From Sutcliffiella horikoshii DSM 8719 (GTDB lineage Bacteria > Bacillota > Bacilli > Bacillales > Bacillaceae_I): DNA of 64,000 nt. The notes beneath the pieces are model-generated. The model saw nothing but the letters and a program-made list of their open reading frames with translations. It did no database searches and had not been told where the DNA came from. Below are positions 1 to 64,000 of this stretch, in pieces (the stretch's first letter is position 1; each line of letters opens with the position of its first letter). Made by a program: the position numbers and the translations under genes. The stretch lies in the NCBI GenBank assembly GCA_001648575.1, contig LQXN01000064.1:310001-374000 (forward strand). The letters are read 5' to 3'.

Positions 1-616
1 AAGTTGTTCCCATTTCGTTTTCGTCCGTCTGGCCTTCCCATAAACCGGCACTTGGTGGCTTATTGATGATGTTGTCCGGTACCCCGAGAACTTTTGCCAT
101 TTCACGGACTTCGCCTTTGGTGAAATTCACAAGTGGAACCAAGTCCACCCCGCCATCTCCGTATTTTGTAAAATAGCCGGTATGCCATTCAGCAGCATTA
201 TCTGTTCCTACCACCAGATAACCATAGTTATTGGCTACTGCATAAAGAGTGGTCATGCGAAGGCGTGCACGCGTGTTCGCGTCACCAAGCCGGGATGTTT
301 CCTCATTCCATTCGCCTTTTTCCTTCAGTTGTTTTTCCATGGCGGAAAAAAGGACGGTATGAGTATCAGAAAGATCGATGGTCGTATGGGAAATCCCACA
401 GCTCTCGATGACTTCTAATGCATTTTCCTGGTCCTTAGGGTCGCTTTTACACGGCATAATCACACCTAAAGAGTCTTCAGGGAATGCTCTTTTGATCAAA
501 TGTGCGACAACTGCGGAATCGATTCCTCCACTAACACCGACAATTGCTCCATTCAATCCAGAATCCTTCACTTTTTCTTGAATCCATTGTACTAATTTGG
601 CAATTTTTTCTTCCAT
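1..616 (-). CDS. nadE: NH3-dependent NAD+ synthetase, 3' part cut by window edge
   Basis: Last step of NAD synthesis: ATP-dependent amidation of deamido-NAD. The visible 205 residues begin MEEKIAKLVQWIQEKV and contain the N-type ATP-pyrophosphatase P-loop SGGIDSAV near residue 28. They also contain the family stretches GTDNAAEWHTGYFTKYGDGG and PSAGLWEGQTDE. The ATG at 616 is preceded by GGAGGG about 11 bases upstream. The 3' end lies outside the window, so length and domain completeness are unknown. The gene is downstream of, and on the same strand as, the nadB-nadC-nadA-safA run, which fits a role in the same pathway. Identity is strong from motifs. Confidence 0.93.
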   Translation of the reverse strand, partial: MEEKIAKLVQWIQEKVKDSGLNGAIVGVSGGIDSAVVAHLIKRAFPEDSLGVIMPCKSDPKDQENALEVIESCGISHTTIDLSDTHTVLFSAMEKQLKEKGEWNEETSRLGDANTRARLRMTTLYAVANNYGYLVVGTDNAAEWHTGYFTKYGDGGVDLVPLVNFTKGEVREMAKVLGVPDNIINKPPSAGLWEGQTDENEMGTT

Positions 617-648
617 TACGTTATCTTCCCTCCATTTGGCATTATTGA

Positions 649-1629
649 TTATTGTATCAGATTGTTGAAATTCGTCAAAAACTGTTTACGCAGATTCCAG
701 GTAGAAATAAAAAAGGAAAGATTTGCATAACTGCTTGGCACCCCTTCTTCATCCATTGTTCCGGCAAATGAATTTCCCTCTCTTAATATGTCCATGGGGA
801 AGGAGAGAGCCATCCAACACCATGGATGCTCATTAAAGTGATCCTCCAAAAAGGAATGCTTCCCAAACTGGATTCTATCCCATTTTAAGAAAGGCAGGAT
901 CCTGCTCGCATACTGAATATAATCCCAGTCGGCAGTTCCTACTGAAAGAAGGTCATAATCAATTAAATATACTTTATCATCCGTGCTTCTAATATAATTA
1001 TGACTTGCCACATCCCCATGCAGGACAACCAGTTCGGAATCCCTATCTGTGCCAGTCAACGCATCAAGAATTTGATGACTATAGTATAGAATTTCACTAA
1101 TTTGTTCAGGATTAAACCATTTTGCCAAAAAAGGTGCATTCTGCTCAAATCTTTCAAGGCGATTTTTCCACTTTTTTATCGTTGTTTCAGAAGGAATGTT
1201 AGGGATATGGTCAGGGAAAATTTTTTTGGAATGGTGATGAAAATCATGTAAAACCATCAATCCATCCGCCCTGTCTTCTTTGTTTAAATAAGTGAACTTC
1301 CTTTTGTGAGGGAGAAAGCGTGTGAGCACCCAGTAATACCCTTGGTCGTTCATGACGTATTTACCGTCGGCGAACTTCTCATACGTAGGTCCCCTATGAA
1401 ATCCGCTTGTATGTAGAAAGCGGCTGAATTGAATGATGGACTCAATGTTCCCGTATTCATAGTAGCCTTTTATGATATAACTACCATTATCCGTTTGGAT
1501 TTTGTAGAGGTTATCTTTTATTTTACTGTAAGATAGAATGTTTAAATCTGTTTCATTGGCTAAACGGAAGAAAAGACGATTTCTGTTGAAATCGCCCCTG
1601 AAAATTGATTGATTAACTTTCATCATCAT
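649..1629 (-). CDS. CotS/YsxE-family kinase-like (aminoglycoside phosphotransferase fold) protein beside safA
   Basis: About 326 residues of the APH/choline-kinase fold found in spore-coat proteins such as CotS, CotI, YutH and YsxE. Seen directly: the Brenner-type motif LHGDVASHNYI (catalytic Asp and Asn) near residue 215 and the metal-binding motif LIDYD about 15 residues later, so the catalytic residues look intact. The start lies in three consecutive ATG codons (1629, 1626, 1623) overlapping the last codons of safA, with only a weak ribosome site, so translational coupling to safA is likely. An open frame continues upstream inside safA, but family alignment and overlap argue against it. 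Substrate unknown; a coat-related role is inferred from family and neighbour. Confidence 0.8.
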   Translation of the reverse strand: MMMKVNQSIFRGDFNRNRLFFRLANETDLNILSYSKIKDNLYKIQTDNGSYIIKGYYEYGNIESIIQFSRFLHTSGFHRGPTYEKFADGKYVMNDQGYYWVLTRFLPHKRKFTYLNKEDRADGLMVLHDFHHHSKKIFPDHIPNIPSETTIKKWKNRLERFEQNAPFLAKWFNPEQISEILYYSHQILDALTGTDRDSELVVLHGDVASHNYIRSTDDKVYLIDYDLLSVGTADWDYIQYASRILPFLKWDRIQFGKHSFLEDHFNEHPWCWMALSFPMDILREGNSFAGTMDEEGVPSSYANLSFFISTWNLRKQFLTNFNNLIQ

Positions 1630-3058
1630 ATTCCGGACCGTCAAAATCCGATCCTTCATTCCGCTCTTCATTTGCAAGCCCATAACCATAGCCTTGCGGG
1701 TTATAATATCCTGGAGGTACCATCGGGTAACCGTAAGGGGCATAGCCGTATGGAACATCGCTGCGGTAACCTTGTGGTGCCCCGCAGCCACAGTCTCCAC
1801 CGGAACTGGTCCCAACTCCCGCCACTTGCTGTTGACCACCCATTGGTCCAAAGCCTGCACCAGGGGCTACCGGTCCCATCGGATGGCACGGATAACCTCC
1901 CATTCCGCCCATTGGACCCATCGGCATTCCTTGTGGCATCATTGGTGGCATTCCCATTCCTTGCATTTGTGGCATCATTTGCGGCATCATCTGCGGCATT
2001 TCCATTCCTTGCATACCGTTTTGACCCATTTGATCTTGAACACCCATTACTGCGTTCTCCATCTCTTCATAACTCATATTGGGCATTTGACCCATTTGTT
2101 GGAGCTGTTGCATTTGCTGCATCATTTGCTGTTGCATTTGACCATAGTCCATATCAGGTGATTCATCCCCTGTGCTTTGCCCCATCACCATTGGCATGCC
2201 TTGCATTTCAGGCATCATTTGTGGCATTCCCATTCCTTGCATCCCTGGCATCATTTGTGGCATTCCCATTCCTTGCATGCCCATTCCTGGCATCATCTGA
2301 GGCATTCCCATTCCATGCATACCTGGCATCATTTGTGGCATCATCTGAGGCATTCCCATCCCAGGGGATCCCCATCCATGGTGATGGTGATGATGTTTTG
2401 GTGGACATGGTGGTGGACATAAACCGCTACCAGGCAACACTGGTGATACAGGGTAACACTCTTCCATTTGTGGAGCAGGCATTTGGACACCCATCACTTG
2501 TTCAGGACTTTCTGGACTTTCCTCTTTCGGTTTTGGTATGTTTACAGGCATGTTCACGTTTGGCATATTTATGTTCGGCATTTTCATATTAGGCATCTTA
2601 ACATTAGGCATTTTAACATTGGGCATCTTCATGTTAGGCATTTTCTCGTTTGGCATCTTAACATTGGTCGGTTGTTTCTGTGTAAAATAATTATTCACTT
2701 CCACTTCCGGGAAGTATGGTTTCAACTGTGGCATCTTTGGTGTGTATGGGGTTTTCGGCGCCTCCTTGACCGGCTGTTCTTTCACGGCTGGCTTTTGCGG
2801 CATCTCTTTATATGGATGTTGCGCTTTTGGTGCCTGTACTCCCATCACTTGTTTTGGTGCTTCTTTCTTTACACCCATCACTTGGCTCTCTTTCTTAACT
2901 GGAACTCCTGCCATTGGCACTTTTATTTTCATTCCAGGCATAATCATGTCGGGATTGCTTAATTGTGAATTCGATTTCTTTAGTTCTTCGAAATTCACAT
3001 TGTATTTCTGGGCAATCTTCCACAATGTATCCCCTTTTTGGACAATATGGATTTTCAA
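1613..3058 (-). CDS. safA: SafA, LysM spore coat morphogenetic protein
   Basis: About 481 residues. SafA directs inner-coat assembly and binds the cortex via LysM and SpoVID. The N-terminal LysM (KIHIVQKGDTLWKIAQKYNV, to about residue 48) closely resembles B. subtilis SafA. The start is a TTG at 3058 with AAGGAGGG 7-9 bases upstream; an upstream ATG frame is in the same phase but lacks homology. The rest is low complexity: a Met-Pro-Asn repeat (MPNVK/MPNMK), a run of six His, many PQMMPGM-type repeats, and a Gly/Tyr-rich tail. A short VMGV motif recurs four times. It sits downstream of the nadA terminator, as in B. subtilis (nadA-safA order). Confidence 0.93.
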   Translation of the reverse strand: MKIHIVQKGDTLWKIAQKYNVNFEELKKSNSQLSNPDMIMPGMKIKVPMAGVPVKKESQVMGVKKEAPKQVMGVQAPKAQHPYKEMPQKPAVKEQPVKEAPKTPYTPKMPQLKPYFPEVEVNNYFTQKQPTNVKMPNEKMPNMKMPNVKMPNVKMPNMKMPNINMPNVNMPVNIPKPKEESPESPEQVMGVQMPAPQMEECYPVSPVLPGSGLCPPPCPPKHHHHHHGWGSPGMGMPQMMPQMMPGMHGMGMPQMMPGMGMQGMGMPQMMPGMQGMGMPQMMPEMQGMPMVMGQSTGDESPDMDYGQMQQQMMQQMQQLQQMGQMPNMSYEEMENAVMGVQDQMGQNGMQGMEMPQMMPQMMPQMQGMGMPPMMPQGMPMGPMGGMGGYPCHPMGPVAPGAGFGPMGGQQQVAGVGTSSGGDCGCGAPQGYRSDVPYGYAPYGYPMVPPGYYNPQGYGYGLANEERNEGSDFDGPEYDDES

Positions 3059-3162
3059 GGATTTTCCCTCCTTAGCAAAGTCTCTACAGTCTATGAGTTG
3101 TGTAGGCATTTTGCCACTATTCTTCACCTCAACATATGCGTGAAAAAGGGAGTTTATGATAA

Positions 3163-3212
3163 AAAACATGGACACCGCGGGGAAAAATAATTATTTTCCC
3201 GGCGGTGCCCAT
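3163..3212 (-). terminator. Intrinsic terminator after nadA
   Basis: Long hairpin, about 22 bp per arm with a few mismatches (arms about 3169-3190 and 3191-3212; ATGGGCACCGCCGGG against its complement), followed on the minus strand by TTTTTT (3163-3168). It ends the nadBCA transcript and separates it from safA. Confidence 0.85.
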
Positions 3213-3276
3213 TTTTATTGTCACTATAATTTGAATGTCATCAGCTTAACTCCATGCCGCCTTCCTCCGTAAAGAA

Positions 3277-4380
3277 TCAAGCATGTTCGAGCATTTTGTT
3301 CAGAGCAGAGATCGCATGGTCTGCTACTTCTTTTTCTACCGTAATTCTATTAATGACCTCTTTGTTTTCTATGGATTCAAGTGCCCATAAGAGATGTGGC
3401 AGGTCGATACGGTTCATGGTGAGGCATGGGCACATATTCGGGTTAAGTGAAACTATTTCTTTGTCCGGATGTTGCTGGATGATTCTGTTGACCAGATTCA
3501 TTTCTGTACCGATAGCCCATTTGCTTCCTGCTGGAGCCCCTTCAATCGTTTCTATAATATATTTCGTACTCCCTGCAAGGTCGCTTTGCTGCACCACTTC
3601 CCACGTACATTCTGGATGGACGATTATCTTCATGTCAGGCTTTTCCGTTCTCAACTGTGCGATATTGCCGAGCGTGAATTTCTCATGGACGGAGCAATGT
3701 CCCTTCCAAAGGATGACCTTTACTTTAGCAGGATCCCCTTCATATTCCAATTCATCTGTTATCGGGTTCCATACAGCCATTTCTTCTAATCTAACTCCTA
3801 AATCGTAAGCAGTATTCCGTCCAAGATGTTGATCCGGCAGGAATAAAATCCTTTCCTTTTGGGTGAAGGCCCACTTTACCATTTTATGTGCGTTGGAAGA
3901 TGTGACTGTAGCTCCTCCTCTTTCCCCGCAAAAAGCCTTAATGGCAGCGGTGGAATTCACATAGGTAAGCGGCAGCATCGTATCACCAAAGACTTGTTCA
4001 AGCTTTGCCCAGGCACGTTCTGTCTGATGAATATCTGCCATGTCGGCCATAGAACAGCCTGCACGCATATCAGGAAGTATCACCGCTTGATCTGGATTCG
4101 ATAAGATATCCGCCGTTTCCGCCATAAAGTGTACACCACAGAAAACAATGTAGGAGGCGGTCGTTTCTGCGGCTGCCTGTGCTAATTGAAGGGAATCCCC
4201 GGTAGCATCAGCAAACTCGATCACTTCATCCTTTTGATAATGATGACCAGGAATGAAAAGGTCGGAGCCCCTTCTTTTTTTTATTTCCCTAACCTTATTC
4301 CTCATCTCATCTGTTGTCATTTCACGATATCTTTCGGGTAGCATCCCGTTGTCTTTTTTCACTAAATCTAATATATTCAC
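3277..4380 (-). CDS. nadA: Quinolinate synthase NadA
   Basis: Condenses iminoaspartate with dihydroxyacetone phosphate to quinolinate using a [4Fe-4S] cluster. 367 residues, typical of the Bacillus form. Conserved segments: [62 protein letters not shown], and [20 protein letters not shown] near the C-terminus, which include the cluster cysteines. The chosen start is the GTG at 4380 with GGGAG about 9-10 bases upstream. An ATG at 4407 lies inside nadC and lacks a better site. It begins 4 bases after the nadC stop, so it is coupled. The adjacent nadS product likely supplies its cluster sulfur. Confidence 0.96.
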
Positions 4381-4384
4381 GCTG

Positions 4385-5227
4385 TTAAACTCCCTTCGTC
4401 CCAACATTAAAACTTATATCCAATGCCCGGGCAGAGTGGGTAAGGAACCCGAGGGAAATATAATCCACTCCTGTTTCCCGGTAAGAAGCGATAGTGGAAA
4501 GATCAATCCCGCCAGAGGCTTCTGTAATGATATGTTTGGGGACATGTTGGATGTAATCCCTTATTTCGGCAGGGGTACGGTTATCGAACATGATCACATC
4601 CGCTCCCGCTTCCACAGCTTCCTGTACCTGAACCAACGTTTCCGTCTCCACCTCGATTTTGATCATATGGCCGATTTTCTCTCGCACCCGTTTCACTGCT
4701 TCTGTTATGCTTCCGGCAAATTCGATGTGATTATCCTTGATCATCACCCCATCATATAATCCAAAACGGTGATTATATCCACCACCGCATGTGACAGCGT
4801 ATTTCTCAAGCATTCTCATTCCCGGTGTCGTCTTTCTTGTATCGCAGACTTTTGTATGGTCACTTCCAAGGGTCGATACAGCTTCTGCCGTCACTGTGGC
4901 GATACCACTGAGTCTCTGGATCAAATTGAGCGATACACGTTCCGCTCCAAGCAACGCCCTCATGCTTCCTTCAACCGTTCCAATGACCTCACCTTTTTGC
5001 ACTGAATCCCCATCGTTCTTATAAAGAACCACTTCAACCTCGTGATCGAGAAGAGCGAAGGCTTCCGTGATCACTTGTTTCCCGACAAATATGCCATCTT
5101 CTTTTGCTAAAAACGTCCCCTTCCCCTTCTCTTCTTCATGAAACAAAACTTCGGATGTGATATCCCGTTCTCCTATATCCTCTTTAAAAAAACCTCGCAA
5201 CATCTCTTGCAGCATGATGATATTCAT
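4385..5227 (-). CDS. nadC: Nicotinate-nucleotide pyrophosphorylase (carboxylating)
   Basis: Quinolinate phosphoribosyltransferase forming nicotinate mononucleotide. 280 residues. Motifs: [14 protein letters not shown] at the N-terminus, [54 protein letters not shown] and EASGGIDL. Start ATG 5227 has GAGGGA 6 bases upstream. Its start lies 44 bases inside the end of nadB, an unusually long overlap for this operon, indicating tight coupling. Confidence 0.97.
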
Positions 5228-6812
5228 TGAAATCCCTCTCCTTTACCCCTTTGCTCTTCTTCTCGGTATGGATAATCCTGACTTTCCTCCACGCTTCCTT
5301 GGCCACAGGATGATCAGAACGATAATGAGCCCCTCTGCTTTCCTGCCTTTGAAGTGCGGATTCAGTAATTAGATAACTTAAATGAAGCATATGGATTTTT
5401 TCTATATCCTCTATCTCAAATATCTCTGTAAAATATTGAACCGCCTGCCAATACGGCTGATAAGTAAGCAGCCAGCCCTTCAGCTCGGTTAAACCAGCCT
5501 CATGCCGGACAATGCCAGCATGCTTCATCATCATATGCTGGATATCTGATTTATCAGGAAGTGGCACAGCCCTTTTTTGCAGCAGGTCCAAATCTCTTAT
5601 AATCAACGAATTCCTGTTCCAAGGCACCTCTTTATTGGTAGGCTTTTCTTTTAACAGATGCTCGGCAAGCTTCTTGGAAAAAACGATGGTCTCCAGCAAA
5701 GAATTGCTCGCCAATCTGTTAGCACCATGTACACCATTGCAGGACGCTTCCCCGACAGAGTAAAGACCTGACAGTGTTGTTTCACCATGGATTGTCGTTT
5801 GTATGCCCCCCATATAAAAATGAGCGCCAGGTACTACCGGGATACGCTTTTTATTCAGGTCGATGCCATGGTTCCTGCAAAGCTTGGTGATGGCAGGGAA
5901 CCGTTCTTCGAATTGATCCACATCTTCAATGTTCAAATAAACCGTTTCGCCATGTTCAAGCTCATGATAAATCGCTCTTGATACTACATCCCTTGGTGCC
6001 AAATCTTTTTGAGGGTGGACCGTTTCCATGAATCGAATAGATTTACTGTTTTGAAGGATGGCTCCTTCCCCCCGCACCGCTTCTGATATCAACCCCACTG
6101 CTTTTCCTTCCACTGAAAGCATGGTTGGATGGAATTGCATAAACTCCAGATCTGTCAATGCAGCCCCTGCTTGACATGCAAGGGAAAGCGCCATGCCGGT
6201 TATACTTTCATTATTTGATGTATATGGATACAGCGCACCTGCCCCGCCGGTTGCCAACACCACATATGAAGCGAAGTAATCCGTCCTTTCACCGTTCGCA
6301 TTAGCTGTTTGGACACCCATACAATTATTGTTTTCTACCAAAAGCTTGATAACGGTTTCATGTTCTACCATAAGGACCTTATCTGAGATTGTTGATTGCA
6401 GCCACTCCATCAGTTCCTTTCCGGTCTGGTCACCGCCGGCATGCAGAATGCGCCGTTTCGAATGGGCGCCTTCCAACCCAAGCGAATAATCACCATGACC
6501 ATTTTTATCAAATTGCATACCTTTTTGAATAAGATGCCGTAATTCCGACGGCCCCATCTTCGTCAAAACCTCCACCGCATCTTCCTCATTGTGGTAACAT
6601 CCCGCCGAAAGTGTATCCTCATAATGCAATTTCCATGAATCTGTATGTTCGATGGCACAAGCAACCCCACCTTGTGCAAGAAAGGAATTATTATCGTTTT
6701 TACTCGACTTTGTGAAAATAATCACATTCATATGCTCACTTAAATAATTTGCAGTCAGCAATGCAGATAATCCGCTTCCGACTACAATGACATTTGGTCG
6801 TAAAATAGACAC
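5184..6812 (-). CDS. nadB: L-aspartate oxidase NadB
   Basis: FAD enzyme oxidising aspartate to iminoaspartate, the first step of de novo NAD synthesis. 542 residues. FAD-binding VVGSGLSALLTANYLS at the N-terminus, FLAQGGVACA, and SVGEASCNGVHGANRLASNS near residue 350. The start is GTG 6812 with a perfect AGGAGG 8 bases upstream; an earlier in-frame ATG lies inside the operator region and is not favoured. First gene of nadB-nadC-nadA, transcribed divergently from nadS across a region holding a nearly perfect palindrome that fits the NadR/NiaR operator. Confidence 0.96.
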   Translation of the reverse strand: MSILRPNVIVVGSGLSALLTANYLSEHMNVIIFTKSSKNDNNSFLAQGGVACAIEHTDSWKLHYEDTLSAGCYHNEEDAVEVLTKMGPSELRHLIQKGMQFDKNGHGDYSLGLEGAHSKRRILHAGGDQTGKELMEWLQSTISDKVLMVEHETVIKLLVENNNCMGVQTANANGERTDYFASYVVLATGGAGALYPYTSNNESITGMALSLACQAGAALTDLEFMQFHPTMLSVEGKAVGLISEAVRGEGAILQNSKSIRFMETVHPQKDLAPRDVVSRAIYHELEHGETVYLNIEDVDQFEERFPAITKLCRNHGIDLNKKRIPVVPGAHFYMGGIQTTIHGETTLSGLYSVGEASCNGVHGANRLASNSLLETIVFSKKLAEHLLKEKPTNKEVPWNRNSLIIRDLDLLQKRAVPLPDKSDIQHMMMKHAGIVRHEAGLTELKGWLLTYQPYWQAVQYFTEIFEIEDIEKIHMLHLSYLITESALQRQESRGAHYRSDHPVAKEAWRKVRIIHTEKKSKGVKERDFNEYHHAARDVARFF

Positions 6813-6830
6813 AAAAAAAACCTCCTGTGT

Positions 6831-6854
6831 ATATAAGTGTCTTGACACCTATAT
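6831..6854. promoter_or_regulatory. Putative NadR/NiaR operator in the nadB-nadS divergent region
   Basis: A 24-base near-perfect inverted repeat with core GTGTCTTGACAC (6837-6848) and outer ATATA/TATAT arms. It overlaps the -35 box of the nadS promoter and lies just downstream of the candidate nadB -10. NadR (NiaR) of Bacillus represses nadBCA and nadS with nicotinic acid as co-repressor. Its gene is in this cluster, so this is the natural site. Confidence 0.75.
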
Positions 6855-6871
6855 TTACATATTTTTATACT
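6842..6871 (+). promoter_or_regulatory. Sigma-A promoter for nadS-nadR
   Basis: TTGACA (6842-6847), 18-base spacer, TATACT (6866-6871), about 80 bases before the nadS start. The -35 is buried in the palindromic operator, so repressor binding should block it. Confidence 0.75.
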
Positions 6872-6879
6872 GATGACAA
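6851..6879 (-). promoter_or_regulatory. Possible sigma-A promoter for nadBCA
   Basis: On the minus strand TTGTCA (6874-6879), 17-base spacer, AAATAT (6851-6856), with the operator directly downstream. The -10 is weak, so this is tentative. Confidence 0.4.
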
Positions 6880-6953
6880 GAGATTTTTTTTAAGACACGA
6901 AGATTGCTAGATTTACCGGTTTGGCACACTTCGATTGAGAAGGAGTTTTATTG

Positions 6954-8096
6954 ATGATCTATTTGGATAATGCCGCTACTACACCAATGAGCAAAGAAGC
7001 CTTAGAGGCTTACCAGCAGGTTGCTCGCCATTACTATGGGAACAGCAGCAGCTTGCATGATTACGGCTCTGCCTCTGCAAACCTTCTTCAGACATGCAGA
7101 AGCGAGCTGTCGAGGATGATTTCCGGAAAAGCAGAGGGAATCTATTTTACAAGCGGCGGAAGTGAATCTAACTACCTCGCCATCCGCTCTCTCTTAAAAG
7201 GAAATGAGCAAAAAGGGAAACACATCATCACCACCCAAACCGAGCATGCTTCCATTCACACTCTATGTAAGACACTCGAAAAAGAAGGCTATGAAGTGAC
7301 ATGGCTTCCAGTGGATTCAAACGGCATCATCGCCATATCTCAGCTAAAAGCGGCGCTACGGGAGGATACATGCCTTGTCACCATCCATCATGCAAATTCG
7401 GAAACCGGTATCTTGCAACCGCTTGAAGCAATTGGTTCGCTGTTAAAGGAGAAAAACATCCTATTTCATAGCGATTGTGTGCAGACATTTGGTAAAATAC
7501 GAATAGATGTTGAAAAACTTCATCTGACAAGCCTGTCCATCTCCGCCCATAAGATTTATGGACCAAAAGGAGTTGGGGCATTATATATTGACCCAAAAGT
7601 ATCATGGAAATCACCTTACCAAGGGGCAACGCATGAAAGCGGGATGCGCCCGGGAACCGTGGATGTCCCAGGTGTCGCCTCCTTCGTCACAGCCGCCCAG
7701 GTACTTGAGCCATTGATGCAGGATAGAAGAGAAAAATATGAGATGCTGCGGATTTTCTTTTTAAAACAGATTCATAAAGCATGGCTTCCGATATCTATAG
7801 AAGGCGAAAACCTTAAAGGGCTTCCGCATATACTTGGCCTGAGGGTTGCCGGGGTGGAAGGTCAGCATGTGATGCTCGAATGCAACAGGAAAGGCATCGC
7901 CATTTCAACCGGAAGCGCATGCCAGGTTGGATCCCAATCCCCCTCCCGCACCATGCTGGCCACAGGGAAAACTGCTGATCAAGCCCATGAGTTCATTCGC
8001 ATCTCATTTGGAATACACACTACAATCAAAGATTTAGAGGTAACTCTACAAGCTTTAAAGGAAATTATTGAAGAACGGATGAAAAGGAGCGGCTAA
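6954..8096 (+). CDS. nadS: Cysteine desulfurase NadS (NifS-like)
   Basis: PLP enzyme of the NifS/IscS class; in Bacillus this clustered paralogue serves Fe-S maturation of NadA. 380 residues. IYLDNAATTP at the N-terminus, TEHASIH, SAHKIYGPKG containing the PLP lysine, GTVDVPG, and the active Cys in STGSACQVGSQSPS near residue 322. ATG 6954 follows AAGGAG by 8 bases; a TTG codon just before it is less well spaced. Divergent from nadBCA and followed directly by nadR. Confidence 0.94.
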   Translation: MIYLDNAATTPMSKEALEAYQQVARHYYGNSSSLHDYGSASANLLQTCRSELSRMISGKAEGIYFTSGGSESNYLAIRSLLKGNEQKGKHIITTQTEHASIHTLCKTLEKEGYEVTWLPVDSNGIIAISQLKAALREDTCLVTIHHANSETGILQPLEAIGSLLKEKNILFHSDCVQTFGKIRIDVEKLHLTSLSISAHKIYGPKGVGALYIDPKVSWKSPYQGATHESGMRPGTVDVPGVASFVTAAQVLEPLMQDRREKYEMLRIFFLKQIHKAWLPISIEGENLKGLPHILGLRVAGVEGQHVMLECNRKGIAISTGSACQVGSQSPSRTMLATGKTADQAHEFIRISFGIHTTIKDLEVTLQALKEIIEERMKRSG

Positions 8097-8099
8097 TTG

Positions 8100-8636
8100 A
8101 TGACCCAAGAAAAGAAAGTACTAGGGGAAGAACGTAGAAGCCTGTTGCTGCATTGGCTGCAGACAGAAAACAAGCCGCTGACTGGCGGAGAGCTGGCCGG
8201 ACGGACCAATGTAAGCAGACAGGTGATCGTCCAGGACATCTCGCTACTAAAAGCTAAAAACGAACCAATCCTTGCTACAAGCCAAGGCTATGTCTATATG
8301 AAACCATATGGTGAGCAGGTGAAAAAGGAACGCATCATCGTCTCCTTCCATGAACCTCAACAGACCAAAGAGGAACTCTATATCCTCGTCGATCACGGCG
8401 TAACCGTGAAAGATGTCCGGATCGAGCATCCGGTCTATGGCGACTTAAATGCATCTGTGATGGTTTCCAGCCGCGCAGAGGTCGATGCATTCATCCGAAA
8501 AATAAAGCAAACCAACGCATCCTACCTTTCACAACTGACGGACGGAACCCACCTCCACACAATCGAGGCAGATTCCGAAGAGAAGTTAGATGCCGCATGT
8601 GCAGCATTGAAGGATGCGGGGATGATTGTGGAGTGA
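8100..8636 (+). CDS. nadR: NAD biosynthesis repressor NadR/NiaR (YrxA)
   Basis: About 178 residues. N-terminal winged helix (residues about 10-65; GGELAGRTNVSRQVIVQDIS) and C-terminal 3H domain carrying conserved histidines in LVDHGVTV, IEHPVYGDL and LTDGTHLHTIE. The protein represses NAD genes when nicotinic acid binds the 3H domain. ATG 8100 is taken as start; the TTG at 8097 immediately after the nadS stop is equally placed to the AAGGAG at 8084-8089. Co-transcribed with nadS. Confidence 0.93.
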   Translation: MTQEKKVLGEERRSLLLHWLQTENKPLTGGELAGRTNVSRQVIVQDISLLKAKNEPILATSQGYVYMKPYGEQVKKERIIVSFHEPQQTKEELYILVDHGVTVKDVRIEHPVYGDLNASVMVSSRAEVDAFIRKIKQTNASYLSQLTDGTHLHTIEADSEEKLDAACAALKDAGMIVE

Positions 8637-8688
8637 TGTAAGGGGATATCGTGACTTGGAGAGAATCGGTGGGGATATAATCCCCTGC

Positions 8689-8732
8689 AAAAAAGCCTGT
8701 TTAGAGTGCACACATCTGCATCCTAAACAGGC
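8689..8732 (-). terminator. Terminator after pheA (convergent with nadR)
   Basis: 10-bp stem GCCTGTTTAG (8695-8704) with CTAAACAGGC (8723-8732), followed on the minus strand by TTTTTT (8689-8694). It lies between the convergent nadR and pheA genes; the plus-strand side has only a loose T-run. Confidence 0.85.
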
Positions 8733-8737
8733 TCTTC

Positions 8738-9610
8738 TTATTTCAGCAAATAACTATTATATCTACCCAATACCTTCACCGAACACCCAAGCGCCTCCAG
8801 CTCTTCAATGGCTGGGGGGATCAATGGGTGGCCCATTTCCTCATTCACATCAATGATGAAGAAATAATTACCCAAACCCGTTTTCATAGGTCTTGATTCA
8901 ATTTTGGACAGGTTTAGTTTTCTCCAGGCAAATACGGATAATACTTGATGCAGCGCACCGGACTGGTCTGTCGGGAGTGTCACCATCATGGTTGTTTTCT
9001 CGCCGGTACTTGCGTATTGTTCATTGGAGAAATTAATGGTTTCATCTCGGTGCAGAATAATGAACTTGGTATGGTTGTTGTCGTAATCATGAATGTTTTC
9101 TTGAAGGATCTTAAGATTGTATTCCTTAGCGGCAAGCGAGTTTGCGATACACGCAGCCTTTTTGGAAACCCTGTGGTCGGAAATCAGTTTAGCTGCTGCC
9201 GCAGTCGATGACGTTGTTTCGTAAACAGCATTGGGATATTTTTTATGTAAAAATTTATGGCACTGGGCAATTGCATGCGAGTGAGAGTAAATCACTTCCA
9301 ACTCGTCGCCATTATGAGCATTTTCAGGATGTACCAATAGATGCTGACTGATGGGAATGGTCAGTTCACCCACAATTGGGAGTGGACAGTCATGAATCAA
9401 GTAATCTAATGTTACATTGACCGATCCTTCTATCGCATTCTCAAGCGGTACTACCGCAACATCCACTTTTCCCTCCAACACTGCATCCATACATTCCGGT
9501 ATCGTGGAAAAAGCTTTTTTACTAGCTTCAGGAAAAAATTTTGTTACCGCCATATCGGTAAACGTTGCTTTTGGTCCTAAAAATCCGATTCTTTGCTGTA
9601 CTGGTGTCAT
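8738..9610 (-). CDS. pheA: Prephenate dehydratase
   Basis: Converts prephenate to phenylpyruvate in phenylalanine synthesis. 290 residues: PDT catalytic domain (RIGFLGPKATFTDMA; VVPLENAIEGSV; ETTSSTAAAA near residue 175 with the catalytic TTST-like motif) and a C-terminal ACT regulatory domain containing ESRPMKTGLGNYFFIID. ATG 9610 has GGGGAG 8 bases upstream. Downstream partner of pheB as in B. subtilis. Confidence 0.96.
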   Translation of the reverse strand: MTPVQQRIGFLGPKATFTDMAVTKFFPEASKKAFSTIPECMDAVLEGKVDVAVVPLENAIEGSVNVTLDYLIHDCPLPIVGELTIPISQHLLVHPENAHNGDELEVIYSHSHAIAQCHKFLHKKYPNAVYETTSSTAAAAKLISDHRVSKKAACIANSLAAKEYNLKILQENIHDYDNNHTKFIILHRDETINFSNEQYASTGEKTTMMVTLPTDQSGALHQVLSVFAWRKLNLSKIESRPMKTGLGNYFFIIDVNEEMGHPLIPPAIEELEALGCSVKVLGRYNSYLLK

Positions 9611-9683
9611 TCTCTCTACTCCCCTATCTAAACTATGCTTTCTTGAGGGCAGCACCTAGCACTCAGGAGTTGGTTTCCGGTAT

Positions 9684-10127
9684 TTAAGCGCCTGTCCCCA
9701 AGATCTCTACTTTATCTACAAATTCTAATCGCTTCAGCATGGAAAGTAAAGCGTTGATATCACCTTTTAACCCGGACATATCAAGGGAAAGGGTGACATT
9801 GGCTTTGCCTTGAAGCGGAATGGTCTGATGTATGGTCAATACATTGCAGCCTACAGATGCTACCGTTGCAAGGAGCTGTGACAGTGCACCTGTCTGATCT
9901 TCCAGATGAAAAAACAATGTCATGATTTTTTCTTTTACCATGGTGTGGAACGGAAAAACCGTGTCACGGTATTTGTAAAAGGCACTGCGGCTGAGGTCCA
10001 CTTTTTGGACCGCTTCGGCAATGGAATCCACTTTCCCGCGTGCAAGCATTTCTTTCACTTCAAGCGATTTTTTCATCGCTTCTGGCAGGACATCTTCCCG
10101 CACTAAAAAGAACTTCTCCTCTAACAT
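9684..10127 (-). CDS. pheB: ACT-domain protein PheB
   Basis: 147 residues, the exact length of B. subtilis PheB and closely similar ([57 protein letters not shown]). It combines an N-terminal helix-turn-helix-like region with a C-terminal ACT domain. It is usually annotated as chorismate-mutase-like or an amino-acid-responsive protein, and its biochemical role is not settled. ATG 10127 with AAGGAG about 10 bases upstream. Co-directional with pheA, separated from obg by a repeat element. Confidence 0.93.
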
Positions 10128-10164
10128 CGGATATCTCTCCTTTTTTTTCTTATATGTAAAGAAA

Positions 10165-10425
10165 AGAGGATAATATGAATTATCCCCTCCGTGTATAGAC
10201 AAAGTTCAAATATGATAAGAATTCTTAGTTGATCGCAGTGGAAGGCGCGCAGACTCCCGCGGGAGGAAGGGACATGTAAGACCCCGCAGGCGTAGCCGAG
10301 GAGGCTTACGGACCGCCCCCAGGAAAGCGTAGCGCCTGGAACGAAGACCAACTGTTCCAACAGTTACCTTATCTATTTTTAAGTTTGTCAACAGTCTGAG
10401 GGGGATAATATGAATTATCCCCTCC
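10165..10425. repeat. Intergenic palindromic element, copy A, nested between duplicated hairpins
   Basis: The pheB-obg interval has no gene. Core 10228-10353 is a GC-rich imperfect palindrome with ends AGTTGATC and GACCAACT. Outside it lie 17-base terminal inverted repeats (related to CTCAGACTGTTGACAAA; right end 10384-10400). Outside those lies the same hairpin, containing GGATAATATGAATTATCC, on both flanks (about 10165-10189 and 10398-10425). The right hairpin directly follows the obg stop, so it serves as or derives from the obg terminator, and the left is its copy. Confidence 0.85.
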
Positions 10426-10432
10426 GGTAAAT

Positions 10433-11716
10433 CTATTCCACAAATTCGAATTCGTATTTCTGCAGACGTACGATGTCGCCGTCTTTGGCGCCGCGTGCAC
10501 GCAATGCTTCATCGACACCCATTCCGCGAAGCTGACGGGCAAAACGTTTGATGGACTCTTCATGATTGAAGTTCGTCATAACAAACAGTTTCTCTAGGTT
10601 CTCACCAGAAAGTACATAAGCACCGTCCGGATCTCTTGTGATCCTGAAGCCCGCATCCTCTTTTTCATGCTTGTACACTACACGTTGTTCGATCGCTTCT
10701 TCTTCATAAAGCGGGTATTCCGGCGCATGCTCAAGCTCGTCCGCCACTGCATACAATAGGTCGCGAAGACCGCTGCGGGTAAGAGCAGAGATAGGAAATA
10801 CCTTCACATCATCGCCAATCTGCTGCTGGAATATCTCAAGGTTTTCTTCTGCATCCGGCATGTCCATTTTGTTGGCAACAACAATTTGTGCACGCTCTGT
10901 GAGACGCAGATTATATTCTTTCAGTTCTTCATTGATTGTTTTGTAATCTTCATAAGGATCGCGGCCTTCTAAACCGCCCATATCCACTACATGGATGATG
11001 ACCCTTGTACGCTCGATGTGACGAAGGAATTGATGTCCAAGTCCTACTCCTTCATGAGCTCCTTGAATCAAACCTGGTAGATCGGCCATGACAAAGCTGC
11101 GTCCATCTTCCGTTTCCACAACCCCAAGATTAGGTACGATGGTCGTGAAGTGGTATTCAGCGATTTTCGGTTTGGCTGCAGATACAACGGAAAGAAGTGT
11201 TGATTTCCCTACACTCGGGAATCCTACAAGTCCAACATCCGCAAGCACTTTCAACTCAAGGACAATATAACGCTCTTGACCTGGTTCCCCGTTCTCAGCA
11301 ACTTCAGGGGCAGGGTTTCTTGGTGTAGCAAAGCGTGTGTTACCGCGACCACCGCGGCCACCCTTTGCGACAACATATTGCTGACCGTGCTCTGTTAAGT
11401 CAGCCAATGTTTCTTTTGTATCGTCGTCCATGACTACAGTTCCCGGTGGAACCTTAACAATCATGGATTCAGAGTTTCTTCCGTGCTGGTTTTTGGACAT
11501 TCCGTGTTCTCCACGCGTTGCTTTAAAGTGACGCTTGTAACGGAAATCCATCAGTGTGCGCAATCCTTCTTCTACTTGAAGGATGACATCAGCGCCTTTA
11601 CCGCCGTCACCGCCGGCCGGGCCGCCATCCGGCACATATTTTTCACGACGGAAGGCAACCATTCCGTTCCCGCCGTCGCCACCTTTTACATATATCTTGA
11701 CCTGATCGACAAACAT
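10433..11716 (-). CDS. obg: Essential GTPase Obg
   Basis: 427 residues. Glycine-rich Obg domain (residues 1-158; [20 protein letters not shown]), P-loop GTPase domain ([12 protein letters not shown] near 165, [16 protein letters not shown]) and C-terminal OCT domain. Acts at the ribosome in late 50S assembly and links to Spo0A activation and the stress response in Bacillus. ATG 11716 with GGAGTG 8 bases upstream. Downstream of spo0B, the classic spo0B-obg operon. Confidence 0.97.
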
Positions 11717-11788
11717 TGATTATTCACTCCGATATGTCAAAAGACGTTTGTAGGCTGAAGCCGTTTCATCGCCTTTTGCTCTCATTTT

Positions 11789-12319
11789 TTATAGCTTGAA
11801 AGACACTTGAATGGTACTATGCTCAGCTGTTATCGTTTTTTCATTCACTGAGAAACCATCCGGTTGTTGTTGTAACCACTCCGTTAAAAAGTCTGTATCT
11901 TCTAGTATTCCATTTATATCAAAAAAGAAACGAACTTCTGTCTCTTCAATATTCAAACTTAAAAACAAATGGTTATCTGCTTTTTTGTTCACCGCATTCT
12001 CAAGGTCGGTAAACAAAGAAGAAATCCATTTGTATAACTTCTTATCCACCTTTGACAGATCCACAGGTTCCCCGATGATTTCGTATTCAAGTGAAAACAA
12101 TTTCGGTTCCCAATGGAAGGCAATTAAGCATTCCGCGAATGTCGGGGCATGCAAATTGGTCAGATTGGATTCGTGATTGGCCTCAAGCACAATCTCCTCT
12201 ATCAAATTATTCACCCGCTCCAAACGTCCTAACGACAAATTTGCCTTAATCAACTGAATGCGATTAAGCCAATCATGCCTCGAATGACGCAACACATCCA
12301 ACGTCCCTCTATTTCTCAT
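11789..12319 (-). CDS. spo0B: Sporulation phosphotransferase Spo0B
   Basis: 176 residues. Relays phosphate from Spo0F to Spo0A. The phosphorylated His lies in LRHSRHDWLNRIQLIKANLSLG near residue 14, within the helical hairpin that dimerises into a four-helix bundle. The C-terminal half is a degenerate ATPase-like fold (FFFDINGILEDTDFL). Position between rpmA and obg matches B. subtilis. ATG 12319 has AGGGG 9 bases upstream. Sequence is diverged, as usual for Spo0B, but the motif and context are decisive. Confidence 0.93.
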   Translation of the reverse strand: MRNRGTLDVLRHSRHDWLNRIQLIKANLSLGRLERVNNLIEEIVLEANHESNLTNLHAPTFAECLIAFHWEPKLFSLEYEIIGEPVDLSKVDKKLYKWISSLFTDLENAVNKKADNHLFLSLNIEETEVRFFFDINGILEDTDFLTEWLQQQPDGFSVNEKTITAEHSTIQVSFKL

Positions 12320-12372
12320 AATACCGTACCCCTAGTCCCTGCATATAGTCCAATTCCACAATAACTATGTCG

Positions 12373-12381
12373 ATTATAGCA
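12373..12381 (-). promoter_or_regulatory. Extended -10 promoter for spo0B-obg
   Basis: TGCTATAAT on the minus strand (-10 TATAAT at 12373-12378), a perfect extended -10, about 55 bases before the spo0B ATG. No good -35 is seen at 17-18 bases. It would restart transcription after the rpmA terminator. Confidence 0.55.
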
Positions 12382-12425
12382 TAGAAAGAGGGAAAAAGGG
12401 CGAAAAGAAAGAAAAGGACCGTAAA

Positions 12426-12438
12426 GGGGTCAGACCCC
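12426..12438. repeat. Palindromic 13-mer GGGGTCAGACCCC, copy 1
   Basis: The same 13-mer recurs at 58672-58684. Both copies are intergenic. No transcription T-run follows, so it is not an ordinary terminator. Confidence 0.6.
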
Positions 12439-12513
12439 CAAAGGAATTTCCCCCTCCGTGTCGAAGGGCTCACAATCTCGTATTGTCAATGTATTTTCAC
12501 TTTTTTAAACCAT

Positions 12514-12547
12514 TAAAAAAACTCTAACCTAAACATAGGCTAGAGTT
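12514..12547 (-). terminator. Terminator after rpmA
   Basis: 12-bp stem AACTCTAGCCTA (12536-12547 on the minus strand) with its complement at 12520-12531 and a 4-base loop, then TTTTTT (12514-12519). Confidence 0.88.
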
Positions 12548-12558
12548 CCTTTTGTTAA

Positions 12559-12849
12559 TTATGCTTCTTGAGCAACAGGATATACGCTAACTTGTTTGCG
12601 GTCACGGCCTAGGCGTTCGAAACGAACGATTCCGTCAACTTTCGCGAACAATGTATCGTCTCCACCACGTCCAACGTTTGCTCCAGGGTAAATTTTAGTA
12701 CCGCGTTGACGGTATAAAATAGAACCACCAGAAACTTGTTGACCGTCTGCACGCTTAGCGCCAAGACGTTTTGATTGAGAGTCACGACCGTTTTTAGTAC
12801 TACCTACTCCCTTTTTGGAAGCAAAGAACTGAAGATCTAATCTTAACAT
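12559..12849 (-). CDS. rpmA: 50S ribosomal protein L27 precursor
   Basis: 96 residues. The N-terminus [16 protein letters not shown] carries the Firmicute pro-sequence cleaved after FF by Prp, the product of the gene just upstream. The rest ([33 protein letters not shown]) is typical. ATG 12849 with AGGAGGTGG; a GTG within that ribosome site is not the start. Confidence 0.98.
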
Positions 12850-12861
12850 GTATTCCACCTC

Positions 12862-13188
12862 CTACTTAGAAATGGTTATATAATTTCCATAATCACGTTC
12901 AATAGTCTCTAAAGACACAACCATACCTTCGAGCAACAGTTGTACTTTCTCATGTGTCGCTTCATCCAAGCCGGATGGGACCGAGCACTTTAAAAATCCA
13001 TCTGCCCCTTGCTCAATATCAGGTGTGACCTGACATAGTGACATGACCGCGTTCACCGCACCGAATGATACAGCAGAAACACCGGCACACACAATATCTG
13101 CACCCTTTTTGGCAAAGTTAGCATGTCCAGTTATGGTAAACGATTGGATCAGCTTGTGATCATCTCGCTTTATTGATACTTTAATCAT
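12862..13188 (-). CDS. prp: Ribosomal-processing cysteine protease Prp
   Basis: 108 residues (YsxB family). Cleaves the L27 pro-sequence. Catalytic His in ITGHANFAKKGADIVCAGVS near residue 21 and Cys 12 residues later are both present. Sits between rplU and rpmA, the invariant Firmicute arrangement. Confidence 0.95.
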   Translation of the reverse strand: MIKVSIKRDDHKLIQSFTITGHANFAKKGADIVCAGVSAVSFGAVNAVMSLCQVTPDIEQGADGFLKCSVPSGLDEATHEKVQLLLEGMVVSLETIERDYGNYITISK

Positions 13189-13203
13189 ACGATCACCTTT
13201 GAA

Positions 13204-13512
13204 TTACAGGTTGATTGCATCAACAGTAACTTTTGTGTAAGGTTGACGATGACCTTGTTTTTTACGGTAGTTTTTCTTCGCTTTGTACTTGAATACAGTA
13301 ATCTTCTTCGCACGACCTTGTTTTTCAACTTTAGCCGTTACAGTTGCTCCCGCTACTAGTGGGCTACCGACTTTAACATCATCGCCACCAACGAAAAGAA
13401 CCTTGTCGAAAGTTACTACATCTCCAGCAGCGCCATCAAGTTTTTCGATGTAGATCGATTGACCTGCTTCAACCTTGATTTGCTTACCACCTGTTTCAAT
13501 AATTGCGTACAT
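13204..13512 (-). CDS. rplU: 50S ribosomal protein L21
   Basis: 102 residues, [18 protein letters not shown] to KVTVDAINL; highly basic C-terminal half ([21 protein letters not shown]). ATG 13512 follows GGAGGTG by 7 bases. First gene of rplU-prp-rpmA under the L21 leader. Confidence 0.98.
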
Positions 13513-13524
13513 ACTCTTGCACCT

Positions 13525-13637
13525 CCTCAATAGACTCAGACTCGCCAGTGTCAGGTATATGTAACGAATTCACGTTCATATTTCATGGAACCTGGACTGT
13601 GCGGTTGTAGCACGGGTGCTACAAACTAACAAAGAAC
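13525..13637 (-). ncRNA. L21 leader (autoregulatory 5' UTR of rplU)
   Basis: The 5' UTR holds a GTAGCACCCGTGCTAC hairpin near 13607-13624, a conserved CCGCACAGTCCAGGTTCCATGA tract, and ACACTGGCGAGTCT just before the ribosome site. This matches my memory of the Firmicute L21 leader (Rfam L21_leader). It is thought to be bound by L21 for feedback. A covariance search would settle exact limits. Confidence 0.78.
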
Positions 13638-13667
13638 ATCTTAGCATATTCCAAACCCTTATGTCAA
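13638..13667 (-). promoter_or_regulatory. Strong sigma-A promoter for rplU-prp-rpmA
   Basis: On the minus strand a perfect TTGACA (13662-13667), 18-base spacer, TGCTAAGAT extended -10 (TAAGAT at 13638-13643), directly before the L21 leader. Confidence 0.88.
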
Positions 13668-13674
13668 TAAGGTT

Positions 13675-15126
13675 TCAGAGCGTTTTTACCCTTTCTTTCG
13701 CGTCCTCGACAGATCCGGCAAAACGTATATCAAACCGTGGGACCCCATCCTTTTTTATAAAATAAATCCGGAGACCACTTCGTTCCATTATATCAGGCAA
13801 CCCCACCAGCTTGTCCACTACTTCTGCACTTGCTTCCACAATCACCGCTTCCGTATCGCTTCCATTGAACTCCAGCAATTCCCTTTCAAGCTGATACATG
13901 ATGGTATCCACCGAGAATAGAGCACCTTTACCGTCACATGGAGCACAAGGCTGGAGCAACATCTTCGTCAATGGCTCCCGAACCTTTTTCCTTGTCAACT
14001 GCAACAGGTTCAGTTCGGTGAACCCGATCACCCTCACATGGGAGCGGTCTTTCCGCACGGCATCCTGTACTGTGCGCAACACCTGCTCACGCTCTTTGTC
14101 CTTGTTCATATCAATAAAATCGACAACTATGATGCCTCCGATCTGTCTCAGGCGCAGCTGTCTTGCAATCTCGACCGCTGCCTCGAGGTTGATCTTAAGC
14201 ACTGTTTCCTGAAGCCCTGTCTTTCCTATGTATTTACCTGTATTCACATCAATGACCGTCATGGCTTCGGTATGTTCAATGATGATATACCCTCCGCTTG
14301 GCAACCAGACAATCCGCTTCAACGCTTTCTCAAGCTCCTGCTCCATGCCCCTTCTTTTGAAAATGCCTTCCTTGCCTTGATAAAAGCGAACAGGATAGCC
14401 CTTCTTTTTCAAAAATTGTGAAGTCTCCACATCATCGACTTCGACAAGCTTCACTTCTGCAGGTGGAATTCCCCTGACTATTTTGGATAAGAAATGGTCC
14501 TCTTCGTGAACAAGGGAAGGCACTTTTGATGAAGCATTTTCCTTGTCCTGCACCTCCAAGAACTGACGCTGCAACTCAAGCAGCTCCGCCTCCACCACAT
14601 CTGGTGATACATGCTCACTTGCCGTCCGCAAAATAACCCCTTCTTCTGACGTCAGCCATTCCTGCAACAGTTTCCGCCATTCCTGCCTCTTTACATCCGC
14701 CATTTTCTTGGAGATCGCTTTGTATTTCCCATATGGTTGATATACGATATTGGTCCCTGGAAACTCAAGCAGTCCAGTCAACTTGGCCCCCTTCGTTCCC
14801 TCGCCCTCCTTCACCACCTGTACCAGAACTGCTTCCCCCTCGTGGACGAAATGGGAAATTCCCTTTTGTTCCTTTTCCGCTTTAGAAAGAGTGGAAGTCT
14901 GGTAAGAACATAAATGGTCGCGGTGAAGGTAACCCGGCTTCTTTTGCCCAAAATCAACAAAAGCGGCTTGCATGCCTGGCAGGACATTCACGACGCGACC
15001 TATATATATATTCCCTTCAATAGGATGAGATGTAGGGCGGTCAATCAGGAGTTCGACAATTTTATCATCCTCTTTTATCGCGACTCGTTTCTCTGTCGCT
15101 TTCATATCCATAATTAATTCTATCAA
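13675..15126 (-). CDS. rng: RNase E/G-family endoribonuclease (RNase G)
   Basis: 483 residues. N-terminal S1 domain inserted in the RNase H-like fold (IYIGRVVNVLPGMQAAFVDFG), DNase I-like catalytic region with VIDVNTGKYIG and VVDFIDMNKD (the Mg-binding aspartates near residues 290 and 335), and the zinc-link CAPCDGKG near residue 410. B. subtilis lacks this enzyme but several other Bacillaceae have it next to rplU. The start is TTG 15126 with GAGG upstream, or ATG 15111. It likely acts in rRNA or mRNA processing. Confidence 0.93.
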   Translation of the reverse strand: MIELIMDMKATEKRVAIKEDDKIVELLIDRPTSHPIEGNIYIGRVVNVLPGMQAAFVDFGQKKPGYLHRDHLCSYQTSTLSKAEKEQKGISHFVHEGEAVLVQVVKEGEGTKGAKLTGLLEFPGTNIVYQPYGKYKAISKKMADVKRQEWRKLLQEWLTSEEGVILRTASEHVSPDVVEAELLELQRQFLEVQDKENASSKVPSLVHEEDHFLSKIVRGIPPAEVKLVEVDDVETSQFLKKKGYPVRFYQGKEGIFKRRGMEQELEKALKRIVWLPSGGYIIIEHTEAMTVIDVNTGKYIGKTGLQETVLKINLEAAVEIARQLRLRQIGGIIVVDFIDMNKDKEREQVLRTVQDAVRKDRSHVRVIGFTELNLLQLTRKKVREPLTKMLLQPCAPCDGKGALFSVDTIMYQLERELLEFNGSDTEAVIVEASAEVVDKLVGLPDIMERSGLRIYFIKKDGVPRFDIRFAGSVEDAKERVKTL

Positions 15127-15225
15127 TGAATTAGCCTCAGCTTTCAGAATGAAGTTTTAGTAAGGTTCTATTCAGACAACAGCTTCAATCGGCCACTATA
15201 AAATATGCCCATATACGAAAAGAAC

Positions 15226-16095
15226 CTAGTATGAATACAGGATATCTCCTATATCAATTGTCGTCAACTTCTCCTTAAAATAAGCATGCAGCAGTTCATT
15301 TTCATCAAGCGGAGGCTGTTTGTCCTTCCCTTTCATCACGATGATGTTATGTTTGCAGTCTCGCTTGAATTTTTGAAGCACCTGGTGGATCTTCTCTTTC
15401 TCATCCACAACAATCGGAGTAATCGTTGAAAAAGAGTTATTCTTTCCATAATAACGCTCCATCAAAAAACGCATAAACATGAAATGCCTCTGCTTCCATT
15501 CCGTATATAAGGAGAAGAATAGGAAGATGGTGATAATCCAAATATTGATGTGAAGCGGATCGATGAGGAGATATGTCACAGTAAAAAACGCCAGGAATAT
15601 AAAAGACAGTTGCAACGTCCTTTCATGAGCCTGTGCAAAGGCTGAGAACCTGCTAAAAACAATCCCCATTATCTTGCCACCGTCCAAAGGCCAGATCGGC
15701 AAAAGATTCACAAGAAAAATCATCAGATTAAAGGTGAAAAACATCCCCCACATGTCAGGGGATAAATATCCCAATTTAAAAAGAAGAAAACCACCTGCTC
15801 CAAGCCACACATGCTGCAACGGTCCGGCAAGCGTGACAATGAGTTCCTCCTTTAAAGGACGGTTCCCATGCTCCTCCATTTCTGCCACCCCCCCAAACGG
15901 AAGAAGCAGCACTTGTTTAATCCGCCAATTATAGTGAGTCGCCGCAATCCCATGTCCCAATTCATGGACAAAAACGATAAAGAATAAGATCAACAGTTCC
16001 CAGAAGTTCGCAGTCAGGATGGCAAGTCCCACCAAAAACCACATTAAAGGATGGACATGTATTTTTTGTAATAGCCTCAGCCATTTATTATTCAA
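15226..16095 (-). CDS. spoIVFB: SpoIVFB, pro-sigma-K intramembrane protease
   Basis: 289 residues, site-2 protease family. Zinc motif FVHELGHGIA (HExxH) near residue 44 and the second metal motif LPIWPLDGGKIMG near 137, within several membrane helices; C-terminal CBS-like region. It cleaves pro-sigma-K in the outer forespore membrane. The start is TTG 16095 overlapping the spoIVFA stop by 8 bases, so it depends on spoIVFA translation, as in B. subtilis. Confidence 0.96.
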   Translation of the reverse strand: MNNKWLRLLQKIHVHPLMWFLVGLAILTANFWELLILFFIVFVHELGHGIAATHYNWRIKQVLLLPFGGVAEMEEHGNRPLKEELIVTLAGPLQHVWLGAGGFLLFKLGYLSPDMWGMFFTFNLMIFLVNLLPIWPLDGGKIMGIVFSRFSAFAQAHERTLQLSFIFLAFFTVTYLLIDPLHINIWIITIFLFFSLYTEWKQRHFMFMRFLMERYYGKNNSFSTITPIVVDEKEKIHQVLQKFKRDCKHNIIVMKGKDKQPPLDENELLHAYFKEKLTTIDIGDILYSY

Positions 16096-16867
16096 ATGAG
16101 ATCACCTGCATAGGATCGATAAATTCATTGTCCTTTTGGATGGCAAAATAGAACATTCCCTTCGAACCATCCTCGAGCACCGTCGTTTTCCCGAGTACAT
16201 CGCCCGTCTCAATAAAGTCATAGAGCTTCACTTCCACTTCCCCAAGCTGCCCGTACCATGTATAGCTGTTATCCGAATGTTGAATGATGACCGTCTTCCC
16301 TGTGTCATCTTTATTACCAACAAAAGACACAAAGCCTCCATTCATCGCCTCCACATTGGAATGGGCCATCGTTTCCACCATCACCCCCTGCCCGTTGACT
16401 TCAAAGCTCTCAAACACCCTTCCGGAAGCAGGAATGACAAAATCTTCACTATTCATAGGAGGATCGGCAGCATTATTCGGTAACGGCAATAAGGCTAATG
16501 ACTTGCCGAACTTATCTTCATACCAACTGGAAAACGCTGCAAATTGAAAACTCTGCTCCATCGTATTGGTTACAAGCTGACGCGGCTTTTCAAATGCACC
16601 AGAAGGATTCTGGAACATGATTGCCACCACCAGCACAAGAATAGCCGAAGCTAAAATCTTGAATAAAAATAGCTCCTTGTTAAATAAAGGATGGTCCCCT
16701 TTCCCATCCGGTCCTCCTTCAAAGGAGGTAAAACTACTCCCGCCATACCTCTCCTCGTCACGCATGATGTTCGAGGAGCCAATAATCTTTCTTTTCGGCA
16801 ATTGATTGTGCCGTTGTTTTCTTCGTTTTGCGGCCCTTCTTCTAATCTCCGCTATCCGATCGTTCAT
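16088..16867 (-). CDS. spoIVFA: SpoIVFA, inhibitor/scaffold of SpoIVFB
   Basis: 259 residues: basic cytosolic N-terminus (RRRAAKRRKQRH), one membrane helix near residues 70-86 (ILASAILVLVVAIMF), then a degenerate M23/LytM domain (GGFVSFVGNKDDTGKTVIIQ; YTWYGQLGEVEV). Holds SpoIVFB inactive with BofA until cleaved by SpoIVB. Translationally coupled to spoIVFB. Confidence 0.94.
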   Translation of the reverse strand: MNDRIAEIRRRAAKRRKQRHNQLPKRKIIGSSNIMRDEERYGGSSFTSFEGGPDGKGDHPLFNKELFLFKILASAILVLVVAIMFQNPSGAFEKPRQLVTNTMEQSFQFAAFSSWYEDKFGKSLALLPLPNNAADPPMNSEDFVIPASGRVFESFEVNGQGVMVETMAHSNVEAMNGGFVSFVGNKDDTGKTVIIQHSDNSYTWYGQLGEVEVKLYDFIETGDVLGKTTVLEDGSKGMFYFAIQKDNEFIDPMQVISFE

Positions 16868-17003
16868 ACAAACACCCTTCCCGCAAATAGGTTTGTACCA
16901 TTTTATGACTTGTCCCGGGAGGATATGACGTTTAGTAGTTGAGATTTCTGAAAGAAATTAAAAGTTATTTTCCGGCTGACAAAACATGAATATAAAAAGT
17001 TAT

Positions 17004-17981
17004 TCAGTTAATATTTTCATTTCCAATCAAATCGATTCGGTTCGTCCAAATATATCCCGAGAAATAGTCAGGAATCCGCTCCAAATCCTCATCCGAATCA
17101 AATCCTTCTGAAAACCCACCTTCTCCGGCAACAATGATCACCCTAGTGTCTGCCTGTTCCATTCGTTCGTAAAACTTTCCTGACCATCCCCATAGAAACG
17201 GACCAATCTTTTCAGGAATGTGAAGCTGCGTTCCTTCACATGCTTTTGGAACATATCCCGTCCAACCAACAGCAAAATAAGGAATTAAACAGTTTTTCAT
17301 TGTCCCTTTGGACATGACTCTCAACTCTGGAAATCTGTCTTTTAGTTTAGAGATTGGTTGGTCCCCACCATAAACGCTTAATGGTTGCAGGTCACTGCCG
17401 ACTTGCATTTCTAGATAGTCCGCAAGCAGCTCTCCTTCTTTTGGGTCATTACTTTTAATATGAATCAAAAGCTCTTGGTCCGGAAATTCTGTTAGCACCT
17501 CTCCAAGTGTTGGTATAAGTCCAATGCCTTTCCCCCTAAAAGGATAAGTGTTACCTCCATCCGCCGTATAGCCATATCCGACATCCAATTGCCTCAGTTC
17601 TTCCATGGTATGTTCGCGGGTTACTCCTTCACCGTCCGTTCGGCATTCCAAGGTCCAGTCGTGAAAGACAGCAAACTCTCCATCTGTTGTTGGATGAACA
17701 TCCAGTTCCACTATGTCTGCCCCCATTCGAAATGCCTCTTCCATGGATTCGATCGTGTTTTCGATATATGAGTGCTCAGGCTCATAAATACGTTCTGCCG
17801 TACAAGCGTCCCAAGTGATACCTTCCATTGTGAATGTTTGATGGACGCCCCTGTGAGCAAGATATTTCTGTTCGGCAGTCTCTTTCTTCATAAAAAGAGA
17901 CGTGTTATTTATAAACATGAAAGCTATCAAAACCAACATGCCTATCACAATATACTTTAGCGTTCTCTTAAATCTCTTCAA
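17004..17981 (-). CDS. Membrane-anchored glycerophosphodiester phosphodiesterase
   Basis: 325 residues. N-terminal membrane anchor (YIVIGMLVLIAFMFINN), then a GDPD barrel: AHRGVHQTF, the metal-binding stretch ENTIESMEEAFRMGADIVEL then DVHPTTDG, and FHDWTLECRTDG. Hydrolyses glycerophosphodiesters to glycerol-3-phosphate; as an outside-facing enzyme it may act on lipid or teichoic-acid products. TTG 17981 with GGAG 10 bases upstream. It interrupts the minCD-spoIVFA order of B. subtilis, so it is an insertion into a conserved block. Confidence 0.88.
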   Translation of the reverse strand: MKRFKRTLKYIVIGMLVLIAFMFINNTSLFMKKETAEQKYLAHRGVHQTFTMEGITWDACTAERIYEPEHSYIENTIESMEEAFRMGADIVELDVHPTTDGEFAVFHDWTLECRTDGEGVTREHTMEELRQLDVGYGYTADGGNTYPFRGKGIGLIPTLGEVLTEFPDQELLIHIKSNDPKEGELLADYLEMQVGSDLQPLSVYGGDQPISKLKDRFPELRVMSKGTMKNCLIPYFAVGWTGYVPKACEGTQLHIPEKIGPFLWGWSGKFYERMEQADTRVIIVAGEGGFSEGFDSDEDLERIPDYFSGYIWTNRIDLIGNENIN

Positions 17982-18042
17982 TTGCCACTCTCTCCTTTTC
18001 CCAAAACAAAACCGCCCCTGTTAAGAGGCGGCTTCCATATCT

Positions 18043-18843
18043 TTAGCGAACGCCAAAGAATTTTTTGATTTTATACATGACGCCCTTGTTATCATCTTCA
18101 AGGGATTGCAATGGCACAGACTCACCTAGGATGCGGCGCGCGATATTGCGGTAGGCAATGGACGCTTTGCTTGTAGGATCCATGACGATTGGTTCTCCGC
18201 TGTTGGATGCGCGGATGACACTGTCATCATCTGCTACGATCCCGATGATATCGATTGCCAGGATGGACACGATCTCATCCACATCCAGCATCTCACCGTT
18301 CTTCACCATATGGTTGCGGATGCGGTTGACAACAAGGCGGGGTGGTTGGATATTCTCCTCTTTTTCCAGCAATCCGATAATGCGATCTGCGTCACGGACA
18401 GAAGACACTTCAGGGGTTGTGACAACAATGGCCCTGTCGGCACCTGCGATGGCATTCTGGAAGCCCTGTTCGATTCCGGCCGGACAATCTATGATGATAT
18501 AATCATAATCTTGCTTTAATTCCATCACAAGCTTTTTCATCTGTTCGGGTTTTACAGCCGACTTATCACTTGTTTGAGCTGCCGGCAGGAGTTTCAGACA
18601 TTCAAAACGCTTGTCGTTGATCAAGGCCTGATGTGTTTTACAACGTCCTTCAATGACGTCGACCAAATCATAAATGATGCGGTTTTCAAGTCCCATGACA
18701 ACATCAAGGTTTCTCAGCCCTATATCTGTATCTATTAAACACACTCTTTTTCCTTGTAAAGCAAGAGCCGTTCCTATATTTGCAGAAGTTGTCGTTTTGC
18801 CGACTCCACCTTTACCGGAAGTAATTACGATAGCCTCTCCCAC
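18043..18843 (-). CDS. minD: Septum site-determining ATPase MinD
   Basis: 266 residues. Deviant Walker A GKGGVGKTTTSANIG at the N-terminus, DTDIGLRNLD, DCPAGIEQGF, and the C-terminal amphipathic membrane-targeting helix (MYKIKKFFGVR). Positions MinC at poles with DivIVA/MinJ. Three bases separate it from minC. Confidence 0.98.
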   Translation of the reverse strand: MGEAIVITSGKGGVGKTTTSANIGTALALQGKRVCLIDTDIGLRNLDVVMGLENRIIYDLVDVIEGRCKTHQALINDKRFECLKLLPAAQTSDKSAVKPEQMKKLVMELKQDYDYIIIDCPAGIEQGFQNAIAGADRAIVVTTPEVSSVRDADRIIGLLEKEENIQPPRLVVNRIRNHMVKNGEMLDVDEIVSILAIDIIGIVADDDSVIRASNSGEPIVMDPTSKASIAYRNIARRILGESVPLQSLEDDNKGVMYKIKKFFGVR

Positions 18844-18846
18844 TTG

Positions 18847-19533
18847 TTACATTCTCCTTTCAAGCCGTGTTAACATCGGTCTCAGTTGTGAAAGCAATTG
18901 TAAGCGGTCTATGACAATTTGTTCTTGATCATCTATATAGGCGCACTCCATTTCACTGCTTCCTTCTAGTTGCTCACTTAAATCTGGAGCGCGGTTTATT
19001 GTGTTCTCTATAGAAAGCAATGTAGGTTTCATCAGACTTGCTGCAATGATGGCATCCTTTTTACCTTGAAGCCCGGCATAGGCACTTCCACGCAATGCTC
19101 CCATGATAAAAACATTGCCACCCGCCTTGACCGTGCCGCCAGGATTGACATCCCCGATAAGAAGGAGATCTCCTTCCACTTCAAGCACTTGTCCGGAACG
19201 GATCATTTTCGCTACAGGAACTATCTCGGATTCTTTTTTCCACTGGATTGCCTGCTCTTTTGTTACAACATCGCTTTCGATATCTTCCACAATAAAGTTT
19301 TTCTTGCTTCGGATGACATTTCGTAATTTTTCTTGCTGCTTATTGGTTAAATAACGATTTCCGACTTTTAGGCGCACACCTAAGAGCGGAGCTTCGTCCG
19401 GATTGCTATTCGACGTTAATTTTGCTTCTATTTCAGCTAATAGCTCTTGAAACGAGCATGTATCATCGAGATGCAGGGTTAGGCCCTCTTTTGTGCCCTT
19501 AATGGTTACATACTGTTGTTTTTGTCTATTCAC
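18847..19533 (-). CDS. minC: Septum inhibitor MinC
   Basis: 228 residues. N-terminal FtsZ-inhibiting domain ([19 protein letters not shown]) and C-terminal beta-helix dimer/MinD-binding domain (VRSG-like [36 protein letters not shown]). GTG 19533 with GAGGTG 7 bases upstream matches the B. subtilis length; an ATG at 19566 has its ribosome site too close. Confidence 0.95.
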
Positions 19534-19633
19534 GACGTTCACCTCAACAAGTATATAATTCGACATTGTCCTTCTATTTCCTTTTTCCTATATCCATAAA
19601 ATAAAAAAAGATTGCTAGATAGTTTATGTAATG

Positions 19634-19663
19634 GAAAAGCCCGTCCCTTTTGGGATAGGGCTT
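19634..19663 (-). terminator. Terminator between mreD and minC
   Basis: Stem AAGCCC-TAT-CCC (19652-19663) with GGG-ACG-GGCTT (19637-19647), internal 3-base bulges, followed by TTTT on the minus strand. Weak T-run, so it may only attenuate mre read-through into minCD. Confidence 0.6.
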
Positions 19664-19755
19664 AGTAGTATCTTTCGTTTCTTTCAAAATTCCGGTGTCA
19701 GTTTCCGTTGCAGGTTTTCGCTTTTATAGACTACCAAACTATAGAAAAGCTAACC

Positions 19756-20277
19756 TTACAGCTCATCCTTCTGTTCGATTGCCAGTCGTTCCATGAAGAG
19801 TTTGACTGGGAATAAAAGTATTAAGGCGATAATGGCATTAAATACTAAAGTTGGCACGACCCTCATGTATAAGAACTCTGAATGAAGCATTTGGATGGTC
19901 CCGATAAGAGAGTGTATTCCAAAGACAAGGTGCTCGGTGATGGTGATGGATAGCAGCACCAGTATAAAGGATATCAGATAATTGGTGTTCACGAATCTGA
20001 GGATCCCGGAAATTATATACACCGATACTCCAAATGCAAACAGGTAGACACCCAGGATTTCCGTATAAACCATATCATAGAGAAAACCGAACAGCATGGC
20101 ACAGATCAGGCCCACATACGGACTTGTATAGATGGCACAAAGGACGATGACAATCAACATATACCTTGGTACGATCGTCCAGTCTTCGCTGATTTCATGA
20201 AGGCCGAAGAAATCGACGCTCATGCTTTCAAGTATAAATAAGAAAAGAAGCAGGGCTGGCAAGATATATTTTCTCAC
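19756..20277 (-). CDS. mreD: Rod shape-determining protein MreD
   Basis: 173 residues, about five membrane helices with little else, ending in a charged tail. Part of the elongasome with MreB, MreC and RodA. Overlaps the end of mreC by 4 bases. Confidence 0.93.
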   Translation of the reverse strand: MRKYILPALLLFLFILESMSVDFFGLHEISEDWTIVPRYMLIVIVLCAIYTSPYVGLICAMLFGFLYDMVYTEILGVYLFAFGVSVYIISGILRFVNTNYLISFILVLLSITITEHLVFGIHSLIGTIQMLHSEFLYMRVVPTLVFNAIIALILLFPVKLFMERLAIEQKDEL

Positions 20278-21173
20278 TCAGAGCCCCCCTCTTCGGCATC
20301 TTCTTCAGTTGTTTCCTCTTCAACCGGCTCTTCTCCTGATATCAGTGTCCGTTTCACAATCATCACTTGACTGATGTTATAGAAGTCCGCTGCCGGTTTC
20401 ACATAGGCCATCTGCGTCAATCCATACTCATCTGCGACAACCTCAGTCACTTCCCCGATCATCAGACCTTCAGGGAATACACCGCCAAGTCCGGAGGATA
20501 GAACGGTTTCCCCTTCCTTTACTTCCGCCTGGTGAGGTATACGCTTTAACAAAAGAGCACCTTTCTCCTCGTCATATCCTTCGATCAGCCCAAAAATATC
20601 CTCTTCTCCTTGGATGTAAGCGGAGATACGATTCTTGGGATCCAATGAGCTCAGGAGCTGGACGGTGGAAGTGAATGCATTGGCATGTTTGACTTTACCG
20701 ATTAACCCTCCGGAAGTAACTACAGCCATGTCCTTTTCCACACCGTTTTGCTTGCCTTTATTCACCGTGATCTGCTCCACCCATTGATCTGGGTTTCTGC
20801 CGATCACAGTTGCAGGCTTTGGTTCATAGTCGCGAAGTGAATCCATTTCCCCGATCACTTCACGGAATTCTTCATTTTCTTTTTCTAGTTTTTGTACCTT
20901 CGTTTCTAAAAGAGCATATTCTTCTAGTCTAGCACGCAGCAGTTTATTCTCTTCATACGTATCTTTTAAGTACCCTACATTATCAAAGAAGCCCGCGGCA
21001 AAATGTGCGGGCCTATAAAAGATAGATTGGACAAAGCCAGTGGAGTCCTTTACGAACTGTTCAGGCCATGTCAAATCGTCCCGTTCTTTTAAAGAGAAAC
21101 CAATCAATGCCACTAGAAAAATTAAGCTCACCAACAAAATAATCAACCTTTTATTCAGGAAGAATTGTGGCAT
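20274..21173 (-). CDS. mreC: Rod shape-determining protein MreC
   Basis: 299 residues: N-terminal membrane helix (LIILLVSLIFLVALIGFSL), coiled coil about 65-110 (LLRARLEEYALLETKVQKLE), then two beta-barrel domains with PATVIGRNPDQW and SSGLGGVFPEGLMIGEV. The acidic tail (EEPVEEETTEEDAEEGG) is longer and more acidic than in B. subtilis. Confidence 0.95.
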   Translation of the reverse strand: MPQFFLNKRLIILLVSLIFLVALIGFSLKERDDLTWPEQFVKDSTGFVQSIFYRPAHFAAGFFDNVGYLKDTYEENKLLRARLEEYALLETKVQKLEKENEEFREVIGEMDSLRDYEPKPATVIGRNPDQWVEQITVNKGKQNGVEKDMAVVTSGGLIGKVKHANAFTSTVQLLSSLDPKNRISAYIQGEEDIFGLIEGYDEEKGALLLKRIPHQAEVKEGETVLSSGLGGVFPEGLMIGEVTEVVADEYGLTQMAYVKPAADFYNISQVMIVKRTLISGEEPVEEETTEEDAEEGGSE

Positions 21174-21187
21174 TACTTAACACCTAC

Positions 21188-22228
<1,041 letters not shown>

Positions 22229-22366
22229 CTAAAGCGTAATAGTGATAAATGAAAAGTGATAAAACGGACGAAGCATGCCCATGTATTTTCATTGTGATGT
22301 GGATATCTTTATTATTGTAGAAATTTGATGGATTTAGAAGGTTGTCCTTCGAAACTCATGAGTAAT

Positions 22367-22395
22367 ATTATAGCGTAGGTTTGGATAAATGCCTA
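22367..22395 (-). promoter_or_regulatory. Candidate sigma-A promoter for mreBCD
   Basis: On the minus strand TAGGCA (22390-22395), 17-base spacer, perfect TATAAT (22367-22372). It lies just after the radC stop, about 160 bases before mreB. Confidence 0.55.
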
Positions 22396-22398
22396 GTA

Positions 22399-23097
22399 TT
22401 ACACATACCCTTTTTCTTTCAAACTGATGAATTTCTGATCGCCGATGATCAAATGGTCCAAAAGCTCTATCCCGATGAGCTTGCCGCATTCACTTAACCG
22501 TTTTGTCACATCGATATCCTCTCGGCTAGGGGCAGGGTCACCTGATGGGTGATTGTGGATGCAAATGAATGAGGCAGCGGACCGCCTGAACGCTTCCTTG
22601 AACACCTCACGAGGGTGCACGATCGAAGCATTCAGACTTCCGATAAAGATGGTCTGTTGATGGAGGACCTGATTTTTTGTATTCAAGTAGAGACAGACAA
22701 AATGCTCCTGTGATAAAAAGCGCATGTCTTCCATCACGAAATTCGCAGCATCTTCTGGAGAACGAATGACGTATCGGTCTTCATATTGCAAGCGGTGAAT
22801 TCTTCTCCCAAGCTCTACGGCAGCCATGATCTGAACTGCCTTCACCTTTCCGATCCCCTTTGTATCGGTTATCTCTTCAACGGATGCATCCTTTAACAGT
22901 CGCAGCCCTTCAAAATTGATTAAAAGCTTATTTGCCAGCTGTAAAACTGATTCCTCTTTTGAACCAGTCCGAAGCAGGATGGCAAGCAGCTCATGATTGG
23001 AAAGGCTTTTAGGACCATCTTGTATCATTCTTTCTCTTGGCCGTTGATCTTCGGGATAGTCTTTGATCATCAGTGCAGTGGATTTGGTGGTTTCCAA
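22399..23097 (-). CDS. radC: RadC family JAB/MPN protein
   Basis: 232 residues. Helix-hairpin-helix region (DTKGIGKVKAVQIMAAVELG) and C-terminal JAB metalloprotease-like domain with HNHPSGDPAPS and the DHLIIGD segment. The metal motif is intact. Biological role is unsettled; the old link to repair is doubted. TTG 23097 with AGGAGG 7 bases upstream gives the B. subtilis length. Confidence 0.94.
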   Translation of the reverse strand: METTKSTALMIKDYPEDQRPRERMIQDGPKSLSNHELLAILLRTGSKEESVLQLANKLLINFEGLRLLKDASVEEITDTKGIGKVKAVQIMAAVELGRRIHRLQYEDRYVIRSPEDAANFVMEDMRFLSQEHFVCLYLNTKNQVLHQQTIFIGSLNASIVHPREVFKEAFRRSAASFICIHNHPSGDPAPSREDIDVTKRLSECGKLIGIELLDHLIIGDQKFISLKEKGYV

Positions 23098-23147
23098 TTC
23101 TCTTCCTCCTTTTAATAAATGGAGGGTCATGCAACGGCCATTCTATT

Positions 23148-23705
23148 CTATCTGAAGCTTTTCAATTCACGAACCGTCCTTGAGAGCGGAAGCCCCACAA
23201 TCGAAAAATAGTCTCCTTTGATTTCTTTTACAAAAAGCGCTCCGACCTCCTGGATCCCGTATGAACCAGCCTTGTCCATAGGTTCTCCGGACTTTATATA
23301 GAACTCGATATCTTCATCAGTGAGTTCCCAGAATGTCACGGAAGTTTTTTCGTAAAATTTCACTTCTTTTTCCTCACTTAAAATGGCGACCCCACTAATT
23401 ACATGGTGTGTGTTGCCGCTAAGTGTGCGGAGTGTGGTTCTTGCTTCTTCTTCATTTTCAGGCTTGCCAAGCACCTTATCGCCCAACACGACAATCGTAT
23501 CAGAACCAATGACAATCGCAGATTCATTTTCCTGAAAGACATTCTGCGCTTTCTGATAGGCCAAGGTAGTGGCGATTTCCTCCGGTGCCAGCGTTGAGTC
23601 GAAGGTTTCCACGATGTTACTCACCTTCACGGTAAAGGGGAGATGTACTTGTTGGAGAAGTTCCTTTCTTCTAGGGGATCCTGAGGCTAAGATAAGAGGT
23701 TTCAT
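23148..23705 (-). CDS. maf: Maf nucleotide pyrophosphatase
   Basis: 185 residues. House-cleaning dTTP/UTP pyrophosphatase: LILASGSPRRKELL, IVIGSDTIVVLGDK, and KAGSYGIQEVGALFV. Overexpression in B. subtilis blocks septation. Between spoIIB and radC as in B. subtilis. Confidence 0.96.
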   Translation of the reverse strand: MKPLILASGSPRRKELLQQVHLPFTVKVSNIVETFDSTLAPEEIATTLAYQKAQNVFQENESAIVIGSDTIVVLGDKVLGKPENEEEARTTLRTLSGNTHHVISGVAILSEEKEVKFYEKTSVTFWELTDEDIEFYIKSGEPMDKAGSYGIQEVGALFVKEIKGDYFSIVGLPLSRTVRELKSFR

Positions 23706-23816
23706 GTTTTTATCACCTTTCGCAAATAGTAGTCATATGAGAGATACATTTTTATCCTATCACAAAGTTTATGGCAGGACCAAGCAACTTCCGAGGAGTT
23801 CCAAAGATTGTTTTTT

Positions 23817-23853
23817 TGGCAAAAAAACAGCCCCAAAAGTGGATTTTGAGGCT
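23817..23853 (-). terminator. Terminator after spoIIB
   Basis: 10-bp stem AGCCTCAAAA (23844-23853) with TTTTGGGGCT (23829-23838), 5-base loop, then a T-rich run on the minus strand. Confidence 0.88.
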
Positions 23854-23861
23854 CCTTAAAA

Positions 23862-24968
23862 TTAGTATAAAAATTTGGTTGCGTCTAGTAATTTTTGTTG
23901 GGCATCCCAGAGCGCTTCTGTGTTATTGGATGATTGATGTGAGCGTATATTTTCATATGCTCCAGAGAGTGAAGCCTTCCATTCTTTTATACTGTCTGTC
24001 AGTTCAGAATCCTGTATGGCTGCTACTTTGTCAAAGGATGCTCCAAGCGTTTCAGAGGCAGCCGCGTCCAAAGAGGTCCCTTGTAGCAGGAGTGCGGTGG
24101 CAACGGTGAGTTGTTTGTATAGTACTTGTCCTTCCTGAAGCAATTGGACATCCTGTTCCGATAGGGAGTTCATCTTCTTTTCCGACAGGGAGATTTCTTT
24201 AGCATAAGGATCGAATCCCTTGGCTTGTGCTCCTCCTGCGATCTGTTTCATCCCTTCCACATTTTGACCCACTGCCATGAAGACGAATGTGGGATCAGAA
24301 CTTACGGCTACAGCAGGGAAGCCGGCAGCTCTAAGACGGTCTATTTCAGCGTTCGCACCTTCAGCCGTTGAAAAAGCACCTGCCTGTAAAACAGAAAGAG
24401 TCTGAGCGGAAATGGTTGCGCTCCCGTCACCGCTTACTGCAGGAGTTTCCGGTGCTTCAGTCGTATCGTTCGCAACTGGGGCTGTCGTTGGCACTTCTGG
24501 ATTAACCGGAGTTCCGGACATATTCATCACTCCGAGAATAAGAAAGCCTAAACATGTTCCTATTCCGATTGCCATTCCGATCGACACAAGGAGCTGCTTT
24601 GAAAATGATGGGGGGGCTAGCTTTTTCTTTTTGCCAAAAGGGGCCGGACGTACTTTTGTTCCTTTGTCTTTATTGAGTTGCCGAAGATCTTCGATATAAG
24701 AATTGTCCCCTGAAGATTTGCTCGTATCTTTAAGAGGCTCTTTAGGTAGCACCCATTCAAACTCTTCTTCTTTCTTCTCAGCTGCTGCGGCTGACTCATC
24801 CACAATAATGATAGGCAAATCATCTTCCGGAAAATCATCCTTAATCGGCCCATTGTTTGGTTGGGGCGGCAATTTTTCCTTCGCGTTCCTTTTTCTCTTC
24901 TTTCCCTTACCATACGTTTCTTTTCCATTTATCTTTACCTTCACATGGTGATTGTCCACTTTCTCCAC
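23862..24968 (-). CDS. spoIIB: SpoIIB-like SPOR-domain sporulation protein
   Basis: 368 residues. Cytosolic charged N-terminus (VKVKINGKETYGKG), one membrane helix near residues 135-155 (SIGMAIGIGTCLGFLILGVM), a linker, then a SPOR domain (SVLQAGAFSTAEGANAEIDR; FPAVAVSSDPTFVFMAVG) that binds denuded septal peptidoglycan. The C-terminal 130 residues are helical. SpoIIB speeds septal wall thinning at engulfment. Position upstream of maf fits B. subtilis; sequence is otherwise diverged. Confidence 0.87.
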   Translation of the reverse strand: MEKVDNHHVKVKINGKETYGKGKKRKRNAKEKLPPQPNNGPIKDDFPEDDLPIIIVDESAAAAEKKEEEFEWVLPKEPLKDTSKSSGDNSYIEDLRQLNKDKGTKVRPAPFGKKKKLAPPSFSKQLLVSIGMAIGIGTCLGFLILGVMNMSGTPVNPEVPTTAPVANDTTEAPETPAVSGDGSATISAQTLSVLQAGAFSTAEGANAEIDRLRAAGFPAVAVSSDPTFVFMAVGQNVEGMKQIAGGAQAKGFDPYAKEISLSEKKMNSLSEQDVQLLQEGQVLYKQLTVATALLLQGTSLDAAASETLGASFDKVAAIQDSELTDSIKEWKASLSGAYENIRSHQSSNNTEALWDAQQKLLDATKFLY

Positions 24969-25029
24969 CTCCGTTTACGTTTGACAAATTTTGTCTTACT
25001 CAGATTTGTTTCATCCTATCACAGGCCAT

Positions 25030-25060
25030 AAAAAAAAGAACAAGACTTTTGTCGTCTTGT
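25030..25060 (-). terminator. Terminator of the pil operon
   Basis: 7-8 bp stem ACAAGAC (25054-25060 on the minus strand) with GTCTTGT (25040-25046), followed by TTTTTTTT (25030-25037). Lies between pilO and spoIIB. Confidence 0.8.
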
Positions 25061-25124
25061 CCTAATTCTTTTCCGACAGAAAATCCAATTCTGAAATGAA
25101 TTCGACTATTTCCATGGAAATAAT

Positions 25125-25832
25125 TTAATTATTGTCGATAAATGGATTTGTCCTATTACTTGGTTCAGGTACAGATAGTGGCGGGAGGTCATCAACTAAA
25201 TCATTGAGCTCCGGATGATAAAATGCAGACAGGGTAACCGAGTAAGTCAGGGCTTCGAGCTCTTGTTCAGTGGATGTTACTTCCGGCTGACCGGAAAAGC
25301 TTACAGATTCAATTTGAGTGATCCGAGTCAAGCTTTCCAAGGACGTAAGGAAAGTTGTCAGGTCTTCATATACTTCCGACTCGACTGACAGATTGACTGT
25401 CACCTTTTTCAACCCTTCCGGAAGATATGTTTCCTCCTGTATAACCCCTTCTTCTTCGTGCATGTTCTCATATTCCTCTAAAGTCGTACTGGCAGGCAGG
25501 AACTCCCCCTCCCCAAAAGACATGTTCACGATTTTACTATCAGATAGTACCTCTGCCTTTTCGAGTTCCAATATAAGCTGCTCCAAATATGGAGTGACAG
25601 GAATCTTGCGTTGCAGCTCCACTGTTGTATTACCTGTCGCAGTTGCAATTTCTTCTTGCTGTTCAAGCACTTGAATAAGCTGTTCCTCGATCCTCTTCTC
25701 TTCCTGAAGCTGTGTTGCTCGCGCTTCCTTTGGAGCATATGTTAAATAATAAAAGACGACTATCCCCAGTACAATCAGGAGGACACAAGAGCCGAGCAGG
25801 ATATAATGTTTCTTCTCCAATTCGATCATCAT
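25125..25832 (-). CDS. pilO: Type IV pilus PilO-like protein
   Basis: 235 residues. Short cytosolic start, one membrane helix (YILLGSCVLLIVLGIVVFYYL), coiled coil (residues about 35-65) and a ferredoxin-like region (GLKKVTVNLSVESEVYEDLTTFLTSLESL) typical of PilO. With PilM and PilN it forms the inner-membrane alignment complex. Starts with ATGA overlapping the pilN stop. Assignment from context and topology; sequence identity to known PilO is low. Confidence 0.82.
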   Translation of the reverse strand: MMIELEKKHYILLGSCVLLIVLGIVVFYYLTYAPKEARATQLQEEKRIEEQLIQVLEQQEEIATATGNTTVELQRKIPVTPYLEQLILELEKAEVLSDSKIVNMSFGEGEFLPASTTLEEYENMHEEEGVIQEETYLPEGLKKVTVNLSVESEVYEDLTTFLTSLESLTRITQIESVSFSGQPEVTSTEQELEALTYSVTLSAFYHPELNDLVDDLPPLSVPEPSNRTNPFIDNN

Positions 25833-26455
25833 AGCTCTTCTTCCTCCTCCTCTTCAGTAATCGTACCGTCTTCCTCTTCTTCCTCCTCGACCGTCTGGAA
25901 TGCATGGCGATCAAAGCCGACGGTGTATTGTCCGATGTACCTAGGCAGGACACCAGCCGTTTCTTCAGATCCGACATCGACCGTGGAAATCGATGACAGA
26001 TTAATAGAATGGTAGAGTGAAGATTCGTTCAAGTGATAAAGAAAATAGGCCGCATCCCTGGATTCGTCGAATTGGACCGTTAAGTTCATAAGCCCAGTTT
26101 CATCATAATTGAAGCTTTGGATGAACCCTCTTTCAGGTAACAGTCTGATAAGATCCTTCATGACAGGGACCATCTCTAATGGGTATTCCTCCGCCCATAC
26201 TACCGTATCCTCCAGCCTTTGTGCAGAAGAAGAGTTTTGCGGTCGATTCACCGCTTCTTCTTTAGCAATCCGCAACTGTTGAACCATCTCCAATTCCTGT
26301 TCAGCAGTCCGGACATCACTTTTAACCATGTTGAAAAAAGTAAAAAGAATGATGGCAACGAACAAAAGAAAGAACGCACAGATGCCATATACTAGAGGCA
26401 TTGTAATATTTCTGGATTTCCTTTTCGGTAATAAATCTATATCTACTAACATCAT
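25829..26455 (-). CDS. pilN: Type IV pilus PilN-like protein
   Basis: 208 residues. N-terminal MMLVDIDLLPKRKSR resembles the PilN segment that docks into PilM (INLLP-type). One membrane helix (LVYGICAFFLLFVAIILFTFF), coiled coil, then a periplasmic-type fold. The tail is strikingly acidic (EEEEEEDGTITEEEEEEEL). Overlaps pilM and pilO by four bases each. Confidence 0.85.
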   Translation of the reverse strand: MMLVDIDLLPKRKSRNITMPLVYGICAFFLLFVAIILFTFFNMVKSDVRTAEQELEMVQQLRIAKEEAVNRPQNSSSAQRLEDTVVWAEEYPLEMVPVMKDLIRLLPERGFIQSFNYDETGLMNLTVQFDESRDAAYFLYHLNESSLYHSINLSSISTVDVGSEETAGVLPRYIGQYTVGFDRHAFQTVEEEEEEDGTITEEEEEEEL

Positions 26456-27435
26456 TGCACCTCTTTTAACGCCAACCCTAAGGAGTAGAAATATTTTGGG
26501 TCAACCACCTCTTGGTCTTGGGTATAGACACCTTGTTCAAACGTGTCCACTTTCACGGATATTTTCTCTGTCAATTTTGCCAAAATCAACGGTAGGTTCG
26601 GGTGATCGCCGTATAATAAAACCCGGTTGATTTCCTCATTTCCCTGGTTCAAGGAATAACGGAAAAAGTTCATGATCCGCTCCACTTCAATGATGAAGTC
26701 TTCCAAAAACACATTGAACTGGACTATATCCCCCGCCCACTCCAGCTGGGTGTTCGTGACAGATACTTCCCAAACTTTCATATCCTGAGGGAATGCAACG
26801 GTACGCATGAAGACAGGTACATGATCCATGAAGATACTAAGGGTGATGCAACTCACATCAAAATGGATGACCAGCAGATGATCCTGTTCATTACGCTGGC
26901 CTAACTCATAGTATAAGCGATATAAACATAGGGATGAGACATCCGCTGCTGCAGGTTTAAGTTTGTTCTCTTCGAGCAGTGTGGATAACTCGGTGACCAC
27001 CTCTTCCGGTGAAGCAAAGAGTACAAGTTCCGTCTTTTCCGAGCGATGAAGAACATGCACATCAAATACAGGATCTTCGAAGGGTAAGTGAATGGTAGAA
27101 CCTAACTCCAGATACAAGTGTCCGATTATTTCATCATCCATAATATTAGACGGGATGGTCAGTTTGCGTGTGACGACATATTGATCGGGAACGACAAAGC
27201 GGACATGCTTACGTTTCAATCCCCAGTCTTCAACACATTCCTCTAAAATAAGACGAAAAATATTATCATCGACAATCTTCCCATCACGAATGATATTAGG
27301 CGGCAAAAATCGTTCATTTGTGCGCTTTACAGTCAGAGGGTTCAAACTCTTCAACTCTACCATTCGGATGACATGGTCACGGATAATCAAATTTATGAAA
27401 TTGTTTTGCTTTGGTTGCAGAAACGAAAATTCCAT
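26452..27435 (-). CDS. pilM: Type IV pilus PilM-like actin-fold protein
   Basis: 327 residues, cytosolic. The PilM family has the FtsA/actin fold: FINLIIRDHVIRMVELK at the N-terminus, a mid segment LLVIHFDVSCITLSIFMDH in place of the usual phosphate-2 motif, and INRVLLYGDHPNLPLILAKL near the end. The canonical GxxxT phosphate residues are not obvious, as in other Firmicute PilM. It anchors PilN. Confidence 0.85.
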   Translation of the reverse strand: MEFSFLQPKQNNFINLIIRDHVIRMVELKSLNPLTVKRTNERFLPPNIIRDGKIVDDNIFRLILEECVEDWGLKRKHVRFVVPDQYVVTRKLTIPSNIMDDEIIGHLYLELGSTIHLPFEDPVFDVHVLHRSEKTELVLFASPEEVVTELSTLLEENKLKPAAADVSSLCLYRLYYELGQRNEQDHLLVIHFDVSCITLSIFMDHVPVFMRTVAFPQDMKVWEVSVTNTQLEWAGDIVQFNVFLEDFIIEVERIMNFFRYSLNQGNEEINRVLLYGDHPNLPLILAKLTEKISVKVDTFEQGVYTQDQEVVDPKYFYSLGLALKEVQ

Positions 27436-27464
27436 CCAGAAAGCTCCTTATGTAAGATGATTTG

Positions 27465-28220
27465 CTAGAAGAGTAAGGAAAAATACCAGTTCAGTATCTG
27501 CTCCCCTTTAAAATAGGTGATAAGTGCAGCAAGTGCGATAGAAGGTCCGAATGGAAACGGGACTCCCCTCTTCACTTTTCCAAGCAACATTCCGATCAGG
27601 GCAGCTATCATCCCGACCAATGAAGCAAGGAAAAATGTCAGTATGACAAGCTCCCACCCTAAAACAAAGCCAAGTACTGCAAAAAGTTTCACATCTCCCC
27701 CACCCATTCCTCCTTTTGAAATGACGGCTACCAAAAAAGGGATGAGGAAACCTATCACCATTCCTAGCAAGTGGTCCGGTATAGATTGGTAAGGAATGAA
27801 GAACCGTTCGATAATGAATAGCCCAAAAAAGAATAACAGGATTTTGTTCGGTATCAGCATATAGTGCAGATCAGAGATGACAATGATGATGAGCATGGAA
27901 ATGAACGTCCATGCGATAATCAGTTCATAGGTCCATCCGATCATAAGTGGTGCTAGGACAAAAAGCACGGCCGTCAAAAGCTCGAATAATGGATAAATAG
28001 GAGACACGGACTTTTGACAGTGCCGACATCTCCCTTTAAGAAAAACATATGAAAGGACGGGAACTAAATCTAGCCCCGTCAATGTGGTCTTGCAATTCGT
28101 ACAATGTGATCTGGGTGTGACTATTGATTCACCCTTTGGTATCCTTAGGCCGACTACGTTGTAGAAGGAGCCTAGGAGGAGGGCTGATGCAAAAACAAAA
28201 GAAGTATTAATTAACAACAT
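27465..28220 (-). CDS. pilD: Type IV prepilin peptidase (PilD/ComC)
   Basis: 251 residues, A24 aspartic protease with about seven membrane helices. N-terminal zinc-binding cysteines CTNC and CRHC (residues about 40-65) for the methyltransferase domain, and both catalytic Asp motifs: SDLHYMLIPN and GGGDVKLF. It cleaves and probably N-methylates the prepilins of this locus. It occupies the chromosomal place of B. subtilis comC between spoIIB and folC, so it may also serve a ComG pseudopilus elsewhere. Overlaps the pilin stop by 14 bases. Confidence 0.95.
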   Translation of the reverse strand: MLLINTSFVFASALLLGSFYNVVGLRIPKGESIVTPRSHCTNCKTTLTGLDLVPVLSYVFLKGRCRHCQKSVSPIYPLFELLTAVLFVLAPLMIGWTYELIIAWTFISMLIIIVISDLHYMLIPNKILLFFFGLFIIERFFIPYQSIPDHLLGMVIGFLIPFLVAVISKGGMGGGDVKLFAVLGFVLGWELVILTFFLASLVGMIAALIGMLLGKVKRGVPFPFGPSIALAALITYFKGEQILNWYFSLLF

Positions 28221-28722
28221 CTCTATTTAAGTTGGAGACATTAACTGCAGTTGTAATTCCTCGCTTTGTAGTCTGCTCATTTTGTAAACGAACTTGAGTT
28301 GGTGTACCATTTTCAATTTTTACATATGAACCATTAGTAATTGTAGCTAATCCTGTACCAGCTTCTGCTATTGGTGCTGCAGTTCCGCCTCTCATATAAC
28401 CTAGTTCATCGCCAGCATCAGTAATGTCACCACTATGAGGGTCTTTTAAGACTTCAATATAGTTCTCAGTTTCTAAGTATCCTAAACTAACATACCAAGT
28501 ACCTGTTTGATATTTTGAATCTCCAGTAATGGCTAATCTTGCAGAGTTTACCATTTGCTGAGCATTAGCAACATGTGCATCTTTCTTAGTGTTATCAATC
28601 AACCCACCAATACTAGGTATAGCAATTGCAGCGATAATCCCCAAGATAACAACAACAGCAAGTAATTCAATAAGCGTTAATCCTTTTTCGTTCCGAAGCA
28701 TTTTTCTACATTTTTGTAACAT
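28207..28722 (-). CDS. pilA: Major-type prepilin (PilA-like)
   Basis: 171 residues. Leader MLQKCRKMLRNEKG, cleaved before LTLIELLAVVVILGIIAAI, with Glu5 present and Leu instead of the usual Phe at +1. Long hydrophobic helix, then a soluble domain rich in Gly/Thr. Codon use is more A/T-rich than flanking genes, and GGGAGG lies before the ATG, both consistent with high expression of the structural pilin. Between pilC and pilD. Confidence 0.92.
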   Translation of the reverse strand: MLQKCRKMLRNEKGLTLIELLAVVVILGIIAAIAIPSIGGLIDNTKKDAHVANAQQMVNSARLAITGDSKYQTGTWYVSLGYLETENYIEVLKDPHSGDITDAGDELGYMRGGTAAPIAEAGTGLATITNGSYVKIENGTPTQVRLQNEQTTKRGITTAVNVSNLNRDVVN

Positions 28723-28817
28723 CGTAATTTTCCTCCCATTATGGAAATATGTAGTAATATCTCTAAATCTAATTCTATTATACTATCTTTCAAATTTCAA
28801 TAAGATTTTACATGATT

Positions 28818-30026
28818 CTACATTTGAATATGATTAAAAATATCAAACATTGGAACTAGTATAGATGTGACTATAGTCCCGACTATGACGGCGAGCACGA
28901 CAATCATTAATGGCTCTATTAAACTTTTAAGGCGATCGGTTGCATAATCGACTTCTTTTTCGTAGAATTCGGCTATCTTATCCAGCATGGAATCAAGTGA
29001 TCCTGTACTTTCCCCGATAGTAATCATCTGTGTGACGAGTGGTGGGAAGGCCCAGTGATCTTTCATGGGTCCTGTTAGTGATTCGCCTTTTTCTAGTTCT
29101 ATTTTACTATTCGCCAACACTTTAGCAATTACTTCATTTTCGACAATCTTCTCCACAATGGAGATGGCCTGTAGTATCGGTACCGAACTTGAAAACAACG
29201 AGCTTAGTGTCCTTGTCAATCTTGCGATGACCGCTTTCTGCAATAATGGTCCAAAGATTGGAATGCGCAATAATGCATAATCGATGTAATACTTCGTTTG
29301 CTTTTGCTTGTTCATTGCCATCAGTCCCATTATGGCGCCAAAAACCAAGAGAAGGAACAGCCACCAAAAGCTTTGCATCCATTCACTTGCGCCAAGTACG
29401 AATCTGGTTATCAAGGGCAAGTCCGCTCCGAAGTCACTGAACATGGCAACGAAGGTAGGAACTACCCCTACTAATAAGAAGATGACAACTCCAATTGCGA
29501 TGACCCCAAGAACCAATGGATAAGTCAGTGCGGAAACAATCTTTTGTCTAGTCTCGTTTTGTTTTTCGAATTGTGTTGCCAGACGGTCCAGTGTGTCATC
29601 CAAGGCGCCACTTGCTTCCCCTGCCTTGATCATATTGATGAACATGGTGGAGAATACTTTAGGGTGTTTGGCTGCCGCTTCGGATAGCGGGTTACCCTGT
29701 TTCATCTCTTCCTCCACGTCAAACAGCACACGTTTCAATGCCTTACTCGATGTCTGTTGTGCAAGGACGTTGGTTGCTTCCACCACTGATATTCCGGCAC
29801 GGATCAGTGTGGAGAATTGGCGCAGGAAGATAACGAAATCCCTTAATTTAACCGGGTTTCCTATGGTGATTTCTTTCGTGAATATGGATTCCGGCACTTC
29901 TTCAAGGTTCATCACCCGGATCCCTTTTTCCTTTAGCATCACGAACGCTTCCCGACGGGAGCTGCTTATGATGTTCCCTGTTTGCTTGCCGGCCGTATTC
30001 CTGCCGGTATAGGTGAATTTAGGCAT
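28818..30026 (-). CDS. pilC: Type IV pilus inner-membrane platform protein PilC
   Basis: 402 residues, T2SSF/PilC fold with two repeated cytosolic four-helix domains (residues about 65-190 and 270-390) and three membrane helices. Typical segments: FTYTGRNTAGKQTGNI, LRDFVIFLRQFSTLIRAGI, IKAGEASGALDDTLDRLA, GESTGSLDSMLDKIAEFYE. Overlaps pilT by 8 bases. Confidence 0.95.
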   Translation of the reverse strand: MPKFTYTGRNTAGKQTGNIISSSRREAFVMLKEKGIRVMNLEEVPESIFTKEITIGNPVKLRDFVIFLRQFSTLIRAGISVVEATNVLAQQTSSKALKRVLFDVEEEMKQGNPLSEAAAKHPKVFSTMFINMIKAGEASGALDDTLDRLATQFEKQNETRQKIVSALTYPLVLGVIAIGVVIFLLVGVVPTFVAMFSDFGADLPLITRFVLGASEWMQSFWWLFLLLVFGAIMGLMAMNKQKQTKYYIDYALLRIPIFGPLLQKAVIARLTRTLSSLFSSSVPILQAISIVEKIVENEVIAKVLANSKIELEKGESLTGPMKDHWAFPPLVTQMITIGESTGSLDSMLDKIAEFYEKEVDYATDRLKSLIEPLMIVVLAVIVGTIVTSILVPMFDIFNHIQM

Positions 30027-31065
30027 TTTGCATCGACTCCTGTAGGAAGCTCTCGGCGGATATCCTGCTTATAACGCCATGTTGGATGAGCTGTTTAATA
30101 CTCATTTCCAGCGTATGCATGCCAAGTGCACGGCTTGTCTGCATGACATTCTGGATCTGATGGATTTTTTCGTTACGGATCAGGTTGGCCACTGCCGGTG
30201 TGTTGACGAGAATCTCTGTGGCCACCTTACGTCCTTGTCTATCGATAGTCGGAAACAGGCGTTGAGAGACGATGGAAACCAACACTGATGCAAGCTGAAT
30301 ACGGATCTGTGCCTGTTGTTGGCCTGGGAACACATCTATGATTCTGTCGATAGTAGAAGGTGCACTTGTCGTATGTAGAGTGCCTAGGACTAGGTGTCCC
30401 GTTTCCGCGGCAGTTATGGCGGTTTGTATCGTTTCCAGATCGCGCAGCTCCCCTACCAGGATAATATCCGGATCCTGGCGCAACGAAGCGCGCAATCCTG
30501 TCGCAAAGGATTTTGTGTCAAAACCGACCTCACGCTGATCGATGATGCATTGATTATGACGGTGCAAATATTCAATAGGATCTTCAAGCGTGATGATATG
30601 CTTTTTCTGAGACCTGTTCATAAAATCGATCATGGATGCCAAAGTCGTTGACTTCCCACTTCCCGTAGGACCGGTGACAAGTATCAATCCTTGTGGCTTG
30701 TCCATCATTTTATGAAGGATTGAGGGTAGCTGCAGCTCCTCCAATGATGGTATCCTTGTCGGGATGATCCGTATCGCTATTGCAACTGAATTTCTTTGCC
30801 TGTATGCATTAACACGAAAGCGTGAAATACCAGGGACACTATAAGAGAAATCCAGTTCTCCCTTATCTTCAAATCTGTCCCACATGAATTCAGGTATCAT
30901 CTGCTTGGCAAGGGTTTCCGTGTCACCGGGTGTCAAAACGTCTTCCCCATATCGTTTCAATTCTCCATTGATACGGAAAACAGGAGTCACCCCGACGGAT
31001 AGGTGAATATCCGATGCTTTGTATTCGTATGCTGCATGAAGCCAATCATTTATTTTTTCAATCAT
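30019..31065 (-). CDS. pilT: Pilus retraction ATPase PilT
   Basis: 348 residues from ATG 31065, which has AGGATG 8 bases upstream (ATG 31074 is the alternative). SDIHLSVGVTPVFRINGEL at the N-terminus, Walker A VTGPTGSGKSTTLA, Asp box, Walker B DIILVGELRDLETIQ, His box LGTLHTTSAPSTIDR. Lacks the tetracysteine motif, so it is a retraction rather than assembly ATPase. Predicts dynamic pili able to drive twitching or DNA uptake. Confidence 0.93.
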   Translation of the reverse strand: MIEKINDWLHAAYEYKASDIHLSVGVTPVFRINGELKRYGEDVLTPGDTETLAKQMIPEFMWDRFEDKGELDFSYSVPGISRFRVNAYRQRNSVAIAIRIIPTRIPSLEELQLPSILHKMMDKPQGLILVTGPTGSGKSTTLASMIDFMNRSQKKHIITLEDPIEYLHRHNQCIIDQREVGFDTKSFATGLRASLRQDPDIILVGELRDLETIQTAITAAETGHLVLGTLHTTSAPSTIDRIIDVFPGQQQAQIRIQLASVLVSIVSQRLFPTIDRQGRKVATEILVNTPAVANLIRNEKIHQIQNVMQTSRALGMHTLEMSIKQLIQHGVISRISAESFLQESMQNA

Positions 31066-31075
31066 GACAGTCATC

Positions 31076-32743
31076 CTATTCTGATAAAGCGACACGCAAT
31101 ATTTCTTCGGTCGTCGTCAATCCTTTTTTTACTTTTTCAAGTCCGTCATCGATTAAGAAGACCGTATCTATTTCATTAGCAAGGTCCCTGATTCTTGAAA
31201 ATGGTTCGTTATTCATAATGAGTTTTTTCATTTCGTCATTGATGACCAACAACTCATGAATTGCAAGACGTCCTTTATAACCTGTCATGTTGCAGGTTCC
31301 ACAGCCTTTTCCTCGAAGGATCTTATCTATACTTAATCCTCGTTTTGCAAAAATCTCAACCTCTCTTGCGGTCGGTTGCTCTTCTTTTGCACAATCACGG
31401 CAAACCTTCCTAACGAGGCGTTGTGCCAAGACACCGTTGATGGAGGAAGCTACCAGAAAAGGTTCCACCTTCATATCGATCAATCTGGTAATGGTGCTGA
31501 TTGAATCATTGGTATGTAGAGTACTTAAAACCAAATGACCAGTCAATGAAGCCCGAATTGCAACCTCTGCCGTCTCTCGATCACGAATTTCCCCCACCAT
31601 GATCACGTTTGGGTCTTGACGTAAAATTGCACGGAGTCCTTTGGCAAAGGTCATTCCAACATTTGTATTTACTTGGATTTGATTTATCCCTTCCAGTTGA
31701 TATTCCACGGGATCTTCAACCGTAATTATATTTACCTCTTCATTATTCAGGTTATTGAGTGCAGCGTATAAAGTGGATGATTTCCCAGATCCGGTCGGTC
31801 CGGTAATCAAGATGATCCCGGTTGGACGATTTATCAAGTCAATGAAACGTTCGTAGTTTTTCCCATTGAATCCAAGCTGGGATATATCATTTAATGCACT
31901 GCTCATATCAAGAATACGCATTACTACCTTCTCGCCAAAAACGGTTGGCAGTGTGGATACACGCACATCTACAGGGTGAAAATCCACATTTGTCTTAATG
32001 CGTCCATCTTGAGGGATACGGTGCTCGGTAATATCCATTTTCCCCAAGATCTTTATTCTAGCAATCAATACATTTTGTGTATGTTTTGGCAACGTCCTCT
32101 CCGTACGGAGGACACCATCAATACGGTATCTCACCACCACCTTTGTTTCATGGGGGTCGATATGGATATCACTTGCACGCTGTTGGATTGCATTCTGTAA
32201 CAATTGATTGACTAGACGTACTATAGGGGAATCTTCTTCAGATACACTTTCTTCTTCCACTTTCACTTCCACAGTTGAATCAAATCCTACAAAAAGATCG
32301 TCAATGGAATCTGTGGAATCATAATATTTTGTAATGGACCGGAGAATATCATCTTTTGTTGCAATGACCGGTTCCACTTCAAATCCTGTGGATAATCGCA
32401 GATCATCAATAGCAAAGAAATCCATTGGATCTGCCATTGCCACAAACAGCTTATCATGTTCTTTCTTTAAGGGAATGAGCAGATTTCTTTTTGCAAACTC
32501 TTTGGAAACAACATGTATCAGTTTTTCATCGAAGGGATAACGAAACAAACTGACATGTGGTATTCCTAATTGAAATTCAAGCACTTCAATAAGCTGTTGC
32601 TCTGTGATATAACCTTTATGAAGGAGCAAATCCCCTAATTTTTGGTCTTTTGTTTTTTCCTTTAGTGTGTTTTGCAACTGTTCCTCAGTAATAATTCCCG
32701 CATCCACAAGGAGATCACCAAGGCGTTTTCTTGTTTGAACCAT
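31076..32743 (-). CDS. pilB: Pilus assembly ATPase PilB with MshEN-type N-terminus
   Basis: 555 residues. Two tandem N-terminal motifs RLGDLLVDAGIITEEQLQ and KLGDLLLHKGYITEQQL (residues 6-55), each followed by a further L..Q helix, fit the MshEN c-di-GMP-binding consensus. Then the ATPase core: Walker A ITGPTGSGKSSTLYA, Walker B VIMVGEIRDRETAEVA, LSTLHTNDSISTI, and the zinc tetracysteine C-R-D-C ... C-G-T-C near residues 455-490. Powers pilus extension. Confidence 0.95.
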   Translation of the reverse strand: MVQTRKRLGDLLVDAGIITEEQLQNTLKEKTKDQKLGDLLLHKGYITEQQLIEVLEFQLGIPHVSLFRYPFDEKLIHVVSKEFAKRNLLIPLKKEHDKLFVAMADPMDFFAIDDLRLSTGFEVEPVIATKDDILRSITKYYDSTDSIDDLFVGFDSTVEVKVEEESVSEEDSPIVRLVNQLLQNAIQQRASDIHIDPHETKVVVRYRIDGVLRTERTLPKHTQNVLIARIKILGKMDITEHRIPQDGRIKTNVDFHPVDVRVSTLPTVFGEKVVMRILDMSSALNDISQLGFNGKNYERFIDLINRPTGIILITGPTGSGKSSTLYAALNNLNNEEVNIITVEDPVEYQLEGINQIQVNTNVGMTFAKGLRAILRQDPNVIMVGEIRDRETAEVAIRASLTGHLVLSTLHTNDSISTITRLIDMKVEPFLVASSINGVLAQRLVRKVCRDCAKEEQPTAREVEIFAKRGLSIDKILRGKGCGTCNMTGYKGRLAIHELLVINDEMKKLIMNNEPFSRIRDLANEIDTVFLIDDGLEKVKKGLTTTEEILRVALSE

Positions 32744-32765
32744 TTTTATCGATCATCCTTTAATT

Positions 32766-34220
32766 TTATTTTCCTGTTTCCTCTTTCTTTGAGCCTTGGC
32801 CAGGGTTGGAAGGCGTGGTTTCTGTGTTGGTATTTCCATTACCAGAACCTGATGTTGGCGGAGTGGTCCCTGAGCCCGTATTCCCTGAGTTGTTTGATTG
32901 ATTATTCCCGGTAGTATTGGAAGTATTGTTTGGATTTGAATTCGTCGGATTGCCTCCTGAACCAGGAGGGATTACTGTATTGCCACCAGTATTATTGGTT
33001 GGATTTGTTCCAGTATTAGTATTCGATCCCACATTTCCTGGAGGGACAGTGGTAACTGGGTTGTTTGCGATAACTGGTTTAGATAGGCTGTGTTGCTCTA
33101 CACGTTGTATAGGGGCATAGAAATCCTCGCTATACACGGTCGATTCAACCACTTTCCCCTCTTTATTTGTTGCAGTTCTTACTAGATGTATATATGTCCC
33201 GTTTTTCCCTTGTTCTTTCACGTTTTTTTGGTTGCTTGGAAGTGTAGCCGAGTATTGAACAATCGTCTTAGGTGAAAGGGACTTTCTTTCAACCTGTGAT
33301 ACCGCATACTCATATGGAAGTGGCCCTCCACTCAACTCACCGGAAATCACAGAATTTTCAACGTTGAATATAATCTTATATTTGTCAGGATTTGGATTGT
33401 TGAATACAAAATCCATATTATCTTTTTGAATCAACACCTCGTATCCCTCAGATGCCCATGATGGCAAATCTTTGGAAATATGCCTTTCCGAAATGTAGAA
33501 GTTGGTCGGAGCAATCAGTTCATATATTAGGGAGGCAAAGATACTTGCCGCTTCATCAGAGAGAGTGACATTTTCATTAGTAATCCATGTCTGGATTGAG
33601 AAACTTTCGTTGCCGGTTAACGTAATCTCTTTGTTGTTTAATGTCTCATTCAGTTCGTTTAGACTCGAAGTCCCAGCCAAAGATAAATTTGCCTCCGAAG
33701 ATGTTTGTTCAACGATTGCGCCATCTGTTAAATAGTCCGCGAGGGGAAAAGTATGGTCTCCACCTGTAAGATTAGCAGCAATATTCTCCAGGTCTTTTTT
33801 CAGAGTTTGAGTATCAAGGGAAGAAAAAATATCATTATGATGAGCAATAGCTTCAATTTGCTCTAATAATATCCCATCTGGCAGTTCCACTTTCAGCATG
33901 GTTTGGGAACCATTCTCTGCATAATCAACTGTTTCAGGAATGTGATGTACAAACGCATCTTTAGGAAAGGAAAGAATCGAACCTGTCCACTCAAGGTAGA
34001 TGGAACCATCTGTAACCCATTTATCTTTAGCATCGTTGAGCTTTGCGGCAGCTTCCGCTTTTGATTTGTTACTTACCTCTTCAGATGCAATCATTGTTGC
34101 TTCGGCAAAAGAAGAACTACCAGGTAGCCACTTTCCAGCTAACAATACTCCCAATTGAGAGAATCCGAAGACGAAACCAGTACAAATCAACAGGACAACC
34201 AATAATTTAAAACTACGCAT
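32766..34220 (-). CDS. Membrane-anchored VanW/G5-like surface protein of the pil locus
   Basis: 484 residues. N-terminal membrane segment (LLVVLLICTGFVFGFSQLG), an extracellular region with repeated beta-type stretches, a VanW-like part (DEAASIFASLIYELI; SERHISKDLPSWASEGYEV), a G5-like part (VSQVERKSLSPKTIVQY) and a 90-residue Thr/Asn/Gly/Pro-rich tail typical of cell-wall-spanning linkers. First large gene upstream of pilB and co-directional. Role unknown; perhaps guides the pilus through the wall. Domain calls are from pattern resemblance only. Confidence 0.65.
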   Translation of the reverse strand: MRSFKLLVVLLICTGFVFGFSQLGVLLAGKWLPGSSSFAEATMIASEEVSNKSKAEAAAKLNDAKDKWVTDGSIYLEWTGSILSFPKDAFVHHIPETVDYAENGSQTMLKVELPDGILLEQIEAIAHHNDIFSSLDTQTLKKDLENIAANLTGGDHTFPLADYLTDGAIVEQTSSEANLSLAGTSSLNELNETLNNKEITLTGNESFSIQTWITNENVTLSDEAASIFASLIYELIAPTNFYISERHISKDLPSWASEGYEVLIQKDNMDFVFNNPNPDKYKIIFNVENSVISGELSGGPLPYEYAVSQVERKSLSPKTIVQYSATLPSNQKNVKEQGKNGTYIHLVRTATNKEGKVVESTVYSEDFYAPIQRVEQHSLSKPVIANNPVTTVPPGNVGSNTNTGTNPTNNTGGNTVIPPGSGGNPTNSNPNNTSNTTGNNQSNNSGNTGSGTTPPTSGSGNGNTNTETTPSNPGQGSKKEETGK

Positions 34221-34295
34221 TCTCTTCCCCCCGTTATTTGAATATCCGCTCTATAACTTGATAATTGAATCTATATATGTATTTTTCTCAATATA

Positions 34296-34592
34296 CTAAT
34301 CTTTTGAACCTTCATCTATTGAAGAGTTAAAAGTATTTTCAGCACGATGATCAGAATTGTTAAACAAGGGTAATCGTTGAAGTAGGATAGCAGTAAGGAG
34401 CAGGAGAAACACCATCAAAATGATGCTGTGCCATAAGGTAAACAACTCAAAGATATAAATACCAATCACACTGATGACTAGTGCAATCAGGGGTAACAAC
34501 CACTTTGCAGTCCGTGTCATTTTCAAAGGAGCAAACAAGAATATGAGCAATAACAGGATGAATGATATTCCTGCAAATACATAATCCTCCAA
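34296..34592 (-). CDS. Small membrane protein at the head of the pil operon
   Basis: 98 residues with three predicted membrane helices (residues about 4-20, 31-49, 52-70) and a short polar tail. No family recognised. It is the most upstream gene of the minus-strand pil run and is divergent from the minor pilins. Coding is supported by topology and position only. Confidence 0.6.
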   Translation of the reverse strand: MEDYVFAGISFILLLLIFLFAPLKMTRTAKWLLPLIALVISVIGIYIFELFTLWHSIILMVFLLLLTAILLQRLPLFNNSDHRAENTFNSSIDEGSKD

Positions 34593-34654
34593 AACTTCAC
34601 CACTTTCTATCTGTTTTTACAAAATTTGTTGAACTTAGTAGACTATTGTTATTG

Positions 34655-34660
34655 TATAAT
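34655..34660 (+). promoter_or_regulatory. -10 box for the minor-pilin operon
   Basis: Perfect TATAAT about 34 bases before the first minor pilin start. The -35 is poor: TTGAAC sits 20 bases upstream, too far. Direction and distance fit; activator dependence is possible. Confidence 0.5.
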
Positions 34661-34693
34661 AAAGATAGGTAATTTGAAATAGGAGAATCATAG

Positions 34694-35386
34694 ATGAAAA
34701 AACTTTTTAATGAGCAAAATGGTTTCACATTATTGGAAGTATTGCTGTCTCTTACTATACTTTCTGTTGTTGTTATTGGATTGATGAGTTTCTTTCATAA
34801 CAGTTACAATTATGTGAATGAAAATGAAGATAAGGCCATCGCAACACAAATTGCCCGTAATGTGATGAATTACGCGGAAAAACAAAACTATAACAAGTTT
34901 GAAGGCTATTTATCATACGAGGTTGATACGAATGAAAATGTACATATCATTCCCTTAGACAAATCTTTTTGTGATAAGAAGGTCACCATCAACAAAAACA
35001 GTTCTTCCCCTGCGAATGATTCCACCGTGGACGACATTCTCCTTTTTGACAATGCAGATCGCTGTCAGTCCATTTTAAATCCGGTAATAAACAATCAATC
35101 TTATTCTGACAACACCGCTATAACCATTTATTTAATGAAGTACAATGATCAGGAAACCCTTTCCGCCCTCTCAAGTCTGATCAATGATGATCATCCGGGT
35201 ATAAGTCACCTCCCTTCTAGCCTTAAAGATTTAATCATTGGTGATGAAGCGAATTACAATAATTTACTGCAACCCAATGAATTCATCCATGAACACTTAT
35301 TAAGAATTTTTGTGGTATTAGAATGGAAGGAAAATAGAGATGACGTAATAATTCAAGGAGTTATGAGCCATGAAACGATTAGGTGA
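34694..35386 (+). CDS. Type IV pilus minor prepilin (PilV-like)
   Basis: 230 residues. Prepilin signal MKKLFNEQNG cleaved before FTLLEVLLSLTILSVVVIG (Phe1 and Glu5 present). The soluble domain has one Cys pair (FCDKK, DRCQS). First of three co-directional minor pilin genes likely forming a tip-priming complex. TAGGAG 8 bases before ATG. Confidence 0.88.
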   Translation: MKKLFNEQNGFTLLEVLLSLTILSVVVIGLMSFFHNSYNYVNENEDKAIATQIARNVMNYAEKQNYNKFEGYLSYEVDTNENVHIIPLDKSFCDKKVTINKNSSSPANDSTVDDILLFDNADRCQSILNPVINNQSYSDNTAITIYLMKYNDQETLSALSSLINDDHPGISHLPSSLKDLIIGDEANYNNLLQPNEFIHEHLLRIFVVLEWKENRDDVIIQGVMSHETIR

Positions 35387-36020
35387 ATGGAAGAAGGAGG
35401 ATGGTGTAACTTTATTTGAACTGCTTGCTGTCCTGGCAATCAGCGGTATTGTTCTAAGCACCGTCTATGGGGTATTCATCACTGGAATAAACCTCTACAA
35501 AAAAATAGGCATAGAAAGTCAACTAAAAGAAGAAGCGGATTATATACTTGCAAATGTATTGAATGAACTGTATTCGTTTTCCCCGGATGACGTTATATAT
35601 ATACCTGAACGAAGTGAATTGACACTCATTAAGAAAAATGAGCTTGTTGTGGACAGCAAAGATTTCGTCACTACGACAGAAAAAGAGAACACGAAAGTCC
35701 AAAAAGCGATCCTGCAACTTGTCGATAATCCTTCCTTGGATGGTAAGAGACTGCTTCTTACCACTCATTCCCTTTTCGAGGATGAAATAGTGGAAAGGTC
35801 TGCTCAAATCAACAGTGAAAAATACCATATCAGACCTGTAAAGGATGATACAGGTACGGAATTGCCCATTATAGATTTTCAATGTACCAATCGGGAAAAA
35901 TCGTCATGCAAAGGCGGCATCGTTACTTTTCATTTCATTCTTTCCCATGACTTATATAGTGACCAATCCAATAGATTGTATGTTGAACCAATTGAATTCT
36001 ATAGCAAATTTGGATATTAA
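35370..36020 (+). CDS. Type IV pilus minor prepilin (PilW/ComGF-like)
   Basis: 216 residues. Signal ending KKEDG before VTLFELLAVLAISGIVLS (Val1, Glu5). Overlaps the preceding pilin gene by 17 bases; GGAG 9 bases before ATG. Two Cys (FQCTN, SSCKG) near the C-terminus may form a disulfide. Confidence 0.85.
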   Translation: MKRLGEWKKEDGVTLFELLAVLAISGIVLSTVYGVFITGINLYKKIGIESQLKEEADYILANVLNELYSFSPDDVIYIPERSELTLIKKNELVVDSKDFVTTTEKENTKVQKAILQLVDNPSLDGKRLLLTTHSLFEDEIVERSAQINSEKYHIRPVKDDTGTELPIIDFQCTNREKSSCKGGIVTFHFILSHDLYSDQSNRLYVEPIEFYSKFGY

Positions 36021-36039
36021 TAATGTATGAGGTGTACTG

Positions 36040-37758
36040 ATGAATGAAAAGGGATCCAGTTTATTAGTAGTATTGATTACCGTATCGGTATTTATGATAT
36101 TGGGGGTTTCTCTTCTTACCGTTGCCCTGGGAGGCACGATGCGAACCCAAATCCAACTAGAAAGATATGAAAATATTTATGAAGGTAAAGAACAACTGGA
36201 CTTTATTATTGCAAGATTTAAGGAGCAGGTAGTAGACATCCCCCTTAAAGCGGAAGACTTATCATTTACCTATCAACAAACATTGGATAATATCTTGAAA
36301 GACCTTGAAGACTATCCTAGTTTCGAGGCAAACGATATCACCCATCTTTACACAGATGAGAAGCATGAGCTTTTTACGCGAATCTATGAATTCTCTGTTG
36401 TTTATGGAGAAGCACCTAACATAAAAACGATTAAGAAAAGGGTGATCCTCTCCCCTGCACCAAGTTTCCTGGATTACGCCCTCGGCTCTTACAGTAATTC
36501 TGAGGAAGAAGGCACACTTAATATCCACGGTTCTCCCAATGTGGACGGTGATGTGATCGCAAATCAGCTCTATATTAAAAACGAGGCAGAATATATAGAT
36601 GCAAATGGGCCAGGAAAAACTCCAACCCCTTATGTGGCGCTGAATGGGAATGTAGATGTGCAAAAAAACATCCTTCTCCATAATCGGTATTCACCATCTG
36701 AAACAATTGATATCCCTTCAGAATGGTTGCCTACTGACATGATCTTGCCATCCTTTTTTTATCAATCGGAAAAACCGGATATTCTTTCTAGTAACGATGA
36801 GTTTATACATGTAGATTTCAACCAGACATACTTAAGAGTTCTTAATGAACAGTTATCCATTGTTGATCCTATTGTAACTTCTGACCTTACATCTGAGACT
36901 TCATTAATGCAAATTCGTGAAAAAGTGAAAGTACTGACGGAAAGTTTATCCCCTCCAGAATTAATAAAAGATAGACTTTTACTTGACCAGGAAACGATAA
37001 ACAACACCCCTTCCCCGATTGTTTATCACCATCCAGTTGCCATACATAGTGCATGGGGCCCGGTTGTATTAGATAAAGAGATGGTCATAAACGGTGATTT
37101 GACCATTACTGCAGCACTGAATAATCCGATATCAATCAAGAAGTCACTTGTGGTGATTGGAGATCTGACTATTGAAATGTCAGATACCCCTATTGATATC
37201 AGCGGTACGGTTGTTGTACACGGAAACTTGAATATTACTGGCAATGAAGAAGATTCGGGGATAGCTGCTGAGAACGACACAATCAAGTTCGATAGTGTTA
37301 TTTACGCCTTTGGAGAAAGTTATATCGCCAATACGAATATTGATGGAATTGATCAGATGAAACAATTAGTGCTATTCTCTAACGGGCCACTTACCATAAC
37401 AAGAATAAATGAGTTCGATGAATTTAACTTCGAACAGGAAAATGAAAACATCTATGATCTTAGTAATGAAAGTAAACCACTCAAGGCTTTTTTCTATACA
37501 GAAGATATAGCAACTTTATATGGAGTTGGATCGATGTTTCATATTAACGGCGGATTGTTTGCAAAGAAGGAGCTCACAGTGAATGCTGTACGAGGCAATA
37601 TCGGCCGCAGTACAATTGTGACACCGACACCTGTTCAAGAAGGAAAGAAAACACGTTTCCAAGTTGTCCATGACCCGAATGTACTGGTCAGTCAAGTAGC
37701 TAGGCTTCCTGTAGCGGACAGGTTAAGAGTTATAGTGGATGACGCAACGGTTAGATAA
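36040..37758 (+). CDS. Large pilin-like tip subunit (PilX/GspK-like)
   Basis: 572 residues. N-terminal MNEKG followed by SSLLVVLITVSVFMILGVS: a prepilin-like helix lacking Glu5 (Val there), the hallmark of GspK/PilX-like tip subunits. The remainder is rich in beta-helix-like turns (NIHGSPNVDGDVIANQLYI; GDLTITAALNNPISIKKSL). Last of the minor pilin run; likely caps the pseudopilin complex. Confidence 0.78.
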   Translation: MNEKGSSLLVVLITVSVFMILGVSLLTVALGGTMRTQIQLERYENIYEGKEQLDFIIARFKEQVVDIPLKAEDLSFTYQQTLDNILKDLEDYPSFEANDITHLYTDEKHELFTRIYEFSVVYGEAPNIKTIKKRVILSPAPSFLDYALGSYSNSEEEGTLNIHGSPNVDGDVIANQLYIKNEAEYIDANGPGKTPTPYVALNGNVDVQKNILLHNRYSPSETIDIPSEWLPTDMILPSFFYQSEKPDILSSNDEFIHVDFNQTYLRVLNEQLSIVDPIVTSDLTSETSLMQIREKVKVLTESLSPPELIKDRLLLDQETINNTPSPIVYHHPVAIHSAWGPVVLDKEMVINGDLTITAALNNPISIKKSLVVIGDLTIEMSDTPIDISGTVVVHGNLNITGNEEDSGIAAENDTIKFDSVIYAFGESYIANTNIDGIDQMKQLVLFSNGPLTITRINEFDEFNFEQENENIYDLSNESKPLKAFFYTEDIATLYGVGSMFHINGGLFAKKELTVNAVRGNIGRSTIVTPTPVQEGKKTRFQVVHDPNVLVSQVARLPVADRLRVIVDDATVR

Positions 37759-37763
37759 GAAAA

Positions 37764-37785
37764 GGAGCCCCTTTTCAGGGGCTCC
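37764..37785. terminator. Bidirectional terminator after the minor pilins
   Basis: 8-bp stem GGAGCCCC/GGGGCTCC, 6-base loop (TTTTCA), 3 bases after the stop codon region. The same hairpin recurs at 37995-38016 and, with one changed base, at 38239-38260, each time flanking a repeat element. T-runs are weak here but TTTT follows the third copy. Confidence 0.7.
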
Positions 37786-38016
37786 TCAGACTGTTGATAA
37801 ACTATTTATTAGCTAGGTTATTTGTTGGAACAGTTGATCTCCGTTGCAGGAGCTTCGCTTTCCAGCGGGCGGTCCGTAAGCCTCCTCACTCCGTTGCGGG
37901 GTCTTACCTGTCCCTTCCTCCCGCAGATGTCTACGCGCCTTCCACTGCGATCAACTAGGGAATTTCATTATTTTAAGCTTTGTCTACAATCTGAGGAGCC
38001 CCTTTGTAGGGGCTCC
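37764..38016. repeat. Palindromic element, copy B, between two GGAGCCCC hairpins
   Basis: Core 37832-37956 (AGTTGATC ... GATCAACT), opposite in orientation to copy A. Outer terminal inverted repeats CTCAGACTGTTGATAAA on the left and TTTGTCTACAATCTGAG on the right. Flanking hairpins at 37764-37785 and 37995-38016 differ only in the loop. No coding capacity. Confidence 0.88.
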
Positions 38017-38260
38017 TCAGACTGTTGACAAAGCCCTAAATACTTTTAAATTTGCATCCTGCTGTTGATCTTCGTTCCAGGCGCTTCGCTTTTCGCGGGC
38101 GGTCCGGAAGCCTCCTCGGGCTTACGCCCTGCGGGGTCTTCCTTGTCCCTTCCTCCCGCAGAAGTCTGCGCGCCTTCCACTACGATCAACAGAGGTCTTG
38201 CATATCTCCAAGATTAAATAACTTTGTCTACAAACTGAGAAGCCCCTTTGTAGGGGCTCC
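37995..38260. repeat. Palindromic element, copy C, tandem with copy B
   Basis: Core 38062-38192 with perfect ends CTGTTGATC and GATCAACAG. Shares its left hairpin with copy B; its right hairpin at 38239-38260 acts as the terminator for the minus-strand VWA gene. Same terminal inverted repeats as copy B. B and C together fill the 517-base gap between convergent genes. Confidence 0.88.
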
Positions 38261-38275
38261 TTTTCTTATGCATAA

Positions 38276-41233
38276 TTACCATCTGAAGTCATCTGAAGGA
38301 TTGCTTCCACCATCTCCATCTTCCACCATTACTATAGTGGTCGCTTTAATGGAACTATCCTCAGTTGATGTAACTGTAACTAATACGACACCCTTTGATA
38401 TTCCCCTACCATGTCCATTCTGTTCTATTGTGTAGATGGAAGGATCACTTGACTGCCAGACTACCTCCACTTGTATTCTTCCGTTTAGATGAGGAGGATT
38501 TATACTTACTTGTCCTTGAAGATTTAAAGGCTGTCCCACTTTGGTCGTATAAACTGGTTTCTTAAATTCCAGAGTGTAGTTTGGAATCTCGGCCACTCTG
38601 ATGGTAGCCTGTTTACTTATACCTTGGCCTTGCAGCGTAGCAGTGATGTTCACCACTCCAGGTCCTTTTGCGGTAACTACCCCGTTAGAGTCAACAGTAG
38701 CGACTCCAGAATCGGAGGTACTCCAAACCATAGTCGACACGTTTGAGCCCTCTGTCCCTATCAAGGTAGTATCTATTTGTTGTGTTTCCCCTACATACAT
38801 TTCGTCCAGATAAGTAAGGGTGAAATCGCTCACACCATTATAGTTTAAAATGCTTTCTTGATTGAATGGTGTTCTGATAAATCCACCATCAGCTTTGAAC
38901 TGTACATACGTTTTACCAAACTCTCCTACCAAATATTTATACTCGTTCGGGTTGATAATTTGCCAATGAGAATAACTTGATGTCCCCGTTTTTTTGAAAC
39001 GTACTTCATATTGACTTTGGGTGTTAGAACCCGGCACCACTTTATCAAAAAACACTTCCGCTTCCTGATTGAAGGCGTATTCTCCATTATCACCAGGGGA
39101 AAGTATATTCCCGGACGCTTTCCCCATTACACTTACCCCTGGAACTAGCGGTAACTCCTTGGTTGTATCATTCGCATACTTAATGATGATGCTATTATTA
39201 CCTGGCCCAAATTCCATAGAATAGACAGGCTGTATCAGTGCATTGTTATTTTCGTCGCGAAGCGTAGTCGAAGCTCTAAGTAGGCCTGTCCCTTTAATAT
39301 ACTTGCTTATATTCCCAGCATGGTTTCCTCTGTATTCCACTATCGGATTGATATCCATATCCACTAACTTTATTACCATCTCTACTTTTTCGCTTAGACT
39401 GTTTGTAGCAACTGCTGTTTTTGTTTGATTATCATTGTCTTTAAAAGTCACAATTGGATCAGGTAAGGGTTGTGCATTAAAACTGTGCACTCCTACTATT
39501 TTCAAAGACAGACTTTCCATTTCTTTTGAAAATTCCATTTTACCTTGGTTAGAGTTATATTGTACCTCACCAAGATGATAGATGATTTCAGTAGAGCCGT
39601 CATTCAAATGATTTTCAATCATACCGTCTTTAAGCTCTGCTTTTAAACCTGCAGGTAACTTCTGCTTAAGTTGTATGTTTTTCAATGAACCGCTGCTCCC
39701 GTTCGCTAGCTTTCCATATGGTTTAATCGTGTAATCAATTACAATGCTATTAAAGTTTTCATTAACTACATTTGATTTTTGCAATCTGATTATGTCATTA
39801 CTTTTTGGAGCTTCACTTGATAAACTCATATTCAATTCAAATGAAGGAGCAACTTGATCTTGAACAGATACTTTTACTTCCTTAGAATAAATGTCTCCTG
39901 CTGGTTTGCCTTCAATGTCGGTATATTTCCAATTCACTTCAAAAAAGTAATCCCCTTGTGCACTGAACTTTAACGGGAGATTTGGAACGGATACTAATCC
40001 CGGCGGCTCTCCCACATGGTACTGAACACGGCCATTGGATGGAGTGACAATCGCATATGTATGTCCATTCCTATTCTCTACTTTTATTCCAGGAGCTTCT
40101 TCTACAGAAACATTCTTTGGTAATTTGATTTCAATACCAACATTGTTCAGTGAAGGGGTATCAATTTCATTTACCAATGCTTCAAATACTTGATTCAGGT
40201 CCGTGCCTCCCGCTTCAATTGCCATGGATTCACCATTACTTGTTTTGCTGGCCAATTTGTCTAAATAGTTAATGCTGGCTTCCCCGAAACCAACTGGGTA
40301 TAGAATGATTCCACTTTCCTTTTTCGTAATGTTTTTTGCAACCTCTTGAGCATGGTTTTCTATATAGACCTTTGCATCACTTGCAAACCTAATTTTATTC
40401 CCTGCATGGTTGAAGGTATTAGGATTAATCCGATCAGTTCCATTTGTATAAACTATAAATTCTCTATCTGATGTGTCTTTATGGTTTTTTATCAAATCAT
40501 AAGAATAATTTTCTGTTACATCCTGACAAAAAATCCATACACACTTTTGGGTGACTTTTTCATATTCCCCAAAAGGTTTATCCTTGGAATAAAGAACCGT
40601 GGGCTCGCCGTCTGTCAGAAAAATAATCACTTGTTCCCTGGATCCATCTTTATATTTCTTAAGTAGTTCCTCTGCTGCTTGAAGCGAAGCGCTATAATTG
40701 GTACCACTGAGTGATGTACCCTCAGGAGCAGTAATGCTTTTAACAACATTACTGATTTGATTGATATCTGAAGTAAGATCTTGTCCATTAAACTTCCTGA
40801 CTGTTTCTCTACTGTTAAACTCTATCAAACCAAATCTATCTTTATTGATTCTGTCAGAATTCGCTGCACTGAATACTGTCCCGGCAGTCTGCATTGCTTC
40901 CTTAGCCTTTTCTAGTCGCGAAATATTCTTTTGCAATGAAACATTCATGGAAGCAGACTTATCAAATACAAATACCACATCTAATGGCTTCCTTGGGTTT
41001 TCAAGGAGCATTCCTTCACGAAACAGTTCAAAGTTCAAAGAGGTTCTCGCTACGTTTTGATTCCCCTCTTTTTCAAGAATTAACTCTTTTCTAGCTGGCT
41101 CCACTTTATTTAAATTCAATGAGAGTTGGTCGTTGTTGGTTGGAGTATTGGCTGATACTGAAATCGGTGAAATTAGTGAAAATAGTAACTGCACTATCAG
41201 TAAACAGACGGTAAAATGAATAATATGTCTCAA
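38276..41233 (-). CDS. Secreted VWA and Ig-like (BIG2) surface protein, probable pilus-associated adhesin
   Basis: About 985 residues. Signal peptide (FTVCLLIVQLLFSLISPISVSA). VWA domain near residues 65-340 with MIDAS DKSASMNVS and LTDGEPT. Middle beta-rich region, then a BIG2 Ig-like domain (VATVDSNGVVTAKGPGVVNI) and a second Ig-like unit at the C-terminus. No LPXTG seen, so attachment may be through the pilus. The start is taken as TTG 41233 with AGGAGG 10 bases upstream; ATG 41257 is the alternative. Convergent with minor pilins; by analogy with PilY1 or VWA tip proteins it may be a pilus tip. That is inference. Confidence 0.8.
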   Translation of the reverse strand: MRHIIHFTVCLLIVQLLFSLISPISVSANTPTNNDQLSLNLNKVEPARKELILEKEGNQNVARTSLNFELFREGMLLENPRKPLDVVFVFDKSASMNVSLQKNISRLEKAKEAMQTAGTVFSAANSDRINKDRFGLIEFNSRETVRKFNGQDLTSDINQISNVVKSITAPEGTSLSGTNYSASLQAAEELLKKYKDGSREQVIIFLTDGEPTVLYSKDKPFGEYEKVTQKCVWIFCQDVTENYSYDLIKNHKDTSDREFIVYTNGTDRINPNTFNHAGNKIRFASDAKVYIENHAQEVAKNITKKESGIILYPVGFGEASINYLDKLASKTSNGESMAIEAGGTDLNQVFEALVNEIDTPSLNNVGIEIKLPKNVSVEEAPGIKVENRNGHTYAIVTPSNGRVQYHVGEPPGLVSVPNLPLKFSAQGDYFFEVNWKYTDIEGKPAGDIYSKEVKVSVQDQVAPSFELNMSLSSEAPKSNDIIRLQKSNVVNENFNSIVIDYTIKPYGKLANGSSGSLKNIQLKQKLPAGLKAELKDGMIENHLNDGSTEIIYHLGEVQYNSNQGKMEFSKEMESLSLKIVGVHSFNAQPLPDPIVTFKDNDNQTKTAVATNSLSEKVEMVIKLVDMDINPIVEYRGNHAGNISKYIKGTGLLRASTTLRDENNNALIQPVYSMEFGPGNNSIIIKYANDTTKELPLVPGVSVMGKASGNILSPGDNGEYAFNQEAEVFFDKVVPGSNTQSQYEVRFKKTGTSSYSHWQIINPNEYKYLVGEFGKTYVQFKADGGFIRTPFNQESILNYNGVSDFTLTYLDEMYVGETQQIDTTLIGTEGSNVSTMVWSTSDSGVATVDSNGVVTAKGPGVVNITATLQGQGISKQATIRVAEIPNYTLEFKKPVYTTKVGQPLNLQGQVSINPPHLNGRIQVEVVWQSSDPSIYTIEQNGHGRGISKGVVLVTVTSTEDSSIKATTIVMVEDGDGGSNPSDDFRW

Positions 41234-41350
41234 AACTCCCCATCCTCCTAGTAACATTTTCCTATATATCTACAATTATAGCAGAATGAGTTCTACAAAA
41301 TACAACAATTATTATAAAATTTACTAGTTTCTCCATTTTTTTATTTACCA

Positions 41351-41378
41351 TGAAACATTTAAGGATTTCAGACGTTAC
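41351..41378 (+). promoter_or_regulatory. ECF-type autoregulatory promoter of the sigma operon
   Basis: TGAAAC (41351-41356), 16-base spacer, CGTTAC (41373-41378), about 20 bases before the start codon. TGAAAC plus a CGT-type -10 is the SigM/W/X-class ECF consensus, so the sigma factor probably transcribes its own operon. Confidence 0.82.
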
Positions 41379-41398
41379 TCTTATGAAAGGAGGGCCAG

Positions 41399-41905
41399 AT
41401 GAAACAATCCATTGATGATTTATACGAAGAGCATATGCAGGATATTTTCCGGTACCTCCTTTCTTTATGCAGGGAGCATCAACTTGCGGAAGATCTTGTA
41501 CAGGAAACATTTTTGCGTGCGTATTTATATTTGGAGAATTACCGTGGTGAGGATGTGAAGCCTTGGCTTTTCCGGATTGCCCACAATGCATTTATCGACC
41601 ACTACCGAAAGAACAAGCGGACCGTTGTGAAGGAGCAGGGATTCTTTCAACGCCTTTTCGGCAAGGGCAACGGAACCGAACAGGAAGTGCTTATAAGAGC
41701 TGAGGTTGCTGAAGTCATGGAAGTGATCAATACTCTGAGCGAACAGCAGGCACAAGCGATCCTTCTTTATGACTATCATAGTTTCACCTATAAAGAGGCG
41801 GCAGATGCCATTGGAGTAACCGATACGTATTTCAAGGTGCTTTTATATCGGGCTCGGCAAAAAGTGAGATCCATCCAAGGAAAGGAGAACGAGAATAGTG
41901 AATGA
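41399..41905 (+). CDS. ECF RNA polymerase sigma factor, SigM-like
   Basis: 168 residues. Region 2 (YLLSLCREHQLAEDLVQETF, KPWLFRIAHNAFIDHYRK) and region 4 (SEQQAQAILLYDYHSFTYKE, then ADAIGVTDTYFKVLLYRARQ). The closest I recognise is B. subtilis SigM. AAAGGAGG before the ATG. Overlaps the anti-sigma gene by 8 bases. A SigM-like role in envelope stress is inferred. Confidence 0.93.
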   Translation: MKQSIDDLYEEHMQDIFRYLLSLCREHQLAEDLVQETFLRAYLYLENYRGEDVKPWLFRIAHNAFIDHYRKNKRTVVKEQGFFQRLFGKGNGTEQEVLIRAEVAEVMEVINTLSEQQAQAILLYDYHSFTYKEAADAIGVTDTYFKVLLYRARQKVRSIQGKENENSE

Positions 41906-43037
41906 TGACTTTAAAAGGAAATTAGAGCTCTATGATAAAGACGAAATGACATCCGAAGAAAAGAAAGAATTTGAAAAGGAAATGGATGCCAGGGAAGAAC
42001 AGTGGATGAAAAGTGGACTTGATAAAACCAAGCAAAGAAAAATATTGCGGGCAAGTAAGTGGAAGGCGCGGATTGGGACAGCGCTGACCGCTATCCCTAT
42101 TATTCTGCTGATAATGATGGCCTCTTCTTTCTTGACAAACTTATACTACTACGGTTTTTCAACCGGGCTATCAGAAAATTATTCCCGGTCTCAGAAACTG
42201 GCTGACGTCATTAGCTTTTCCCAGTTAATAACAGATCCTTTTGCAGATAAATATAGTGCGAGTTCAGAAGTAGGAGCGTTCTTTAAAATGGGGGTAAATA
42301 CAGAGATAAGAAAGCAGGTCGGAAAAGAATTCTATACTGTTGGAGAAATGGATGTGAATTTCTTTTTTTCTAAAATGGGCGTAGTGGAAAGGAAGTATTA
42401 TGGGAAAGATGAAAATCTCCAAGCAGAATTTCAGCACCCTTCCCTCCTCACCGAATATAATTCAGATTCAGCTTCCGAATGGGTACGACTTGAAATGCTT
42501 CCCGAGGGCACAGTTTCAACCGCATTTGTTACATTTAATGAACTAATGTCCACCGAAAAAGTGTTTGAAGTGTTTCAAGGAAAAAACCTTGATTTAATTT
42601 GGTTTCCAGTGGACATTCCCAATGAAAAGGAAGACTATATTCCCATATCAAACATCGGCTTTCCAAATCACCCTATTTTTCATAATGATGATTGGACACT
42701 TACTTTCAGGACAGAGGAACGTTCTTTGTTCGGCTCCACTGTTAGTGAAGGCAGATCCTCTCCTGGTTATGAAGAAGGGGATGTTGAGATGTTACACAAA
42801 CAATTCAAGAAAACGCTTGATTTCTTAAAAGACTATCAGAAGGAGTTCAATCAGATCCAAGTTATATATAATGATATACAACTGACTGATGTCATCAGCT
42901 ATCTTGAGAAAAATGAAATATCCCACCACGGGGTTGTGATAACCGGACCGACAAAGGAAGTACTTTCCTTGAAGGAGGAAGAATGGGTAGGGGCAATCCA
43001 AGTTGACGAAGTAGCCCTATGGAATTGGAATAACTGA
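41898..43037 (+). CDS. Membrane anti-sigma factor (YhdL-like)
   Basis: 379 residues. Acidic/basic cytosolic N-terminus (about 65 residues, DEMTSEEKKEFEKEMDAREE), one membrane helix (GTALTAIPIILLIMMASSFL), large extracellular domain ending KEEEWVGAIQVDEVALWNW, which resembles the sigma-regulator C-terminal family of YhdL. GTG 41898 with GGAG 10 bases upstream. Expected to sequester the sigma factor at the membrane until envelope stress. Confidence 0.87.
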   Translation: MNDDFKRKLELYDKDEMTSEEKKEFEKEMDAREEQWMKSGLDKTKQRKILRASKWKARIGTALTAIPIILLIMMASSFLTNLYYYGFSTGLSENYSRSQKLADVISFSQLITDPFADKYSASSEVGAFFKMGVNTEIRKQVGKEFYTVGEMDVNFFFSKMGVVERKYYGKDENLQAEFQHPSLLTEYNSDSASEWVRLEMLPEGTVSTAFVTFNELMSTEKVFEVFQGKNLDLIWFPVDIPNEKEDYIPISNIGFPNHPIFHNDDWTLTFRTEERSLFGSTVSEGRSSPGYEEGDVEMLHKQFKKTLDFLKDYQKEFNQIQVIYNDIQLTDVISYLEKNEISHHGVVITGPTKEVLSLKEEEWVGAIQVDEVALWNWNN

Positions 43038-43046
43038 CAACAATGA

Positions 43047-43076
43047 AAAACTCCCGCCAACTTTGACGGGAGTTTT
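43047..43076. terminator. Bidirectional terminator between anti-sigma and diguanylate cyclase genes
   Basis: 10-bp perfect stem AAAACTCCCG (43047-43056) / CGGGAGTTTT (43067-43076), 10-base loop, T-run on either strand. Serves both convergent genes. Confidence 0.92.
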
Positions 43077-43079
43077 CCA

Positions 43080-44816
43080 TTATGAGGTCTTACGATATTC
43101 TGCAACCTTATTCCTTCCAGCCTGTTTCGCGCCGACATACATCGCACGGTCCGCATGGCGTATGAGGTCAAGTGTGTCTTCCGCATCATCGGGGGCAGTA
43201 GCAAACCCGATGCTTGCTGTCACTTTTACAAGTTGCGAACCTTGTACATCACGGATATGTTGCTTGAGCGGGAAAGACCTTGTTGCAAGGTTCACCCGGA
43301 TGCGTTCAGCAAGCTCAAAGCACTGGCCACGATTCAGATTGGGAAGGAGGATGACGAATTCTTCCCCTCCATATCTTGCTACTGTCCCCTTATTCCCTAT
43401 GAGGGCTAACAGTCGATCAGCTACCTGCATGAGAATTTCATTTCCACTTTGATGACCGTACACATCGTTGATTCTCTTGAAATGATCCAGATCAAGCATG
43501 ATAAGGGAAAGAGATTCAGATTGGCCATTGCTCAGTTTTTCATACTCTTTATCCAATACACTTTCGAAAAAGCGGTAATTATAGAGCTTGGTCAGGGCAC
43601 AGCGTTCGCTCTTCCGCTTTGTGTCTTGGTAGTGGCGTGCCTTTTCCATTGCCACTCCGAAATAAGAACAAAGTATGTCAACAATCATCAATTGTGATTT
43701 GTCATATGTCCGCTTAGAGGAGCTAGCTAATAGTACCAGCCCTTCAATTTTGTGATTTCGAATAACTGGTACACACATCACACTTTGTATAGAAGCGGGG
43801 AGATGCGTTTTGGAAAGTTGTCTCCATTCTTTTTTCGTCAAATAGCAGACGCTTTTCCCCCTTTTCAGCACATGGGCGAGAAGGTCTTCTTCATCAGTGT
43901 GCAAGATGGTGTTAACCTCCACGCTGTTCTCCTTGTCCATCACCCGGAGCACCTTCATGATCTTATCCCCGTTCACATCTATTATTGCGGCATAATCCAC
44001 CTTAAAGAGGGTGGATATTTTATCTAGAAAAACATCTAATACTCCCTTCGTATCAAGCCTTTCTGTTAGCTGGTGTCCCACATCTGCTGCTTGTTGGAGG
44101 CGAAAATTGACCTTTTGGCTGGCATGATAGAGTTGTAGGATCAAAGTGAGGATGACAAAGGGCAAACCGACATATAACAAGGCAACTGCTCCCAATTGCT
44201 CATAGAGGGTATAAAGGATCAATCCCACCGGTAGGACCATGATGCTTGTAACTCCATCCCACTTTGTATCAGAAGTGATGAATTTACTTTTGCGGTCGTA
44301 TATCCGTACCTGGATAAAATACAGCCCCACTGTATTCAAGGTGAAATAAACCAATTCATGGGCAAGGATCGGCGTAAGGACCCCAATATTGAATAACCTT
44401 GTATCACCATGTGTCCCCCCTAAAGCGTAGAAAACAATACCCGCTACCAAGGAAATGCTTGAAAACATAAGAACATTAATAGGTATCCGAACTAGGTTTT
44501 GCCTGTTCACACGCATATAAACCATCAGGGCAAGGACCGAAATCAGGGTCACTACCATTTCAATAAATAAACCAAAGGACAGAAGGGCAGCAAGCGACAC
44601 ACCTTGTGCAAGAAATAGTGGTACCTCTCCGACCACTATCGGAATAAGGGCAAGTATAATCGCTAGCGCTATAAACCCAACAAGATGCCACATCGGCAAA
44701 TCTTCCAAAACCACGGGAGAAAGCTGATAACCTAGCCATAAAAAAATGGGAACCAATACGACAAAGCTTGTCCAAATTGCCATTTCCTTAGGACGATTCA
44801 CTGCTTGAGCAACCAA
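43080..44816 (-). CDS. Membrane diguanylate cyclase, GAF-GGDEF
   Basis: About 578 residues. Six to eight membrane helices (residues about 15-235), GAF domain (about 255-400) and GGDEF domain with RYGGEEFVILLP and the upstream IMLDLDHFKRINDVYGHQSG, so the active site is intact. The product-inhibition I-site (RxxD five residues before GGEEF) is absent, since NKGT stands there. TTG 44816 with GGGAGGGG upstream is the likely start; ATG codons at 44858 and 44837 have no spaced site. Sits between the pil locus and folC; the product could feed PilB. Confidence 0.9.
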   Translation of the reverse strand: MVAQAVNRPKEMAIWTSFVVLVPIFLWLGYQLSPVVLEDLPMWHLVGFIALAIILALIPIVVGEVPLFLAQGVSLAALLSFGLFIEMVVTLISVLALMVYMRVNRQNLVRIPINVLMFSSISLVAGIVFYALGGTHGDTRLFNIGVLTPILAHELVYFTLNTVGLYFIQVRIYDRKSKFITSDTKWDGVTSIMVLPVGLILYTLYEQLGAVALLYVGLPFVILTLILQLYHASQKVNFRLQQAADVGHQLTERLDTKGVLDVFLDKISTLFKVDYAAIIDVNGDKIMKVLRVMDKENSVEVNTILHTDEEDLLAHVLKRGKSVCYLTKKEWRQLSKTHLPASIQSVMCVPVIRNHKIEGLVLLASSSKRTYDKSQLMIVDILCSYFGVAMEKARHYQDTKRKSERCALTKLYNYRFFESVLDKEYEKLSNGQSESLSLIMLDLDHFKRINDVYGHQSGNEILMQVADRLLALIGNKGTVARYGGEEFVILLPNLNRGQCFELAERIRVNLATRSFPLKQHIRDVQGSQLVKVTASIGFATAPDDAEDTLDLIRHADRAMYVGAKQAGRNKVAEYRKTS

Positions 44817-44937
44817 ACTATCCCCTCCCTTCTTCATCCTTTTTCGACACACTTTCACAATAATTAAATATTATCAAATTTTCTAACATTTGTCACAACA
44901 AAAATAGGATAATTATCCCTTATCTCTTTTCCCCACT

Positions 44938-46200
44938 TCATGTGAGTTTAGTCCTAATTTCAGAAATGAAATATAATGAACCGGTAATCAATAGTAAAGA
45001 ATTGTCATCAAGCCTTGATACAGCAGACTGTAATGCAGTTTTCCAATCCTCTTCAAACTCTTTTTTCAAAAGTCCGCTGACCAGAAAAATATCTTCCGCG
45101 CGGGCTGCCCTCGGGAAATCAAAAGAAGTAAAAATAATCTCATCTGCGATATCATCCAATTTTCGGACCATCATTTCAATAGGTTTATCTTTCAAGGCAC
45201 TGAATAAGACGACTATCCTTTTTTCCGAAAAATTCTTTTTCATTGTAGTCACCAACGCTTCAACAGCTTCTTCATTATGGGCACCATCAAGTATGATAGG
45301 GGGTTCTTTTTGAACCAATTCGAAGCGGCCGGGATGCTCCGTTTTCACTAGACCTGCTTTTAACACGCGCTCATCAAACTTCATGTTCCACTTTTCTATT
45401 AATAGTACATAAGCCATGATGGCCAATGAGGCATTGGCTGCCTGATGCTCTCCTTGCAAAGATAACTCTAGTTCCTCCATGTTTTTCTTTGCAGAATGAA
45501 AAGAAACCCTTCCATCTTCCATCCGGTAAGAAAATTCTTCTCCCATAAAATAGCCCGGACTTTTTTTCAACGAAGCTTCTTTCTTAATTACTTCTCTTGC
45601 CGCTGACTTTTGTTCCCCGGAAATAATCGCAACTCCCTCTTTGATGATACCTGCTTTATGATAGGCAATTTCCTGCACAGACCTTCCAAGAAACCCAATA
45701 TGGTCATGTCCGATGTTCGTGATGATACTGAGTATTGGTGTCATCACATTCGTAGAGTCTTCTCTTCCACCGAGCCCTACTTCAATCAACGCGATGTCCA
45801 CCTTTTTAATGACGGCAAAATAATAAAACGCCATCGCCGTTTGCAATTCAAACTCCGTCAATCCAGCTTCACTTAATCCATGCTTGTTAAACACCTCGAT
45901 GATTTCTACCATTTCATCATCTGTTATATAGGTGCCATTGACAGAAATTTGGTCATTGATGAAGCGATATGCAGGTGAATGGAAAACCCCTACCGCAAAG
46001 CCTGTCTCTTTTAATAAACTCTCCAAAAAGCGCAGGGTAGAACCCTTACCGTTAGTCCCACCAATATGAACAACCTCTATTTGATCTTGCGGATCACCCA
46101 CTTTTTCCAAAAACTGCTGCATTCTGTCCAGACCAAGATTTATTTCATTTTTAATTGTAAAATTCACTTTCTCTTGTAATTCTTTAAATGACAAAAACAT
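44938..46200 (-). CDS. folC: Bifunctional folylpolyglutamate / dihydrofolate synthase
   Basis: 420 residues. P-loop HIGGTNGKGSTLRFLESLL, FHSPAYRFINDQI, EVGLGGREDSTNV, the carbamylated-Lys segment YHKAGIIKEG, and the canonical ILDGAHNEEAVEALV. Adds gamma-glutamates to folates. ATG 46200 with AAGGAG 6 bases upstream. In B. subtilis folC lies directly after valS; here 6 kb separate them. Confidence 0.96.
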   Translation of the reverse strand: MFLSFKELQEKVNFTIKNEINLGLDRMQQFLEKVGDPQDQIEVVHIGGTNGKGSTLRFLESLLKETGFAVGVFHSPAYRFINDQISVNGTYITDDEMVEIIEVFNKHGLSEAGLTEFELQTAMAFYYFAVIKKVDIALIEVGLGGREDSTNVMTPILSIITNIGHDHIGFLGRSVQEIAYHKAGIIKEGVAIISGEQKSAAREVIKKEASLKKSPGYFMGEEFSYRMEDGRVSFHSAKKNMEELELSLQGEHQAANASLAIMAYVLLIEKWNMKFDERVLKAGLVKTEHPGRFELVQKEPPIILDGAHNEEAVEALVTTMKKNFSEKRIVVLFSALKDKPIEMMVRKLDDIADEIIFTSFDFPRAARAEDIFLVSGLLKKEFEEDWKTALQSAVSRLDDNSLLLITGSLYFISEIRTKLT

Positions 46201-46264
46201 ATTGTTCTCCTTTTTGCTTATCTGTTGGGTTAAAATGAAAATATTAATAATTTGAGGTGGAACT

Positions 46265-48115
46265 ATGATTAATAAACTTCCAAATGCCTTCTCTGTTCCG
46301 GAAAACATACGGACAGATTTTTCAAAAAACAAAAGTAAGCTGGTTAAACGTTCCATCATGTTGCTGTTTGGACAAGTGAAGATCCACAAGGGAAATTCAC
46401 CTATTTTACTGGTCATTCCTTCTACTGATATCAATTTGCTGGCGTTGGGGATAACCTTGCAAAATGTAAGTAATTGTCACCTGATGATAGTGAAAAGTAT
46501 GACCCCGAAGACAGAAACCAAGATACAACGATATATCGCCCAATACAATATCCGTGGATTGATAGGCGTGGAGGAAAGGGAAAATAACGGGTATGAGTAT
46601 ATGTACAATGATCATTTTCATCCTCTCATAAACTATATAACAGAAAAATACATAGACACAACTGTACCAAATACCATCACAACGGAAGAAGATTATTGCC
46701 TCAAAGAAAATAAACCATCTGTGAAGTTTTTCATCAATAAAAACGATGCTGCATCTTTTTTACCAGTGCTTCTTTCCTTATTAAAAGTGTTGCCAACCCA
46801 AATCGAGCATAATCAGGAACCTTGGACAGCTGCGTCTGTGTCCGATACCTTCAAGGTTTCCATGATCACCCCTTTTAACCGTTTGGAACTGACAGGAGAA
46901 ACGAAGGATAAATGGGGGCTTAATGAACATGATTATGTATTTGTTCTGAATCCCGTCTCAGGGTCATTTCGTAAATGTGTGGTCTATGAAACGAAGAAGA
47001 AATTAGCTGCGGATGAAGTCGTCCTAAGTACAGGGGTCAAGAAGGATTTGTTCGGTACATCAGCTGCTGCCGAGCCCCTCCTTATCCAAAAGGCAGCAAG
47101 GTTTCCCGTTCACCATATTCAAACACAGAGCGCCAGTGATGTTCAGTTAAATCGTGTCATTGTATCGGAAAACTTGATGGATAAACTGAAGAGGACCGAA
47201 TCGCCCTATATCGAATTAATGAATCCCCATACCGGAGGATCCTTTGATTTTCATATTTCCCAGTTAGCTCACCAGCCTGGTCTAACGGACGACAAAACGA
47301 TCAAGCTGAACTACATACAAAGACAGTACTTGGATTATGAACAACCACCAGATTTCATCCCTCCCACCGTCTTGAAGGATCTTTGTCAGAATTTGAATTT
47401 GACAGAGACCGAACAACTTTTACTAAATGGTACATACGGGGAAGGAAACGTTTTGGAACGGATAAGCTATCAGGAATCGCTTCAGCTTAAAAAAGTATTG
47501 AAAAAGGCCGGATATTATCATACATTCATGTATCCTGTTAACCATTATTATAAGGAAATTAAGAAGCTATCCTTAAAAAAGCGCATCACCAACAAACTGC
47601 TTACTGTTTTCATCGGGAACAAGCAACTTTCATTAAAGGTAATCAGGCCATATACATCAGATGAAACAAGCAACATCATCCGCCTAACGAAAAGCACCAT
47701 GACCCTGCTTGGAATTGAAGAGGCCGATACGGTAATCTTATCTTACCGCAACAAAACCGCCAAAGCGCAAGTACTGGAGATGGATGATCTGGAGTTGATT
47801 AAAGAAACCAACATCATGTCTTCTAGCAGCATGATGAATATATCCGTTGCCGTTCCTTCAACCATCAGGACCCACCTGGGGTTGAACAATATCGGCAAAG
47901 TCATCTTAGTGGAACGCGATATGACCTTTCTTTTGAAAAAGAATTGGAACATTCAATTTGTGCCGATCATAGCGGTCATGTTCACCGTTTTGTCTGTGTC
48001 CATTTTCACTACATGGACACGAATCTTATTGCTCCTGTTTTTCGTCCCTTTATCCATGTATGTTACGCTATCAAGAGTTCGTTATAGCATCTCCAATAAA
48101 AAACAGAACCAATAA
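46265..48115 (+). CDS. Unknown tail-anchored protein with barrel-like repeats, first gene of the ligase operon
   Basis: 616 residues; no family recognised with certainty. An N-terminal 160 residues of Rossmann-like strand/helix pattern (ILLVIPSTDINLLALGITLQ). Three later segments repeat a pattern resembling double-psi or AbrB-like barrels: LELTGETKDKWGLNEHDYVF, RVIVSENLMDKL, and RLTKSTMTLLGIEEADTVIL followed by VPSTIRTHLGLNNIGKVILV. The C-terminus has two membrane helices (residues about 557-577 and 581-598), then a basic tail, so the bulk is cytosolic. GAGGTGG before the ATG. Starts only 64 bases from divergent folC. May be a scaffold or substrate carrier for the downstream ligases. Confidence 0.8.
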   Translation: MINKLPNAFSVPENIRTDFSKNKSKLVKRSIMLLFGQVKIHKGNSPILLVIPSTDINLLALGITLQNVSNCHLMIVKSMTPKTETKIQRYIAQYNIRGLIGVEERENNGYEYMYNDHFHPLINYITEKYIDTTVPNTITTEEDYCLKENKPSVKFFINKNDAASFLPVLLSLLKVLPTQIEHNQEPWTAASVSDTFKVSMITPFNRLELTGETKDKWGLNEHDYVFVLNPVSGSFRKCVVYETKKKLAADEVVLSTGVKKDLFGTSAAAEPLLIQKAARFPVHHIQTQSASDVQLNRVIVSENLMDKLKRTESPYIELMNPHTGGSFDFHISQLAHQPGLTDDKTIKLNYIQRQYLDYEQPPDFIPPTVLKDLCQNLNLTETEQLLLNGTYGEGNVLERISYQESLQLKKVLKKAGYYHTFMYPVNHYYKEIKKLSLKKRITNKLLTVFIGNKQLSLKVIRPYTSDETSNIIRLTKSTMTLLGIEEADTVILSYRNKTAKAQVLEMDDLELIKETNIMSSSSMMNISVAVPSTIRTHLGLNNIGKVILVERDMTFLLKKNWNIQFVPIIAVMFTVLSVSIFTTWTRILLLLFFVPLSMYVTLSRVRYSISNKKQNQ

Positions 48116-48134
48116 CTAAAAGGATGGACCACTC

Positions 48135-48791
48135 ATGAATTTTAACCTATGGGAAAGAACATTCATAGAAGAAAGCTTCATAGGAAATCAAGAAGGCTTT
48201 CATTATATCCAAGGCGACCTGCCGATTCTCTTATCTGCACCCCACAGCGTAACCCAGATACGAAACGGGAAAGAAAAACAGGGAGAATTCCTGACAGGCC
48301 CAATGGTCATGCATCTTCAACAACATCTAAACTGCCATGCCATCTTTAAAACGAAAAATATGATGGATGATGCCAATTATGACCCTAAAAGCACGTATCG
48401 TGATTTTATAAAAAGGAAAGTTGCGAAACATGCCATTTCCTTTCTATTGGATTTTCATATTATGGCTCCATCCAGACCATATAATATCGACCTTGGCACA
48501 GGTAGAGGCAATAACCTCCGACACCGGGAAGGTCCGAGGATTGTAAACCATATACAAAAGATCCTATTAGACCATGACATCAATCAAGTGCTAATTGACA
48601 ATATCTTTACCGCCGGCTACCCATACACTGTATCTGCAGATGTTTCAAAAAGCTGCAATATTTTCTGTTTGCAAATTGAAATGAATTGGAAGTTACTTGA
48701 TGGGGCTTCAGATTCCATTTACTTTGAGAAGATTCTTAAAGCAATGGAGTTAATCATACACTATCTCGCATCAATGGAGGACCAAACATGA
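48135..48791 (+). CDS. N-formylglutamate amidohydrolase-like protein
   Basis: 218 residues. The fold is suggested by ILLSAPHSVTQIRNG at the N-terminus, LLDFHIMAPSRPYNIDLGTG in the middle, RGNNLRHREG, and CLQIEMNWKLL near the end. These match the HutG/N-formylglutamate amidohydrolase superfamily, zinc enzymes that hydrolyse N-acyl-amino acids. His and Asp ligands are kept. In this operon it could process a glutamyl or N-acyl product made by the ligases. 19 bases after the previous gene; overlaps the next by 4 bases. Confidence 0.75.
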   Translation: MNFNLWERTFIEESFIGNQEGFHYIQGDLPILLSAPHSVTQIRNGKEKQGEFLTGPMVMHLQQHLNCHAIFKTKNMMDDANYDPKSTYRDFIKRKVAKHAISFLLDFHIMAPSRPYNIDLGTGRGNNLRHREGPRIVNHIQKILLDHDINQVLIDNIFTAGYPYTVSADVSKSCNIFCLQIEMNWKLLDGASDSIYFEKILKAMELIIHYLASMEDQT

Positions 48792-49699
48792 CTCATTTAC
48801 TATGTTGGATCATTTATAACGGAAACCTTCCCGAGCAAAAATTCATCGAGCTTGCGGAATGGTTTGATACGGAAGCGAAGAAACATAATATCTCTACTAA
48901 GCTCCTGAAAAATAATGACCTGTTTCCAGCCGTGAAGGATGGGAGAGCAACATTGGAAGGAATTCATAAAAATAGTGAACTGCCAGATTTCGTTTTTTTT
49001 CTTGATAAAGATGTGTTACTTGCACGCCACCTAGAGAAAATGGGGATTCCTGTCTATAACAGCGCTTCCTGCATTGAAATATGTGATAACAAATCACTCA
49101 CATTTCAAACCCTTTCAGATCACGGGATACCAATGCCAAAAACCCTTTTAGCTCCAATGGTCTTTCATTCTCATGAGAATCTAGAACCCTTTTACCATGC
49201 TGCAGAAATTCTAGGTTTTCCGCTTGTAGTAAAAGAAGCATATGGATCATTTGGAATGCAGGTTTATTTGATTCATACAATAGAAGAATTGCTTGTGAAA
49301 GTAAAAGAAATAGGGAACCGACCTTTTCTGCTGCAAAAATTCATCTCTTCTAGCAAAGGCAAAGATATCCGCTTGAATGTCGTTGGTGACGAGGTGGTTG
49401 CCTCGATGATGCGAATATCAGAAACGGATTTCCGGGCTAACGTGAGTAATGGCGGAAGAATGCTAAAGTATGAACCGACCGCATTGGAAAAAGAAGTCGC
49501 AATCCGAAGCGCAAAATTTGTAGGGGCTGATTTCGCCGGGGTAGATCTCCTATTTGCTGAGGACGGCTCCCCGCTTGTTTGTGAAATAAACTCCAATGCC
49601 CATATCAAAAATATCTTTGATTGCACCGGGATCAACGTTGCGACGTATATCGTCCCGCATATTTTACAGAAGTGGAAAGAGACCCAACATGAAAACTAA
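48788..49699 (+). CDS. RimK-like ATP-grasp ligase 1
   Basis: 303 residues. N-terminal alpha/beta domain, then ATP-grasp: FPLVVKEAYGSFGMQVYLI, LLQKFISSSKGKDIRLNVVG, ADFAGVDLLFAEDGSPLVCEINSN in three pieces, ending with the Mg-binding E-I-N. The closest classes are RimK, LysX and CofF-type amino-acid ligases, which add Glu or similar to an amine or carboxyl. Metal and nucleotide residues are intact, so it looks active. ATGA overlap with upstream gene; 11-base overlap with the next. Confidence 0.88.
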   Translation: MTHLLCWIIYNGNLPEQKFIELAEWFDTEAKKHNISTKLLKNNDLFPAVKDGRATLEGIHKNSELPDFVFFLDKDVLLARHLEKMGIPVYNSASCIEICDNKSLTFQTLSDHGIPMPKTLLAPMVFHSHENLEPFYHAAEILGFPLVVKEAYGSFGMQVYLIHTIEELLVKVKEIGNRPFLLQKFISSSKGKDIRLNVVGDEVVASMMRISETDFRANVSNGGRMLKYEPTALEKEVAIRSAKFVGADFAGVDLLFAEDGSPLVCEINSNAHIKNIFDCTGINVATYIVPHILQKWKETQHEN

Positions 49700-50570
49700 A
49701 GGGTGGCTTATTTACGAAGCAGAACACGCCAAAAAGAATAGGGCTTTTATTGAATGGTTTTTGGATGAAGCAAGGGAGTTGGATATTGAACTCGACTTCA
49801 TCTTGCAAACAAGTATTTCCTTTGGTGTTCGAAATAATGAGTTGGCTATTTTATTGGATGGTGCACAACTGATGGAAGCACCGGACTTTGTCATCATGAG
49901 GAATATTGATCCACTTTTTAATGAGCAGCTAGAATGCCTGGGGATACCTTGCTTCAACTCCCACCTCGTTTCTGTTATCTGCAATGATAAAGCCAAAACC
50001 CATCAATACTTGGCAGGCCAAGGGGTTCCGATGTTGGATACATTTTTCATGACAGCTGACGAACTCCTTACTGGAAACCTCCCCCTTCCTTTCCCATTTG
50101 TCATTAAAACGAGGACCGGAAGAGGCGGCGGTGACGTTTTTATGGTGGAGGATTCCGATCAATTGCAAGCGGTACATGCCGAACTATCCGCTCGTTCCAT
50201 CATCCTTCAACCACTTGCAGGGTCTCTCGGTAAAGACTTGCGAGTGTATGTATTGGGAACGGAAATCGTTGGAGCTGTGCTTCGTTCCAATCAGACGAGT
50301 TTCAAAGCCAATTTCACACTTGGCGGACAGGCAGAAGCTTATATACTCAATGAGTGGGAACTTACTGTCGTAAACAAGATCATTCAGCAGTTTGATTTTG
50401 GGCTTGTGGGCATTGATTTTTTATTTGATGAAAATGGCTGTTTGCTTTTTAATGAAATAGAAGATGTTGTCGGCTGCCGGACATTATGCCTGACAAGCGA
50501 CATCAATATTGTAAAAAGGTACTTGGAATTCATTTTACAAAAGCTTGCAACAGGAGAGACATTCACATGA
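49689..50570 (+). CDS. RimK-like ATP-grasp ligase 2, altered metal site
   Basis: 293 residues. Same fold as the preceding gene but only distantly similar. PFVIKTRTGRGGGDVFMVED (ATP-binding Lys and glycine loop), QPLAGSLGKDLRVYVLG, FGLVGIDFLFDENGCLLF. The terminal metal motif reads NEIEDVVGCRTL, where RimK-like enzymes typically have E-x-N; here the Asn position is Glu. ATG 49689 overlaps the previous stop; an in-frame longer start lies inside the previous gene and is rejected. Likely acts with ligase 1 or on a different acceptor. Confidence 0.85.
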   Translation: MKTKGWLIYEAEHAKKNRAFIEWFLDEARELDIELDFILQTSISFGVRNNELAILLDGAQLMEAPDFVIMRNIDPLFNEQLECLGIPCFNSHLVSVICNDKAKTHQYLAGQGVPMLDTFFMTADELLTGNLPLPFPFVIKTRTGRGGGDVFMVEDSDQLQAVHAELSARSIILQPLAGSLGKDLRVYVLGTEIVGAVLRSNQTSFKANFTLGGQAEAYILNEWELTVVNKIIQQFDFGLVGIDFLFDENGCLLFNEIEDVVGCRTLCLTSDINIVKRYLEFILQKLATGETFT

Positions 50571-51901
50571 CATTTCAAACCATGAAAGAAGCTGTACCAT
50601 ATATCTACTCCTCGCTGCTTAAAGCAAAACCTTTTCAAAACGAGGAAAATGATGCGCTGACACGGGCTCCGTATTTAACAAAGGAACTACTGACCGCACT
50701 AGATCTACTTCCTGCAAAAGAAAAGGTGATCCTTGTTACAGGTAGTAAGGGGAAAGGCTCCACATCTCGGATGATGGCAGCCATCCTCCGAAAGTTGGGT
50801 TTAAAGGTTGGATTATTCACCTCTCCTCATCTGATTGATTATAATGAGCGGATCCGGGTGAATGGAAAAGCGATTTCTGATGAAGCGTTCCTCACCTATT
50901 TGAATCAGCATGCACCTGTCATCGATAGGATTACAGCTTCCATCGAAAACCCCCAACATTATCTGGGGCCGACTGGAATCCTGCTATCTGTGGCACTTGC
51001 CCACTTCCAACAAGAAGCAACCGACATCAATGTCATAGAAATTGGCCGCGGCGGCACATATGATGATACGAATGTATTGGAAAATAAATGGGCCGTACTG
51101 TCGAAGGTCATGGAAGAACATCTAGGGTTCCTAGGGCAGTCATTGGAGGATATTGTTCGGCATAAAGTTGGGATCATGAAAGAGTGTACAGACTATGCTG
51201 TGATTGGTAGACAGTCTGAGGAAGCGATGGAAATGATCCATAGTTTGGTTGTTGAATCAGCTGCATTTTTTGGTACAGATTACGTGCCTTCTAATATATC
51301 AACAAGTTTGTCAGGAAGTACTTTTACATTACAGACCATGTTTGGTAGATATGATGATTTTTCGCTCCCATTATTGGGATCCTTCCAAGTGGAAAATGCA
51401 GCACTTGCGATTCAAGCCTGTGAAACTGTAGTGGGGAGAGGACTGCCCGATGACTTACTGAAAGAGGCATTAAGTGAGTTAAGATGGCCAGGCAGACTAG
51501 AGGTTGTTGCAGAAGACCCGACTGTCGTGTTGGATGGGTCCATAAACCGCGTCTCCGCAGTTTATTTAAAAGAAATCTTACCACTCGTAGATGCCAGGAA
51601 GGTCGCCACCATTATCGCCGTTCCTGAAAATAAAGATTACGAAGGGGTCATCAAGGTTTGCAGTGAGTTTTCGGACATTTTAGTTGTGACAACCCCTGAT
51701 AACTCGCACAAGACATTTCCCTCAGATGCACATGCTGTTGCCCGGAAGTACCACACTGGCGCAATGGAAGTAGGCTTCCTTTCAGAGGCAGTAAAACTGG
51801 TGCGGAATTGTTCGCCTACTCTCATCTTCATTGTTGGAACACAGTCGATGATCGGCAGTGCCAAGGAGATTTGGAAGGATTCATTGATGGATATCGGATA
51901 A
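50567..51901 (+). CDS. Divergent FolC/Mur-type amide ligase
   Basis: 444 residues. P-loop ILVTGSKGKGSTSRMMAAIL, TSPHLIDYNERIRVNG, EIGRGGTYDDTNV, and HKVGIMKEC with the Lys kept. The FolC motif DGAHN is replaced by VLDGSINRVSA, so it is not an ordinary folate enzyme, and a true folC is present 4 kb away. CAGGAGAG 8 bases before ATG 50567, ATGA overlap with ligase 2. Predicted to form an amide bond, perhaps gamma-glutamyl or peptide, in a non-folate product. Confidence 0.87.
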   Translation: MTFQTMKEAVPYIYSSLLKAKPFQNEENDALTRAPYLTKELLTALDLLPAKEKVILVTGSKGKGSTSRMMAAILRKLGLKVGLFTSPHLIDYNERIRVNGKAISDEAFLTYLNQHAPVIDRITASIENPQHYLGPTGILLSVALAHFQQEATDINVIEIGRGGTYDDTNVLENKWAVLSKVMEEHLGFLGQSLEDIVRHKVGIMKECTDYAVIGRQSEEAMEMIHSLVVESAAFFGTDYVPSNISTSLSGSTFTLQTMFGRYDDFSLPLLGSFQVENAALAIQACETVVGRGLPDDLLKEALSELRWPGRLEVVAEDPTVVLDGSINRVSAVYLKEILPLVDARKVATIIAVPENKDYEGVIKVCSEFSDILVVTTPDNSHKTFPSDAHAVARKYHTGAMEVGFLSEAVKLVRNCSPTLIFIVGTQSMIGSAKEIWKDSLMDIG

Positions 51902-51906
51902 ATATG

Positions 51907-51960
51907 CGCTTCGGCTGCCTCTTAAGCTTGATGGAGAGGTGTTGCCGGAGCGTTTTTTTT
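51907..51960 (+). terminator. Terminator of the ATP-grasp/Mur-ligase operon
   Basis: Long stem built from CGCTTCGGC and GCCTCT paired with AGAGG and GCCGGAGCG (51907-51922 / 51935-51952), small internal loops, then TTTTTTTT (51953-51960). Confidence 0.85.
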
Positions 51961-52018
51961 GTTGGTTGGTAGTTTGGGGATTTTTTTTTTGGGGATTGTG
52001 GGAGTTTGGGGGATTCGC

Positions 52019-52119
52019 GGGTTCTATGGGAAATCGATGGGATTTATGGGTTCTATGAGATTTGCGGGTTCTATGAGGTTTGCGGGTTCTATGGGATTTA
52101 TGGGTTCAATGGAATTTGC
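52019..52119. repeat. 18-bp tandem repeat array downstream of the ligase operon
   Basis: Four near-identical units of GGGTTCTATGAGATTTGC (52048, 52066, 52084, 52102) plus degenerate units before. In the plus frame they read GSMRFA-like repeats, but there is no ribosome site, so I do not call a gene. The remaining gap to 52268 holds a second set of about 21-base units (CCTTCTAACTTTC core, about 52163-52223) and an ATTTCCC-rich tract. Confidence 0.75.
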
Positions 52120-52268
52120 GGCTTCTTTATTTCCCAGATTTAATTCTCAATTTCCCAACCAACCTTCTAACTTTCAGGCTCATCCTTCTAACTTTCGGTG
52201 TCCATATTCTAACTTTCACCGGCTCTATTCTTCAATTCAGGCAAATTCCCCGATACCTCTAAACAACT

Positions 52269-52314
52269 AAAAAAATCCCTGGCGACCACCTATGATAAGG
52301 ACGGCCACCAAAGA
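52269..52314 (-). terminator. Terminator after valS
   Basis: 12-bp stem with G-U pairs (TCTTTGGTGGCC at 52303-52314 on the minus strand with GGTCGCCAGGGA at 52276-52287), then TTTTTTT (52269-52275). Confidence 0.82.
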
Positions 52315-52333
52315 TCTCTTTTACAAAAAGCCC

Positions 52334-54982
52334 TTATCCCTTCAACTCATCAATGCGAGCTTGAACGGCATCACGCTTTTCTACATAATCTTGCTCTTTC
52401 GCTTTCTCTTCTTCTATGACATTTGCAGGTGCTTTCGCGATGAAACCTTGGTTAGAAAGCTTCTTCTGCACGCGCTCTACTTCTTTATCAAGTTTCGCAA
52501 GTTCCTTGTTCAGACGGGCGATTTCTTCGTCAATATTAATCAACCCTAAAAGAGGAAGAATCAATTCCGCCCCAGTTACAACTGCTGTCATCGCCTTCTC
52601 GCCGCCATTTAAAGCAACATCTGTACCAATCAACAACTCACTTGGATTACAGAAACGCTCAAGGTAAGAACGGTTGTTTTCCAGTTTCCCGGCAATCTCA
52701 GAAGTTTTCGCTTTTACAAGCAATTTAACCTGCTTGCTCATCGGCGTGTTCACTTCTGCACGGACATTACGAACGCTGCGGATGATGTCCACAAGTAAAC
52801 GCATATCCGCTGCCGCTTCCTTGTCTGTCAGATCCTCGCGAACTTCCGGCCATTTAGCACACGTGATGGACTCGCCTTCATGAGGAAGCTGCTGCCAGAT
52901 CTCTTCAGTAATGAATGGCATGAACGGATGCAACAGGCGCATCGTGTTATCCAATACGTAAGCCAAAATAGAACGCGTTGTCTTTTTCGCCGCTTCATCT
53001 TCGCTGTACAATGGAATTTTCGCCATTTCGATATACCAGTCACAGAAATCATCCCAGATGAAGTTGTAAAGGGCACGGCCCACTTCACCGAACTCATACT
53101 TCTCAGCAAGCTTGGTTACTGTCTCGATCGTTTCGTTCAAGCGAGTCAGGATCCACTTGTCTGCTACCGACTTCTCACCGCTCAAGTCGATATCCTCGAA
53201 CTTCATGTCACCCATATTCATCAAGGCAAAACGGGAAGCGTTCCAGATCTTATTCGCAAAGTTCCAAGTCGACTCCACTTTTTCATAGCTGAAGCGCAGG
53301 TCCTGACCTGGTGAGCTTCCGGTAGATAGGAAGTAACGCAGGGAATCCGCTCCGTACTTTTCAATAACATCCATCGGATCCACACCGTTTCCAAGGGACT
53401 TACTCATCTTGCGCCCTTCCTCGTCACGAACAAGTCCGTGGATCAGAACATCTTTAAATGGACGCTCGCCAGTGAACTCAAGTCCCTGGAAGATCATACG
53501 GGAAACCCAGAAAGCAATGATATCATAGCCGGTAACCAGGCAATCTGTCGGGTAGAAACGTTGATAATCCGGCGATTCTGTTTCCGGCCAGCCCATTGTG
53601 GAGAACGGCCATAACGCTGAACTGAACCATGTATCAAGAACGTCTGTATCCTGCTCCCAATTTTCGATATCTTCCGGTGGATTATGGTCAACATGGATTT
53701 CTCCAGTTTCTTTGTTATACCAAGCAGGAATTCGGTGGCCCCACCATAGCTGACGGGAGATACACCAGTCGCGGATATTTTCCATCCAGCGCATGTAGGT
53801 GTTCTCAAAGCGATTCGGTACGAAATTAACCTTGTCTTCTTGGGACTGAAGGTCGATCGCCTTATCCGCAAGCGGCTGCATCTTAACGAACCATTGTGTG
53901 GAAAGATACGGTTCAACAACCGCTCCGCTTCGCTCACTGTGACCAACGGAATGCAAATGCTCTTCAATTTTGAAAAGAACGCCACTTTCCTGCAAGTCTT
54001 TTACAAGCTGCTTACGGCATTCAAAGCGATCCATACCATTGTATTTGCCGGCTTTTTCGTTCATGCTGCCGTCTTCGTGCATAACAAGGATGCGCTCCAA
54101 GTTATGACGGTTTCCAATTTCAAAGTCGTTCGGATCATGAGCAGGAGTGATTTTAACTGCACCGGAACCGAATTCCATGTCTACATAATCATCGGCAACG
54201 ATCGGGATTTCACGGCCAGTGATAGGCAGGGTTACCATTTTTCCGATCAGGTGCTTGTAGCGCTCATCTTCCGGATGAACCGCAACCGCAGAATCCCCAA
54301 GCATTGTTTCTGGGCGTGTTGTCGCGATTTCAATGGAACCGGAACCATCTGTCAGAGGGTATCTCATATGATAGAAGGCACCTTGAACATCTTGGTGAAT
54401 TACCTCGATATCAGAAAGAGCCGTTTTAGTGGCTGGATCCCAGTTGATGATATATTCGCCACGGTAGATAAGGCCTTTTTTATATAGCGTTACGAAAACT
54501 TCGTTTACTGCTTTGGAAAGCCCTTCATCCAATGTGAAACGCTCACGGCTGTAATCAAGGCCAAGGCCAAGCTTGGACCATTGTTCTCTGATATGCTTTG
54601 CGTATTCGTCTTTCCACTTCCACGATTCTTCCATGAACTTTTCGCGGCCAAGCTCATAACGGTTGATTCCTTGATTGCGAAGCTTTTCATCTACTTTCGC
54701 TTGCGTCGCGATTCCTGCGTGGTCCATACCAGGTAACCATAGAACGTCAAAGCCTTGCATGCGCTTCATGCGGGTGATGATGTCTTGCAGGGTGGTGTCC
54801 CATGCGTGGCCCAGGTGAAGGCGTCCCGTTACGTTTGGTGGCGGGATAACGATGGTGTATGGTGTTTTGTCCTGGTCGTTCGTCGCTTCAAAAAAGCGGC
54901 CGTCCAGCCAGTATTGATAACGGTTTTTTTCAATTGTTTGTGGATCGTATTTGGTCGGAAGGTTTACTTCATTCATTTCCAT
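52334..54982 (-). CDS. valS: Valyl-tRNA synthetase
   Basis: 882 residues. Class I signatures: [19 protein letters not shown] (HIGH) near residue 46 and KMSKSLGNG (KMSKS) near 525, editing domain between them ([19 protein letters not shown]), C-terminal coiled coil. ATG 54982 with AGGAGG 7 bases upstream. Controlled by the upstream T-box; a palindromic repeat lies between T-box and start. Confidence 0.98.
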
Positions 54983-55044
54983 CCTGATTCCTCCTGTTCT
55001 CTTATAGAAAATGGTTCTGTATAGCACCTGTAAAAGCAGTATCT

Positions 55045-55172
55045 AGCTGGTGATTGGAGCACAAGGCGAAGACTCCGGCGGGAGGTAGCGGTAGACTTGA
55101 GACCCCTGAAGCGTTGTGAGGAGGCTCAAGCACCGCCCCGCGGAAAGCGAAGCCTGGTGCGGAAATCAACAG
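55045..55172. repeat. Palindromic element, copy D, within the valS 5' UTR
   Basis: GC-rich imperfect palindrome with ends GCTGGTGATT and AATCAACAGC, related to copies A-C but closer to copy E. Lies just past the T-box terminator T-run, about 60 bases before the valS start, so every full-length valS mRNA carries it. Confidence 0.82.
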
Positions 55173-55193
55173 CGGTGTAAACAAAACCAAAAT

Positions 55194-55475
55194 AAAAAAC
55201 TCCCTTCATCCAAATAAAAGGACGAAAGGAGTTAAGTTTCGCGGTACCACCTTTTTTTACAGGGGAAAAATAAATACACTACACCCTGTACACTCAAATC
55301 TGTTAACGGCTCTCCACCGGTTTCAACTACTGAACATATGTGTTCGCTGAAACTACTCGAGGGCGACTTTCCAATCCGACTTTCCTGAGATACCTTTCAG
55401 CTGATGGTTTCCCTCTCTAAAGGAGCCAGGCATTGTACTCTTCCCTGTCACTGTATTTAATCGTTATCTTATTAC
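55194..55475 (-). ncRNA. T-box leader of valS
   Basis: The T-box sequence GGTGGTACCGCG is at 55240-55251 (minus). The terminator stem AACTCCTTTCGTCC (55220-55233) pairs with GGATGAAGGGAGTT (55198-55211) and is followed by TTTTTTATTTT. Upstream: stem I with AGAGAGGGAAACC and a candidate specifier GTC (Val) at 55365-55367 in GGAAAGTCGCCC. Uncharged tRNA-Val binding would stabilise the antiterminator. The specifier assignment is less certain than the T-box itself. Confidence 0.95.
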
Positions 55476-55481
55476 CTTACT

Positions 55482-55511
55482 ATGTTACATAAAGGATATG
55501 CTAATAGTCAA
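55482..55511 (-). promoter_or_regulatory. Sigma-A promoter of the valS T-box leader
   Basis: TTGACT (55506-55511), 18-base spacer, TAACAT (55482-55487) on the minus strand, immediately upstream of the leader. Confidence 0.7.
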
Positions 55512-55572
55512 TAAGCTTCTCCAATTTTTTATTAAGTTATGCAGAAAAATAAATAATTGTTACGAATTGGGC

Positions 55573-55600
55573 ACTATTTTCCGCTGATAATCATATGTTA
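55573..55600 (+). promoter_or_regulatory. Possible sigma-K-type promoter of the small membrane protein gene
   Basis: AC (55573-55574), 17-base spacer, CATATGTTA (55592-55600). This fits the mother-cell sigma-K pattern AC-N16/17-CATANNNTA. Short consensus, so weak support. Confidence 0.35.
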
Positions 55601-55643
55601 GGTATATATACTTCGAGAAAAGTGTGCTTAAAGGAGGTACCTT

Positions 55644-55832
55644 ATGCGGAAATACAACCCCTATTCCTTGCCGCCTTGGCTGAGACAGGTTCGAGGTGTA
55701 TGTGCGCAATTCATCATTCCTATATGTGTGTTCCAGGGAATACGTACCATCTTTCTTCCCACAACCTTTGATGTTCTGATCTTGGCCATCTGCATTGTCA
55801 TCGCCATCTGTTTTCATCTGGAATGGATTTAA
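55644..55832 (+). CDS. Small conserved-looking membrane protein
   Basis: 62 residues beginning MRKYNPYSLPPWLRQVRG, with a perfect AAAGGAGG before the ATG and two membrane segments (FIIPICVFQGIRTIFL; FDVLILAICIVIAICF). Stand-alone gene opposite in direction to valS and ysxE, with its own terminator. Function unknown. The strong ribosome site and clear topology argue that it is real. A sporulation promoter is possible given neighbours. Confidence 0.75.
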   Translation: MRKYNPYSLPPWLRQVRGVCAQFIIPICVFQGIRTIFLPTTFDVLILAICIVIAICFHLEWI

Positions 55833-55841
55833 TCCATTCAT

Positions 55842-55873
55842 AACTGCCCACGTATTGTGCGGCAGTTTTATTT
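55842..55873 (+). terminator. Terminator of the small membrane protein gene
   Basis: 7-bp stem AACTGCC (55842-55848) / GGCAGTT (55861-55867) followed by TTTTATTT. Confidence 0.72.
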
Positions 55874-55933
55874 ATATAAAGTCAGTGTTATCTCCCTTTC
55901 TGACTTGCTTTTTTTCCTGGCTTTGTTAAACGC

Positions 55934-56063
55934 CGCTGTTGATTTCCGCAATAGTCTTCGCTTTCCGCGGGCGACAACCTTGAGCCTCCTCACAACGTTT
56001 GGGGGTGTCAAGATTGTCGCTATTCTCCCGCTGGAGTCTACGCCTTTTGCTCCAATCAACAGC
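55934..56063. repeat. Palindromic element, copy E
   Basis: Ends GCTGTTGATTTCC and CCAATCAACAGC, internal GGGCGACAAC/GTTGTCGC-like arms; opposite orientation to copy D and its closest relative. It fills most of the 317-base gap between the small membrane protein gene and ysxE. No hairpin duplication is evident here. Confidence 0.8.
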
Positions 56064-56127
56064 TGGAAATCTACTCATTATCAACAGTCAACTTTAACAG
56101 ACCCTTTTTGCTAAAAGGACAGCCTAC

Positions 56128-56166
56128 ATAAAAAGCCCATCCCAGCTAATTAACTGGTTTGGGCTT
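56128..56166 (-). terminator. Terminator overlapping the end of ysxE
   Basis: Stem AAGCCCAAACCAG (56154-56166, minus) with its partner GCTGGGATGGGCTT (56133-56146), then TTTT. The 5' arm is inside the last ysxE codons and the stop codon is in the loop. Confidence 0.82.
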
Positions 56167-57190
56167 CTTTGTTTTTGTTTTGTTCTTCAATCTGATTGAT
56201 CCTTCCTGCCACATACTCGATATTCTTGGCTTGCCAGTAGCTTCCTTGTATTTTTTTCACCAGTTCCCGCTCTGAAATGGAACTTCTCTGATTGGGATCT
56301 GGCGGCTGTTGGAATTGTGTTATTGCCTGCATAAAGGGGGCCGGATGCGAGAGGTAGCCCAAGGTCAGGTCCTTTTCATATTGTTGCAAACCGAAACCCT
56401 TTTGATATTCATAAAACCAATCAATGCAATCATCGCAAAAAAGCGGGTAGGTCCTTAAATATCGATGATAAAAGGAGATGATGTCATTTGCAGGTGCAGC
56501 CTGCTTTGCCCGCTCCCAACTGATAAAATAACCCCTGCCCTCTGTATCCTTTACGAAATGGTGAAAAGAAACCCTGCCATGGGTCATTGCGACCCGATGT
56601 TTTTTTGTTTCTTTTACTGCCTCTTGCCAGTTTTCCAGCTTTTGCAAGGAGAACTTCTGTGCAAGCGATATTTCATGGGCGTACGTGCACACCTGAAGCT
56701 CAAAAGGAGACATATACAGTCTTTTTTCACATTCATCCACAAATTTCTCCAGGTCTTGCTGCTCTTTTGTCCACTCTTCAGAAATCCGGTCATAAAAGGA
56801 TGTAATTTCCTCTTCCGGATATTCCTTTTCTTGAACTGTCATGCTGTGAAGCTTTGCAAGTTCTTTAAACATCATGCTGTCCTTGAAATCCAGCTCCCTT
56901 TCTTCGTTATCCTCTATCCATGGCATCAAATAATAGGCATCATTAAGATTTTCTATAAAATAATACCCCTGCCTTGTTTGGTAGATCGGCACAACCGTCT
57001 TGATACCTTTTTGAAAAAGGGAATGGATATTCCGAAACAAAGGATATGCGTGTTCCTTCCTTATCTTCTTTAACGCATATGCTCCTTTCTTGGTGGCAAT
57101 TCTCCAAACCCCACCATGCTGTTCTATGAATTCGGGGGAGATGCCATATTGATATATCAACTCTTCAACGCTTTGCTCGTTCGTCTGCAT
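56150..57190 (-). CDS. ysxE: YsxE, CotS-family pseudokinase-like spore coat protein
   Basis: 346 residues, APH-like fold (KKGAYALKKIRKEHAYPLFR; YYFIENLNDAYYLMPWI). The catalytic motif is degenerate: THGRVSFHHF instead of HGDxxxxN, and ISWERA where the metal-binding D-x-D segment should be. Unlikely to be an active kinase. Next to spoVID as in B. subtilis, where YsxE is a SpoVID-dependent coat protein. Confidence 0.9.
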   Translation of the reverse strand: MQTNEQSVEELIYQYGISPEFIEQHGGVWRIATKKGAYALKKIRKEHAYPLFRNIHSLFQKGIKTVVPIYQTRQGYYFIENLNDAYYLMPWIEDNEERELDFKDSMMFKELAKLHSMTVQEKEYPEEEITSFYDRISEEWTKEQQDLEKFVDECEKRLYMSPFELQVCTYAHEISLAQKFSLQKLENWQEAVKETKKHRVAMTHGRVSFHHFVKDTEGRGYFISWERAKQAAPANDIISFYHRYLRTYPLFCDDCIDWFYEYQKGFGLQQYEKDLTLGYLSHPAPFMQAITQFQQPPDPNQRSSISERELVKKIQGSYWQAKNIEYVAGRINQIEEQNKNKEAQTS

Positions 57191-57235
57191 AGCGATAACT
57201 CACTTTCATTGTGATTTTTTAAAGGGGAATCTTAG

Positions 57236-57275
57236 GTAAAAAAGAAGTGAGAAAGGTCACGCCTCCCTCACATTC
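57236..57275 (-). terminator. Probable terminator after spoVID
   Basis: Stem from GAATGTGAG and CTCACTTC (57267-57275 / 57244-57251) with T-run TTTTTT (57238-57243) on the minus strand. Small stem, so read-through to ysxE is likely. Confidence 0.55.
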
Positions 57276-57288
57276 CTCTTTTAGCCGG

Positions 57289-58581
57289 TTATTGACTTTT
57301 AGAGGAAGCCTTTACCGGAATATATAATAACTGTCCTTCATTCACATGGTCATCTGTGGAAAGCCTGTTGACCCGGATCAACTGCTGGATACTCACATCA
57401 TAACGCTCTGCAATATGATCCATCGATTCTCCCTGTTGAACAATACAAATTTTCACCTTCGTGAAATCCTCGCCATCATCATCAGCGAAAATTTTGGTCA
57501 GGGATAGATCGTTCTCATCTCTTGGCTCATCTGAATCGACATACTCATTCTGCTTTACATCTGATACTGCCTGATGCCCTTTCCTCTTATTAAACAAAGA
57601 AACAACATTAGATGACTCTTCTACTTCTTCATCCTGGTCGTATTTGTTCGCATGCAAGGAATACAAAGGTGCATAGGTGTTTTCTGACACATCCTGATCC
57701 TGATAAATATAATCAGCAGGATTGTATGGCGCTTCTTCCTCTGTCACAGGGGCTTTTCTTGCCTCCACCTCAAATGGAGCATACTCCCCGTCATTATTAT
57801 AGTTGTATTGAACATTTGCATCGATCTCATCCTGATTAAGGATTTCCTCTTCTTCCTCTTCTTCTGCTGTATAGTACTGATAGGTATCCTCTTCATACTC
57901 ATTATCGGAATTTGCACTCCGATACATTGGTTCGTATTCGAATGCCTCTTCTTGGCCAGCTTCTTCTTCTTCCTGCACTTCTGACTTTTGCTCAAAAGAA
58001 AAGGCTTCGTTTTGATCATTTTGGGAGGCATATGCTTCTTCATGGTCTCTATTAGGTTCCACTTCATAAACTTCTTCATGGTCCCTGTTCGGTTCCACTT
58101 CATATGCTTCTTCCTGCTCCTCTTCCCATGCAGGACTGCTTTGTTGATGACCATAGATACCAGAGATGGATAGCTCTGCATCCAGCTGCAGACATCCACG
58201 AGTTGGTACACTGTAATCGAATGACTCGATAGCTACATAAATATCATCCAGGCTTTGAATCCTGTTTTTCGGTATTGTAATGTCTACCGGAAAACGATGA
58301 TGCAAGGCGCAGACTCCATCCTCGCGTTCTTCAACCTCCTGCACCACTCTTGCCTGTGGATGATATTCCTCTCCCTCTTCCTCAGCATCCGCTTCTGTTC
58401 TAACCTGGTATTCCCCCGTTAATAATAAAGCTCCCCGTATGGAAACATATTGGTCCTGCTCATAAATTTGTATATCTGGATCTAACGCAATGGAGATGAG
58501 CTCAGATACTTCCTGTCCCTTTTGAAACCATATCGATTCCTCTACTGAAAACCGCAAGCACGATTGTTGTTCTGAAGACAA
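57289..58581 (-). CDS. spoVID: SpoVID, LysM coat encasement protein
   Basis: 430 residues. The N-terminal domain LRFSVEESIWFQKGQEVSEL closely matches B. subtilis SpoVID. A long acidic low-complexity middle (residues about 175-330) includes a near-exact duplication of EVEPNRDHEEVY. A C-terminal LysM (VKICIVQQGESMDHIAERYD ... LLYIPVKAS) binds lipid II/cortex and the region interacts with SafA and SpoIVA. TTG 58581 with AAGGAGG 7 bases upstream. Confidence 0.94.
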   Translation of the reverse strand: MSSEQQSCLRFSVEESIWFQKGQEVSELISIALDPDIQIYEQDQYVSIRGALLLTGEYQVRTEADAEEEGEEYHPQARVVQEVEEREDGVCALHHRFPVDITIPKNRIQSLDDIYVAIESFDYSVPTRGCLQLDAELSISGIYGHQQSSPAWEEEQEEAYEVEPNRDHEEVYEVEPNRDHEEAYASQNDQNEAFSFEQKSEVQEEEEAGQEEAFEYEPMYRSANSDNEYEEDTYQYYTAEEEEEEEILNQDEIDANVQYNYNNDGEYAPFEVEARKAPVTEEEAPYNPADYIYQDQDVSENTYAPLYSLHANKYDQDEEVEESSNVVSLFNKRKGHQAVSDVKQNEYVDSDEPRDENDLSLTKIFADDDGEDFTKVKICIVQQGESMDHIAERYDVSIQQLIRVNRLSTDDHVNEGQLLYIPVKASSKSQ

Positions 58582-58668
58582 AGGGGTTCCTCCTTTCACA
58601 CCTAAAAAAATTTACTATATCAATAAAGATGTATGTTTGGATGAAGGGGATTATGAATAAAATTTCTG

Positions 58669-58687
58669 GCAGGGGTCAGACCCCTGC
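58669..58687. repeat. Palindromic 13-mer GGGGTCAGACCCC, copy 2 (19-base palindrome)
   Basis: Extended arms GCA/TGC around the same 13-mer seen at 12426. Intergenic between spoVID and hemL. Confidence 0.6.
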
Positions 58688-58798
58688 AGGAGATTCTGAA
58701 TCGATGTCGAAGCAGGCGGCCGACCAGGTTGCTGGTGATAATGTGATAGTTTGTTACTTTTGATTGGGTTGCTGATTGGGCAGTTGTGTAGAACATTG

Positions 58799-58903
58799 CT
58801 TCTGAAAGGTAGAAGCGGGCTTGGGAAATGGAGAAGTATCTTTGGGAAATGGAGAAGCGCGCTTGGGAAATTGAGAAGCATCGTTGGGAAATTTACAATT
58901 AGC
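58799..58903. repeat. 21-bp tandem repeat array between spoVID and hemL
   Basis: Units of 21 bases around TTGGGAAATGGAGAAG, starting 58820, 58841, 58862 and 58883, with a degenerate first unit at 58799. The complementary strand can be read as a short FP-rich peptide, but no ribosome site supports a gene. Similar TTGGGAAATTGAGAA sequence lies at 52150-52165 in reverse. Confidence 0.75.
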
Positions 58904-58967
58904 CAGAACACATCTAAACTCCCACCATCAGGTTGTCTAGATTCGGCAACAAAGGTTCCAGCAGACA

Positions 58968-59007
58968 CAAAAAGCCCGCTCCATTATTCAATATCTATGG
59001 GCGGGCT
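58968..59007 (-). terminator. Terminator of the haem operon after hemL
   Basis: Stem AGCCCGC (59001-59007, minus) / GCGGGCT (58973-58979) with CCAT/ATGG extension, followed by TTTTT. Confidence 0.87.
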
Positions 59008-59025
59008 GAAGGAAATATTCAATTA

Positions 59026-60315
59026 TTATGCTTTTATCGCTGCAAACGACTTCTCAATCGCTTCCAAAGTTTTTTCGATGTCTTCATCTGTATGGGCGGT
59101 GGATAAGAACAACCCTTCAAATTGGGATGGCGGCAAGAAAACGCCGTTGTTAGCCATTTCGCGGAAGAACTTCCCGAAATACCCTAAATCAGAGGACTTG
59201 GCCACATCATAGTTCACAACTTCCTCACTGTTAAAGAAGAAACCAATCATGGAACCGGCACGGTTCACGGAAACAGGAACATTATATTTCTCCCCAAGTG
59301 CCACGATCCCTTCCTCTAGACGGTCCGCTTTCTTGGCAAATTCTTTATAGGATTCCGGAGTCAGCTGCGACAATGTCTCGTATCCTGCTGTCATTGCAAG
59401 TGGGTTTCCTGATAAAGTCCCAGCCTGATAGATCGGTCCGCTCGGGGCGATTTGCGCCATGATTTCCGCTTTCCCGCCGTACGCACCGACCGGAAGGCCT
59501 CCACCGATTACTTTTCCAAGACATGTCAAGTCAGGGGTTACACCATAGTAACCTTGTGCACAATTGTAGTCCACACGGAAACCTGTCATTACCTCATCAA
59601 AAATCAACAACGAACCGTATTCTGTCGTCACATCGCGCAATCCTTCCAAAAATCCTGGCTGCGGTGGTACAACTCCCATGTTCCCGGCAACAGGCTCTAC
59701 GATGACACCTGCGATATCGTCACCAAACTCTTTGAATGCATAACGGATGCTTTCCAAATCGTTGTAAGGGACTGTGATCGTGTTTTGTGCGACACCCTCA
59801 GGGACACCGGGGCTGTCAGGCAAGCCTAGTGTTGCCACACCAGAGCCGGCTTTGATCAATAGGGAATCCCCGTGTCCATGGTAGCAGCCTTCAAATTTAA
59901 CGATCTTATTGCGGCCGGTATAACCACGGGCAAGGCGCAGGGCGCTCATCGTCGCTTCCGTGCCAGAGCTTACCATACGAACCACTTCGATGGAAGGAAC
60001 GCGCTCAATCACAAGTTTTGCGAGCTCATTTTCAATGAGTGTCGGTGCTCCAAAGCTTGTCCCTGATTCCGTCACCTTTTTAATGGCTTCCACCACTCTG
60101 TCATTCGAGTGACCGTGAATCAGCGGTCCCCAGGAAAGCACGTAATCTATGTATTCATTTCCATCAATATCGTAAATTTTAGAACCTTTTCCACGCTCCA
60201 TGAAGATCGGATCCATATCAACAGATTTAAATGCACGCACAGGGCTGTTTACGCCACCTGGCATTAATTTCGATGCTTCGATAAAGGCTTCTTTCGACTT
60301 TTCATAACTTCTCAT
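59026..60315 (-). CDS. hemL: Glutamate-1-semialdehyde 2,1-aminomutase
   Basis: 429 residues, class III PLP aminotransferase. [30 protein letters not shown], and the PLP lysine in [19 protein letters not shown] near residue 267. Makes 5-aminolevulinate from glutamate-1-semialdehyde. Last gene of hemAXCDBL, with its terminator just downstream. Confidence 0.98.
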
Positions 60316-60397
60316 TTTCTATCATCCTTTCGTCCTTTTATCTAGTGCCCTTCTCTCCGATCCAAACATCCGAGGATATCAGACCTAAAAAAGGTCA

Positions 60398-61378
60398 TCA
60401 CTTCTCGTCCAGCCAGCGAGCCACATCTTTTGCATAATACGTTATGATTAAATCCACGCCGGCACGTTTCATTCCGATCAATTTTTCCATTACGATTTCC
60501 CGTTCATTGATCCAGCCGTTCATTGCTGCCGCTTTAATCATGGAATATTCACCACTCACATTGTAAGCAACGACAGGCACGTTAAAGTTGTTCTTTACAT
60601 CACGGATGATGTCAAGATAAGCCATTGCAGGTTTCACAATCAAGAAGTCCGCACCTTCAAGCATATCGGATTCCGCTTCACGAAGCGCTTCTTGTCTGTT
60701 TGCAGGATCCATTTGATACGTTTTTCTGTCGCCGAATTGTGGAGAGCTGTGTGCTGCATCACGGAAAGGTCCGTAGAAAGCAGAAGAATATTTGACTGCA
60801 TAGGACATGATTGGTACATCTTCGAACCCATTCTCATCAAGCCCTGCACGTATTGCCGCTACGAAGCCGTCCATCATATTGGATGGAGCGATGATATCCG
60901 CACCTGCACGTGCCTGGCTGACAGCTGTGCGTGCCAACAAGTCCAGCGTAGGATCGTTCAGGATTTTTCCTTCTTCCACGATTCCGCAATGACCGTGTGA
61001 CGTATACTGGCAAAGGCAAGTGTCGGCAATCACAACGAGTTCAGGGAAGTGAACTTTGATTTGAGTGATCGCCTGTTGCACGATTCCATGTTCATGATAA
61101 GCCTGGGTTCCCACTTCGTCCTTCTCTTTCGGCACTCCGAATACGATGACGGATTTGATGCCAAGCTCCGACACTTCAGCCATTTCGGCATTCAGTAGGT
61201 CCAAGGATAAATGGTACACTCCCGGCATGGAAGGAACTTCATTTCGGATATTCTCTCCTTCCACTACAAAGATCGGGTAGATGAAGTCTTCCTTATGTAA
61301 ATATGTTTCACGCACCAATGAGCGCATGTTATCAGAATTTCGTAGTCTACGATGACGGTTGAATTGCAAGTCTTTCAT
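60398..61378 (-). CDS. hemB: Delta-aminolevulinic acid dehydratase (porphobilinogen synthase)
   Basis: 326 residues. Zinc cysteines in [14 protein letters not shown] near residue 118, Schiff-base lysines in [18 protein letters not shown] and [14 protein letters not shown]. Condenses two ALA. One base from hemD's stop. Confidence 0.98.
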
Positions 61379-61379
61379 A

Positions 61380-62126
61380 TTATGTATCCTCCCTTTTAAA
61401 ATATTGCACGATTTCTTCCAAAAGGCCGTCCATGGTGTATTCTTCTGGACTGATGGTCACTTCAACACCAGCCTTTTGGGCCGCTTGTCTTGTAATGGGG
61501 CCTATTGTAGCTACAGGGCCGGTTGGAAGTCCGAACAATTTGATATAATTATGTACCGTGGAAGGGCTGGTGAACGTATAAAGATCCACCTTTCCTTCTT
61601 TCAATACGTTCAATTCCTTATCACCAGGTACACGGAGCTTATTTTCATATACAACTATCTGCTTTACATTGTACCCTATTCTCCCCAGTTCATCACGTAA
61701 AAGGGGCCGTGCCAAATTCCCTTGAATCAGCAGTACAGAAGTTGGAGGCAGCTTTGTAAAACTGTCCACCAATCCTTCTGCTGAAAACCGGTCGGGAATA
61801 AGTTCCACTTTGTACCCCATGGAATCCAACACTTGTTTTGTTTTGGTTCCAACCGCAGCTATCCTGTTTGGCATTGGACCATCATACAGTTCAAAAAAAT
61901 ACTTAACCCCGTTTACACTCGTGAATACTACCCACTCGTAACGAGGCAGGCTTTCTTCAATATCTGTTGAAACAAGATCACTTTCAAAAACCCGCTGAAA
62001 TTGAATAAGAGGGACTTCCAGCGAGGTCCCTCCGAGCGCTTGAATCTGCGTGGAAAAGTACCTTGCCTGCTCTTTGCTTCTTGTAATAAGAATGCGTTTA
62101 TCGGCTAAAGGCAAAGTACGTTTCAT
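61380..62126 (-). CDS. hemD: Uroporphyrinogen-III synthase
   Basis: 248 residues, two-domain HemD fold with low sequence conservation: [67 protein letters not shown]. Start ATG overlaps the hemC stop by one base (TAATG). Confidence 0.94.
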
Positions 62127-63058
62127 TACTGATCAAGCTCCTTTTTTACATCATCTATTAATTTCTTCCCTCCCTGTTCCGTCAGGCTCTCTGCTGCTTC
62201 AAGCCCAACCTTTACAGGGTCTGTACCAATAATTCTCTCTTTATATAAAACAGAGCCGTCCGGTGCTCCGACAAGTACGGTCAAAGTAACTTGTTCTTCT
62301 TGCCCGACTGATGCATAGCCCGCAATCGGCACCTGACATCCGCCCTCCATTTTATGAAGGAAAGCACGCTCTGCAATGACCGCTTTTTCCGTAACCGCGT
62401 CGGTGAATAATCCAAGCAGTTCTAATAATTCTGCATCATCTTCCCGGCATTCAATGGAAAGAGCCCCTTGCCCTACTGCAGGCAAGCATAGATCCTCATC
62501 CAGGAATTCCGTGACAACATCACTTGACCAGCCCATTCTCGCAAGACCTGCAGCTGCTAAAATAATGGCATCATAGTCTTCGTTTTGCAGCTTGGCAAGA
62601 CGGGTATCGATATTTCCTCTGATCCATTTAATTTCAAGGTCCGGGCGCTTTGCAAGTAGCTGTGCGCCACGGCGCAAACTGCTGGTCCCTACAATAGATC
62701 CGCTTGGTAGATCAGCGAATTTCACATGCTCTTTGGAAATGAATGCATCGCGATGATCCTCACGGAAAGGGATGCAACCGATTGTTAATCCTTCAGGAAG
62801 CACAGCAGGCATATCTTTCATGCTGTGAACTGCCATATCGATTTCCTTATCAAGCATTGCCTGCTCTATCTCTTTTACGAATAGGCCTTTCCCGCCCACT
62901 TTGGACAATGTCACATCTAGGATTTGATCACCCTTTGTGACGATTTCCTTTACTTCAAAATCAAAAGGGGCGCCTAATGCTTTCAGTTGGTCGATGACCC
63001 AGTTCGTTTGGGTTAAAGCCAGTTTGCTTCTTCTAGAACCTACAATTATTTTTCTCAT
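62126..63058 (-). CDS. hemC: Hydroxymethylbilane synthase
   Basis: 310 residues. [52 protein letters not shown], and the dipyrromethane-cofactor Cys in [13 protein letters not shown] near residue 241. Confidence 0.98.
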
Positions 63059-63098
63059 ATTTCCTCCTTACCCAAACCAATGGGCTTCTCCTATTGAA

Positions 63099-63932
63099 TC
63101 ATAAAATCCAAAAATGAAAATTTGATAATCTACCGAACAGGAAAAAGTTGATGAGGACGACTAGAAACGCTGCAATGTTCCAGTTGGCAATAGCCTTCCC
63201 ACTTATTCCCTTAGCAAGTCTCTGATAAAAATAATAGCTGTATGCTGTTATTACAATAAAAGATCCGATCACTTTCATGTCATACCATTGGAACTCGGAC
63301 AACTTTACCGAAGCCCAAATGCTCCCCAGGATCAGGGACAACAATAGCATCGGCACGCCTATGACATTCAGGACATAGGACATATGATCAAGCTTTGCCA
63401 GGTCTTGTATCCGCAATAACCGTTTTCCCCACTTTTTTTCCTTCAAAAGCCTATATTGAATGACATAAAGCAAGGAAAATGCAAAGGAGAGGGAAAATGC
63501 CCCGTAAGACAGAATCGCCATCGTTATATGTATGATGAGCAATTCGGAAACCAGGGCCTGCGCCACTACCTGTGATTCATGTTGAATCGGAGTGAATGTA
63601 TGCAACGCAAGAACTAGAAATCCTATCACATTGGTGAAAAATACAATGAAATCCACACGCAAAATCCTATTGATGACCAAGGAGAAGGTAATCAATACCC
63701 ATGTGTAAAAGTACATCCCTTCATACAAGGTCAGTATCGGAAAACGTCCGGTATCCAGCATTCGTAAAAATAAGAATACAGTTTGCAATACCCATACAAT
63801 TGCAAGTAACCAGAAGGCCGTTTTGTTAGCCTTCTGGTTATGTTGTAGAAAATCGATAAAATATAAGAGTACGCTTAAAGCATAGATGAGGATGGTTAAT
63901 TCATAAAGCCTTGCGATAGTCATCTCTAGCAT
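63099..63932 (-). CDS. hemX: HemX, cytochrome c biogenesis CcsA-like membrane protein
   Basis: 277 residues, about eight membrane helices of the HemX/CcsA family (no WWD haem motif is obvious). In B. subtilis HemX lowers the amount of HemA protein. ATG 63932 overlaps the hemA stop. Position between hemA and hemC is invariant in Bacillus. Confidence 0.93.
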   Translation of the reverse strand: MLEMTIARLYELTILIYALSVLLYFIDFLQHNQKANKTAFWLLAIVWVLQTVFLFLRMLDTGRFPILTLYEGMYFYTWVLITFSLVINRILRVDFIVFFTNVIGFLVLALHTFTPIQHESQVVAQALVSELLIIHITMAILSYGAFSLSFAFSLLYVIQYRLLKEKKWGKRLLRIQDLAKLDHMSYVLNVIGVPMLLLSLILGSIWASVKLSEFQWYDMKVIGSFIVITAYSYYFYQRLAKGISGKAIANWNIAAFLVVLINFFLFGRLSNFHFWIL

Positions 63933-64000
63933 AAGTTAACAGCCTCTCTTACGACCTGTATGTCGCGGCTTGAGGAAGCGGAATTCCCATAGGTGCTGCC
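63926..64000 (-). CDS. hemA: Glutamyl-tRNA reductase, last 24 codons only
   Basis: The open frame entering from the right edge ends ...VVREAVNLC then TAG at 63926-63928, overlapping the hemX ATG. Called hemA from position alone (hemA-hemX order); the fragment is too short to identify by sequence. Confidence 0.5.
   Translation of the reverse strand, partial: GSTYGNSASSSRDIQVVREAVNLC

Follow-up and report, generated by a model that had tools for sequence, protein, structure and literature searches.

Organization of the gene block between folC and valS

Five plus-strand genes lie between folC and valS in the window (the whole stretch of 64,000 nucleotides from Sutcliffiella horikoshii DSM 8719 that was analysed), all of which are real and under purifying selection, and which form a modular set instead of a fixed five-gene pathway: ORF1 and ORF2 come and go as a pair, while the ligase genes persist without them. 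ORF1 (46265..48115, 616 aa) encodes a membrane-hairpin protein with double-psi-barrel-like domain(s) (DPBB-TM), probably a scaffold, and ORF2 (48135..48791, 218 aa) an FGase-like hydrolase with intact motifs. These are followed by a RimK-type ATP-grasp ligase (ORF3, 48788..49699, 303 aa), a divergent RimK-type ATP-grasp ligase (ORF4, 49689..50570, 293 aa), and a Mur-type ligase derived from FolC, in which conserved residues are altered (ORF5, here also FolC2, 50567..51901, 444 aa). The starts of ORF4 and ORF5 are inner ATGs that match relatives, the mechanical open reading frames being longer (49596-50570 and 50486-51901, respectively). ORF1 and ORF2 are separated by 19 nt, the remaining junctions overlap by 4, 11, and 4 nt, and dN/dS against three relatives is 0.07-0.16 for all five genes. 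Canonical folC (44938..46206, minus strand) is the divergent neighbour of the block and valS (52334..54985, minus strand, start codon approximate) its other flank. The open reading frames, the junctions, and both flanks thus agree with the first-pass annotation, which had described five tightly spaced or overlapping plus-strand genes at this site.

The terminator placed at 51907 by the same annotation was recovered as a strong hairpin followed by a T run (51906..51953, plus strand; -27.1 kcal/mol, z -4.71), which none of 200 shuffles matched in folding. A simple terminator scan, restricted to loops of up to 8 nt, missed it for that reason and found terminators no more numerous than in shuffles. 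The promoter scan gave 15 candidates where 15.2 were expected, and no promoter is claimed. A stretch like GTTAGGTTAAAAT also precedes the opening gene of the block in most loci of the genus that were compared.

Distribution and modularity of the block

Of 16 genomes from the genus, which is probably Sutcliffiella, five have the complete block at the folC-valS site, and so does G001, a member of a second genus. Seven further genomes of the 16 carry the ligase trio (ORF3-5) alone, one (G012) has three intact ligases with ORF1 and ORF2 decayed to remnants, and three hold no block genes at this site, the trio being kept in 13/16; valS lies next to folC in each of the four family members that lack the block. 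Outside the family, one form comprises ORF1-4 without FolC2 (five genomes of other families), and another comprises ORF1, ORF2, and ORF5 with or without a different ATP-grasp ligase nearby. The same partners recur away from the folC-valS site in G238, G167, and G419.

Among 397 genomes of the order, the ORF1 profile matches 14, one of them a remnant, and FolC2 was found in 22. In each of the 14 genomes with an intact ORF1-type gene, ORF2 and one or more ligase genes lie beside it, although such adjacency counts come from related genomes and so are not independent observations. Across a tree of 20 genomes bearing ORF3 and ORF4, ORF1 and ORF2 change state four times each, always jointly (the ORF2 of G389, which has a stop, was scored absent), with only three well-supported independent pairs among these changes (sign test p 0.25). 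FolC2 has a distribution and partners of its own: where ORF3/ORF4 are lacking, another RimK-type ATP-grasp gene adjoins it in 4/9 genomes, a further FolC-like gene is its sole companion in G069 and G299, and no partner is in sight in G086 and G024. Given this distribution, and the trio without ORF1/ORF2, the single five-gene pathway proposed earlier does not hold. The independent scattering of genes among relatives, which that proposal had set against itself, was seen in part; the genes do dissociate, but mostly as recurring sub-modules. The natural variants of five, four, three, or fewer genes offer a ready series for comparative product finding.

According to another explanation, which we consider highly improbable, the genes have no joint function and the valS-folC interval is an insertion hot spot that gathers unrelated genes. 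The number of block genes at the site indeed varies among genomes (five, four, three, or one), and the site of G045 holds an ORF2 relative and a hairpin protein without similarity to ORF1. However, it is disfavoured by the recurrence of the same partners elsewhere in G238, G167, and G419, and conserved gene order, overlaps, and the joint changes of ORF1 and ORF2 also argue against it.

The two RimK-type ATP-grasp ligases

ORF3 matches PF08443 (E 1.8e-39, 135.8 bits, cut-off 21) and TIGR00768 (197.3 bits, cut-off 143.4), and its PDB matches are an S6-glutamate ligase and a lysine-biosynthesis ligase. ORF4 also matches PF08443 (E 3.8e-22, 79.3 bits, cut-off 21), has 3vpb as its top PDB match (4.6e-15), and keeps NEIED invariant across 10 alignment rows, while its 117.5 bits are short of the TIGR00768 cut-off of 143.4. 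Two distinct RimK-like ATP-grasp ligases, as first suggested, are therefore confirmed, both over the PF08443 cut-off and only ORF3 over that of TIGR00768. Neither reaches PRK10446, the RimK S6-glutamate ligase equivalog (97.6 and 46.2 bits, respectively, vs 331).

A RimK/RimB-like polyglutamylation of a protein other than S6 seems improbable. ORF3 and ORF4 are the best RimK-domain matches of the genome (137 and 80.5 bits; three weaker ones, at 36.1, 28.1, and 21 bits, also pass the cut-off), and RimK-type ligases accompanied by a dedicated hydrolase recall the RimK/RimB S6 module, a writer-eraser pair in which, as portrayed in the relevant passages of PMC11957791, the hydrolase takes the added residues off again. 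Unlike the module in those passages, the block has an FGase-like and not a retropepsin-like hydrolase, two RimK-type enzymes, a Mur-type ligase, and a membrane barrel protein, and S6 here ends in lysine. Moreover, S6 C-termini vary regardless of the block: KKEEK in this genome is the same as in block-free G004, and across the ends read for nine of ten S6 genes, glutamate is found in two only, those of block-free G002 and of the carrier G138. S6 itself as the ligase target is disfavoured by the C-terminal lysine.

FolC2 and the linkage to canonical folC

ORF5 passes the FolC subfamily model TIGR01499 (248.5 bits, cut-off 162.65) and does not reach the FolC equivalog models. It resembles canonical FolC overall, matching the L. 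casei FPGS 1fgs at 1.3e-39, but differs from it at clade-specific positions. In a comparison of 26 canonical FolC with 23 FolC2 sequences (two ambiguous ones excluded), 21 columns systematically separate the two, of which two are insertions. At positions that 90% or more of the canonical FolCs share, TEFE is changed to GPTG, GTNGKGS to GSKGKGS, and DGAHN to DG[SA]IN. As judged from these alignments, ORF5 falls in a clade that descends from FolC and in which conserved FolC positions have changed, and the divergent FolC/Mur ligase recognized earlier is borne out by the TIGR01499 match and the 21 columns. Genes scored as bifunctional FolC in these genomes include a clade that may well lack FolC function, which is a caution for folate annotation and metabolic models. 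Poly-gamma-glutamate synthase PgsB was rejected as an identity (ORF5 13.8 vs 222.7 bits, and no gene over the cut-off in the genome), and a genome scan for the teichuronopeptide TupA ATP-grasp family PF14305 found no match, control genomes likewise giving none.

In E. coli, folates are known to receive alpha-linked glutamates. The block might similarly edit the tails of FolC's folylpolyglutamates, where the RimK-type enzymes would add alpha-linked and ORF5 gamma-linked glutamates and ORF2 would remove them, a possibility that we regard as unlikely. Within the family the block adjoins folC, as it does in six genomes from elsewhere, and the history of canonical folC tracks the block rather than valS: the AU test for folC rejected one clade for the genus (p 1.8e-52) and for G001 plus G002 (p 2.9e-63), and for valS it rejected one clade of the family's block carriers (p 6e-4). 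However, the folC branches are long and the whole family as one clade is not rejected (p 0.083), and co-exchange of folC is explicable by linkage alone. Folate-tail editing is also opposed by the loss from FolC2 of residues that 90% or more of the 26 canonical FolCs retain, and no canonical folC lies within the 16-17 kb examined around the blocks of G238, G167, and G419. RimA and c-di-GMP are linked in Pseudomonas, and a GGDEF-type gene lies beside folC; since this gene is also present in block-free genomes, it provides no evidence for a diguanylate-cyclase link, and the c-di-GMP connection was rejected.

The hydrolase-like ORF2 and the membrane-hairpin protein ORF1

The ORF2 of this genome has no Pfam match at E 1 and so does not attain the PF05013 gathering score, while six of the 11 members of its alignment, this protein not being one of the six, match PF05013 with E values of 1 or lower (best 5.4e-6). 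Its PH, DxN, DxH, and QxE motifs, which we take to be catalytic, are common to relatives that pass the PF05013 cut-off. The N-formylglutamate amidohydrolase-like identity suggested before is thus supported by the kept motifs and the relatives, but not by a Pfam match of ORF2 itself. No leader was seen in the sequence. Structure prediction from three alignment rows gave an unusable model (mean pLDDT 48.9), with which a PDB fold search found nothing at or below E 0.001. In an order-wide draw, all 14 closest ORF2-type loci (9 genera) adjoin ORF3/ORF4 or FolC2, as do none of the 19 more distant ones. Some distant relatives adjoin gamma-glutamyltranspeptidase, multi-domain NlpC/P60 proteins, or oligopeptide importers, neighbours that hint at glutamyl or peptide amide substrates. 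In G017 and G045, ORF2 relatives adjoin hairpin proteins of 715 and 728 aa, which have no Pfam match and, to our eye, look CorA-like.

According to family profiles, the N-terminal part of ORF1 (residues 34-182, 46364..46810) is related to the hydrolase domain of ORF2 (hhalign probability 95.4, E 1.7e-8) but degenerate, its PH, DxH, and QxE motif residues being gone, and this points to a scaffold or regulator role. The relationship is invisible in this sequence alone, whose N-terminus scores only 1.5 bits, while single homologues reach 26.8 (G208), 9.4 (G183), and 6.3 bits (G058), and shuffled N-termini at most 5.2. Residues 192-375 (46838..47389) are probably a first barrel; the two halves align with each other (hhalign probability 90.4, E 1.4e-6), and against the second barrel the first half has a probability of 61.7 and the second half of 0.5. 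Residues 445-557 (47597..47935) resemble the CDC48-N double-psi beta-barrel: residues 457-511 match CDC48_N at E 2.8e-6 (27.8 bits, under the Pfam cut-off of 35.1), and in the PDB the family profile matches 7dvc (2.2e-5), which is an engineered barrel, and 7dg9 (4.5e-5), a barrel of CDC48. Hydropathy shows a hydrophobic hairpin at residues 561-605 (47945..48079), flanked on both sides by basic residues, so both ends are probably cytoplasmic, and a further stretch above the threshold at residues 47-65. All these segments are on the plus strand. Of the tail-anchored, barrel-like protein proposed at first, the C-terminal membrane segment and the sub-cut-off CDC48_N-like match stand, but the segment is a two-helix hairpin and not a single anchor. 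The predicted structure (three alignment rows, mean pLDDT 31.6) is unusable.

Putative function of the block

We tentatively propose, with somewhat less than even confidence, a cytoplasmic, membrane-tethered system that writes and trims amide bonds. ORF3, ORF4, and ORF5 would use ATP to activate a carboxylate and would extend an acceptor by one amino acid after another, most probably acidic residues, into an acidic or glutamyl amide tail, the bonds made by ORF5 being gamma-linked by analogy with FolC. ORF2 would hydrolyse amide bonds of the type made by the ligases, trimming at the membrane, and ORF1 would be a non-catalytic partner, whose degenerate hydrolase-like domain, barrel(s), and hairpin might dock ORF2, the product, or both at the inner face of the membrane. 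Here we infer the direction of the chemistry, the identity of the amino acids, the docking, and the topology alike. The ligase families, the kept motifs of ORF2, the joint presence or absence of ORF1 and ORF2, the ORF2-related domain of ORF1, the ligase genes beside the closest ORF2-type loci, the ATP-grasp neighbours of some FolC2 genes, and the recurrence across genomes are consistent with this proposal. Against it, the block has neither a substrate nor a carrier gene, and the trio without ORF1/ORF2 (seven genomes) and the four-gene form without FolC2 (five) indicate that the parts are not strictly interdependent; the FolC2 genes of G086 and G024, which stand alone, also speak against it. 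If true, Bacillus-like bacteria would hold an amide-tail pathway composed of ATP-grasp and FolC-derived ligases, a dedicated hydrolase, and a membrane scaffold.

CDC48/p97 docks partners via a barrel of this kind. A non-ribosomal tagging system, with the ligases as writers, the FGase-like enzyme as eraser, and ORF1 (barrel plus degenerate eraser) as a membrane reader that would recognise the tail and bring a tagged protein or cofactor to the membrane, is conceivable but quite unlikely. It is rather unlikely that the block makes a small peptide-like metabolite, such as a siderophore, an osmolyte, or an antibiotic-like compound, for which ORF2 would be a tailoring or self-protection hydrolase; several amide ligases in one block and the patchy spread of ORF1 (14/397) and FolC2 (22/397) would fit, but the block lacks a transporter, a regulator, or any other tailoring gene, and 13/16 genomes of the genus retain the ligase trio. 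Anti-phage defence was rejected, 0/5 proteins matching PADLOC at E 0.01.

Comparison with known systems

A survey by Iyer et al. in 2009 reportedly describes ATP-grasp amidoligase neighbourhoods and may cover part of this block. No described system of this composition was found among the literature matches listed, which makes the block a candidate undescribed system. The undescribed pathway first suggested thus survives as a conserved ligase/amidohydrolase set, present in other genera and at other sites, but a modular one. Cyanophycin synthetase holds ATP-grasp and Mur ligase within one protein; the block likewise pairs the two chemistries, but on separate genes, and its scores are far from the cyanophycin synthetase model (ORF3 40.8, ORF4 19.8, and ORF5 38.7 vs 850 bits). 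Pseudomurein ligase genes (PMC11915815) also combine ATP-grasp and Mur-type ligases, but they serve the archaeal cell wall, and ORF5 is far under the pMur cut-offs. PMC4431377, citing the 2009 survey, treats operons that hold two or more ATP-grasp ligases, those of the R2K clade among them, as an established theme; its main text does not contain the words FolC, formylglutamate, barrel, or Mur ligase. Finally, the two ATP-grasp enzymes MyfA and MyfB build the polyglutamate chain of methylofuran, and as in the block, two such ligases are involved, there adding glutamates to a small molecule; in the portion of PMC8141765 concerned, a Mur-type ligase, an FGase, and a barrel protein are unmentioned, whereas the block has all three.

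Organization and distribution of the block

Five genes are tightly packed on the plus strand at 46265-51901 of the window, between folC and valS, both of which lie on the minus strand, and the block ends in a 48-nt hairpin (51906-51953) followed by a T run. The gene organization described in the first-pass annotation is confirmed. ORF1 encodes a barrel and membrane-hairpin protein, ORF2 an N-formylglutamate-amidohydrolase (FGase)-like hydrolase, ORF3 and ORF4 RimK-type ATP-grasp proteins, and ORF5 (FolC2) a FolC-derived Mur-type ligase. Each of the five evolves under purifying selection, with dN/dS of 0.07-0.16 in comparisons with the genomes G007, G008 and G009. Past the terminator, a tandem array of five copies with period 18 (52037-52218, consensus ATGGGATTTGCGGGTTCT) is followed by a second array with period 21.

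Among 16 genomes of the genus, the window's own included, all five genes are present in five (own, G007, G008, G009 and G014; Sutcliffiella horikoshii KcN35-3 and Bacillus sp. RO1 are among these carriers), while seven possess ORF3-ORF4-ORF5 only (G005, G006, G010, G011, G013, G015 and G016). G012 retains ORF3-ORF5 intact, with ORF1 and ORF2 reduced to remnants, and the valS-folC interval of three genomes (G003, G004 and G017) is free of any block gene. As for the two other genera of the family, all five genes occur in G001 and none in G002. The three-ligase set shows dN/dS of 0.08-0.18 (three pairs, including the trio of G012). A GGDEF-type gene (43080-44858) adjoining folC is retained in the family whether the block is present or not.

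Profile searches of one order-level draw (397 genomes) gave ORF1 matches in 14 genomes (8 of 135 genera, the G012 remnant counted), ORF2 matches in 32 and, at E 1e-80, ORF5 matches in 22 (9 genera); in the phylum draw (n = 398), ORF1 matches came from the own genome and G419 only. Four genomes (G138, G058, G183 and G208) carry ORF1-ORF2-ORF3-ORF4 without ORF5 at the folC-valS site, as does G087 with ORF1 last. ORF2-ORF1-ORF5, with a short ORF1, is found at other chromosomal places in G238, G167 and G419, and G389 has ORF2-ORF3-ORF4, its ORF2 interrupted by a stop. In the stretches fetched from G022, G132, G069, G024, G086 and G299, ORF5 occurs with none of ORF1-ORF4.

Association of the parts and relation to known systems

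In each of the 14 genomes found to have an intact ORF1-type gene (the G012 remnant left out), this gene is adjoined by ORF2 and by one or more ligase genes. Likewise, ORF3/ORF4 or ORF5 adjoins all 14 of the closest ORF2-type loci (E 2.4e-82 or better, 9 genera), and neither lies within about 5-7 kb of any of 19 more distant ones in 18 genomes; these loci come from the order draw, and a 20th weak match, falling within ORF1 of G208, was not counted. Since the genomes are related, these adjacency counts are not independent. On the ORF3+ORF4 tree of 20 genomes, ORF1 and ORF2 require four changes each, always identical ones; with only three well-supported independent pairs, their joint change cannot be significant (p 0.25).

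The earlier proposal of a single five-gene pathway making or editing a glutamyl-type peptide, a polymer or a tag stands in part: a ligase/hydrolase set recurs, but it is modular rather than fixed, with five-, four- and three-gene forms and ORF5 standing apart.

The most relevant survey, that of Iyer et al. in 2009, may describe part of this set. The block resembles RimK/RimB in its writer-eraser logic (PMC11957791) and MyfA/MyfB in double ATP-grasp chain-building (PMC8141765), and linked ATP-grasp ligases in operons appear as an established theme (PMC4431377). Titles and abstract openings among the matches listed held no description of the block's gene composition. The component families are known, and it is their combination and modular behaviour that appear to be undescribed in the literature searched.

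History of folC and valS

In the folC tree, a single clade (100/100) unites G001 with the genus' 13 block carriers and excludes the block-free G002, G003, G004 and G017; the valS tree has no such clade. AU tests rejected the genus' folC as one clade (p 1.8e-52), a folC clade of G001 and G002 (p 2.9e-63) and valS with the family's block carriers as one clade (p 6e-4); folC of the whole family as one clade was not rejected (p 0.083). Between carriers and four block-free family genomes, identity is 39-45% for folC (window 44938-46206) and 87-95% for valS. The simplest reading is a joint exchange of folC and the block, with the caution that the folC branches are long. A T-box leader (55215-55460, minus strand, 129.9 bits) lies upstream of valS, and in block-free genomes folC directly follows valS; therefore, insertion of the block may have separated folC from the T-box control of valS.

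Ligases

ORF3 is RimK-type above the subfamily cut-off, and ORF4 is more divergent. ORF5-type proteins (n = 23) differ from canonical FolC (n = 26) in 21 columns conserved within each group (at least 90% in canonical FolC and 85% in the ORF5 type), two of these columns being insertions; two ambiguous FolC-like proteins were excluded. The changes from FolC to ORF5 include GTNGKGS to GSKGKGS, TEFE to GPTG and DGAHN to DG[SA]IN, among others. TEFE and the histidine of DGAHN probably have a role in folate or glutamate binding.

Another RimK-type ATP-grasp family, with 45-50% identity between genera, adjoins ORF5 convergently in four of the nine ORF5-bearing genomes without ORF3/ORF4 (G238, G419, G022 and G132), and was not found in the stretches fetched from G167, G069, G024, G086 and G299. 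ORF5 of both G069 and G299 has an additional FolC-like gene immediately next to it; the products of these genes (loci L151 5570-6940 and L154 8440-9801) share 40% identity and do not fall clearly with either canonical FolC or FolC2.

ORF1, ORF2 and their relatives

The C-terminal barrel of ORF1 (residues about 445-557) is CDC48-N-like, according to the family profile against PDB and a match below Pfam's cut-off, and is followed by a hydrophobic hairpin with basic residues on both flanks. Residues 192-375 contain an internal repeat and are probably another barrel. Residues 34-182, which include a hydrophobic stretch (47-65), align with the ORF2 family in profile-profile comparison (probability 95.4, E 1.7e-8), with the PH, DxH and QxE residues of ORF2 lost. 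Against a shuffled maximum of 5.2 bits, single ORF1 homologues scored 26.8 (G208), 9.4 (G183) and 6.3 bits (G058), and the window's own ORF1 fell below it (1.5 bits). The short ORF1s of G238, G167 and G419 do not contain the ORF2-like region.

ORF2 of the window has no Pfam match by itself, and six of the 11 members of its alignment match FGase. The motifs PH, DxN, DxH and QxE are present in close and distant members, the latter with single departures. Window ORF2 has no leader; some distant relatives carry, on our reading of the sequences, a lipoprotein-like leader, and others SLH or cell-wall-binding repeats. In L107, L111 and L113, the ORF2-type domain is joined to such repeats (SLH or CWB2), and these proteins are therefore probably surface hydrolases. 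Among the neighbours of some distant relatives are oligopeptide ABC transporter genes (G221 and G286), a gamma-glutamyltranspeptidase (G221) and proteins containing 8 and 10 NlpC/P60 domains (G301 and G140; L105 7546-10680 and L116 7526-11458, respectively), and it is from these neighbours, indirectly, that we guess the ORF2 substrates to be glutamyl-type amides. Two related proteins of 728 and 715 aa (L101 4822-7008 and L100 7391-9538), which are 40% identical and have no Pfam match, end in a C-terminal hydrophobic hairpin; each adjoins a more distant ORF2-type gene, and in G045 the hairpin-protein gene and its ORF2-type neighbour lie at the same valS-folC site.
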